Under the pieces are notes generated by a model. That model ran no database searches. It had not been told where the DNA came from and was given only the letters and a program-made list of their open reading frames with translations. A stretch of 38,109 nucleotides of DNA from an uncultured cyanobacterium (lineage in GTDB: Bacteria; Cyanobacteriota; Cyanobacteriia; PCC-6307; Cyanobiaceae). Numbering within the stretch: the first letter of the stretch is position 1; the number at the start of each line of letters is the position of its first letter. Positions 1 through 38,109 of this stretch are shown here, piece after piece. Location: positions 1 to 38,109 of the forward strand of contig CAIOGZ010000038.1 in NCBI GenBank assembly GCA_903858015.1, written 5' to 3'. A program made the position numbers and the translations under genes.

Positions 1-141
1 CAATCACGAAAACCATGAGCAAGCAGAGGCACCGCCGGCGCAGCCAAGGCGGAACCACTCCGGAAACGACGCCCCAGACCGGGTCGGGGGTGGCTCACTT
101 TTCGGTGTCGGAAGTGGCGCAGTTTTGGATGTCGGTTGACA
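1..141. mobile_element. End of an IS21-like insertion sequence
   Basis: Read on the minus strand from 141, the sequence starts TGTCAACCGACATCCAAAAC. It then repeats the theme as CCGACACCGAAAAGTGAGCC. Two tandem copies of a roughly 20-bp motif inside a terminus are typical of IS21-family ends, where they are multiple transposase binding sites. The other edge of the window (37969 onward) carries a closely matching terminus in the opposite orientation. The transposase genes lie outside the window. An open frame runs from about 3 through the terminus to 162 and could be the tail of an IstB-like protein, but I cannot confirm that. Confidence 0.75.
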
Positions 142-159
142 AGCTTCTCGGTGTGGGGT

Positions 160-597
160 TCACGTAACCCAGGCTGCGCCGGCCTTGCTGCCTGCTGGCG
201 GGGCGGTGGGCTTGTCGCTGGCCCAGGGCAGCGTGACCTCCAGCCCGCTGGTTGCCGGGATGAGCAGGCTCAAAGCAACGGAGCCAGTGAAGAACATCCG
301 CCGCGCTGGACCGGCTTCCCTGGCGCCAGTGTCAACGCCGCTGGCGTTGCTCTTGCGTTGGGTGGAGAGGTTCTGGCCATCGAGGCCGGCGAAATCGTCG
401 TCGGCTGCATCATCGGTGCGGTCGCCCAGGCTTGTTTCACTAGGGATCAGCAAACCGCTCTGATACCAGCGGTTCGTGGGTCGATCGAGCACCTCCTCAC
501 GAAGCTCAGCCGCCTTCTCAGTGCGCCCTTCCAACTCCAGCTGGGCAAGGATGCCCGGGGTTGGGGCCACCAGATCAAGGCTGAGGGACTGGATCAA
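160..597 (-). pseudogene. N-terminal fragment of a DrmA-like (DISARM) helicase
   Basis: About 145 residues remain. The start reads like the N terminus I associate with DrmA-type defence helicases: a DLVAP segment, a charged helix, RWYQSGLLIPSE, an Asp-rich stretch and FFTGSVALSLLIPA followed by a beta-strand LEVTLPWAS. The frame then loses family character and stops at 160, only 19 bp from the IS end, so the gene was cut at or near the IS insertion. No helicase motifs remain. The start is uncertain: the frame stays open upstream past 597 (a TTG) into the end of the PIN gene at 632, with AAGGA near 627 but no ATG. The DrmA assignment is from memory of the family; another large defence helicase with the same N-terminal domain is possible. 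Confidence 0.45.
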
Positions 598-631
598 CTG
601 GCTGCGAACCTGGGCAGAGGTGGTGATTCCT

Positions 632-1023
632 TCACCAGAGCAGACGGCAGGGGAAGGTGGCCAGCGCAGGGTCGAGGCTTACCAGTTGCAGACCCTCCAA
701 CTCAGCTTGGGCTGCCAGCAGCCGATCGAAGCGATCCCGGTGGGCCTGCCTGTATCCACCGGCGTGGACGCCATGATGCAACGGCACGGCCAGCGGCTCG
801 AAACCCTGTTGTTGCAGGAGTGAAGGTAGATCCTGGCGCAACTGTTCGGCGCCGGGTAGTTTGCCCAGGCGACCTTTGGTCGCAATCTCCCAGCCGGAGG
901 CAGCGCTCACAAAGATCGTGGCCGCTGCATCGTTGATGGCCGCGTAGGCGATGGCTGAGAGCTTCTCGGGTTCCACCAACCACCAGAGCAGTGCATGGGT
1001 GTCCAGCGGGAGGATGGGGCCAT
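632..1023 (-). pseudogene. PIN-domain toxin, start codon out of frame
   Basis: The body is a normal VapC-like PIN RNase of about 127 residues. It has LDTHALLWWL with the first catalytic Asp, SGWEIATKGRLGKL with the Glu, HRDRFDRLLAAQA with the third acidic pair, and a typical end LVSLDPALATF...LLW. The expected ATG at 1021-1023 overlaps the antitoxin stop (TGATG), as is usual. It is out of frame with the PIN body, however, so a one-base indel lies within the first few codons (about 1000-1020). No good in-frame start is visible. The upstream antitoxin is also damaged, so the whole pair is probably dead. Confidence 0.65.
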
Positions 1024-1274
1024 CAAGAGGGCAAAGGGGCGTCGAGCGCGTCAAGCTCGTCGGGGGGCAGAGGGGCGAGAAGCACATCGATGGGGGGAAG
1101 TTGCAGTTGACCCCGCAGCAACCCGGGTTACGGCTGGGGTTGATTTGTCTCCAGCGGAACCAGCCGTGCCCAGGGCTTGCCGTCCTTGGCCACCAGGATC
1201 GTTTCGCCTGCATGGGCGGCGTCGATCAGCCTGGAGAACTGGGTTTTGGCTTCGTAAACATTGACGGTGCGCAT
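1023..1274 (-). pseudogene. Phd/YefM-type antitoxin with an in-frame stop
   Basis: The start MRTVNVYEAKTQFSRLID, followed by AGETILVAKDGKPWARLVPL, is the Phd/YefM DNA-binding fold. A TAA at 1128-1130 ends the open frame after 48 codons. Reading on in the same frame gives PGLLRGQ, then PLPPDELDALDAPL and a stop at 1023-1025. That is the normal C-terminal toxin-binding tail, for a full length of about 83 residues. The change is therefore a nonsense mutation inside an otherwise complete gene. Loss of the C-terminal tail would normally abolish toxin neutralisation, which fits the frameshift in the neighbouring PIN gene. Confidence 0.65.
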
Positions 1275-1836
1275 GGAGGGCTCCAGGCAGAAACCTACAT
1301 TAGTCCAGATGTGGGTCCATGGCTGGATCGTCCTGAGTTTCGCTGGCTGTCTTGGCGCAATCGAGGCAGAAAGCCATGGTGAGCTCTCTAGAGAAACCAA
1401 GGAAAGAAGGGATCTAGCTAGATGTAAATGAAGCCCATTCCCCCAGTCGTTTGCTACATGAACATTCTGAAGAGTTGTCCAGCCTTCATTGCTTGATCGC
1501 CTGAGTCGAAGCCTTCGCTTGTCGACCTTGATTTCTCGACCCGCCCAGCTCATGTCAAGCTTTCCAATGCGGATTAAGGTAGGCGGCTCCATTTTTATGA
1601 CTAGCGAAGGCTTTCCTTTTCTTGATCGAACAATAATCCTAGGGCCCTTGATCCTCACATCCCATGTACTGAGCAATATCTTGCTGAAGAATGAGCTGCT
1701 AATGGCACGGTATTTCGTCTTGAACTGTCATTTTTTCAAATGGCGGAGCAGCCCTGGGTGTTCCCAAGATTTTTACAACCAATTGCTGTGCAAATGATGG
1801 CGTAGTTGGCTTTCGTGGCCTAGATTTGTCTCTAGA
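1275..1836. other. Intergenic stretch with a possible minus-strand ORF remnant
   Basis: This part is less GC-rich than its flanks. A minus-strand frame from 1676 to about 1380 has a natural-looking basic protein composition (MLSTWDVRIKGPRIIVRS...), but I cannot assign a family and it runs by chance into the antitoxin frame. No RNA gene, terminator or promoter can be supported here. Confidence 0.25.
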
Positions 1837-2100
1837 GAATGGGCGAAGCAAGGACAGGGACAGCCGAATCTGAACACCGATATCACCAAATCAATCAATT
1901 GCCTCCCCCCTGCCGCCTTTAGAAGAGCAGGTGGACATCCTCGGAAAACTAGGCAAGGGTCTTTTCCTATTTGACACTCTGGTTTCTGAGGCAGAAAAAG
2001 CGCAATAGCTTCTTGGTGAACGCCGCTCCGCCCTGATCTCCGCCGCCGTCGCCGGCCAGATCGATGGGCGGGGGCTGGTGTCTGAGGCCGAGGCTGCATG
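1837..2100 (+). pseudogene. 3' remnant of a type I restriction specificity gene (hsdS)
   Basis: Three reading frames together spell the C-terminal end of an HsdS subunit. QPNLNTDITKSI lies at about 1862-1897, PPLPPLEEQVDILGKL then LFDTLVSEAEKA at about 1905-2003, and LLGERRSALISAAVAGQIDG at 2009-2068. These match the usual second half of an HsdS target-recognition repeat: N(L)NTDI..., LPPLEEQ, a coiled coil, then ERRSALISAAVTGQID. The frame changes near 1900-1910 (within the C-rich run) and near 2004-2010, and the frame closes at TAG 2006-2008. The 5' part with the target-recognition domains is missing, so this is a non-functional scrap. Confidence 0.75.
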
Positions 2101-2151
2101 GGCAGCACCCCATCGTGCAGGCGGAGGTTTGGCTGAGCGACTGAGGATCGC

Positions 2152-2526
2152 TCAGGGCAAGTCCAACCAGTCCCTCAGGGCCAGATCCAGCTCGATCAGC
2201 ACCTGGGGCTCCAGCTGCCCCACTACGGCTCCCAGCGCCTGGATCGGCACGCTGAACAGCTTGTCTACCATCAACTGCGATGGTTTGCGCAGGCCATTGC
2301 GTGGCGAGGGAGCCACCGCAATCCGCACCAGCGGTGCCTGTACCACGGTGCTGGTGAGCGGACAGAGCGTGACGCTGGGATGGGCCTGCAGCCAGCGGTC
2401 GGCCTGCACCACCACCGCTGGCCGTGGCTTGCCGGCATACACCCCTGGACTGGCGACGGTCAGCACCGTTCCCCGGCGCAGAGTCGCATTCAGCGCTGCC
2501 GCAGCGACCGCCTCCTCTTCCGTCAT
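2152..2526 (-). CDS. MazF/PemK-type endoribonuclease toxin
   Basis: This 124-residue protein has the SH3-like MazF layout: RRGTVLTVASPGVYAGKPRP followed by AVVVQADRW, then SVTLCPLTSTVV, APLVRIAVAPSPRNGLRKPS and QLMVDKLFSVPI. The family cleaves RNA at short motifs and is held inactive by a partner antitoxin. Its ATG overlaps the stop of the RHH gene by four bases (2523-2526), so the two are translationally coupled. A short N-terminal extension (MTEEEAVAAAALNATL) precedes the core. The core looks intact with no visible lesion, which makes this one of only two apparently complete toxin-antitoxin pairs in the left region. Confidence 0.85.
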   Translation of the reverse strand: MTEEEAVAAAALNATLRRGTVLTVASPGVYAGKPRPAVVVQADRWLQAHPSVTLCPLTSTVVQAPLVRIAVAPSPRNGLRKPSQLMVDKLFSVPIQALGAVVGQLEPQVLIELDLALRDWLDLP

Positions 2527-2747
2527 GCGGTCCAGTCGCTCCAGTCAGGCACCTGCTCGCTCCAGTTCGGGGCCTCCAGCCCAGCCAGGAGTTGCGACTG
2601 GCGGCGGGCTTCCCCATCGTCGCCGTGGCGGAGCAGGTACTGGCTGATGGCCTCGCGGATGCAGGCACTGCGGCTCTTGCCCAGTTGATGCGCCAACAGG
2701 TCGAGCCTGCGCTCCAGCTCGGGCTCCATTCGCACACCGATCACCAT
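2523..2747 (-). CDS. Ribbon-helix-helix antitoxin of the MazF pair
   Basis: This 74-residue protein begins MVIGVRMEPELERRLDLLAH and continues LGKSRSACIREAISQYL: a beta strand, then helix-turn-helix spacing, as in CopG/MetJ-type RHH DNA-binding domains. The C-terminal part (ARRQSQLLAGLEAPNW...) is a plausible toxin-binding tail rich in Trp and acidic residues. I chose the ATG at 2745-2747 because the domain starts there; the longer open frame to 2822 has no domain character. RHH antitoxins usually repress their own promoter as dimers together with the toxin. Confidence 0.8.
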   Translation of the reverse strand: MVIGVRMEPELERRLDLLAHQLGKSRSACIREAISQYLLRHGDDGEARRQSQLLAGLEAPNWSEQVPDWSDWTA

Positions 2748-2941
2748 GGCGCCGTACGTGCAACGGTTCGTACAACAGCCTAGGTGCCTTGGCTGGCGGC
2801 GGTGCTGGCCCTGCGGTGCCAATGGCTGGACCGAATGGAAGAACGCCCAGGGGCACAGCTTGCACCAGTTGCAGCGAGAGCCCCAGATCGGAGCCGCATC
2901 ATCCGACTAGCCTGCTAGCAGCGAGCAAGCAGCCCCGGGCG

Positions 2942-3163
2942 ATGCGCACCCTCTACATCCGCCACGTGCCCGACGAGGTGGCCGCAGGGTTGGAGAAGCT
3001 CGCAGCCCAGGCGGGTCTGCCCCTGAGCACCTTCGCGCTTCAGGAGCCCACCGAATCCGCCCGGCGAGCCGACAACGCCCAGCTGCTGAACGCCCTGCCC
3101 TCCCTCCCGATCGAGCGCGCCAGCATCCTGGAAGCCCTGGCCGACAGCCGCGCCGAGCGCTGA
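2942..3163 (+). CDS. vapB: FitA/VapB-like RHH antitoxin
   Basis: This 73-residue protein begins MRTLYIRHVPDEVAAGLEKL and continues AAQAGLPLSTFALQE, the FitA-type ribbon-helix-helix with the usual 'IR.VPDEV...L...A...G.S...F' pattern. The C-terminal half ends LPIERASILEALADSRAER, a typical toxin-wrapping tail. The ATG at 2942 is chosen because it opens the domain; the longer frame upstream is not protein-like. The stop overlaps the toxin start as TGATG, so the two genes form one operon. Confidence 0.85.
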   Translation: MRTLYIRHVPDEVAAGLEKLAAQAGLPLSTFALQEPTESARRADNAQLLNALPSLPIERASILEALADSRAER

Positions 3164-3546
3164 TGGTGGTGATCGATACCTCGCTGCTGGTCGATGCCCT
3201 GCTGGTGGCTGGCCCTGCCCGGGTCCGGCTGGCAAGCGACAACCTGCAGGCTCCGGAGCTGATCGATGCCGAGCTCCTCTCGGTGCTGCGCAGGCTGGTC
3301 CTGGCCGACAAACTGCAGGAAGGTGATGGCCTGCAGGCACTGGCCACCGCCGACCGACTGGGCCTGCGCCGCCACCAAATGCGCTCCCTCTGGCCCCGGG
3401 CCTGGGAGCTGCGCTCCAACCTCTCCGCCTACGACGCCCTGTATGGGGCCCTGGCCGAGCAGCTCAATGCGCCCCTGCTGACTGCCGATGCCCGCTTCGC
3501 CAGGGCAGCGGGGCTGCGGTGCCTGGTGGAGGTGGTTGGGTCGTGA
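3163..3546 (+). CDS. vapC: VapC-like PIN-domain RNase toxin
   Basis: This 127-residue PIN protein has all the acidic positions expected for metal-dependent RNase activity: MVVIDTSLLVDAL at the start, IDAELLSVLRR in the middle, LSAYDALYGALAEQL and LLTADARFARAAGL near the end. The length is normal and there is no interruption. It follows the antitoxin with a one-base overlap. The layout (RHH antitoxin, then PIN) is the FitAB/VapBC type. The pair looks functional, unlike the damaged pair at 0.6-1.3 kb. Confidence 0.88.
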   Translation: MVVIDTSLLVDALLVAGPARVRLASDNLQAPELIDAELLSVLRRLVLADKLQEGDGLQALATADRLGLRRHQMRSLWPRAWELRSNLSAYDALYGALAEQLNAPLLTADARFARAAGLRCLVEVVGS

Positions 3547-3624
3547 TCTGCCCCATCACGGCCGGGGGCCCTGGCCTGATCCGGCAAATCCCCGCAAGAT
3601 CAACGTATCAATCCCGGTATCATC

Positions 3625-3729
3625 ATGGCCAATGCCCGTCTTGAGGTCCGCCTCAGCGATCAGGTCAACGAGCGCCTCGAAGCCCTTGCCGCTGCCGAAG
3701 GGCTCACCAAGACCAATGTCTTCCGCTGA
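3625..3729 (+). pseudogene. Truncated RHH antitoxin start (34 codons)
   Basis: MANARLEVRLSDQVNERLEA followed by LAAAEGLTKTNVFR is a clear first half of a ribbon-helix-helix protein. It meets a stop at 3727-3729 right where the second helix should continue. The next bases, in another frame, belong to an hsdR remnant. So this is the 5' scrap of an antitoxin joined to unrelated DNA. Confidence 0.6.
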
Positions 3730-3731
3730 GC

Positions 3732-3981
3732 CTCCACCACGAAGTCGCCTTCGGGCGCGAGATCTGCGATCAGCTCGGCGCCAACGGCTGGATCTACGAG
3801 CAAAGCAGCGCCGACGCCTACGACCGCCAACTCGCCCTCTACCCGCCCGATCTGATCGCCTGGGTGCAGGAAGCCCAGCCCGCTGCCTGGGAGCTGCTGC
3901 AGATAAACCACGGCTCCAAGGCCAGCGCCACGCTGCTGGAGCGGGTGCGGCGACAGCTTGATCAAGTCGGCAGCCTCGATT
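3732..3981 (+). pseudogene. N-terminal fragment of type I restriction subunit HsdR
   Basis: The frame reads LHHEVAFGREICDQLGANGW, IYEQSSADAYDRQLALYPPD, LIAWVQEAQPAAWELLQINH and GSKASATLLERVRRQL. This is the characteristic start of the large family of HsdR-type DEAD/DEAH restriction proteins ('F...EICD.LA..GWLY..... YDR..ALF..D...WVQ..QP.AWE.L'). Only about 80 codons remain. It has no own start codon in frame and passes at 3982 directly into DNA copied from the rad52 neighbourhood. No nuclease or helicase motifs are left. Together with the hsdS scrap at 1.8-2.1 kb it suggests that a type I system was once present and has been deleted. Confidence 0.75.
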
Positions 3982-4241
3982 GGGAAGAGCACGGTGGTGA
4001 TCGGTCCTTCGCCCTCGCCGCGGGTGTCGTCGGTGATCACCCATAGCTTGCCGTGTTCAGGGGTGAGGTAGCTGGAGAAGAGGCGGCCATCGCCGCTGCG
4101 GGCGGCTTCGTTGTTGGCGGCTTTGTCGTCTTCGCTGAGGTCGCCCCAGTCGCCGGCGGCATGGCGATCGAGCAGGGCGGTGATCAGCGCGGGTGGCACG
4201 GCGGCGGCTACGGCGGCGGTGGCCACCACGCGGCCGAGGTT
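3982..4241 (-). repeat. Second copy of the small plasmid-type gene at 17736-17995
   Basis: These 260 bases match 17736-17995 base for base except for about a dozen substitutions, with no gaps seen. On the minus strand they encode most of the 93-residue protein found intact at 17723-18004 (PPALITALLDRHAAGDWGDL, then SEDDKAANNEAARSGDGRLF). Here the start MLHNLGR is replaced: the match ends at 4241 at the edge of the 32-bp inverted repeat. The C-terminal end is replaced where the copy joins the hsdR remnant. It is therefore a truncated, non-functional paralogous copy. Confidence 0.85.
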
Positions 4242-4696
4242 TGTCTGCGCGGGTGCTGGATCCAGGCGAGGTGGCGCTGCTCGCTGATCAGCCCGGCGAT
4301 CGAGGGGGTGGCATCAGGCACCTGGAAGGCGGAGCGGAAGGCGCTTGACAGCATGTCGAGATCTAGCGAGGGGATGCCGGTGGAAATCGGCTTGGGGCGT
4401 TGATCGAGCGGCATCGAGGCCAGGGCGAGGCATTCACCGATGCCATCGGCTACCGAAAGCACGCTGCGGCGATCGCGGCAGTAACCGGTGGTGAGGGCCG
4501 TCGCCCCATTCACCGCCGTGCGGCAGGTCTGGATTTCGGCCTCGATCGGTCCATCGAGCTGTTGGCACTGCAGCAGTTGTTCGAGGGCGCCATAGAACAC
4601 CTGCCGCGCCTTGGCGGCCTGGAACAAATCGCAGGCGATCGGAAAATCAGTCGGAGAGCAGCGCTGGGCCGAGTCGACCAACTCGGCTAGGGCCAT
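4208..4696 (-). pseudogene. Chimeric ORF: unknown N-terminal part fused to a Rad52 C-terminal tail
   Basis: From the ATG at 4694-4696 the frame gives MALAELVDSAQRCSPTDFPI, then ACDLFQAAKARQVFYGALEQ, a protein-like helical sequence of unknown family. Near 4345 it runs into AFRSAFQVPDATPSIAGLIS, then EQRHLAWIQH. That is the same tail as the Rad52 protein encoded at 18088-19473. The DNA at 4253-4344 matches 18157-18248 closely (92 bp, a handful of differences). The join to Rad52 DNA is seamless in frame, which suggests recombination between a Rad52-type gene and another gene, or a deletion. After the tail the frame continues into the inverted repeat and the small-gene copy, where it is meaningless. 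Confidence 0.5.
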
Positions 4697-5047
4697 AACG
4701 CCGTTGAGATCGCCAGCCGGCTTGCGATCCGCGCCGACTCGGTGCGGCGCTACCTCAGCCAGGCCGACCAACGCATCGGCGTGCGCGATCGCGTCCAGGC
4801 GGTGGGCTGGTGCCTCAGCCACGGCTTGATCACGCGGCAGGAACTGGATCGCCGCTACCGCCCCTGCAGCAACGGCAGCCACAGGAGCTGGCCATCGCCA
4901 GGGTCCGAGCAGCGGAAGCTGGGGATCGGCCCCATCGCCTCGATCGCACGGCAGCCGGGCGACAGAATCACCAGGTGGGAGAGGCTGAATGCCTCCAACG
5001 GTTGCAGCGGCAGCGGGATCCAGCACCCGCGCAGACAAACCTCGGCC
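4232..5047. repeat. Perfect 32-bp inverted repeat around a 752-bp segment
   Basis: The left arm 4232-4263 begins GGCCGAGGTTTGTCTGCGCG. The right arm 5016-5047 is its exact reverse complement over all 32 bases. The left arm ends at the GGATCC that is part of the Rad52-tail copy. The enclosed DNA holds the chimeric ORF and a HTH fragment and has no recombinase or transposase. It could be an inverted duplication made during rearrangement, or an invertible segment. The sequence shows only the repeat itself. Confidence 0.8.
4697..4862 (+). pseudogene. Fragment of a LuxR-type DNA-binding domain
   Basis: The plus-strand frame reads NAVEIASRLAIRADSVRRYL, then SQADQRIGVRDRVQAVGWCL and SHGLIT. This matches the recognition half of a LuxR/NarL helix-turn-helix ('EIA..L.IS..TV..H...A...LGV.DR.QAV..A...GLI'). 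It begins inside the domain, exactly at the start codon of the divergent chimeric ORF, and has no receiver or start of its own. It is most likely the tail of a response regulator brought here by rearrangement. Confidence 0.5.
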
Positions 5048-5885
5048 AGGGCGGCGGGTTTGGGATCGGTACTGATTGGCAAGCCGCTGGTGATGGATAG
5101 CCGTGGGTAATGCGGTCCACCGTTATGGGCTGGCTGCTGCCATAGGTGTGGGGTGCTGCAATGATGGCAAACCAGTTGATCCGTTGATCAGGCGAAGGAG
5201 CGGCGGCAAGTGCAGCAGCAGCTTTAGATCAATTTCCTATTATTTTAGCCGTTTTGCAACACTGGGCCCAGCCTTTAATGTGCAGATTGAAGTGGTTGCA
5301 GCCGTTCCATCCAGGCTGGCTGGCATAGCCGTTGGTGGTGCAGGGACCCTGAACCGGCCGGCTACTGCACGATGTCCAAGGAAATGAGCTGCACCTTCTT
5401 GGCCGGGGGTGGGCTCACTGGCCTGGTGTAACCCAGGGCGGTGCCGCTTAGGCTTGGCACGGGATCAAGTTCCAGGGACCAGGCCCCAAGGGGGCAAACC
5501 AGATCGCGCCCATCCCTTCCCAAGCCAAACGCTGCTCTTGAGTGGCAGGCAGGAACTATAGGCAGGGACCATAGAGCGCAAGAAGAGGATGAAAGGTGGC
5601 CTTTAAAGTCGAGGAGCATGTGTTCGCTGTTGTCGCACGAGCTGCTTGGCGCCTATGGACCCAGTCGGTGCAGCGATTATGCCGCTTTCTCGCGCGGATC
5701 GGCATGGTTTACTAGAGCCTCCTTGGTGTGGCTGCGTAGTATTGAAACGCCAAGTAAGGACTGGACAACTGCCAGGCCTGAATCAACACTCAGGGCAGGG
5801 GCGTGAGCCTGAGCCAACGACTTGGCTTGATTCCTGGACTATCCAGGCCGTTCCTAAAGCTATCTGAATCTAGCCAATTACCAAC
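5048..5885. other. Gene-poor stretch before the protease operon
   Basis: No convincing gene is seen. A minus-strand frame at 5362-5619 (ending LDPVPSLSGTALGYTRPVSP, then PPAKKVQLISLDIVQ) looks somewhat protein-like, but I do not recognise it. The segment around 5220-5260 is AT-rich compared with its surroundings. No promoter for the downstream protease gene can be named with confidence. Confidence 0.3.
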
Positions 5886-6653
5886 ATGGCCGCACAAGTC
5901 AGCTCTTCCAGCTACCTGACAAGGAACCGCATCTCCCTTGGGCCCTTTCGACCACCACCAGGGAATGAAAAAGGAGTGGCCCTTGCCATAACACAGCTAG
6001 CAGCAATCATCTCATATTTTCTTGAAAATTTATGGGGCATAACGGAGAGAATGCTCAGCCTGCTATCAGTCAATGCTTCTTTAGATATTACGCTAGTTGC
6101 CCAAGAAAGGGACAAATGGTGCTATGCGGCAGTCGCAGTCAGCATCGCAAAGTATTACGATGAGAAATCCGATTGGGCTCAATGCATGCTAGCGTCTGAA
6201 AACCTATCCGATGTGGAGAAAAAAACTTCCAAGAACTACTGTTGCGACAATCCTGAAGATGAAGACTGCAATACAGAAGGATTCATCTATAATATCGATA
6301 CTCAGCAGGGAGCACTTGTTACAACCAAGAATTTTGGACAATGGATAAAGGGGCCCGCAGAAGCCTTGCCAATTTACGTGGAGATCCGCTCAGGGCGTCC
6401 CGTCATAGCCCTTCACCGATACAAGATCCAAGTTGATCCAGATAATGTAGTGGAACTTGGTCACTTCACTGTGATCTCCAAATACGATCACATGTGGCAG
6501 GCAGAACTCATGCTCTATATACAGGATCCCTGGGACAAACTTGGCTTTAAGGACAACTCCATTTCCTATGAAAAATTTAAGACCTATTGGGCTTATGATG
6601 GAATTTGGACTTATACGTACTTCACAAAAAGTAGCAAACAGGCCAAAGTATGA
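5886..6653 (+). CDS. Papain-like cysteine protease (C39/AvrRpt2-like fold)
   Basis: This is a 255-residue protein. After about 75 residues with a hydrophobic segment (IAQLAAIISYFL-like, no clear signal peptide) comes ITLVAQERDKWCYAAVAVSI, followed by AKYYDEKSDWAQCMLA. This is the active-site signature of the bacterial papain-like family ('QE...WCWAA...SI..YY......QC'), with Cys in WCYAA as nucleophile. LGHFTVISKYDH supplies the catalytic His and YIQDPWD the Asp. A Cys cluster (NYCCDNPEDEDCN) sits where relatives carry a CC motif. The codon use and lower GC content differ from the core genes downstream, hinting at transfer. Its stop overlaps the next ATG by four bases (ATGA), so it is co-translated with an unknown partner. 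Known relatives include secreted effectors and peptide-processing enzymes; the substrate here is unknown. Confidence 0.75.
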   Translation: MAAQVSSSSYLTRNRISLGPFRPPPGNEKGVALAITQLAAIISYFLENLWGITERMLSLLSVNASLDITLVAQERDKWCYAAVAVSIAKYYDEKSDWAQCMLASENLSDVEKKTSKNYCCDNPEDEDCNTEGFIYNIDTQQGALVTTKNFGQWIKGPAEALPIYVEIRSGRPVIALHRYKIQVDPDNVVELGHFTVISKYDHMWQAELMLYIQDPWDKLGFKDNSISYEKFKTYWAYDGIWTYTYFTKSSKQAKV

Positions 6654-7222
6654 CCATCCCAGACATCGAGCCTCCCAAGGAAGTTTGCCTAACTATTGTT
6701 AGCAGTGTGCGAAAGTTGGCTCGTAGAAAAAGTTTTCTTACCCCCCTGCTCAGGCAAGCACAACGTTCCGAGCTTTCACTCGGTGCTTCTCACCCTGTCT
6801 ACGTGCTCAGTGTTCCCAACGCCTCCTCCGATGAAACTCTTGCCCAGGCAGAACTGGTCAGATGGCGGTACCTGATTTTCCGGGCAGAGCAAGCCATCGC
6901 CTGTGCGGAAGCTGTAAGGAGTGAGCAGTCAGGGAAGGAGGTATGGGCATTCCTCCGCATCGGTGAAGGCCCCGTCGTTCAAGCAACGGCAAATGCCATG
7001 CATGATGCCGAGCAGCTCCCTGAGGTGCGCGATGGTTCTTACCAGATGCGGCTTCTGCTGGTTCCGTCTCGCTCGGTAGCGGCGTTGTGGCTCAAGGATC
7101 TCCAAGGCAACCATAATCTCTTGCTGCCATTGCAGTTGCAGCCGGGGCAGCATAAACTTTCTCACCCTTGTACTGAAGCCCAATTCTTCGCTAGTCTAAC
7201 CAAAGGCGATATCCGACCCTGA
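6650..7222 (+). CDS. Protein of unknown function, partner of the cysteine protease
   Basis: This 190-residue soluble protein has no signal peptide or membrane segment. I do not recognise the family. Visible features are a basic start (VSSVRKLARRKSFLTPLLRQ), a central strand-rich part (SHPVYVLSVPNAS, EVWAFLRIGEGPVV), and a C-terminal part with MRLLLVPSRSVAALWLKDL and LQLQPGQHKLSHPCTEAQFF. It begins within the stop codon of the protease gene, which implies tight coupling and probably a physical or regulatory partnership: inhibitor, chaperone, substrate or sensor. None of these can be chosen from sequence alone. Confidence 0.6.
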   Translation: MTIPDIEPPKEVCLTIVSSVRKLARRKSFLTPLLRQAQRSELSLGASHPVYVLSVPNASSDETLAQAELVRWRYLIFRAEQAIACAEAVRSEQSGKEVWAFLRIGEGPVVQATANAMHDAEQLPEVRDGSYQMRLLLVPSRSVAALWLKDLQGNHNLLLPLQLQPGQHKLSHPCTEAQFFASLTKGDIRP

Positions 7223-7564
7223 TGTGCTTTTAACGAACGCCAATCCGATCGCTTCCGTGAACTACTGTGCCGCTCCTGCTGCCTTCGGTGACCCACCTCC
7301 AGGCAGCCAGGAAACCACTTGCATCCGCAGACGTTTCCCGGCAAATATGTTCATTCCAAGCGGTGGTGATCGGACCCGATATCCACTTATAGACACTGCT
7401 ACAGATGGTCGGCTGGGCTGATGACGCCCATCGACCAGCGCTTCAGCCCGTGGGTATGGATCATTAACGATTCACCGATCCCCGCACCGCCGAGTTCGCC
7501 CGCAGTCATCGCGCTGGGGAGGGTGTCGGGCGCCGAGGAGCTGGCCATTCTTCAGACGCCGGGC
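7223..7564. other. Gap between the protease pair and the cupin gene
   Basis: Most of this holds nothing I can support. A plus-strand frame of 51 codons from ATG 7421 to TGA 7576 (MTPIDQRFSPWVWIINDSPI...) runs into the convergent cupin gene's 3' end. It might be a small gene or a remnant, but it has no recognisable motif. No clear terminator hairpin is seen for either side. Confidence 0.25.
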
Positions 7565-7933
7565 TCACGCTTCTGAGCCATCGGGCCCTTGGGTGGCGGG
7601 CAGGTGGCCGGTCTTGACCCAGACCGTGCAGCCCGCCTCACTCCAGGGCCGGTGCACGCTGCCGGGCGGATTGCGCAGCCAGTTGCCGGCCGGATAGGTG
7701 CCGTGCACGTCCTGGAACACGCCATCGAGCACCAGGATCTCCTCGCCGCCGCCATGGCTGTGGGGCCCAAAGCGGCTCCCCGGGGCGTAGCGCACGAGGA
7801 AGGTGGCACGCGCCACCTCACCGCCCAGGCGATCGAGCATTCGCCGCTCCACCCCCACCATCGGGAAAGGAATCCAGGACAGGGTGGCGGTGTCCTGAAC
7901 GACCCGCTCGAGGAGATCGGCATGGAGGTTCAT
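7565..7933 (-). CDS. ChrR-type cupin protein
   Basis: This 122-residue single-domain cupin has the metal-binding pattern of the ChrR/anti-sigma cupin group: [20 protein letters not shown], then [20 protein letters not shown], ending [11 protein letters not shown]. The two His of HSH, the Glu and the later His are all present. In ChrR this domain senses oxidative signals, but stand-alone copies have unknown ligands. The gene lies about 345 bp downstream of the ChlD-like gene on the same strand, so it may belong to the chelatase cluster or have its own promoter. The ATG at 7931-7933 opens the domain ([15 protein letters not shown]). Confidence 0.8.
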
Positions 7934-8278
7934 GATGGTAATTGTGCCCAGTCCTGAGCTGGCGCTGGTTCAAGCTGGGTCCCACCAGCGGCTCCGCCCC
8001 GAGCAGGGCGCCAAAGAAGCGCCAGGCTCGCCGGAGCATCGGCGGCCAGCACGATCGAGCCCCTCGGATCCTGAGATGCCTTGGGAGCGCAGGACAGCCC
8101 CCACCACCAGCAAAGTTATGCGGCCCTGCCCAGCCGTCGCGGCGGCGTTCACCGCCCATCGCCACCGCCGTGCTGGTAACGCTGGACTGGATCCCAGGCT
8201 GATCGTCTCCATCGCGGCGATGACGCACGCTCAGCGGCAGGCGCTGAAGCGAAGGGTCGCCCGTGACACCAGGGGTGA
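7934..8278. other. Gap between chelatase D gene and cupin gene
   Basis: Several minus-strand frames are open only because of high GC content. One frame ending near 7930 reads GSIVLAADAPASLALLWRPA and could be the tail of a decayed gene, but nothing supports a start or a family. No terminator with a T-tract is visible after the ChlD-like stop. Confidence 0.25.
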
Positions 8279-10354
8279 TCAGGCGCCGGCGGTTCGTCCC
8301 AGCCAGGGGCGGGTGGCGGCGTTGATCGCCTGCGGAGTCGCGTCCGGCAGCGGCTGGTATCGACCACCGCCATGGCGGGCAAGTTCCACAGCAAGGCCTG
8401 ATGGCCTGTGGCTTCGGCCGGTGTCGATCACCAACAGCTCCATGCCGAGCCCCTGGATCGCCGCAGCGATCGCCCGCAGCTCCTGGCGGATCTCGGCCAG
8501 GACAACCGGCGCTGGGCCAGCGTCGGCGCTGGAAGCCAGTGAGTTGCTCAGTGTCACATTGGCCCTGCCGTCGCTGATCAGCACGATCAGGATCTCGCCC
8601 ACCTCCTTGGCCCGGCGGGCATTCACACCCACCCGTACCGCCAAGGCCAGGCCGTGGGCCAGCGGTGAACCTCCGCCGCAGGGGAGCCGCTCCAGCCGCC
8701 GACTGGCTGCGGTGACAGAGCGGCTGGGAGGCAGCTGCACTTCGGCGCGCCGCCCGCGGCAGGTGATCAGGGCCACCTGGTCTCGGCTGCGGTAGGCCTG
8801 GGTCAGCAACTGCAGCGCCGCCCCCTTGGCGGCCTGCATGCGGTTCTGGGCCATCGAACCGGAGGCATCGACCACAAAGATCACCAGGGCGCCGGCCTTG
8901 CGCAGCAACTGCTTGACGCGCAGATCGTCCTCGCGCAAGAGCAGCCTCGGGCCCTGGCGCTGCCCCTTGCGGCCCCCCTTGCCCTGACTCAGGCTCCGGC
9001 GCCGGGCGCGCTGATAGGGCGCTGCGGCTCTGAGGGTGGCGTCGATGGCGATGGGGCGGATGGGTCCCCGGGGGATCAGCGGCCTCACGTAGCGGCCCCG
9101 GTCCGGCGAGGGCACCAGAGCGCCACCGCCGGCCTTGCCGTGGCGCCGCTTGCCGTGGGCGACCTGGGCCAGCAGGTGGGGGTCGAGCAGCACACCCTCC
9201 GGAGAGAACAGAAAGATTTCAGGGACGGCATCGCTTTGGGGCTGATCCGGAGCGGCCTCCGCCTGGCTGGCCTGCTCCGGCTCGGGTTCGCCGCCCGGTT
9301 CGTTCGGGGGCTGCGGGGGAGGTGGCGGTTCACGGTCCGGGGGCGGAACCAGGGCGGCGGAGCGGGGCAGTATCACCAGTTCCACGGCTCGGCGCAGATC
9401 GGCGGCCACGACCAGGCGCCGCCCCTCCAGAGCCGCCTGGGCCCGGGCCAGCCGTACGGCGAAAAGATCGGCCCGGTGCCCCTCCACCCCAGCGCGGATC
9501 GCCTCCTCCACCAGATAGCGAACCTGCTCTCCCGTGAGCTTCACCCTCCCCAGCCAGCGGCGGGCGGTGGCGACCTGCCGCTGCAGGTCGGCCAGGCCCG
9601 GGCCATGGCACCGCCAGAAGCCGACCGGATCGGCGGCCTGTTCCAGCACCCGCTCCACCGCCTCCACCCGCTGATCAAGGCTGAGGGGGGTGTCGGCGGA
9701 GAGCACCAGAGCCAGCCGATCGATCAGATGGGCCCGCACCTCACCCTCCGCCGGGTTGTAGGTGGCAATCAGCACGGGGCGACAAGGATGCTGAAAGCTG
9801 ATTCCCTCGCGCTCCACCCGGTTGATGCCGGCATCCACCACCGTGAACAGAAGATTGGCCAGGCTGGGCTCCAGCAGGTTGAGCTCGTCGATGTAGAGAA
9901 CGCCCCGGTGCGCCTCCGCCAGCAGCCCCGGCTGGAACACAGGCAGCCCGCGCCGGATCGAGGCCGCCACATCCACCGATCCCAGCAAGCGGTCTTCGCT
10001 CACCCCCAGGGGCACCTGCACAAAGGGCGGCGGCATCAGGATGCTGATGGGCTTGCGGCTGAGCGTGGCGCCATGGGCAACGGTGGCGTCGTCCCATGTG
10101 CCGGGATCGGCCGGATCAGCGTTGCAGCAGGAGCGGCGGATCACCCGGATCGGGGGGAGCAAGGCGTGCATGCCGCGGGCCAGCACCGACTTGGCCGTGC
10201 CCCGGCGTCCTGCGATCACGATGCCGCCCAGACCCGGATCCACCGCCAACAGCACAAGGGCCCGGCGGATCGCGTCCTGACCCACCACGGCATTGAGGGG
10301 AAACGCGGTCGGCCCGACCTCAGACGATCGCGCGGCGCCGGACAGAACGCTCAC
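8279..10354 (-). CDS. chlD: ChlD-like chelatase subunit (AAA+ plus integrin-I domain)
   Basis: This 691-residue protein follows the Mg-chelatase D layout. The N-terminal AAA+ domain begins FPLNAVVGQDAIRRALVLLA, with Walker A GRRGTAKS, LLGSVDVAASIRRGLPVFQP, Walker B GVLYIDELNLL and ATYNPAEGEVR. A Pro/acidic linker (PPPDREPPPPPQPPNEP...) follows at about residues 340-380. The C-terminal integrin-I domain carries the MIDAS motif DASGSM, GGGSPLAHGL and LISDGRANV. D subunits form the ATP-driven platform with ChlI rings that drives metal insertion by the H subunit. It starts at GTG, overlapping the stop of the H-like gene by one base (TAGTG). No chlI gene is nearby, so it must borrow ChlI or act through its own AAA+ domain. 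Whether this is the main ChlD or a paralogue cannot be decided from the window. Confidence 0.88.
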   Translation of the reverse strand: MSVLSGAARSSEVGPTAFPLNAVVGQDAIRRALVLLAVDPGLGGIVIAGRRGTAKSVLARGMHALLPPIRVIRRSCCNADPADPGTWDDATVAHGATLSRKPISILMPPPFVQVPLGVSEDRLLGSVDVAASIRRGLPVFQPGLLAEAHRGVLYIDELNLLEPSLANLLFTVVDAGINRVEREGISFQHPCRPVLIATYNPAEGEVRAHLIDRLALVLSADTPLSLDQRVEAVERVLEQAADPVGFWRCHGPGLADLQRQVATARRWLGRVKLTGEQVRYLVEEAIRAGVEGHRADLFAVRLARAQAALEGRRLVVAADLRRAVELVILPRSAALVPPPDREPPPPPQPPNEPGGEPEPEQASQAEAAPDQPQSDAVPEIFLFSPEGVLLDPHLLAQVAHGKRRHGKAGGGALVPSPDRGRYVRPLIPRGPIRPIAIDATLRAAAPYQRARRRSLSQGKGGRKGQRQGPRLLLREDDLRVKQLLRKAGALVIFVVDASGSMAQNRMQAAKGAALQLLTQAYRSRDQVALITCRGRRAEVQLPPSRSVTAASRRLERLPCGGGSPLAHGLALAVRVGVNARRAKEVGEILIVLISDGRANVTLSNSLASSADAGPAPVVLAEIRQELRAIAAAIQGLGMELLVIDTGRSHRPSGLAVELARHGGGRYQPLPDATPQAINAATRPWLGRTAGA

Positions 10355-13300
10355 TAAGCCTCCGCCGCCACCGACACCCCCTCCAGCTCGGCATCGGTGA
10401 GGTCATAAAGGTTGCGCAGCTTGTCGATTTTCTCTTGCGGGGCCTGCCACAGGCCCCGGCTGTGGGCCTCCAGCATGCGGCCCACCACGTTGCGGAATGC
10501 CTCGGGGTTGGCCTGACGCAGCCGCTGGGCCATGGCCGGGTCGAGGGCGTAGGTGGCGGCGGCCTGGTCATAGACCCAAGGATCCTGGAAGCCGGAGGTC
10601 CCGCCCCAGCCGATCAGGGCTGTTATCCGTTGGGAGATCTCGTAGGCGCCGCCCGATCCCATCGCAGCCATCGCCTCCGCCCAGCGGGGGTTGAGCAACT
10701 TGGTGCGGTACTCCAGGCGCAGCAGCTCCTCCAGGTCCCGGGGCGTGGTGTCGCGCGAGAACGACTCGACGAAGCTGGCCGCCACCCTGCCGTCCGGTCT
10801 GATCTCCCGTTGGGCCACTTCAGCGGCGCGCTTGAGGCCACCGGTGTTGGCGTAGTACTCCTGGATATCGGTGAGGCCGTATTCCACCGAATCGATCTGC
10901 TGCACCACCCGCCCGGTGCTGCGCAGCAGGGCGGCCAACACCTGGGGCCGGGCCTCGCCCTTGTCGGCGCGGCCGTAGCTGTAGGCGTTGCGAGCCTGCC
11001 AGGTGGCGGCCAGCTCTTCGCCGCTCTCCCAGTTGGCATCGGTGACCCGGTCGTTGACCAGGGAGCCGAAGTCGCCGGCGGGATTGGAGAAGAGGCGTGC
11101 GCTGGGGTTGGGGATGCCTGCGGCGGCGAGCTGTTGGGCGTGGCGACGGATGGCGTTGCGCTCCGGCGGTTCGTCGACCTCGGCGGCCCTGCGGAACAGG
11201 TCGTCGAGCAACTCGACGATGTTCACGAAGCTGTCGCGGAAGATGCCCGACAGGTTCACCAGCACGTCGATGCGAGGGTGCTCCAGGCGGTCGAGGGGCC
11301 TCAGCTCGTAGCGCACGATTCGCCCGGTGCCCTCCTTCACCGCCTCGGCTCCCACCAGTTCCAGCAGGATCGCCAGCGATTCACCTCTGGTCTTGATCGC
11401 ATCGAGGCCCCAGAGCATCAGCGCCACGGTTTCGGGCCAGGCACCGCCGTTTTCGGCGCGGTGCTTCTCGAGGATCCGCAGAGCGATCTCGCGGCCCCGG
11501 ATCAGGGCGCCGGGGGAGGGCATGCGGTAGGGGTCGAGGGCGTGGATGTTGCGGCCGGTGGGCAGCACGCCGGGGCCATCGCGCAGCAGGTCGCCACCAG
11601 GGGCCGGCGGGATGTAGCAGCCGTTGAGGCCATCGAGCAGGTGCTCGAGCTCTTCCCTGCTGCGCTCCAGGAGCTGGCAGACGCGCAGGGCATCCAGCAG
11701 CCGCTGGGAGCGTTCGGCTCCCTCAGACGGGCTGGGGGCCGCAGCTTCTGCCCGGCCCGGATCCCCCTGCGGACCGCTGGCGCCAACCGCACCGACCGCG
11801 CCAGGATGGGTTCGCTCCAGGTCCGCGAGCTGCGCTCGCAGGCCCCCATCATCGCTGGCGGGCGTCAGCCGGCTGATCGCCTCCAGCAGCTCCTCGGGCA
11901 GGGCCGGGCCGACGTAGGCCTTCAGGTAGGCGAGGCGCTGCTCCGCATCTGGGGGCTGGCCGAGGGTATGGAGACCGCTGGAGAAGAGCCGGCTTTCCAG
12001 AATCTGCAGGTAGGCGGCCAGTCGCACCAGCCAGCCATCAAAAGCCTGCCGATCGACGGCGGCGCTGCCTGGGGCTGGGCAGTCGGCATCGAGGCCGCTG
12101 TCGTTCACCTGCTTGAGGATGGCTTCGATCAGGGGGGCGTTGCGTTCCGGAGCCTGGCGGTAATCGCCGATCAGATCGCGCAGGGCGATCAGCTCCCGAT
12201 AGAGGCCGGCGCGGCCGTAGGGCGGGACGTTGTGGGAGACGATCACTCCGTAGCCACGCCGTTTAGCCAGCATCGACTCCGACGGGTTGTTGGCTGCGTA
12301 GATGTAGAGGTGGGGCAGGTTGCCCAGCAGCAGATCGGGCCAGGAGTAGCCGGTGTTGCCCAGCGGGGAGCCCGGCAGCCACTCCAAGGTGCCGTGCATG
12401 CCGAAGTGCAGCACCACATCCGCCTGGAAGCCATGGCGCAGCCAGCCGTAGAAGGCGGCGTACTGGGGATGGGGGGTTAGGTCGCGCTCGTACATCAAGC
12501 GCATCGGATCGCCCGCCACCCCGAGGGGCGGCTGCACACCGATCCAGACGTTCTCCAGGCTCACGCCGCCCAGCAGGCAGCGGCCCGCCAGGGTGCGGAT
12601 TGGGCTGTTGCTCAGCGGTCCCCAGTGCTTCTCGATGCGGGCCGTGTGCAAGGGCCCGAGCCAGTCCCGCAGCGTCTCCATCGACACACTGGCGCCGCCC
12701 CAGTCTTCGAAGCGCTCTCCTTCTGGAATGCGGCTCACCCAGGTGTCGTTGGCCTGCTTCACCTGGCGGATCAGCTCTTCGCCACTGGCCGGCAGGGGAC
12801 CGACCCGGTAGCCCTGCCGCTCCATCGCCCTGAGCAGAGCCATCAGCGAATCGGGCACCTGCAGCAGGGCGGCGGTGCCTGTGGCGCCGTAGCCGGGGGG
12901 GAAGCCGTAGAGGACGATCGCCACGCGACGCTCCGCGACCGGTTTGCGCCGCAGGGCGATCCAGGCGTTGAGGCGGCCGGTGAGCCGCCTGAGCCGCTCG
13001 GGAATCAGAAGGATGCGATCGCCCACCAGGCCGCCCAGGGGCACCGGATCGATGGCACCATCCAGTTCGGGCAGGGCGTACAGCACCACACTCTGCAGGC
13101 CGCCGATGCCCTTGCGGGTCCACGAGTGGAGGTCCTGGATCAGCAGCGGCGCAGCCACCACGTAAGGCACATCCTTGGCGCGCAGGATGCGCTGGGCAAC
13201 CTCCTCGCGCCGGCCCGCCTCCATCGAGCCGGCCGGACCGCCCACCAGGGGAAAGCCGATGGTGGAGACGATCGCATCCACCTTCGCGGACTGGCGGTGG

Positions 13301-14196
13301 ACGCCGCCGGCGCGAGCCTGTTCTGAGGCGCTGGTCATCCAGTCGCGCACGGCGATGTGACCCTCCACGCCGTTGATGAACACCGGCAGCGGCACCAGCC
13401 GGGCCGCCTCGAAGGCGCGGATCAGCTGGGGAATGTAGGGCTGCCCGGTGATCACATGTTTGCGGTAGAGCAGCAGCCCAACCACCGGCCAATTCTCCTT
13501 CTCCGCGGTGCTGCGTGGGCGCGTGCGGGCGAACCAGGCCATGTAGTCGAGAGGCGCCAGGAAGTAGCCGTCATGGTCCGGATGGAACAGGCCGAGGTCG
13601 GGCGACTCCCGCAGCGGTGGGATCAGGGCAGGGTTGAGCCCCAGCCCATGGCGGGCCAGATAGAGAAACAGGGCGGTGATGTTCTCCCTGCCGCCGCCAT
13701 TCCAGTAGCGATAGAGGATCAGCCAGTGGCGCAGATCCTGGGCCCGGCGGCTGGGCAGGAAGCGCAACAGTTTCGGCCCCACCTTGAGGAAGCCGATGTA
13801 AGCGGCCAACTTGTCCTCCTCCCGCCCGCTGCCGAACCTGGCCAGCAAGGCCTGGATCGGCCGGGGCATGCCGGCGCCGCCAGCGCCGATCGTGAAGCGT
13901 CCAAAACGGGTGAGCTCCATCAGCTCGATCGCAGATTCGAACACCAGCCGGATCGGGATGGAGGCGGTGTGCCGGCGCAGCCATTCCACCTGGTCGAAAT
14001 CGAAGATCAGGCTGGCAAAGAGGGCCTCGGCGCTCGCCAGGGCAGTCGCCACCTCGTCGGGGATGGCCACGAGATCGCGATCGCTGAACACCGCGATCCC
14101 CAGGCCGGGGCACTGGGCCATCGCCGCCGCGGCGGCCTGGCGGTAGAGACCGGCATTGAACACCTCGAATCCAGCCAGCAGCACGATCCGTTTCAT
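10354..14196 (-). CDS. ChlH/BchH/CobN-family large chelatase subunit
   Basis: About 1280 residues from the ATG at 14194-14196 (MKRIVLLAGFEVFNAGLYRQ); in-frame starts at 14217 (ATG) and 14238 (GTG) are alternatives. The N-terminal part is the DUF3479-like domain. The body is the CobN/Mg-chelatase domain, with HFGMHGTLEWLPGSPLGNTG, ANNPSESMLAKRRGYG, PGVLPTGRNIHALDPYRMPS, LMLWGLDAIKTRGESLA and HPRIDVLVNLSGIFRDSFVN. It ends FRNVVGRMLEAHSRGLWQAP. The family binds the tetrapyrrole and inserts Mg or Co. From memory the sequence departs from the usual cyanobacterial ChlH (shorter start, different N-terminal region) and looks closer to BchH-like paralogues. The metal and substrate are therefore open. 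A Pro/Ala/Gly-rich insert lies near residues 810-850. It is translationally coupled to the ChlD-like gene. Confidence 0.85.
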   Translation of the reverse strand: MKRIVLLAGFEVFNAGLYRQAAAAAMAQCPGLGIAVFSDRDLVAIPDEVATALASAEALFASLIFDFDQVEWLRRHTASIPIRLVFESAIELMELTRFGRFTIGAGGAGMPRPIQALLARFGSGREEDKLAAYIGFLKVGPKLLRFLPSRRAQDLRHWLILYRYWNGGGRENITALFLYLARHGLGLNPALIPPLRESPDLGLFHPDHDGYFLAPLDYMAWFARTRPRSTAEKENWPVVGLLLYRKHVITGQPYIPQLIRAFEAARLVPLPVFINGVEGHIAVRDWMTSASEQARAGGVHRQSAKVDAIVSTIGFPLVGGPAGSMEAGRREEVAQRILRAKDVPYVVAAPLLIQDLHSWTRKGIGGLQSVVLYALPELDGAIDPVPLGGLVGDRILLIPERLRRLTGRLNAWIALRRKPVAERRVAIVLYGFPPGYGATGTAALLQVPDSLMALLRAMERQGYRVGPLPASGEELIRQVKQANDTWVSRIPEGERFEDWGGASVSMETLRDWLGPLHTARIEKHWGPLSNSPIRTLAGRCLLGGVSLENVWIGVQPPLGVAGDPMRLMYERDLTPHPQYAAFYGWLRHGFQADVVLHFGMHGTLEWLPGSPLGNTGYSWPDLLLGNLPHLYIYAANNPSESMLAKRRGYGVIVSHNVPPYGRAGLYRELIALRDLIGDYRQAPERNAPLIEAILKQVNDSGLDADCPAPGSAAVDRQAFDGWLVRLAAYLQILESRLFSSGLHTLGQPPDAEQRLAYLKAYVGPALPEELLEAISRLTPASDDGGLRAQLADLERTHPGAVGAVGASGPQGDPGRAEAAAPSPSEGAERSQRLLDALRVCQLLERSREELEHLLDGLNGCYIPPAPGGDLLRDGPGVLPTGRNIHALDPYRMPSPGALIRGREIALRILEKHRAENGGAWPETVALMLWGLDAIKTRGESLAILLELVGAEAVKEGTGRIVRYELRPLDRLEHPRIDVLVNLSGIFRDSFVNIVELLDDLFRRAAEVDEPPERNAIRRHAQQLAAAGIPNPSARLFSNPAGDFGSLVNDRVTDANWESGEELAATWQARNAYSYGRADKGEARPQVLAALLRSTGRVVQQIDSVEYGLTDIQEYYANTGGLKRAAEVAQREIRPDGRVAASFVESFSRDTTPRDLEELLRLEYRTKLLNPRWAEAMAAMGSGGAYEISQRITALIGWGGTSGFQDPWVYDQAAATYALDPAMAQRLRQANPEAFRNVVGRMLEAHSRGLWQAPQEKIDKLRNLYDLTDAELEGVSVAAEA

Positions 14197-14947
14197 CTCG
14201 ACCTGCCGAGGCGCCATGACGGGATCCAGGTGAGGCACTCAGCGTTCAACGGCACCGGTGCCGGTGCTAATCCAGGCTGGCAACGGGCAGCCGATTCTCG
14301 ACCCGGTGCAGCGCAGGGACCGTCGGATCAGCCGCATCACCGCAGCGTCGTTGCCCCGCTGTCCAGGCGGACCCCGTAGCCGCCTGGCTCGCCCGCAATG
14401 CACCCGAGCGATGGGCCCGCCAACGCGCCGGCCCCAGGGCTGCCGACCCATGGTGCAGGCGCGCCCATGACCAACCCGTCGATGGCGGCGATCACCGCCT
14501 GGCCGGTGACTGCTGAAAAAGACCAGCCCATCGGCGCAAGAATGGCGCAATGCCACCGTTGGCCGGGTGATGCAACCGAGGCCCCAAGCCTTGATGCCAA
14601 CTGCTGCGCAGAAGTCTGCGGTTACGGGATAGATGGGGATCACCGGGCCGATTCCATGGCGCCAGCACTGCGGAGCGATCGAGGGGAGCGTCGCTGCAGC
14701 AGCGGATCACCGGGTTGGCTCAAGGCAGAGGCTGAAGGGTGGTTCGCAAGCCAGGGGGACAAGGCAGCCGGTCAAAGATGCTGTGCAATGCCCAGGCCAA
14801 TGCCCCAGGGCAATGCAGAAGCTCCCTGCAGCAGGGCGATCACGATTGCTGGCCAAGCCCATGGATCAGGGGCCGGTATCCCGAACGGTTGGCGCTGGTT
14901 TTAGCCCCAGGGTTGGCTAGCCTGCTTTGTACCTACGAACGCTAACG
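14197..14947. other. Intergenic region upstream of the chelatase operon
   Basis: Here the minus-strand operon and the plus-strand regulator diverge. A minus-strand frame at 14337-14529 (SFSAVTGQAVIAAIDGLVMG, then APAPWVGSPGAGALAGPSLG) has good codon character and may be a decayed gene. I cannot name it. I looked for a cobalamin riboswitch on the minus strand: AGCCAGGCGGCTACGG near 14375-14390 resembles a B12 box only loosely and the other conserved blocks are absent. Confidence 0.3.
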
Positions 14948-15313
14948 ATGCTGAACGGACCTGATCTCCTGGCCAAAGTCAAGGAGCTTGGCGATGTTTC
15001 CAAATCCGAGCTGGTGCGCAGCTGTGGCTATGTGAGCAGCAAGAAGGATGGCGGCGAACGCCTCAACTACACGGCCTTCTATGCAGCGCTGCTGGCAGCC
15101 AAAGGGGTGAACCTCACCGATGGCAGCAGCGGCAAGGGCAAGCCGGGCCGCTCCTTGAGCTATGTCGCCAAGGTGCTCTTCAACGGTAACTTGCTGGTGG
15201 GAAAGGCCTACACCAGCCAGTTGGAGCTCAAGCCCGGCGATGCGTTTGAGATCAAGTTGGGCAAAAATCAGATCCGCTTGGTTCCTGTCGGGGCGGCGGA
15301 CGGGGAGGAGTGA
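14948..15313 (+). CDS. Cyanobacterial AbrB-type transcriptional regulator
   Basis: This 121-residue protein is a clear cyAbrB. It has MLNGPDLLAKVKELGDVSKS, ELVRSCGYVSSKKDGGERLN, YTAFYAALLAAKGVNL and a C-terminal AbrB swapped-hairpin domain LELKPGDAFEIKLGKNQIRL. Members of this family regulate nitrogen and carbon metabolism genes and bind DNA broadly in cyanobacteria. I start at the ATG at 14948 because family members begin with this short M-L-x-G-P/x-E/D-L-L-x-K motif; an upstream in-frame ATG at 14927 would add seven residues. It is followed by a strong terminator. Confidence 0.92.
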   Translation: MLNGPDLLAKVKELGDVSKSELVRSCGYVSSKKDGGERLNYTAFYAALLAAKGVNLTDGSSGKGKPGRSLSYVAKVLFNGNLLVGKAYTSQLELKPGDAFEIKLGKNQIRLVPVGAADGEE

Positions 15314-15419
15314 GCAGGTTGGTGGAACTGGAGGGGTGATCGGTCAGCTGCATCAGGGTGTGGCCTGACTTGAACGCCGTCCAGTTCGGTTGGGTGAGCT
15401 GATCCTCCCTGATGCAAAA

Positions 15420-15444
15420 GGGCTGCTGCGGCGGCTCTTTTTTT
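15420..15444 (+). terminator. Rho-independent terminator of the cyAbrB gene
   Basis: GGGCTGC, loop TGCG and GCGGCTC form a seven-pair stem that includes two G-U pairs. It is followed at once by seven T residues. It lies about 105 bp after the cyAbrB stop codon. Confidence 0.75.
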
Positions 15445-15457
15445 ATGCCTAAAGCTT

Positions 15458-15575
15458 CTACGCGGCGGTGCCCTCCAGGCTGCGCCCCTGGGCAAGGGCT
15501 GCGCGAGTCGGCCTGCGGGCCGACCCTTGCCGGGCGGGGCGGCCGTGGAAGGGCCCGCCGCTGCGCCGTGGGCTG
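15458..15575. repeat. 118-bp foldable repeat, copy 1
   Basis: It is identical to 16869-16986 at 117 of 118 positions (T at 15569 versus G at 16980). The unit is nearly palindromic. An outer arm CGCGGCGGTGCCCTCCA pairs with TGGAAGGGCCCGCCGCTGCG. An inner stem GGCAAGG pairs with CCTTGCC, and a central hairpin GTCGGCC-TGC-GGGCCGAC caps it. It starts 14 bp after the cyAbrB terminator T-tract. Such size and folding fit a REPIN- or MITE-like element or a structured RNA. Confidence 0.8.
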
Positions 15576-15731
15576 TTGTGTGGGGGTAATGCGATGGCGT
15601 TCTCAAGCGCCGTGATGGGCTGGTAGCTGGGCCCGCTAAGTCGTTAGTTGTATTCGAATCAGCTTGGTAATTAAGTTGCCGAAAGAGGGCAATTCAGTCG
15701 TATTAAAGCAATAAAAAGCTTAGCCAGCCTT

Positions 15732-16403
15732 TCAGCGAGAAGTATTAACCTGCAATGATTGCACCTGTGGCTCAACAATAGGCGACATATCAGGTTTGTC
15801 TTTGAGCCCACCTTTCCAATTTCGTTGCTCATATCCCTGAGCCCTGTCGGAAAAATTTATGTCCTTACATGCTGCAAGTGACGAGAATTCAGGGCCTAGT
15901 CTTTCTACTTTGATGTAGTTTTCATGCAACCAGTAGCATTGCCTTAAGAGTGAGAGTTGGGCGTTTCTTGCTGTATTCTCGGCGTTAATTCTAGCAGCTT
16001 CCGACTTGGACTTCATCCAAACCTTGCATGCTTTAGTTATTTCTTGAGCGGCAAGCGGAACTCTGATTCCGCCAGAAACACCGAAATTATTAATACCTGA
16101 ACTGCTTGAGGGGTAGGGTGTAAAGTATTGATCTGCCCAGTCATTCCCTGCTCCTCCATAAGCTCCCATGGCAAAGCTTGGCATGGGACATGCTACGCCA
16201 CTTTCAGGGTTAACTACATCACTTCCGTATGAGGGAGAGTTGTAACCAAGAGCTGGCCCTCTGCCATAGTTTACTATTGACTGAGCATGCGAGGAGAGGG
16301 GACCCATTAAGCAAAGCCCGATATATGCGCAATAAGAATACTTGGTCGCATTGAATAGGGTGGTTGAAAGGCTTGATTTTTTGCTAGCGTTGCTGTGAGT
16401 CAT
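15732..16403 (-). CDS. Predicted secreted protein of unknown function
   Basis: This 223-residue protein has a basic start followed by a hydrophobic segment ending in SSHAQS, like a signal peptide (YCAYIGLCLMGPLSSHAQS). The mature part is rich in Gly, Ser, Tyr and Asn (NYGRGPALGYNSPSYG), with ACPMPSFAMGAYGGAGNDWA and FGVSGGIRVPLAAQEITKAC. A helical part with four or five Cys follows (KACKVWMKSKSEAARINAEN, LLRQCYWLHENY, AACKDI). I do not recognise the family. The region is much more AT-rich than the genome around it and lies between two 118-bp repeats, which suggests transfer. The small gene upstream on the same strand may be its partner. Confidence 0.65.
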   Translation of the reverse strand: MTHSNASKKSSLSTTLFNATKYSYCAYIGLCLMGPLSSHAQSIVNYGRGPALGYNSPSYGSDVVNPESGVACPMPSFAMGAYGGAGNDWADQYFTPYPSSSSGINNFGVSGGIRVPLAAQEITKACKVWMKSKSEAARINAENTARNAQLSLLRQCYWLHENYIKVERLGPEFSSLAACKDINFSDRAQGYEQRNWKGGLKDKPDMSPIVEPQVQSLQVNTSR

Positions 16404-16455
16404 CGTTGCAGTAATTAGCAGGTGGGAGTACAGGGTGATCTCTGGGCCATCGATA

Positions 16456-16644
16456 CTAATCGGGTATAGGGGTTAATGGGCCTTCTACAATCCATTCACC
16501 GGTTTCGCGATTGCATTGTGGTCCTTCATTGGGTAAAACTTTAATGAACTTTTTTTCTCCTGTAGACAGGCTTCTGTATGAATAGATTATGGAGTCCCCT
16601 TCTCTTCCCACGGGAAAAAGCGCAGGACAAATTAAACTTATCAT
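16456..16644 (-). CDS. Small unknown protein upstream of the secreted protein
   Basis: This 62-residue frame reads MISLICPALFPVGREGDSII, then YSYRSLSTGEKKFIKVLPNE and GPQCNRETGEWIVEGPLTPI. It shares the low GC content of the neighbouring secreted-protein gene and lies 52 bp upstream of it on the same strand. The composition is natural and strand-rich, but no family is recognised. The ribosome site (AAAAAG) is weak. It may also be a fragment of a longer gene. Confidence 0.45.
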   Translation of the reverse strand: MISLICPALFPVGREGDSIIYSYRSLSTGEKKFIKVLPNEGPQCNRETGEWIVEGPLTPIPD

Positions 16645-16868
16645 CTTTTTGGTGAAAACTCAAATTATTTTAAGTCAAAAAAAACTCAGAGGCATAGACC
16701 TAGGGGATGGCTGTTATTTATCTTTACATGCTATTAGCCGTAGCGGTAGGTGTTCGCTGGAGGGGCGCAACAGCATCAGCAAGTGCGTGCTGCTTTGCCC
16801 CCAATTCCGCAATGGAGAATCTGGAGCGGAGATCCCTCCAGGAGCTCCCGCCAATCCCATCAAACTGG

Positions 16869-16986
16869 CTACGCGGCGGTGCCCTCCAGGCTGCGCCCCT
16901 GGGCAAGGGCTGCGCGAGTCGGCCTGCGGGCCGACCCTTGCCGGGCGGGGCGGCCGTGGAAGGGCCCGCCGCTGCGCCGGGGGCTG
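16869..16986. repeat. 118-bp foldable repeat, copy 2
   Basis: This copy lies in direct orientation to copy 1 at 15458-15575, with one difference. The two bracket about 1.3 kb of AT-rich DNA. Homologous exchange between them would remove that cargo and leave one copy. The flanks differ right outside the 118 bp, so the repeat borders are sharp. Confidence 0.8.
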
Positions 16987-17106
16987 CCTGGGTGGGGGCT
17001 GTTTTTTTGGGGGGGATTGGGGGCGCCTGGAGCGGTTTCTCGCGAGACCGTGCCGGCGCCAGGATGAACACTCCGCCAAGGGATGTGGCCTTTGCCGCAG
17101 TCTCCC

Positions 17107-17378
17107 TCAGGTTGCGTGCTTGCGCAGGATGCCCTCGACATCATCCAGCAGTTGGCGCACCTGGCTGTGGAAAGCCGCGCGGTTCAGGCCTAGGGGCTGG
17201 GGGTCAGCGTCATAGCGGAACTGGACCGCGTAGAGAGTCAACTGGCCGAGGGGCTGCAGCTTGCTCGTATCCACCTGGTGGCGCTCGAGCATCCGCAGCA
17301 GGCGGTTGAGGAGGCCACCGCCGTTTCCAGATCCGCGCTGGCGATGCGCAGCAAACCCTCGGCCTCAGAGAGCACCAT
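17107..17378 (-). pseudogene. HEPN-domain toxin with an internal deletion
   Basis: The ATG at 17376-17378 opens MVLSEAEGLLRIASADLETA, the normal first helix of a HEPN protein. After about 22 codons the frame no longer fits. In another frame the C-terminal half appears: LLRMLERHQVDTSKLQPLGQ, LTLYAVQFRYDADPQPLG, AAFHSQVRQLLDDVEGIL. The middle, including the catalytic R-x4-6-H region, is missing, so about 50-60 residues were deleted with a frameshift. The toxin should be dead while its MNT antitoxin upstream is intact. The start overlaps the MNT stop region, as is common for this pair. Confidence 0.65.
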
Positions 17379-17709
17379 CGAGCAACACTCCCTCCCGGTA
17401 GGCACGGCCGATTACATGGCTAAGCCAGTGGCGCCTTTGCTCGCACTCGCTGCGGGAGTAGAGCAGAAGGTCGAGGGAGACATCGGCCTGCGCCAGCTGG
17501 CCCCAGAGGTCCGCCAGCACCTGGAAGCGGTGGTGGCGTTCCACCCAGTCGTCCGGAGCTGTGATCAGAAGGTCGATGTCGGAGTCAGGCCCGGCACTCC
17601 CACGGGCTCGGGAGCCAAACAGCCGCACTTCGCTGCCAGGGATCTCCCGGCGGATGTGCACCGCCATTTCGGCAATTCGCTGCTCGATCGATGCGGTGGT
17701 TGTGAACAT
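17365..17709 (-). CDS. MNT-type nucleotidyltransferase antitoxin
   Basis: This 114-residue protein starts MFTTTASIEQRIAEMAVHIR. It carries the nucleotidyltransferase signature VRLFGSRARGSAGPDSDIDL followed by LITAPDDW, with the GSxARG loop and the D-x-D metal pair. It ends with a helical part (YREGVLLDGAL). In HEPN/MNT pairs the MNT protein modifies the HEPN RNase with nucleotides and so inactivates it. The ATG at 17707-17709 is chosen because the domain starts there; the longer frame reaches into the gene upstream. It is an orphan antitoxin here, because the HEPN gene that follows is deleted. Confidence 0.85.
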   Translation of the reverse strand: MFTTTASIEQRIAEMAVHIRREIPGSEVRLFGSRARGSAGPDSDIDLLITAPDDWVERHHRFQVLADLWGQLAQADVSLDLLLYSRSECEQRRHWLSHVIGRAYREGVLLDGAL

Positions 17710-17722
17710 GGGGCCCTTCTGC

Positions 17723-18004
17723 TCAATAGTCGTCCGGGAACAGCACGGTGGTGATCGGCCCGTCGCCCTCGCCGCGGATGTCATCGGTGATCACCCAGAG
17801 CTTGCCGTGTTCGGGGGTGAGGTAGCTGGAGAAGAGGCGGCCATCGCCGCTGCGGGCGGCTTCGTTGTTGGCGGCTTTGTCGTCTTCGCTGAGGTCGCCC
17901 CAGTCGCCGGCGGCATGGCGATCGAGTAGGGCGGTGATCAGCGCGGGAGGCACGGCGGCGGCTACGGCGGCGGCGGCCACCACGCGGCCGAGGTTGTGGA
18001 GCAT
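17723..18004 (-). CDS. Small plasmid/phage-type protein of unknown function
   Basis: This 93-residue protein runs MLHNLGRVVAAAAVAAAVPP, ALITALLDRHAAGDWGDLSE, DDKAANNEAARSGDGRLFSS, YLTPEHGKLWVITDDIRGEG and ends ITTVLFPDDY. I know this layout ('LGR.VAT..... LL.RH..GDWGDL...D...NE.A...G.R..S.Y.....K.WVIT...R..TT.L.P..Y') as a small protein common on plasmids and in mobile regions, without a proven function. It sits between Rad52 and the MNT gene on the same strand. A truncated copy lies at 3982-4241. Confidence 0.75.
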   Translation of the reverse strand: MLHNLGRVVAAAAVAAAVPPALITALLDRHAAGDWGDLSEDDKAANNEAARSGDGRLFSSYLTPEHGKLWVITDDIRGEGDGPITTVLFPDDY

Positions 18005-18087
18005 GGCTGGAAAGGCAGGGGGAAGGGAAGGCGAGGCCAGGGGAGGCCAGGGGAGGCCCCGCCGAGATGGTGACCAGTCTGGAGAGC

Positions 18088-19473
18088 TCAGGCGGCGCGG
18101 GCCTGGCCCAGCCCTTGGCTCTGGCTGTGGCCTTGGCCTTGGGTCTGCGTGAGGTAGTGCTGGATCCAGGCGAGGTGGCGCTGCTCGGTGATCAGCCCAG
18201 AGATTGAGGGGGTGGAATCAGGCACCTGGAAGGCAGAGCGGAAGGCGCGGGAGAAGGCAGCCAATTGGGGCGGCAGCAGGGCGCGGATGCGCTTCTGCAG
18301 GGCCTCGATGGTGGCCGGATCGAGGCGAGTCGTGGCGCCCGTGCGGGCGGCAGGAGCGCTGGTGGGGGCGGTTTGGGGCCTGGCGGTGGCGGCAGGCACC
18401 GATGCCCCGGCGGTGGGGATTTGAGCGCCATTGGCCTGGCCGTTCCTGGCGCCATTGCCGTTGCCATTGCCGCCCTGGGAGCGGGCTGGGCCATTGAAGG
18501 CCGCCGCCACCGGATTGGCCAGGGGCGAAAGCCGCTGCGCTGGCGGGCTGGTGGGCTGCTGGCGGTGGGCGGCTGGCACCGGGCTGGGGCTTGCCACCCG
18601 GCTGGGGAATTGCGGCCGGCTGGGGGCCTGGCCCTGGGGAGCACTCCTGGCTTGGCTGGGGCCTTGCCCTTGCCACTGCCCTTGGCTTTGGCCTTGCCCT
18701 TGGGCACTGCCACTCACCTGGCGTTGGCTCTTGTCATAGAGCGCCAGCCCAAACGGGTTCCCGAAGGTGATCAGGGCGCGTTTCATGGCGTCGGTTTCGG
18801 CTTCCTTGAGGGCGGATTCGTGGGCTTGGCCGAGGTCCACGTCGATGCCGTGGCCGGCGCCGCTGCCTTCTCGGATCAGGGGCAGACGGCCACCGGCGAG
18901 CACGATGATGCGCACGCGGGCGGTGTAGGTGACACCCCAGCCGGGTTTCTGCTCGCGGTTGGTGCCCTTGGCACCGATCAAGCGTTCGCTTTGGGCGACG
19001 CAGCGAACGGCGATGGTTTGGCGCTGCCAGCCGTCAAAGCCAAAGATGCGGTTGGCCTCGTTGATCACCACCCAGCTTTGGAGATAGGAAACCTGGCTGC
19101 GGCCCTGCTCACGGGAGGAGACCAGGGCGCGGTTGAGCGGAGCGGCGAGGGCGGCGCATTGTTCGGCGGAGAAGCCCGGCAGGTGGGTCGCCGCAGCGTT
19201 GGTGGGCTGGGGCTCTGGGCCCGTGGTCACTCCAGCGGTGGCATCTGTGGCGCAGAGCCGCCGAATCAGCTGCAGGGCCGTGGGGCCTGCGCTGCTGCCA
19301 TTGGGGCCTGCGCCAGTGGCGCGGGTGCCATTGGGATTGGAGCCATTCGCGTTAGCGGGATCGCGGCGAATCGGGCCTGGGCCGTGGGCCGGGGCGGCGT
19401 TCGTGGGCCTGCCGGTGGCCGGGCGAGTGGAAGCTGGGCGGCTGAAAGCTGGCCGTGTGGTGGTGCTGGTCAT
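18088..19473 (-). CDS. Rad52-family single-strand annealing protein with a long linker
   Basis: This is a 461-residue protein from the ATG at 19471-19473; the longer start at 19527 adds 18 residues with no domain value. Residues 1-95 are low-complexity Pro/Ala/Thr/Asn. The Rad52 core follows at about 98-252: FSAEQCAALAAPLNRALVSS, SYLQSWVVINEANRIFGFDG, GWGVTYTARVRIIV, then AHESALKEAETDAMKRALIT and FGNPFGLALYDK. A Gln/Gly/Ser/Pro-rich linker spans about 253-385. The conserved tail is RAFRSAFQVPDSTPSISGLI, then TEQRHLAWIQHYL. Rad52-type annealases are typical of phages and mobile elements, and the Gp157-like gene upstream fits that. The tail is the part duplicated at 4253-4344, where it is fused to another protein. 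Confidence 0.85.
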   Translation of the reverse strand: MTSTTTRPAFSRPASTRPATGRPTNAAPAHGPGPIRRDPANANGSNPNGTRATGAGPNGSSAGPTALQLIRRLCATDATAGVTTGPEPQPTNAAATHLPGFSAEQCAALAAPLNRALVSSREQGRSQVSYLQSWVVINEANRIFGFDGWQRQTIAVRCVAQSERLIGAKGTNREQKPGWGVTYTARVRIIVLAGGRLPLIREGSGAGHGIDVDLGQAHESALKEAETDAMKRALITFGNPFGLALYDKSQRQVSGSAQGQGQSQGQWQGQGPSQARSAPQGQAPSRPQFPSRVASPSPVPAAHRQQPTSPPAQRLSPLANPVAAAFNGPARSQGGNGNGNGARNGQANGAQIPTAGASVPAATARPQTAPTSAPAARTGATTRLDPATIEALQKRIRALLPPQLAAFSRAFRSAFQVPDSTPSISGLITEQRHLAWIQHYLTQTQGQGHSQSQGLGQARAA

Positions 19474-19562
19474 GATCAAAAAGAAAAAGCGTGGATCGGC
19501 TGTAAACAAATCCAGGGCCAAAAGCACCCCTGGCTTGCGAATAAAAAGGGCCCCTGGCCCTC

Positions 19563-19979
19563 TCAGTGGATGGACCAGTTGCGGCGTTTGATGAGGCGGG
19601 CACCGGGGACGGCGGTGGCGGCGAGGGAGAAGGCGATGGGGGCGGCTTCTTCTTTGCTGAGGCCGTTGATGGCTTGGGCGATGGCGGCTTTGATGCGTTT
19701 TTTGATCGAGGTTTTGTCGGGGTTTTCGGTGGTGGTGGAGGTGATCAGTTCCGGGGGGATGGCGGCTTGGTTGTCGATCTCGATGGCATCGCTGAGGCGG
19801 CTGCTGAGCTTGTGATCGGTGAAGCGAAAGGAGGTGGCTTTGGGCTCGAGGCGGGTGAGCACCGCCAAAATGGTGGATTCGAGCGAATCGGCGCGGCTGG
19901 TTTCGGTTTTGGCGAGGGCCGAGAAGCGCTTGGCCTGGCCCTGGTGGTAGGCGGCATCACCGCGCAGGCGTTCGATCAC
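19563..19979 (-). pseudogene. Gp157-like phage protein, 5' end missing
   Basis: The 138 residues end with ITSTTTENPDKTSIKKRIKA ... AVPGARLIKRRNWSIH, the hallmark C terminus of the siphovirus Gp157 family ('PDK..IKKALK.G..VPGARLV.R....I'). An extra segment of about 25 residues (AIAQAINGLSKEEAAPIAFS) is inserted between these two motifs. The frame continues upstream of the GTG at 19979 (GVTRRKADATCW) to a run of eleven G residues at 20028-20038, where it loses protein character. So the N terminus is cut or frameshifted at that homopolymer. Gp157 genes often stand next to phage annealases, as here next to Rad52. Its role is not established. Confidence 0.65.
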
Positions 19980-20039
19980 CCAGCAGGTGGCATCGGCTTT
20001 GCGCCGGGTGACACCTTCACCCGCCGCCGGGGGGGGGGG

Positions 20040-20261
20040 TGTGGCACGGACTGCTCGCTACTGAGGCGCGATCAGAAATGGCTCTGGTTGATCGGCTGGG
20101 GGCCTCAGCCAAGGCACTCACTGCCCGCAGTGGGCCTTACCCAAGGTCGCAGGCGCCCGCAGCCGAGCCCAAAAAACAGAGCCACCCTGCAGCTGTCGCC
20201 GCCAGCACCGACGCCAGCGCCCAAGCCCTGCTAGTACAGACGTACGCATGAAAGAGCTGCC
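20040..20261. other. Gap between the phage-like module and the Cys-rich gene
   Basis: No gene is supported. It begins at the poly-G run and shows no hairpin with a T-tract. It is the border between the mobile module on the minus strand and the core-like genes on the plus strand. Confidence 0.3.
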
Positions 20262-20540
20262 ATGGTGCCGGTCCCCCGCTCCCGTCTGGAGCCCTCCCGT
20301 GATGAGGCGATTGCGGACTGGCCCTGGCTCAATCAAGACGTGCTCCGCTCCAGCCGCAGCCGCCAGGTGTGCATGACCTGCCACTTCTTCCGCCACCACC
20401 CCGGCCCCAACGGCATCCCGCTGCTCACCTGCCAGCTGCACCTGGGCCAGATCGCCCAGGGCGAGCACCTCAGCCACCGCTGCAGCGGCTGGACGCAGGA
20501 GCTGCACCGCCAGCGGGGCTGGGCGCCTGAGGGGGCGTGA
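20262..20540 (+). CDS. Small Cys-rich cyanobacterial protein
   Basis: This 92-residue protein carries VCMTCHFFRHHPGPNGIPLL, TCQLHLGQIAQGEHLSHRCS and GW. The C-x2-C, then C, then C spacing is a likely metal-binding knuckle. I know similar short proteins from Synechococcus-type genomes, sometimes mislabelled in annotations; the function is unknown. Its stop overlaps the GTG start of the DUF1651-like gene (GTGA), so both were likely one transcription unit. Confidence 0.65.
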   Translation: MVPVPRSRLEPSRDEAIADWPWLNQDVLRSSRSRQVCMTCHFFRHHPGPNGIPLLTCQLHLGQIAQGEHLSHRCSGWTQELHRQRGWAPEGA

Positions 20541-20726
20541 GCGCTGGGTCTCGAAACTGGCCACCGTTCTCGCCCCGCGAGGGCTGGCTCAGAGATGGCC
20601 GCCATGTCCTCCACTTCCGGCCGCCCCCTGCTCAAACACCGCCGGGAACTATCCCAAGAGGCGGCGATCAGGCTCTGGAGTGACAAAGGCAAGGTGGGCT
20701 GGGTCTCCTGCGGTCCCCAGTGGTGA
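20537..20726 (+). pseudogene. DUF1651-type small protein with a one-base frameshift
   Basis: From the GTG at 20537 the frame reads SPREGWLRDGRHVLHFRPP, the usual DUF1651 start. At about 20621-20630 (GGCCGCCCCC) the family sequence moves to the next frame: RPLLKHRRELSQEAAIRLWS, then DKGKVGWVSCGPQW and a stop at 20724-20726. The C terminus 'A..LW......GW..C.PQW' is the hallmark of this small cyanobacterial family. Without the shift the gene would be about 63 codons. It is either a recent pseudogene or a sequencing error in a C-run. Confidence 0.65.
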
Positions 20727-20885
20727 GCAGTGACGTCCGGAAGCATTTCAAGTGGAGCCGTTGCCAAACCACGGCTTAGCGAGCCAGAGCCCCTGCCAGA
20801 ACAGCTGTGATCAGCGCAGCTAATCACCCCCATACGGTCCGCTGATAGCCCATGGGCTGCCCAGTCTCTCCACTGGCGCAAGATT

Positions 20886-20920
20886 CTGTTACATTGCTTT
20901 TGTCGGATTACCGACTTTCT
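20886..20920 (+). promoter_or_regulatory. Candidate psbA promoter region with an HLR1-like half site
   Basis: GTTACATT at 20886-20893 matches one half of the HLR1 element bound by RpaB upstream of light-stress genes. The second expected half is weak and further away than normal (GATTACC). A small palindrome GTCGG-ATTA-CCGAC follows. A -35/-10 pair might be TTGCTT with TTCTAT, spaced 17. This lies about 35-70 bp upstream of the psbA ATG, so the leader would be short. Confidence 0.4.
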
Positions 20921-20954
20921 ATCCCGCTCTCCACGAGCACCATTTCCCGTCCTC

Positions 20955-22034
20955 ATGACCGCCACAATCCAACAGCGCTCCGGCGCCTCGGCGTGGAACC
21001 AGTTCTGCGATTGGGTCACCTCCACCAGCAACCGCCTCTACGTGGGCTGGTTCGGTGTGCTGATGATCCCGACGCTGCTGAGCGCCACCATCTGCTTCAT
21101 CGTCGCCTTCATCGCGGCTCCCCCTGTCGACATCGACGGCATCCGTGAGCCCGTAGCCGGCTCCCTGATGTACGGCAACAACATCATCTCCGGTGCTGTT
21201 GTGCCCTCCAGCAACGCCATCGGCCTGCACTTCTACCCGATCTGGGAAGCCGCCAGCCTCGATGAGTGGCTCTACAACGGTGGCCCCTATCAGCTGGTGG
21301 TGTTCCACTTCCTGATCGGTGTGTTCTGCTACATGGGCCGCGAGTGGGAACTCTCCTACCGCCTCGGCATGCGCCCCTGGATCTGCGTTGCCTACAGCGC
21401 CCCTGTGGCCGCTGCCACCGCCGTGTTCCTGATCTATCCCTTCGGTCAGGGTTCGTTCTCCGATGGCATGCCCCTCGGCATCTCGGGCACCTTCAACTAC
21501 ATGTTGGTGTTCCAGGCTGAGCACAACATCCTGATGCACCCCTTCCACATGCTCGGTGTGGCTGGTGTGTTCGGCGGCAGTCTGTTCTCGGCCATGCACG
21601 GTTCGCTCGTCACCAGCTCGCTGGTGCGTGAAACCACCGAAGCTGAAAGCCAGAACTACGGCTACAAGTTCGGCCAAGAGGAAGAGACCTACAACATCGT
21701 GGCTGCCCACGGTTACTTCGGTCGCCTGATCTTCCAATACGCCTCGTTCAACAACAGCCGCTCGCTGCACTTCTTCCTGGCCGCCTGGCCGGTCGTGGGC
21801 ATCTGGTTCACCGCCCTGGGCGTCAGCACCATGGCCTTCAACCTGAACGGCTTCAACTTCAACCAGTCGATCCTCGATGGCCAAGGCCGCGTGATCAACA
21901 CTTGGGCCGACGTGCTCAACCGTGCCGGCCTCGGCATGGAAGTGATGCACGAGCGCAACGCTCACAACTTCCCCCTCGACCTGGCTGCTGCCACCGCCAC
22001 CCCCGTGGCGCTGACTGCTCCGGCAATCGGTTGA
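20955..22034 (+). CDS. psbA: Photosystem II D1 protein
   Basis: This 359-residue D1 protein is complete. Tyr161 (YZ), Asp170, Glu189, His190, His198, His215, His332, Glu333, His337, Asp342 and Ala344 are all in place. The C-terminal extension after Ala344 is [15 protein letters not shown], which CtpA would remove. Residue 130 is Glu ([13 protein letters not shown]). In Synechococcus Glu130 marks the D1:2 (high-light) form, Gln130 the D1:1 form; Glu130 alters the pheophytin environment. The gene stands alone between an HLR1-like site and a strong terminator. Codon use is strongly biased to C-ending codons, as in highly expressed genes. Other psbA copies may exist elsewhere. Confidence 0.98.
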
Positions 22035-22120
22035 TCCGAAGTTACCTAAACTACTTCGGTCCTTGATAGTTACCCTTTTTTATTAAGGTTTTATAGAAGG
22101 TCACCGGTTTAATCAAATGA

Positions 22121-22150
22121 AATCCCCTTCCGTTAGGAAGGGGATTTTTA
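22121..22150 (+). terminator. Rho-independent terminator of psbA
   Basis: AATCCCCTTCC, loop GTTA, GGAAGGGGATT and a T-run form a perfect 11-pair stem. It lies about 87 bp after the psbA stop. The complementary strand also ends in A-rich/T-rich flanks, so it may serve the convergent gene at 22304-23077 as well. Confidence 0.9.
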
Positions 22151-22303
22151 TTTGAACGTCGCAGTCTCAAGGCCTGAAAGACGACTCTTGGAGCGGGATC
22201 TGATGATCACTAGCCAGCGTGCTAACGATTTTGACTGGGGCGGGGCATCGCAACTGGCCCTGGGGGATTCCGCTTTTGTTGGACTGAGTTTGGGGGGACA
22301 GAC

Positions 22304-23077
22304 TTAATCCGGCCGAAACACCGTGATGCTGGAGTTCTCTTGGTAAGAGTTTTCTGCGCTGGTATCGACGCGGAAGGAGGTCCAGGTTGCGAAGGGTTCC
22401 GGGTCAGTCGCCACAATCGGCCACTCGATCCGTCGGCCCCGGAAGGTGATGCCCACGCAAGTCAGGGCTAGGTCGTCGGCCATCAAGGACCAGAGCACAT
22501 GAACCGCCTTGCGCTCGTAGGACGGGGCATCCGGCTCGAAAGGTCGCTCGGGCAGAAAGCCGGGTAAGGTTTCGATTCGGCGTTGGTTTTCCCAGCCCAG
22601 ATAGGTGCCGTCTTCGGTGGGATAAAACCAGCAGGTTTCATTTTCCGCATCCCGCAATGGGAAACGATCCAGGCACTGGATGCTGGCAAGCTCGAGACGG
22701 CGGCAGGGATGGGATGGGTTGGCTGTGATCGGCTCGCCGCTCAGTTCGCCGTTCAGGACGTAAACCCCCAGCCACTGGGAGCGGGGTTCGAGGTGGGGCA
22801 CCACCGCGTCGCAGAGCAGGCGCCGCCGCTCGCCGCTTGGGGGCGCCTGGGCAGGCTCCTGCTTCGGCCTGAACGGATCCAGGCCCGAGGCCTCGGCCAG
22901 GCCATGGCTGACCAGATCTTCCAGCTCACCTTCCCAGTCGTTGGGCGTACGCAGGATGCGCAAGGCCATGCCATTGCCCAGGCCCAAGCGTTGGGCTGAC
23001 TCCAAGGCGACCAGGCTGGCCCCATCACTGGGCAGGGCCGACTCAGGAGCGACAACGAAGACGAGGGCGTGGTGCAT
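22304..23077 (-). CDS. Protein of unknown function
   Basis: About 257 residues from the ATG at 23075-23077 (MHHALVFVVAPESALPSDGA). I do not recognise the family. It is soluble, acidic, rich in Trp and Pro, with no signal peptide. Visible stretches are LRILRTPNDWEGELEDLVSH, ENETCWFYPTEDGTYLGWEN, HVLWSLMADDLALTCVGITF and a C terminus FRVDTSAENSYQENSSITVF. The codon use is even and there is no interruption, so it is probably a real gene. It converges with psbA, with the psbA terminator between. Confidence 0.6.
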   Translation of the reverse strand: MHHALVFVVAPESALPSDGASLVALESAQRLGLGNGMALRILRTPNDWEGELEDLVSHGLAEASGLDPFRPKQEPAQAPPSGERRRLLCDAVVPHLEPRSQWLGVYVLNGELSGEPITANPSHPCRRLELASIQCLDRFPLRDAENETCWFYPTEDGTYLGWENQRRIETLPGFLPERPFEPDAPSYERKAVHVLWSLMADDLALTCVGITFRGRRIEWPIVATDPEPFATWTSFRVDTSAENSYQENSSITVFRPD

Positions 23078-23352
23078 GGGGGGCAATCGTCCAGAACCAG
23101 GAGCAAGGAGGCACCCGGCTCAGGGGGCCGGTTGAGGTCGATCGATCAGGTATGGCCAGGTGCCCGGCGGGTATGCCATGGCCTGGGACAGCCCCGAGCA
23201 GCAAGGCTGAAACCCCTGTGCCCGTGCCATCCTAAGGGGCAGGATCCAGAGTTAGCCTGATGCTATGACATGTTTTGTCGCCATTGCCTGGACAGGAGGC
23301 GGCGTTTTTGTGGCCGGCTAGAGCTAGGTGTCGGACCGATCCATTGAGCTCT
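23078..23352. other. Short intergenic stretch
   Basis: Nothing is supported apart from the lead-in to the 16-bp tandem repeats. TATGACATG at about 23263-23271 and neighbouring AT bases might be promoter material, but no clear boxes are seen. Confidence 0.25.
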
Positions 23353-23416
23353 AGCTCCAAATGGCTGAAGCTCCAAGTAGTTCAAGCTCCAAGTAGCTCA
23401 AGCTTCGATGGCCTCA
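23353..23416. repeat. 16-bp tandem repeat, four units
   Basis: The units are AGCTCCAAATGGCTGA, AGCTCCAAGTAGTTCA, AGCTCCAAGTAGCTCA and AGCTTCGATGGCCTCA, with a fifth degenerate start. Units two and three differ by one base. The fourth contains the stop codon of the PEBP gene (TCA on the plus strand at 23414-23416). It is a short variable-number repeat at the 3' end of a gene. Confidence 0.75.
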
Positions 23417-23905
23417 AGCTGCGATTCCGCCATAGCGACCTTCCAGCTGCGCCTCCCCCAGGCTATGCCGAGCTAGCGCACTGCGCAGGGCGATCGGTGA
23501 GCTGCCGGCCACCAGCTTGAGCGGTGCATCGAGGGCGGTGAGGGTGAAGCGGTAGCGATGGGGCTGGCCTGCGGGCGGTAGGGGGCCGTAGTAGCCGATG
23601 CGAGAGAACTGGTTGACACCCCAGCAGCGCCCATGGCGGGCCCCGTTGGCCAGTTCAAGCCGGCGGGGCAGGCCCGCCCCCAGGCTGTGAATTTTGGCTG
23701 GGATGTCGAACAAGACCCAGTGCACCCAGGGACCGTCGGCCGCGTCAGGGTCAACGAGGATTAGGGCGAAGGCGCCGGTGCCCTGCGGTTCACCCTGCCA
23801 ATGGAGAGGTGGCGAGAGATCTGTCCCCTCGCCGCTGTGCAGTTGGGGGATTGGGTCCCCAGCGGCGAAGGCTGGACTGGTGAGCTGGAATTCTGGCTTA
23901 GGCAT
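23414..23905 (-). CDS. PEBP-family protein (YbhB/YbcL type)
   Basis: This 163-residue protein shows the phosphatidylethanolamine-binding fold signatures of the bacterial group. They are PAFAAGDPIPQLHSGEGTDL, SPPLHWQGEPQGTGAFALIL, VDPDAADGPWVHWVLFDIPA and GYYGPLPPAGQPHRYRFTLT. The DPDA and GP-x-HR-Y ligand-site motifs are intact. No signal peptide is visible, so it is cytosolic. Bacterial members have no firmly known role. The stop codon falls in the tandem repeat described above. Confidence 0.88.
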   Translation of the reverse strand: MPKPEFQLTSPAFAAGDPIPQLHSGEGTDLSPPLHWQGEPQGTGAFALILVDPDAADGPWVHWVLFDIPAKIHSLGAGLPRRLELANGARHGRCWGVNQFSRIGYYGPLPPAGQPHRYRFTLTALDAPLKLVAGSSPIALRSALARHSLGEAQLEGRYGGIAA

Positions 23906-24086
23906 GGCCGTTGAAGTGCCCCAAGCGGCGTGATGCCAGCAGCACGTTATGGGCTGCGGTCCAGGGCGGTTGATTGCTGCCTCTGACTACTGCGAAACAG
24001 ATGCAACTTGAAGGGCTTCCGATCGGGCTCCGGATCGGGGCCGAGTCGGCGGGCTAGCCCAGGAAGATGCCCCCGCACCCCAGTTC

Positions 24087-26504
24087 ATGGCTCTGGTGGA
24101 ACCCACCAACTTGCTGCTGCTGGCCTGTGCCTTGGTTTATGGGCTGATCGGCGAGCCGGCCGATGGCGCCATTTTGCTGCTGTTTGTGGGGGGGATCGTG
24201 CTGCTCGATGCGGTGCAGCGGCACCGTAGCGATCGGGCCCTGGCTGAACTGGCGCGGTTGTCGGCCCCCCACGCCAGGCTGCGGCGGGCGGGCGTGGAGC
24301 TGGAGCTGGCCGCCGACCAGGTGCGAATCGGGGATGCGTTGCGCTTGGAGGAAGGGGATCGGGTCGTCGCCGACGCCCGCTTGCTGGAGGGGGTGGGGTT
24401 GTGGCTCGATGAATCCCTGCTCACGGGTGAGTCACTGCCGGTCTTGCGCCAGACACCCGGCGAACGAATTTTGGCTGGCTCCCTGGTGGCTGGTGGGCGC
24501 GGCTGGGCGGCCGTGGAGGCGGTGGCGGAGGGCACGGAGCTGGGACGGTTGGGCCGTAGTTTGGCCACGGTCGCGGCTCCACCGACCCGCCTGCAGCGCA
24601 GCACCCATCGGCTCACGGCCCGGCTCACCGTGCTGGCCCTGGCGATTTGTAGCGCCCTGACGCTGGTGCAGGGGGCGAGTGGCGGCGACTGGCCCCGGGC
24701 CCTTCTGGCCGGACTGGCCCTGGCGCTGGCGCTGTTGCCGAACGAGATTCCGGTGGTGCTGGCCCTGTTCCTGGCGTTGGGGGCCCTGCGGCTGGCGCGG
24801 CATGGCGTGCTCGCCCGCTGGCCGGCGGCGGTGGAGAGCCTGGGCAGCGCCACGGTGTTGGCCGTTGATAAAACCGGCACGCTCACGCAAAACCGCATGG
24901 CGGTGGAGCGGCTGCTCACCTGGCCGGATCTGGCCAGCTGGCACCGCGGCGAGCCGCTGCAGGAGCCCTGGCATGGGTTGCTGGAGATGGCGGTGTTGGC
25001 CAGTCGCGGTGATCCGGTCGATGCGATGGAACTGGCGATCCAGCGGCTGGCAGCAGAGCAGCTGGGCGGCAGTGACCACTTGCATCCCGATTGGCCGCTG
25101 GAGCGCGATTATCCGCTCCAAAGCAAGCTGCTGGTGGTGTCGCGGCTGTGGCGCGATGGCGAGGGCCGCGGCCACCTGGCGGCCAAGGGGGCACCGGAGG
25201 CGATCGCCGATCTCTGTCACCTTGAGCCCGGAAGGGCGAGCGGGCTGCAGCGGGCCGCTGACCAGATGGCCGCCCAGGGGCTGCGGGTGCTGGCGGTGGC
25301 CCGGGGCCTCGATGGCATCCCGCGGCATCCCGAGGCGACGGGCGCCAGCGGCGGAGAGCTAGCCGTGGAAAACCTGCACGATTTCCTGTTTGAACCGGTG
25401 GGGTTCCTGGGGCTGGCCGACCCGCTGCGGCCCGATGTGCCGGCCGCGATCGCCATCGCCCAGCGGGCCGGGGTGCGGGTGGTGATGATCACTGGCGACG
25501 CGCCGTTGACCGCCCGGGCGATTGCCGATCAGGCGGGTCTGCCGTCGGGGCCTGTGGTTTGTGGTCCAGAATTGGCAGCGCTCGCCGGCCCGGCGGAGCA
25601 GGGCCGGGAGGATCGCCACGCTCAGCCCGTCGCCGCTTTGCTGGCGACGGTGGGCCGCGTTTCGGTGTTTGCGCGGGTGTTGCCCCAGCAGAAACTGCAG
25701 CTGGTGCGGGCCCTGCAGGCCGCCGGCGAGGTGGTGGCGATGACAGGCGATGGGGTCAACGATGCGGCGGCCCTCAAGGCCGCCGACATTGGCGTGGCGA
25801 TGGGCCTGCGGGGCACGGCTGTGGCGCGGGAATCGGCCGACCTCGTGCTGCTTCACGACCGCTTCAGCGACCTGGTGCAGGCCCTGGCCCTGGGGCGGCG
25901 GGTGGATGCCAATCTGCAGCGAGCCCTGGCCTACACCCTGGCTATCCACCTGCCGATCGCCGCCCTGGCGCTGCTGCCCCTGCTGGGGCTGGGCAGCGGT
26001 CTGATCCTCCAGCCAGTCCACATTGCCCTGTTGCATCTGGTGATCGATCCGGCTTGCACGGTGGTCTTTGAGGCGCTCGAAGGTCGGCCGGCGCTGATGC
26101 AAGCCCCGCCCCGCCCGCCGCAGGCGCCCCTGTTCGCCCCCCGTAGCTGGCGCCGTTCCCTGCTGCAGGGAACGGCACTCACCCTGGCGGCCCTGGTGCT
26201 GGCCTCCTGGCCCGATCGTGCGCTGGACACGCGCCGCAGCCTGGTCTTCTCCCTGCTACTGCTCGGCGGTGGTGGTTTGGTGTGGCTGAACGGCGACCGC
26301 TCCAATCCGATCACTGCGGTTGGTGCGGCCCTGGGTCTGGTGTTATGGGGCCTATTGCTGGCGGTTCCGCGGCTGCGGCTGGCCCTGGTATTGGCACCGC
26401 TGCACCCCCCTGAACTGCGGCTTTTGCTCGTTGTTACGGGTTTGGCGCTGCTGCTGGCGGCGCTGGCGGCAGCTCAGCCAACCCAGGTGCCGGGGCGCAG
26501 CTAA
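24087..26504 (+). CDS. P-type cation ATPase with a short N terminus
   Basis: This 805-residue P2-like ATPase has the actuator motif LWLDESLLTGES, membrane motif ALLPNEIPVVLALFLALGA, and the phosphorylation site DKTGTLTQNRM with Asp261. The nucleotide-binding KGAPEAIADLC, the hinge ITGDAPLTARAIADQAGLPS and TGDGVNDAAALKAADIGVAM are also present, followed by four to six C-terminal membrane spans. Phospho-Asp usually lies near residue 330-350 in relatives, so roughly 70-80 N-terminal residues are missing. The start ATG falls where relatives have the end of the N-terminal cytosolic domain. Just upstream, the frame reads LAQEDAPAPQF without a start, and another frame has MQLEGLPIGLRIGAESAG from 24001 to a stop. 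An indel or deletion is likely. The transported ion is not evident. Confidence 0.82.
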   Translation: MALVEPTNLLLLACALVYGLIGEPADGAILLLFVGGIVLLDAVQRHRSDRALAELARLSAPHARLRRAGVELELAADQVRIGDALRLEEGDRVVADARLLEGVGLWLDESLLTGESLPVLRQTPGERILAGSLVAGGRGWAAVEAVAEGTELGRLGRSLATVAAPPTRLQRSTHRLTARLTVLALAICSALTLVQGASGGDWPRALLAGLALALALLPNEIPVVLALFLALGALRLARHGVLARWPAAVESLGSATVLAVDKTGTLTQNRMAVERLLTWPDLASWHRGEPLQEPWHGLLEMAVLASRGDPVDAMELAIQRLAAEQLGGSDHLHPDWPLERDYPLQSKLLVVSRLWRDGEGRGHLAAKGAPEAIADLCHLEPGRASGLQRAADQMAAQGLRVLAVARGLDGIPRHPEATGASGGELAVENLHDFLFEPVGFLGLADPLRPDVPAAIAIAQRAGVRVVMITGDAPLTARAIADQAGLPSGPVVCGPELAALAGPAEQGREDRHAQPVAALLATVGRVSVFARVLPQQKLQLVRALQAAGEVVAMTGDGVNDAAALKAADIGVAMGLRGTAVARESADLVLLHDRFSDLVQALALGRRVDANLQRALAYTLAIHLPIAALALLPLLGLGSGLILQPVHIALLHLVIDPACTVVFEALEGRPALMQAPPRPPQAPLFAPRSWRRSLLQGTALTLAALVLASWPDRALDTRRSLVFSLLLLGGGGLVWLNGDRSNPITAVGAALGLVLWGLLLAVPRLRLALVLAPLHPPELRLLLVVTGLALLLAALAAAQPTQVPGRS

Positions 26505-26755
26505 GGCAGACCGGCCAGGGCTGCTTCGATCATGGCGGCCGTCACAGCGACCCGTTCGATCGCATCAGCGTTGTCGAGATAGGCCTCGAAACTGGTGTAG
26601 CGGAGTAGGTGGGGATCGGCCCCGGGGGCGGCGCAGTGGGCGTTCCAATCACCATCGTCAGGGCGAACGGCGCTATAGGCGGTGAGGGTCTCGTCCCGAT
26701 CGGCACCATCACCAACGCTTTCGCCGTACCAGAGGGCTTCGTAGAAGGCGGTCAT
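26501..26755 (-). CDS. Small acidic protein of unknown function
   Basis: This 84-residue protein starts MTAFYEALWYGESVGDGADR and continues PHLLRYTSFEAYLDNADAIE, ending AAMIEAALAGLP. I do not recognise it. It is acidic and soluble. It converges on the P-type ATPase with a four-base overlap at the stops. The ATG at 26753-26755 is chosen because upstream sequence in the longer frame is not protein-like. Confidence 0.55.
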   Translation of the reverse strand: MTAFYEALWYGESVGDGADRDETLTAYSAVRPDDGDWNAHCAAPGADPHLLRYTSFEAYLDNADAIERVAVTAAMIEAALAGLP

Positions 26756-26889
26756 CACAGAGGGAGGGCGAGGAATCGGGGGATCGTTATGCCGCTGCCA
26801 GTGTGCCCGGAGCCTGCACCCTGGTGCCCAAGCCGCAGCTTCGATTCGAGCCCTTGCCATTGTCTGCCCTTGCCAGGGTCGGGAATGCC

Positions 26890-27165
26890 TCAGGCCGGCC
26901 CGATCGTGGGCATCCCCGCGGCGGCTTCGGTGCCGCCCTCGAGCTGCTGCTTCAGCCTGGCAAGGCGGCCTGCGGTGTAGTCGTGTTGGGCTACCCACAG
27001 AATTGGAATAAAAACCAAGGAGAAGCCCAGGGTTGGCAGGGCCAGACCAAAGCTCAAAAGGCTGCAGATCCAGGCAGGTAGATAGGTCGGCGCAGCTTGG
27101 TGGTCGAGCAGTCCGCCCTGGCTGGCCTGCTCAACGATGGCGTGCTCTTCGAGGGTGAGGCCCAT
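26890..27165 (-). CDS. Small membrane protein of unknown function
   Basis: About 91 residues from the ATG at 27163-27165 (MGLTLEEHAIVEQASQGGLL). Two membrane helices follow close together (LPAWICSLLSFGLALPTLGF and SLVFIPILWVA), then a basic tail YTAGRLARLKQQLEGG. This two-helix hairpin with flanking charged ends is common in cyanobacterial small proteins. No function is known. It is divergent from the glycosyltransferase gene. Confidence 0.5.
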   Translation of the reverse strand: MGLTLEEHAIVEQASQGGLLDHQAAPTYLPAWICSLLSFGLALPTLGFSLVFIPILWVAQHDYTAGRLARLKQQLEGGTEAAAGMPTIGPA

Positions 27166-27330
27166 GGCTATCCCAGCAGCAAACAAATCAACTTCGCCCC
27201 AATTTCGACAGACCCGTTTAAAGCGGGCTTAAGGGAGTCGCTGGCCATCACCCGCCGGGGTGATCCAGGCCACATCGGCCGTTACCCCGCCAGCCGAAGT
27301 TGGCCTCCATTCAGAGTCAATCCTGTGGTG

Positions 27331-29478
27331 ATGGGTCGTAGCCCCAGGGGCGACTGCTCCAGCAGCTGCCCGAGCAGCCGGCTCGGCCCTCGCTCCCAGC
27401 GCGATTGGAGCCTGCCCCGGTTTCGCCGCCGCCCGGCCATCCTGAACCGTTGGGCCATCACGCCCGCCCGCCAGCATGGTTTGGTGCTCGCCCTGGTCGC
27501 TGCTGCGGGTGCCCTGCTGTTTCTGCTGCGGCTCGGTGCCACCGGTCTGGTGGATGAGACGCCGCCCCTGTTCGCCGCCGCCGCCAGGGCGATGGCCGAA
27601 CGGGGTGATTGGTTGATTCCCCAGGTCAATGGCCTGCCGCGTTACGACAAACCACCGCTGATCTATTGGCTGATGGGGCTGGTCTACGCCCTGCCTGGCC
27701 AGGCGATCTGGAATCCCCTGGGCACCTGGGCGGCACGGTTGCCCTCGGCCCTGGCCACGATCGCGGTCATGCTGACCCTGGCGGATACCCTGCTGCGTTG
27801 GCCCCAGGCCCAGCGCCCCTTGGGGCGGCTCGCAGCGCCCGCCATGGGCGCCTCGCCCGTCTCACCCATCTCCACCGACTCCCCAGCCCTCCAATCGCCT
27901 GGGGGGTTGGCTGATCAAAGCCCCGCCACCACCCTGGCCAATTCCCTAGCCGCCCCAACAGCCGCCCTGGCCTTTGCGCTGGGCCCCTTGGTGCTGGTTT
28001 GGGGGCGAATCGCCGTCAGCGATGCCCTGTTCAGTGGCTTGCTGGCCCTGAGTCTGTTGCTGGCCTGGCGTACCTACGCAGCAAGCCGCGGTCCCTGGTG
28101 GCCCACCTGGCTGCTGTTGGCGCTGGCAGTGCTCACCAAAGGGCCCGTGGCCCTGGTGCTGGTGGGTCTCACCCTGCTGTTGTTTGCTCTAGTGCAGCAG
28201 GACGGTTCGCGGTTGCGCAGGCGGCTCAAGCCGCTGCGCGGCTTGCTGCTGGCGCTGCTGTTGGCGGCACCCTGGTATGGGTTGGCGTTGCTGCGGGAGG
28301 GGGGGGCTTTCTGGCGCAGCTTTTTTGGCTATCACAACGCCCAGCGGTTCATCCAGGTGGTGAACAACCACCACCAGGGCTGGTGGTATTTCGGCGCCGT
28401 GCTCCTGGTGGCCAGCTTGCCCTATACGCCCTTGCTGCTGCTCGGGCTGTTTGAGGGCCTCAGCCCCCTGCTGGGGCGATTGCTGCCGCGCGGCTGGCCC
28501 CAGGCCCTGGCGGGCGCCGCCCCTTGCTCTAAACCCCTGCCGCCGCCAGTGCCGCGCCTGGATCCGGCCGATTCGCTGCAGCGGTTTGCCGCCTGTTGGT
28601 TGCTGGCGGTGCTGCTCTTCTTCTCGGTGGCGGCCACCAAATTGCCCAGCTACTGGTTGCCGGCCACGCCGGCGGCGGCCCTGTTGGTTGCCCTGACAGT
28701 TTCGGCGGCCGGTGATCGGGCCCGGCCGGGCCTGGGCCGCGAGCTGTGGGTCCGCCCAAGCCGCTGGCTCCGACTGGCCTTCGCGAGCTCGGTGCTGCTG
28801 CTGCTGACCATCGCCGCTGCGCTGGCCGCTGCGCCCCTCTGGGGGGCTCGGATTCAGGATCCGGCCATGCCGGGGCTGCAGGCGGCTTTGGCGAGCGGGC
28901 CCTGGTTTGCGGTGGGGGCAGCCTTGGCGCTGCTGGCCGCCCTGCTAGGCGCCGGGGCCATGGCCAGCAGCCTGTCGTGGCGCCTGCTGCAGAGTCAGCT
29001 CGTTCTGATGCTGTTCATGCCCCTGGTGTTGCTGCCCCTCTGGCAGGTGGTGGATCAACTGCGGGGGGCTCCGGTGCGGGACCTGGCGGCGGTGGTGGTG
29101 GAGCAGGGCGACCGCCAGCAACCGCTGGCGATGGTGGGTCTGCTGAAGCCTTCTCTGCATTACTACAGCCGCCGTACGGTGCTCTACGAGGGCCGCTCCC
29201 CGGCTGCGTTGGTCAATCTGGTCGATCGGCTGGAGCACGAGAGCCGGCCGGGGCTGCAACCCTCCAGGCCCCAGCAGCAGCCCCAGCTGCTGCTGGTGAT
29301 CGATGCCGAAACGGCGCGTCGGCCCCACTGGCAGGGGCTGGGGGGGCAGCTGCTGGCGATCGCCGAGCCCTACCGCCTGCTGCGCCTCGATCGGCAGCGG
29401 CTGGAGCAACGCTCCCGGCAGCTGCAGGCCGGAGGCCTGAAGCCCACTTGGCGCCAGCCGCGGCCGGAGCGCTATTGA
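27331..29478 (+). CDS. GT39/ArnT-like membrane glycosyltransferase
   Basis: About 715 residues from the ATG at 27331; GTG codons at 27325 and 27328 are alternatives. After the first membrane span comes LGATGLVDETPPLFAAAARA, then GDWLIPQVNGLPRYDKPPLI and YWLMGLVYALPG, the first luminal loop of GT39/PMT-ArnT enzymes with the catalytic Asp-Glu (D75, E76). Some ten further hydrophobic spans follow, then a soluble C-terminal domain (LAMVGLLKPSLHYYSRRTVL). Such enzymes move a sugar from a lipid carrier to a lipid or protein on the outer face of the membrane. The acceptor is unknown. The 3' end overlaps the convergent CHAD gene by seven bases. Confidence 0.85.
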   Translation: MGRSPRGDCSSSCPSSRLGPRSQRDWSLPRFRRRPAILNRWAITPARQHGLVLALVAAAGALLFLLRLGATGLVDETPPLFAAAARAMAERGDWLIPQVNGLPRYDKPPLIYWLMGLVYALPGQAIWNPLGTWAARLPSALATIAVMLTLADTLLRWPQAQRPLGRLAAPAMGASPVSPISTDSPALQSPGGLADQSPATTLANSLAAPTAALAFALGPLVLVWGRIAVSDALFSGLLALSLLLAWRTYAASRGPWWPTWLLLALAVLTKGPVALVLVGLTLLLFALVQQDGSRLRRRLKPLRGLLLALLLAAPWYGLALLREGGAFWRSFFGYHNAQRFIQVVNNHHQGWWYFGAVLLVASLPYTPLLLLGLFEGLSPLLGRLLPRGWPQALAGAAPCSKPLPPPVPRLDPADSLQRFAACWLLAVLLFFSVAATKLPSYWLPATPAAALLVALTVSAAGDRARPGLGRELWVRPSRWLRLAFASSVLLLLTIAAALAAAPLWGARIQDPAMPGLQAALASGPWFAVGAALALLAALLGAGAMASSLSWRLLQSQLVLMLFMPLVLLPLWQVVDQLRGAPVRDLAAVVVEQGDRQQPLAMVGLLKPSLHYYSRRTVLYEGRSPAALVNLVDRLEHESRPGLQPSRPQQQPQLLLVIDAETARRPHWQGLGGQLLAIAEPYRLLRLDRQRLEQRSRQLQAGGLKPTWRQPRPERY

Positions 29479-30524
29479 GCTGGGCTCCGTTCAGCTTCAG
29501 CAGGCATGCCCAGCTGCAGCAACTGGCGCTGGATGGCGTGGCGATTGTCGTCGCAACGCAGCCGCTGGGCCTGGATCTGCCAGAGCTGCCAGTGCTGCTG
29601 TTGTTCGCGGCCAAGCTCGGCCCGCAGCAGCGGCAGGCGGTCCAGCTTCACCGGCAGATCGCGCTCACTGAGGATTCGATCGAGCACCTGCAGATCGTGG
29701 AGTTCGCCGAGCTGGTCTTGGGCTTGGCGCAATTCGGCGATCCACGCTTTCAGGGCGCTTGAGCACCAAGGCAGCAGCGGTTCAAGGGCATAACGAGCCG
29801 CCTTGATTTGCTTGCGCAGGCCGTGCAATTCGGCAGCGGCGGGATCCTGGCAGAACCAGCCGCGATGCAAGAACAGGTCGGCGCTGAACGGGGCTTGCCA
29901 GGTGTAGAGCCAGGGTTCGAGCGGCAGCTGGCCCAAGGGCGTGAAGCGGGGCTTGTGTTGCCATTTGTGGAGTCGCGCCAGCAGCTTGAGATAGCGGGAA
30001 CTGCGTAGGGCCTCGACCAGGGAATCAAAGGCCTGGGCTCGATCGCGGCCCAACCGCTTCATCGCGGCTTCCATGCTGCGTCGCTCGCTTTGCGGCAGCC
30101 GCGGTAGCAGGTGCTGTTCGAGGCGCAGCTGGAGCACATCGAGGTCGCGGCAGAGGCCGGTGCGGCGCGCCACGGCTGCGATGCGGGCGGCATCCACCGA
30201 CTCCGGCAGGTCGAGGGCGGGCGCGAACTGGACCAGGGCGGTGCGCAGGCGGCGCAGGCTGACCCGAAGTTGGTGCAGGGGCTCTGGATCGCGGTCGGCC
30301 AGAACCTCAGGCTGGAGCTTGCCGAGGCGCCGGGTTTGGTGCTGGATCAGCTCCAGGGCGTAGGCGCCGTTGGTGAGTAGGGCATCGCCGCCAGAGCGAT
30401 CGACCCGCACCAGGGTGCCGGCAACCTCGGTATCCATCGTGGACTCTGCTGCCGACTCCAGCGCCGATTCCGCTGGAATGGCTGCTGCGATGGCTGGGTG
30501 GGTTACGGATTGCCGATCAGCCAT
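29472..30524 (-). CDS. CHAD-domain protein
   Basis: This 350-residue protein has the CHAD helical pattern with conserved His and basic residues: PEPLHQLRVSLRRLRTALVQ, CRDLDVLQLRLEQHLL, AELHGLRKQIKAARYALEPL and QLGELHDLQVLDRILSERDL. CHAD domains bind polyphosphate. The N terminus has a short Ala/Glu/Ser-rich extension (about residues 10-35). No triphosphate tunnel (CYTH) domain is attached. The gene converges with the glycosyltransferase and lies two genes from phosphate-binding pstS, which suits a polyphosphate role but does not prove it. Confidence 0.88.
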   Translation of the reverse strand: MADRQSVTHPAIAAAIPAESALESAAESTMDTEVAGTLVRVDRSGGDALLTNGAYALELIQHQTRRLGKLQPEVLADRDPEPLHQLRVSLRRLRTALVQFAPALDLPESVDAARIAAVARRTGLCRDLDVLQLRLEQHLLPRLPQSERRSMEAAMKRLGRDRAQAFDSLVEALRSSRYLKLLARLHKWQHKPRFTPLGQLPLEPWLYTWQAPFSADLFLHRGWFCQDPAAAELHGLRKQIKAARYALEPLLPWCSSALKAWIAELRQAQDQLGELHDLQVLDRILSERDLPVKLDRLPLLRAELGREQQQHWQLWQIQAQRLRCDDNRHAIQRQLLQLGMPAEAERSPAQ

Positions 30525-30652
30525 GGCAACACTCCAGACCAGAACGGAGGCACCTGATCAAGCTAAGTCTGCGGCCGTCAAGGCAGGGGGCAGGGGAGGC
30601 AACCGGCTGGCCGGCAATGCCCTGGCGGCTAGGGTGATGTTGTCATCCTGTT

Positions 30653-31228
30653 ATGGGGATGACGGTGCCCAACGATTCCCACCCATTTGGATTTACCAAG
30701 ATGAGCCACGCCTTTCCCCATTTCCATCCCAACCCTGGATGGACCAAGCCCGATACGACTAGTGATTCTATTGAGTCCGGTCATTCTAGCGATTCTGTCT
30801 ATGCTGTTTCCGTCCCGAATCTTGCGATTACCGATACTATCGGTAAGCATTGCATCCTAGAGCTCTACGACTGTGACTGCGTCAGGTTGGATGATGAGCA
30901 GTTTGTTCGTTCCGCCATCACCAACGCCGCCTTGCGAGCTGGTGCGACTTTGCTCAATCTGATCACCCATCATTTCAAGCCCCATGGTGTGACAGGCCTG
31001 GCCTTGCTGGCCGAGTCGCATATCTCGATCCATACATGGCCTGAATCAGGTTATGCGGCTGTGGATGTTTTCACCTGTGGTGATCACACCATGCCCGAAA
31101 GTGCCTGCCGGGTGCTGATGGAGGAGTTGGGGGCAAAACGCCATGCCCTGCGAAGCTTTCGCCGCGAGACACCGGGCCAGATCGCTGCTGTGGATCGGGA
31201 GCCGACTCGATTGAATAAACCAGCGTGA
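30653..31228 (+). CDS. speD: S-adenosylmethionine decarboxylase proenzyme
   Basis: This 191-residue protein has the SpeD core from about residue 64: [60 protein letters not shown] and [12 protein letters not shown]. Self-cleavage would occur between Glu and Ser in AESHISIH to make the pyruvoyl cofactor. The enzyme supplies the aminopropyl donor for spermidine. Relatives are about 125-140 residues, so the first 60 residues are an extension rich in His, Pro, Asp and Ser. An internal ATG at 30701 would shorten it by 16. The core is intact. Confidence 0.9.
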
Positions 31229-31644
31229 CGATACTGTTCTGGACTCTTCTGGGTAGGTCGTGCTGGTTAGACAGTCCTGGGCAAGTTGTTCTGGACATGT
31301 CGTAATGGCTAGACTAGTCTGATTAACTTATCGTGGGTTGGTCAAACCCAATCATCCCAGGGTTCAAGGATCGAGCTGGCACCAGATGGCTCAGCAGGGA
31401 CTCCAGTTGATCCGATCAGCTGGAGACTCTGCTCGTCCCCGCCTATCGCCACTCTGATCGGGGTGTTCGCTATCACCTGCCGGGGCGATAGGGATCACCT
31501 GGCCCGGGATTTTTTCAGCTTTAGCCGACGCCATGGCCCGGGATCGCCGGCCAGGCGATGGTTGGGCCGCACCCAGTCGAAGCGGGATTCTTAACGTCCA
31601 GATCGGATGGCAAGTCTAGGTTTGGTCTGTTGCGCTCCCTTCCG
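31229..31644. other. Intergenic region between speD and pstS
   Basis: No gene is supported. It includes a TCTGG/TAGAC-rich stretch at 31229-31320 and a small hairpin GGGTT-GGTCA-AACCC near 31335-31350. TTCTTAACGT near 31590 resembles one half of a cyanobacterial Pho box, but a second half is not seen at the right spacing. Confidence 0.3.
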
Positions 31645-32643
31645 ATGGCTGCTCCGATCATCTCCTGTGATGCCAGCTCCCGGCGGCGCCTGGCGATTGG
31701 CGTGGGCCTGGCAGCCTCATGGAGCCTGGTGGGGTGTGGCACCAGCACCACGCTGAATGGAGCGGGGGCCTCGTTTCCTGCCGCGATCTATCAGCGTTGG
31801 TTCCAGGATCTGGCCTCCCAAGGGCTGAGGGTCAACTACCAATCGGTGGGTTCGGGCGCCGGTGTGCGTCAGTTCCAGAGCCGCACGGTGGATTTCGCCG
31901 CCTCCGACGTGCCGATGAAGGCCGAGGAGATTGCCAAGGTGCCCCAGGGGGTTGTGCAGGTGCCGATGACGGCCGGTGCGATCGCGGTGGCTTACCACCT
32001 CAAGGGTTGTGAACTCAAGCTCAGCCAGGCCCAGCTGGTGGACATCTTCCTGGGCAAGATCAGTAACTTCAGCCAGCTCGGCTGCGCCGCCAAACCGATC
32101 AAGGTGGTGCACCGTTCCGATGGATCTGGCACCACCGCCAACTTCACGGCCCATCTGGCGGCGATCAGCCCGGCCTGGAAGAGCGGCGTGGGGACAGGTA
32201 AGACCGTGAAATGGCCCACCGGCATCGGTGCCAAGGGCAATGAGGGCGTGGCGGCCCAGCTCAACCAGGTGGAGGGCGGCATCGGCTATGTGGAGGCGGC
32301 GTTCGTGAAAGAGCCCCTGCAGGCCGCCGCCCTCACCAATGCCTCCGGCCAATTGGTGAAGGCCGACCTCGCTAGCGAGCAGGAAGCACTCGCCTCGATC
32401 GATCTCGGCCCCGACCTCACCGGCAGCAACCCCAACCCAATCAAAGGCTATCCGATTGTGACTTTCTCCTGGATCCTGTTCTACCAAACTGGCAATGGCT
32501 CCAAGCATGAGGCCTTGACTAAGGCCTTCAACTACGCCCTTTCCGACCAGGCCCAGGCGATGGCTCCAGGGCTCGGCTTCATCAGCCTGCCAGCGGATGT
32601 GCTGGCCAAGGGCCGGACGGCGTTGGCCGGGATTAAGCCCTGA
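31645..32643 (+). CDS. pstS: Phosphate ABC transporter substrate-binding lipoprotein
   Basis: This 332-residue protein starts at the ATG at 31645 (MAAPIISCDASSRRRLAIGV); a longer frame to 31558 adds residues without domain value. It carries a lipobox LVGCG, with Cys as the lipidation site, and a typical PstS fold: LNGAGASFPAAIYQRWFQDL, VNYQSVGSGAGVRQF, FAASDVPM, HRSDGSGTTANFTAHLA, KGNEGVAAQLNQVEGGIGYV. These loops bind phosphate in the periplasm. No pstCAB genes follow within the window, so it is an isolated pstS copy, as often found in Synechococcus. Confidence 0.9.
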   Translation: MAAPIISCDASSRRRLAIGVGLAASWSLVGCGTSTTLNGAGASFPAAIYQRWFQDLASQGLRVNYQSVGSGAGVRQFQSRTVDFAASDVPMKAEEIAKVPQGVVQVPMTAGAIAVAYHLKGCELKLSQAQLVDIFLGKISNFSQLGCAAKPIKVVHRSDGSGTTANFTAHLAAISPAWKSGVGTGKTVKWPTGIGAKGNEGVAAQLNQVEGGIGYVEAAFVKEPLQAAALTNASGQLVKADLASEQEALASIDLGPDLTGSNPNPIKGYPIVTFSWILFYQTGNGSKHEALTKAFNYALSDQAQAMAPGLGFISLPADVLAKGRTALAGIKP

Positions 32644-33838
32644 GCTTGGCGGCGGGGGGCCCCATGGCGATGGGGCGTTCCGTTTGCGGTGGCGGGTCGC
32701 CAGCGTTACGGGGGGTGTGGATCACGCGGCCCGCTTAACAACTGCCAGCCATCAGCAGGGAGCAGCGATTGTGACGAGAGCTAGGGCGTGAGCGGCCGGA
32801 TTAGGGCGCTATGGGCTGGGCAGGTTGTCCGCCAGTCTGGTCAGCAGCAGAGCTGATCCCGCCAGAGTCCGGCGGCGGCAGTTGCGCAGTTTGCAGCCAT
32901 CACCTGGGCTTATCGCCTGCATTGGCGATCCTGGGCGATGTCGCCACCCACACGGCTTTGAAAGCGTCTACATTTCCTGCACTCGAGCCCAAGCGCTCCT
33001 CCCTGAACTCGCTGCCCAGCCATGTCCTCCGCCCATCAGGCAGCCCAACGCCAGCGTTGCGGATCCCGGCGCTGCCGTCGTGGTCAGCGCCGCATCCATA
33101 ACCAGGCCTGTGCAGACGAATTGCCCCGGAGTTGATCGGAAGCCCCCCTGGCTCAGCGAAGGGCGTGGCTTCCGATAGGTTGTTGTCAAAGCAAGAGGAT
33201 TAAGTTCCTTGTAGTTTTTTTGAACTGTCAAAATTTGAAGAAACTGGCTGTAGGGCTGTTTGCAAATTGGTAAGCAAATCCTGCTGACTTGCTCAAAGAA
33301 TAGTCCTCCTCCAGTAATAATGTCGCTGGCCTCGCAGTATTAATAGAGCCCGAAGCGCCTAGTCTCCATCTTAGATAGCTCAAAACTGGATTCTGGATGT
33401 TTGATGCTTGATGTTAGCACTTGAAGGCTAATGTTTTGTTTTTGGTTTTGATTTAGTTTGCGCGCAGGTTGTCTTCGTTTCAGTATAGCCGCTAGGATTT
33501 TCCTGCTGGCTATATCTGTATTGTTGCTGCCGGATTCTAGATAGCTGACTAGCGCGCCTAGATGTCTAGCTGCTGGCTGCATACCTACCTGCCTTCCGGC
33601 TGCATACCTACCTACTGGCTGCATGCCTATCTGGCTGCATGCCTATCTGGCTGATCGACTGACTGGATCGATCTTGGCTGCTGCCGATCGATCGTGTTGA
33701 TTGGGTTTCTGGCTATTGGTTTTTACTTTTTGATTCTTGTGCCAATTTATTGGCTTCGTTTTCTGCTGTCCACCGCTCCTGAGTGATATCTCCTGATTCA
33801 TATCTCCCTATTGGTTGTTTCACCTTCTCCCCTGCACC
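32644..33838. other. 1.2-kb intergenic region upstream of nrtA
   Basis: No gene is firmly supported. A 38-codon Arg/Cys-rich frame starts at ATG 33020 (MSSAHQAAQRQRCGSRRCRR...). A minus-strand frame at 33340-33624 is probably accidental. The inverted repeat ATCGGAAGCC/GGCTTCCGAT (33135-33144 and 33167-33176) could be a terminator-like hairpin. From 33180 on the DNA is much more AT-rich. I looked for NtcA sites (GTA-N8-TAC) on the plus strand and found none. The tandem repeat at 33575-33648 is listed separately. Confidence 0.5.
33575..33648. repeat. Four copies of a 16-bp unit upstream of nrtA
   Basis: The unit GGCTGCATACCTACCT occurs at 33575-33590 and 33598-33613. The variant GGCTGCATGCCTATCT occurs at 33617-33632 and 33633-33648. 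The spacers shrink from 7 to 3 to 0 bases. The array lies about 190-260 bp upstream of the nrtA start codon. It may be an array of regulator sites or just a slippage product. Confidence 0.75.
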
Positions 33839-35188
33839 ATGGCCAAGCGTCAACGCTGCATCGCTCTGCTCGGCGGAGCTCTCTCCACCACGATCATGCT
33901 CACGGGCTGCCTCGGTAATCCGCCAAGCAAGCAAGGCGCCAGCACGGCAACGGCTCCGACCACCACGGCGCCAGCCGTAGCTGCCAATGCCGATCTAGAG
34001 GTGAAGACCATCAGCCTCGGGTACATCCCGATCCTGGAAGCCGCCCCCCTGGTGATCGGGGTGGAAAAAGGCTTCTTCGCCAAGCATGGCCTGGAGGTGA
34101 ACCTCAGCAAGCAGGCCAGCTGGGGCGCCGCCCGCGACAACCTGGTGCTGGGCGCCGGCGGCGGCGGCATCGATGGCGGCCAATGGCAATTGCCGATGCC
34201 CCAGATGATCAGCGAAGGCGCCATCACCAATGGCAAGAAGGTACCGATGGTGATCTTGGCGATGCTGATGAGCCAGGGCAATGGCATCGCCGCCGCCAAC
34301 TCCGTCAGGGATGGCAATCTGAGCGTCGACCTGAAAACCTCATCGCCTGGCTTCTTCGACACGTTCAGCCAGAAGCAGGGCCGCAAATTCAAGGCCGCCT
34401 ACACCTTTCCCAAGGCCAACCAGGAGATCTGGATCCGCTATTGGCTCGCTGCTGGTGGCGTGAACCCCGACCAGGCGGTGGAACTGCTCAAGGTGCCTGC
34501 ACCGGAAACCCTGCAGGGCATGAAGAACGGCACGATGGAGGCCTTCACCACCGGTGATCCCTGGCCAACGCGCATCGTCAAGGACAACATCGGCTACCTG
34601 GCCGCCACCACAGCCCAGATCTGGAAAGTGCACCCGGAGGAATACCTCGCCGTGCGCAGCGAATGGGTGGACAAGCACCCCAAGGCCGCCGTGGCCCTGC
34701 TTAAGGGTCTGATTGAAGCCCAGATCTGGCTCGACAAGCCCGAGAACAAGGATGAGGCCGCCACGATCCTGAGTTCCCGCAAGTGGTACAACGTGCCCTT
34801 GCCGGTGCTTCAGGCATCGCTCAAGGGTCAGTACAAGATCGGCGCCAATGGCACGCCGCAAACCAATCCGGCCATGGGGCCCCTGTATTGGAACAGTGAT
34901 CGAGGTGTGATCTCTTATCCCTACAAGAGCCTCACCCTCTGGTTCCTGATCGAATCGATGCGCTGGAAGTTCTTCCCTGGCACCGTCGACACCGTCGAGC
35001 AGGCCAGGGCCATCAACGACAAGGTGACCCGCGTAGATCTCTGGCGGCAGGCCGCCAAGGAAGTGGGAGTGCCTGAGAAGGACATCCCCACCGGCTCCAG
35101 CCGCGGCAAGGAAACCTTCTTCGATGGCGTCGTTTACGACCCGGAGAATCCCAAGGCCTATCTCGATTCTCTGAAGATCAAGAAGTGA
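33839..35188 (+). CDS. nrtA: Nitrate/nitrite ABC transporter substrate-binding lipoprotein
   Basis: This 449-residue protein starts at the ATG at 33839 (MAKRQRCIALLGGALSTTIM) with lipobox LTGC. A Thr/Ala/Pro-rich tether follows (about residues 25-48), then the NrtA/CmpA fold: ISLGYIPILEAAPLVIGVEK, KQASWGAARDNLVLGAGGGG, IDGGQWQLPMPQMI, AYTFPKANQEIWIRYWLAAG, VNPDQAVELLKVPAPETLQG. It binds nitrate or nitrite in the periplasm for the NrtBCD transporter. CmpA (bicarbonate) and CynA (cyanate) are close relatives; the linked fused nrtC-type gene favours nitrate or bicarbonate. A hairpin follows the gene. The DNA is intact. Confidence 0.88.
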   Translation: MAKRQRCIALLGGALSTTIMLTGCLGNPPSKQGASTATAPTTTAPAVAANADLEVKTISLGYIPILEAAPLVIGVEKGFFAKHGLEVNLSKQASWGAARDNLVLGAGGGGIDGGQWQLPMPQMISEGAITNGKKVPMVILAMLMSQGNGIAAANSVRDGNLSVDLKTSSPGFFDTFSQKQGRKFKAAYTFPKANQEIWIRYWLAAGGVNPDQAVELLKVPAPETLQGMKNGTMEAFTTGDPWPTRIVKDNIGYLAATTAQIWKVHPEEYLAVRSEWVDKHPKAAVALLKGLIEAQIWLDKPENKDEAATILSSRKWYNVPLPVLQASLKGQYKIGANGTPQTNPAMGPLYWNSDRGVISYPYKSLTLWFLIESMRWKFFPGTVDTVEQARAINDKVTRVDLWRQAAKEVGVPEKDIPTGSSRGKETFFDGVVYDPENPKAYLDSLKIKK

Positions 35189-35195
35189 TCGCTCC

Positions 35196-35228
35196 GGGCC
35201 CACTGCTTCCCAGGCAGGTAGTGGGCTC
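35196..35228 (+). terminator. Intercistronic hairpin after nrtA
   Basis: GGGCCCACT at 35196-35204 pairs with AGTGGGCTC at 35220-35228 (nine pairs, one G-U), with a 15-base loop. Only a short mixed T stretch (TTCTTTC) follows. It could end part of the transcripts or protect the 3' end of nrtA mRNA, so that the binding protein is made in excess over the permease. Confidence 0.5.
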
Positions 35229-35305
35229 CATTCTTTCAGCCCATCGCCTGATCCAGATCTCCAAATAGTCCAGCTTCTTTCCTTACCCTTCCAGGATCTT
35301 TCCCC

Positions 35306-36154
35306 ATGACAACCGGCATCAGCCCCACCAGCAACAGTGCCGAGCGCACCCCACCGCAGGGTGTGGCGCTTTGGTGGAAAAACAACCGCAAAGGAATCAT
35401 CTCACCCCTGTTTGGCATCGGAGGCTTCCTGCTCTTCTGGCAGCTCAGCGCCAGCCTGGGCCTCACCAAACTGGCCGGACCCCTGAGCCTGTTCACCGAG
35501 GAACGCACCCGCGATCTGCTGTTTTACCCCTTCTTCGATCGTGGCGGCCTCGATAAGGGCCTATTCCTGCACGCGATGAGCAGCCTCAGCCGGGTGGCGC
35601 TCGGCTACAGCCTTGCCGCGATCGTGGGCATTGCCGTGGGGATCGCCGTGGGGCTCAACAAGGCCCTGGATCGGGCCTTCGATCCCCTGTTCCAGTTCCT
35701 GCGCATGGTGGCGCCGCTGGCCTGGGTGCCGATCGCGCTGGTGCTGTTTCAGAACAACCAGCCGGCGGCGATCTTCGTGATCTTCATTACCTCAATCTGG
35801 CCGATCCTGATCAACACCGCCGAGGGCGTGCGCCAGATCCCGCAGGACTACCGCAACGTCGCCCAGGTGCTGCAGATGTCGAACCGAAGCTTCTTCACTA
35901 AGGTGCTGATCCCCTCGGCCCTTCCCTACATCTTCACCGGCCTGCGCATCTCGATCGGCCTGGCCTGGTTGGCGATCATCGCCGCCGAGATCGTGATGCC
36001 CGGCACCCCCGGAATTGGCTTCTTCATCTGGGATGCCTATCAGAATAGCTACGTCTCCGAGATCGTGCTCGGCGTGATCTGGATCGGTGCGATCGGCCTG
36101 ATTCTCGATCGCCTCATGACCTGGCTGCAGAAACGCATCTCCAGCAACCACTGA
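35306..36154 (+). CDS. nrtB: Nitrate/nitrite ABC transporter permease
   Basis: This 282-residue protein has about six membrane helices and the binding-protein-dependent permease signature: SLSRVALGYSLAAIVGIAVG, RMVAPLAWVPIALVLFQNNQ, the EAA-like loop NTAEGVRQIPQDYRNVAQVL, and FTGLRISIGLAWLAIIAAEI. The N terminus (TTGISPTSNSAERTPPQGVA) is cytosolic. It forms the membrane channel with the NrtC/NrtD ATPases. It lies 117 bp after nrtA, with the hairpin between, and is followed by a 57-codon gene. Confidence 0.9.
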   Translation: MTTGISPTSNSAERTPPQGVALWWKNNRKGIISPLFGIGGFLLFWQLSASLGLTKLAGPLSLFTEERTRDLLFYPFFDRGGLDKGLFLHAMSSLSRVALGYSLAAIVGIAVGIAVGLNKALDRAFDPLFQFLRMVAPLAWVPIALVLFQNNQPAAIFVIFITSIWPILINTAEGVRQIPQDYRNVAQVLQMSNRSFFTKVLIPSALPYIFTGLRISIGLAWLAIIAAEIVMPGTPGIGFFIWDAYQNSYVSEIVLGVIWIGAIGLILDRLMTWLQKRISSNH

Positions 36155-36170
36155 ATTCTTCTTCCCCACC

Positions 36171-36344
36171 ATGCCGTTCCGCCCCCTTCAATCCCTGCTG
36201 CAGCCCCTGAGCCGCCGTGCCGAAGCCGCCGAACAATCGCTGAGCCGCCCTGCCAACGCCATCACCTTCCTGGTTGTGCGCTTCGTGCTGATGAGCGGCA
36301 TGGTACTGGGCTTCAGCTGGTATGCCTTTCATTCAATGCCCTGA
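36171..36344 (+). CDS. 57-residue membrane mini-protein inside the nrt operon
   Basis: ATG 36171 to TGA 36342-36344 gives MPFRPLQSLLQPLSRRAEAA, EQSLSRPANAITFLVVRFVL, MSGMVLGFSWYAFHSMP. A basic amphipathic N-terminal half is followed by one hydrophobic helix (about residues 31-52) and a short tail. It starts 16 bases after the nrtB stop and ends 18 bases before the nrtC ATG, filling the space exactly, so it is almost certainly translated. I do not recognise a family. A role as a small accessory or regulatory subunit of the transporter is an inference from position only. Confidence 0.65.
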   Translation: MPFRPLQSLLQPLSRRAEAAEQSLSRPANAITFLVVRFVLMSGMVLGFSWYAFHSMP

Positions 36345-36362
36345 TTCATCCTCGAAAAAACC

Positions 36363-37991
36363 ATGACAACCCTCGTAGAAGTTCAAGATCTTGAGAAGAA
36401 TTTCCCCCTCGATGGCGGTGGCAATTACTTGGCCCTTAAGGGAATCGATCTCAACATCCGCAAAGGCGAATTCATCTCCTTGATCGGCCACTCCGGCTGC
36501 GGCAAGAGCACGCTGTTGAACATGATCGCCGGCCTCGACCTGCCCACGGGCGGCACGGTGCTGGTGGATGGCGAAACGGTGAAGCGCCCTGGCCCCGACA
36601 AGATGGTGGTGTTCCAGAACTACTCCCTGCTGCCCTGGCTCACGGTGGAGCAGAACATCGCCCTGGCCATCGATGAAGTGATCCCAGGCCTCTCCCGCGA
36701 GCAGCGCCAGGCCCTGGTGAAGGAGCACATCGAGATGGTGGGGCTGGGCCATGCCGGCCACAAGCTGCCCCGCGAACTGTCCGGCGGCATGCGCCAACGG
36801 GTGGCGATCGCCCGCGCCCTGGCGATCAAGCCGAAGCTGCTGCTGCTCGATGAACCGTTTGGGGCCCTCGATGCCCTCAGCCGCGGCAATCTGCAGGAGA
36901 AGCTGATGCAGATCTGTAATGAGCACCAGCTCACCGCCGTGATGGTGACCCATGACGTGGATGAGGCGGTGCTGCTCTCGGATCGGATCGTGATGCTCAC
37001 TAACGGCCCCGGCTCAAAGATCGGCGGCATCCTGGAGGTGGACATCCCGCGGCCCCGCCAGCGGATGACCGTGGTGCACCACCCCAGCTACTACAGCCAG
37101 CGCTCGGAGATCATCTACTTCCTCAACCGCCAAAAGCGGGTAAAGCAGTGGCAGGCCAAGCCCCACAAGGTGCTGGCCAGGCATGGTCTGGAGAAGGTGA
37201 ATCTCGATTTGGGCTTCGTGCCCCTGGCGGCCTGCGCGCCGTTGGCGGTGGCCGAGGCCAAGGGCCTGTTCGCCAAACATGGCCTCGACGAGGTGAAGCT
37301 GGTGCGGGAAACCACCTGGCGCGGCGTGACCGATGGCCTGGTGGATGGCACCCTCGATGCGGCCCTGATGCCTTCGGGCATGCCCGCCTGGATGACGGCG
37401 GGGGGACACGGCGGCACGCCGATCCCGGTGGTGAGCTCCCTCACCTTGAGCCGCAACGGCAACGGCATCACCCTGGCCCGTCGGCTGGCCGAGGCCGGCG
37501 TCCACACCGTGGACGACTACCGCGCCTGGCTGCAGAGCCACAACCGCGAACCCCACACCCTGGGCATCGTCCATCCGGCCTCGATGCACAACCTGTTGCT
37601 GCGCTATTGGCTGGCGGCGAACTCGATCGATCCCGACCGCGATGTCCACCTGCAGACCCTGCCACCGGCCCAGATGCTCGCCGACCTCAAGGACGGCAGC
37701 ATCGATGGCTTCTGCATCGGCGCTCCCTGGCTGGATCGGGCCGTGGCCGAAGGGCATGGCTTCACCGTGGCCGGCGACCTGGCGATCTGGCCGGGCCACC
37801 CGGGCAAGGTGCTTGGCGTACGCGAAGATTGGGCCGTTGCCTATCCGAACACCCACATCGCCCTCACCAAGGCCCTGCTAGAGGCCTGCCGATATTGCTC
37901 CGAACCCAGCCACTGGACGGAGTTGAGCGAGTTGCTGAGCGATCGTCGTTATCTGGGTATGAAGAAAGTGTCAGCCGACATCGAAAACTGA
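36363..37991 (+). CDS. nrtC: Fused ATPase/NrtA-like subunit, truncated by an IS
   Basis: Residues 1-255 are the ABC ATPase: Walker A GHSGCGKST, Q-loop VVFQNYSLLPW, signature LSGGMRQRVAIARAL, Walker B LLLLDEPFGALDAL, switch His in MVTHDVDEA. After a linker, residues from about 275 resemble NrtA (VNLDLGFVPLAACAPLAVAE, AKGLFAKHGLDEVKLVRETT), as in cyanobacterial NrtC. Intact NrtC has about 660 residues. Here the native sequence ends near codon 535 (RRYLGMKK), and the last seven codons (VSADIEN) and stop are IS-derived (IS begins at 37969). The C-terminal NrtA-like domain is known to mediate inhibition by ammonium, so its loss may give uninhibited or unstable transport. nrtD would lie beyond the IS, outside the window. 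Confidence 0.9.
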   Translation: MTTLVEVQDLEKNFPLDGGGNYLALKGIDLNIRKGEFISLIGHSGCGKSTLLNMIAGLDLPTGGTVLVDGETVKRPGPDKMVVFQNYSLLPWLTVEQNIALAIDEVIPGLSREQRQALVKEHIEMVGLGHAGHKLPRELSGGMRQRVAIARALAIKPKLLLLDEPFGALDALSRGNLQEKLMQICNEHQLTAVMVTHDVDEAVLLSDRIVMLTNGPGSKIGGILEVDIPRPRQRMTVVHHPSYYSQRSEIIYFLNRQKRVKQWQAKPHKVLARHGLEKVNLDLGFVPLAACAPLAVAEAKGLFAKHGLDEVKLVRETTWRGVTDGLVDGTLDAALMPSGMPAWMTAGGHGGTPIPVVSSLTLSRNGNGITLARRLAEAGVHTVDDYRAWLQSHNREPHTLGIVHPASMHNLLLRYWLAANSIDPDRDVHLQTLPPAQMLADLKDGSIDGFCIGAPWLDRAVAEGHGFTVAGDLAIWPGHPGKVLGVREDWAVAYPNTHIALTKALLEACRYCSEPSHWTELSELLSDRRYLGMKKVSADIEN

Positions 37992-38109
37992 GCCAGCGCC
38001 GACACCAAAAGTGAGCCACCCGGAAGCGATGGGGGAGCCGATGCCGGCCGCGTCAGCGGCGGGTCATGGCTCTCCCTTGCAACGGTCATCAGCGACGGCA
38101 TCGACAGCG
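37969..38109. mobile_element. End of an IS21-like insertion sequence interrupting nrtC
   Basis: The terminus starts TGTCAGCCGACATCGAAAAC and contains a second motif copy CCGACACCAAAAGTGAGCC. It matches the reverse complement of the left window edge at most positions. The following bases (GGCCGCGTCAGCGGCGGGTC) may lead towards istA, but no frame can be called. Both window edges being the same type of IS end is what one expects if the sequence is a contig that ends in repeats, or if the segment lies between two copies. Confidence 0.8.

Follow-up and report, generated by a model that had tools for sequence, protein, structure and literature searches.

An IS21-family element interrupts cmpC in the BCT1 bicarbonate transporter operon of an uncultured cyanobacterium

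The locus and the identity of the interrupted gene

The window, a stretch of 38,109 nucleotides, is the entire contig C38 of a 3.84 Mb draft genome that consists of 100 contigs and is listed as 99.93% complete. Near its right end lie the first genes of a transporter operon, the third of which runs into the terminus of an insertion sequence. The features on which the analysis depends are as follows (evidence in brackets).

33815 to 35188, forward strand: cmpA-like gene for the BCT1 bicarbonate-binding lipoprotein, an ORF of 457 amino acids with its start as listed mechanically (bit scores against solved structures)
35306 to 36154, forward strand: cmpB-like permease gene, 282 amino acids (bit scores against solved structures)
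36171 to 36344, forward strand: small ORF of 57 amino acids in the gap between cmpB and cmpC (tblastn over 28 loci, codon counts)
36363 to 37967, forward strand: surviving part of cmpC, 535 codons (bit scores against CmpC and NrtC, Pfam, end of the match in 10 relatives)
37964 to 37968, forward strand: GAAAG, the five target bases adjoining the element (flank comparison)
37968 to 37991, forward strand: hybrid codon 536, six codons read from the element and a TGA stop (sequence, translation)
37969 to 38109, forward strand: istA-side end of an IS21-family element, its first 141 bases (same stretch at four other contig ends; full copies in relatives)
1 to 141, reverse strand: istB-side end of a separate copy of the element, paired with contig C6 through AGCTT (recurrence, flank comparison)

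The transporter proteins of the window were scored against solved structures. The A protein gave 533 bits to CmpA (2i48) versus 379 to NrtA (2g29), the B protein 362 bits to CmpB (9u9z) versus 267 to NrtB (8w9m) and the C protein 852 bits to CmpC versus 683 to NrtC. A second set of genes, on contig C20, showed the reverse: its A protein scored 488 bits to NrtA versus 356 to CmpA, and its C protein 599 bits to NrtC versus 528 to CmpC. The interrupted operon is therefore cmpABC(D), which encodes the BCT1 bicarbonate importer, and these scores rule out the label nrtC that a sequence-only reading had placed on the frame beginning at 36363. The A, B, C and D frames of the C20 set are open (446, 281, 694 and 275 amino acids), and its D gene is presumably nrtD, judging from its place. 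The nitrate/nitrite importer NrtABCD belongs to the same superfamily and has the same gene order as the genes of the window, but all three window proteins score lower against it than against Cmp, and the genome carries its nrt-type set separately. The corrected name, cmpC in place of nrtC, is of use to annotators, since the family TIGR01184 ('nitrate ABC transporter ATP-binding protein') matches the C proteins of both sets, so that NCBIfam alone cannot separate them. The window resembles the known BCT1 system (CmpABCD) in the order A-B-C and in a C protein that joins an ATPase to a regulatory domain; it differs in that C ends at residue 535 of about 661, in the small ORF that lies between B and C, and in the cmpD gene, which was not found in the assembly.

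The ORF that holds what is left of cmpC extends from 36363 to 37991 on the forward strand and encodes 542 amino acids, with its TGA stop at 37989-37991. From 36363 there are 535 normal codons, after which both the sequence and its translation show the frame crossing into TGTCAGCCGACATC at 37969. Codon 536 is a hybrid, made of the last target base (G) and TG from the element, and the foreign end of the protein reads VSADIEN before the stop. The earlier description of a frame broken at about codon 536, to which the IS terminus supplies seven codons and a stop, is confirmed, with the hybrid as the first of the seven. The contig terminates 141 bases into the element, at 38109, and for this reason the far side of the insertion cannot be read.

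The element and its copies

The motif TGTCAGCCGACATC occurs in the window as one exact copy and as one inverted copy with a single mismatch, at 128-141; at up to 2 mismatches its chance expectation is 0.27, and 4 of 100 shuffles reached 2. The stretch of 140 bases that starts at 37969 is also present at the ends of contigs C16, C6, C92 and C36, with 0, 1, 1 and 1 differences, respectively (among the best 40 of 49 candidates), and the terminus is therefore that of a repeated element. Its recurrence at other contig ends, together with the pairing of flanks described below, rules out a chance match of the terminus at the cmpC junction.

Full-length copies in relatives are bounded by the same two ends and measure 2573 bases in G001 and 2577 bases in G011 and G045. 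The G001 copy encodes IstA (NF033546, 244 bits against a cut-off of 160) and IstB (NF038214, 280 bits against a cut-off of 200; PF01695, 274 bits); in the G011 copy the istA frame is shorter. The copies in G001 and G045 have inverted TGT...ACA termini, with TGTCAGCCGACATC at one end and an inverted sequence like TGTCAACCGACATC at the other, and the G011 copy has one mismatch at the first (TGTCAGCCGACATC) end. The likeness to IS21 insertion sequences thus lies in the istA and istB genes, the TGT...ACA termini and the length of about 2.57 kb that the relatives' full copies share, to which G001, unlike G045 and G011, adds a 5-base duplication; only 141 bases of the cmpC copy are present in the assembly, and its family is read from those full copies. 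On this comparison of sequences the element in cmpC is of the IS21 type, and its earlier assignment as IS21-like is borne out by the presence of both istA and istB in the full-length G001 copy. When named genomes were scanned with the 30-base terminus, records close to the source genome possibly being excluded, two stretches with short remnants of the element came up, in UBA5018 and Ja2-D2_bin-0462.

In this genome the istA-side end lies at five contig ends (the right ends of C38 and C6, and ends of C16, C92 and C36; among the best 40 of 49 candidates) and the istB-side end at four (C87, C88 and the left ends of C38 and C6); one far side or more must therefore have been lost or left out of the assembly. 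When the five bases outside each end were compared, three of 20 comparisons matched, where 0.02 were expected: C16 with C6 (TCCAC), C6 with C38 (AGCTT) and C36 with C87 (CTCCT). CAGGC stands on either side of the G001 copy; no target duplication was seen around the copies in G045 and G011. A duplicate of GAAAG, the flank in cmpC, was not found among the istB-side contig-end flanks of the assembly, in which the only unpaired flank, GCCTC on C88, differs from both GAAAG (C38) and GTTGG (C92). The flank of C88 is itself a repeated element.

The target duplications give the order C16-IS-C6-IS-C38-IS, with the elements all in one orientation; the stretches of 58 and 38 kb between direct copies could therefore be lost by recombination. 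Some other stretches hold little beyond the two IS ends: 50 bases on contig C92 of this genome (G000:C92:105291-105340) and 52 bases in a named MAG (L086:7250-7301). It is possible that these are internally deleted, mobile remnants. More lone IS ends are found on C95, C58 and C57 and at C6:54046.

The truncated CmpC and the fate of the transporter

Ten of 18 same-genus relatives have a near full-length match to cmpC at 83-96% identity, and in all ten the match to the window stops at residue 534 or 535 while their own open frames continue to 663-667 amino acids. One more, G007, has a partial match (residues 394-535), and the remaining seven of the 18 searched have neither kind of match. CmpC of the nearest relative, G010, is 661 amino acids long, and so 126 residues are missing here. 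The ATPase domain is complete (ABC_tran, residues 25-166 by Pfam). The regulatory domain, which spans about 268 to 656 in a relative, is represented by residues 268-535, so that about two thirds of it would remain and about a third be lost; the Pfam family NMT1_2 (PF13379) is still matched at residues 276-525, over model positions 3-251 of 252. The protein of the window is thus a broken member of the BCT1 C proteins, with the ATPase whole and the CmpA-like regulatory domain cut. Its earlier description as an ATPase plus half a regulatory domain holds for the intact ATPase and the truncated C-terminal domain; the remainder is nearer two thirds than half.

Searches of the assembly for the rest of the operon gave only paralogues. 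With G010 CmpD as the query, the best match among the proteins was the nrt-set D gene on C20, at 65% identity, followed by two C proteins at 53% and 52% and then weaker ATPases (all 52 candidates scored). The last 132 residues of G010 CmpC found only three paralogous stretches at 27-31% (all 5 candidates scored). Among the best 40 of 183 candidates for G010 DNA running from before the junction through cmpD, 56 bases matched up to the junction and the cmpD part met only ATPase paralogues. The same kind of gap affects the element: among the best 40 of 222 candidates a full-length copy found only the ends and diverged fragments on C58, C92 and C18, and a search of the assembly for the IstB family gave three partial matches. 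The absence of cmpD is weak evidence because the body of the element is absent too, even though its ends sit on nine contig ends. A stretch with the end of cmpC and cmpD could have been dropped from the assembly, whose 100 contigs are all at least 1,845 bases long (6 are under 3 kb), in the same way as the body of the element. The absence of both cmpD and the cmpC tail is suggestive of a real loss rather than proof of it. The lost flank cannot be located through its neighbours, since G010 and G005 are not syntenic with each other downstream of cmpD and 5.6 kb of G010 matched this genome only in scattered places (best 40 of 183 candidates).

The insertion is probably of recent date. No stop interrupts cmpA, cmpB or the 535 remaining codons of cmpC. 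Non-synonymous and synonymous changes were counted on the branch to this genome and on that to G010, with G005 as outgroup; codons at which both ingroup sequences differed from the outgroup were left out, as were 10 gap columns of cmpA. By these counts amino-acid changes in A, B and C are not clearly in excess on this branch. For the three genes together the counts are 28:95 here versus 20:94 in G010 (p = 0.34), and for cmpC alone 11:49 versus 3:46 (p = 0.084). The regulatory part of cmpC gives 10:31 here, 2:21 in G010 and 15:29 in G014, whose gene is intact; against ten other branches, drawn from overlapping and non-independent triplets, this contrast has p = 0.096, or p = 0.012 without G014. 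The counts thus do not demonstrate decay since the insertion.

These observations point to an IS21 insertion in cmpC, the third gene of cmpABCD, that is probably recent and has probably left BCT1 non-functional or nearly so. The element follows directly on codon 535, and the gene for the partner ATPase, cmpD, would then lie cut off behind it or have been deleted along with the 3' end of cmpC. With the final third of the CmpC regulatory domain missing and cmpD cut off or deleted, BCT1 would become non-functional or nearly so, and the cell would depend on other means of carbon uptake such as an SbtA-family transporter, for which the genome has a gene (PF05982, 401 bits). Three same-genus genomes listed as 99-100% complete (G002, G004 and G013) have no match to the C protein above 60%; BCT1 therefore seems dispensable in the genus. 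In the passages cited here from the engineering of BCT1 by Rottet et al. 2024 (PMC11349869), removal of the CmpC regulatory domain alone left BCT1 inactive in E. coli, while a fused half-transporter without that domain and evolved CmpCD forms were active. The natural case shares with theirs the loss of all or part of the regulatory domain; their forms, as described there, were cut at residue 263 or fused to CmpD, unlike the cut at 535 without a fusion that is found here. Against a loss of function stand the complete ATPase domain and the full match to PF13379, and cmpD may survive behind the element, on the side that lies beyond the contig.

Whether the 3' part of the operon was cut off or deleted is left open by this explanation, and a sub-case of it, in which insertion was followed by recombination between same-orientation copies that removed the 3' end of cmpC, cmpD and what lay beyond and joined cmpC to unrelated DNA such as C88, is a serious possibility, if somewhat short of an even chance. 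The copies in the C16-C6-C38 series share one orientation, cmpD was not found, and the flank of C88 fits neither C38 nor C92, as is expected after recombination between copies. Yet C88 may be the partner of C92, in whose flank there are old IS21 fragments as well, and the excess of istA-side over istB-side ends (five versus four among the best 40 of 49 candidates) counts against the deletion. That the junction is an assembly artefact or a minority variant, with an uninterrupted cmpC in the main population, is improbable. The contig does end in a multi-copy repeat, where assemblers are prone to error, but the 141 bases of the element join cmpC exactly at the terminal nucleotide of the element, and searches of the assembly gave no continuation of cmpC (DNA, among the best 40 of 49 and 40 of 183 candidates; protein, all 5 candidates scored). 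Since 5-base duplications pair three further junctions of this element, such junctions are in general real in this assembly. The IS21 interruption of cmpC is a real and ordinary gene disruption.

The opposite consequence, in which the truncation frees the ATPases, cmpD persists behind the element and bicarbonate is imported regardless of nitrate or SbtB signals, appears unlikely. It draws on the literature on regulatory domains: a 2026 review, in the passage that cites Li et al. 2026, describes the CmpC domain as blocking the CmpC and CmpD ATPases at low nitrate and nitrate as releasing them (PMC13249358), and the portion of the NrtC work used here reports that truncated NrtC makes nitrate uptake insensitive to ammonium (PMC6603209). 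To these can be added the active fusion without a regulatory domain (PMC11349869, as excerpted above) and the counts on this branch, 10:31 in the regulatory part and 1:18 in the ATPase part of cmpC, as if only the former were unconstrained. This literature makes de-repression a reasonable rival, but one that depends on CmpD or a stand-in: the transporter could be de-repressed only with a surviving cmpD or with NrtD in its place, and the search of the assembly did not find cmpD. The cut falls within the domain and leaves a partial fold, loss of the domain alone gave no activity in the E. coli work as excerpted above (PMC11349869), and the contrast in rates is weak (p = 0.15; p = 0.096 against the ten other branches), with G014 showing 15:29 in an intact gene. 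A variant in which the CmpC stump still works, its ATPase pairing with the D subunit of the nitrate transporter set (65% identical to CmpD of G010) in a hybrid importer of bicarbonate no longer subject to the nitrate-sensing regulatory domain, is highly improbable. An ammonium-insensitive nitrate transporter, or loss of nrtD through polarity, had been proposed from the sequence, but neither follows from damage to a cmpC gene: the genome has another, nrt-type ABCD set whose frames are open, which rules out ammonium-insensitive nitrate uptake as the outcome, so the argument from ammonium and nitrate does not apply. For bicarbonate uptake a corresponding effect is possible, but it ranks second, since no cmpD turned up in the assembly.

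As a loss of function, the disruption of cmpC is a further case of a gene broken up by an insertion sequence, and it shows the loss of BCT1 under way in a genus where the transporter is already patchily present. Among the titles listed by a literature search, none concerns an interruption of cmpABCD of this kind in cyanobacteria. If the truncated CmpC were still active, it would parallel in nature the engineered active forms of BCT1 that, according to the sections of PMC11349869 cited here, are sought for plant chloroplasts, and it would test the connection of nitrate with the regulatory domain of CmpC that is reported in the review passage (PMC13249358).

Other features of the window

G010 and G005 have the 57-amino-acid ORF of the cmpB-cmpC gap at 88-91% identity, and G011 and G015 have it at 41-45% (tblastn, 28 loci); the remaining loci of the 28 gave no real match, and no Pfam family matched it. 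For three close pairs its dN/dS values (NG86) are 0.057/0.317, 0.044/0.228 and 0.040/0.469, so it looks like a real gene for a small protein, the product of which, judged by eye, perhaps has one membrane helix.

Elsewhere the window has direct repeats at 3982-4344 and 17736-18248 and at 15458-15575 and 16869-16986, measuring 260, 118 and 107 bases with 96, 99 and 88% identity, and a perfect 32-base inverted pair at 4232-4263 and 5016-5047. Two large adjacent ORFs of 691 and 1294 amino acids occupy 8279-14238 on the reverse strand; we take them to resemble the AAA and large subunits of magnesium or cobalt chelatase.
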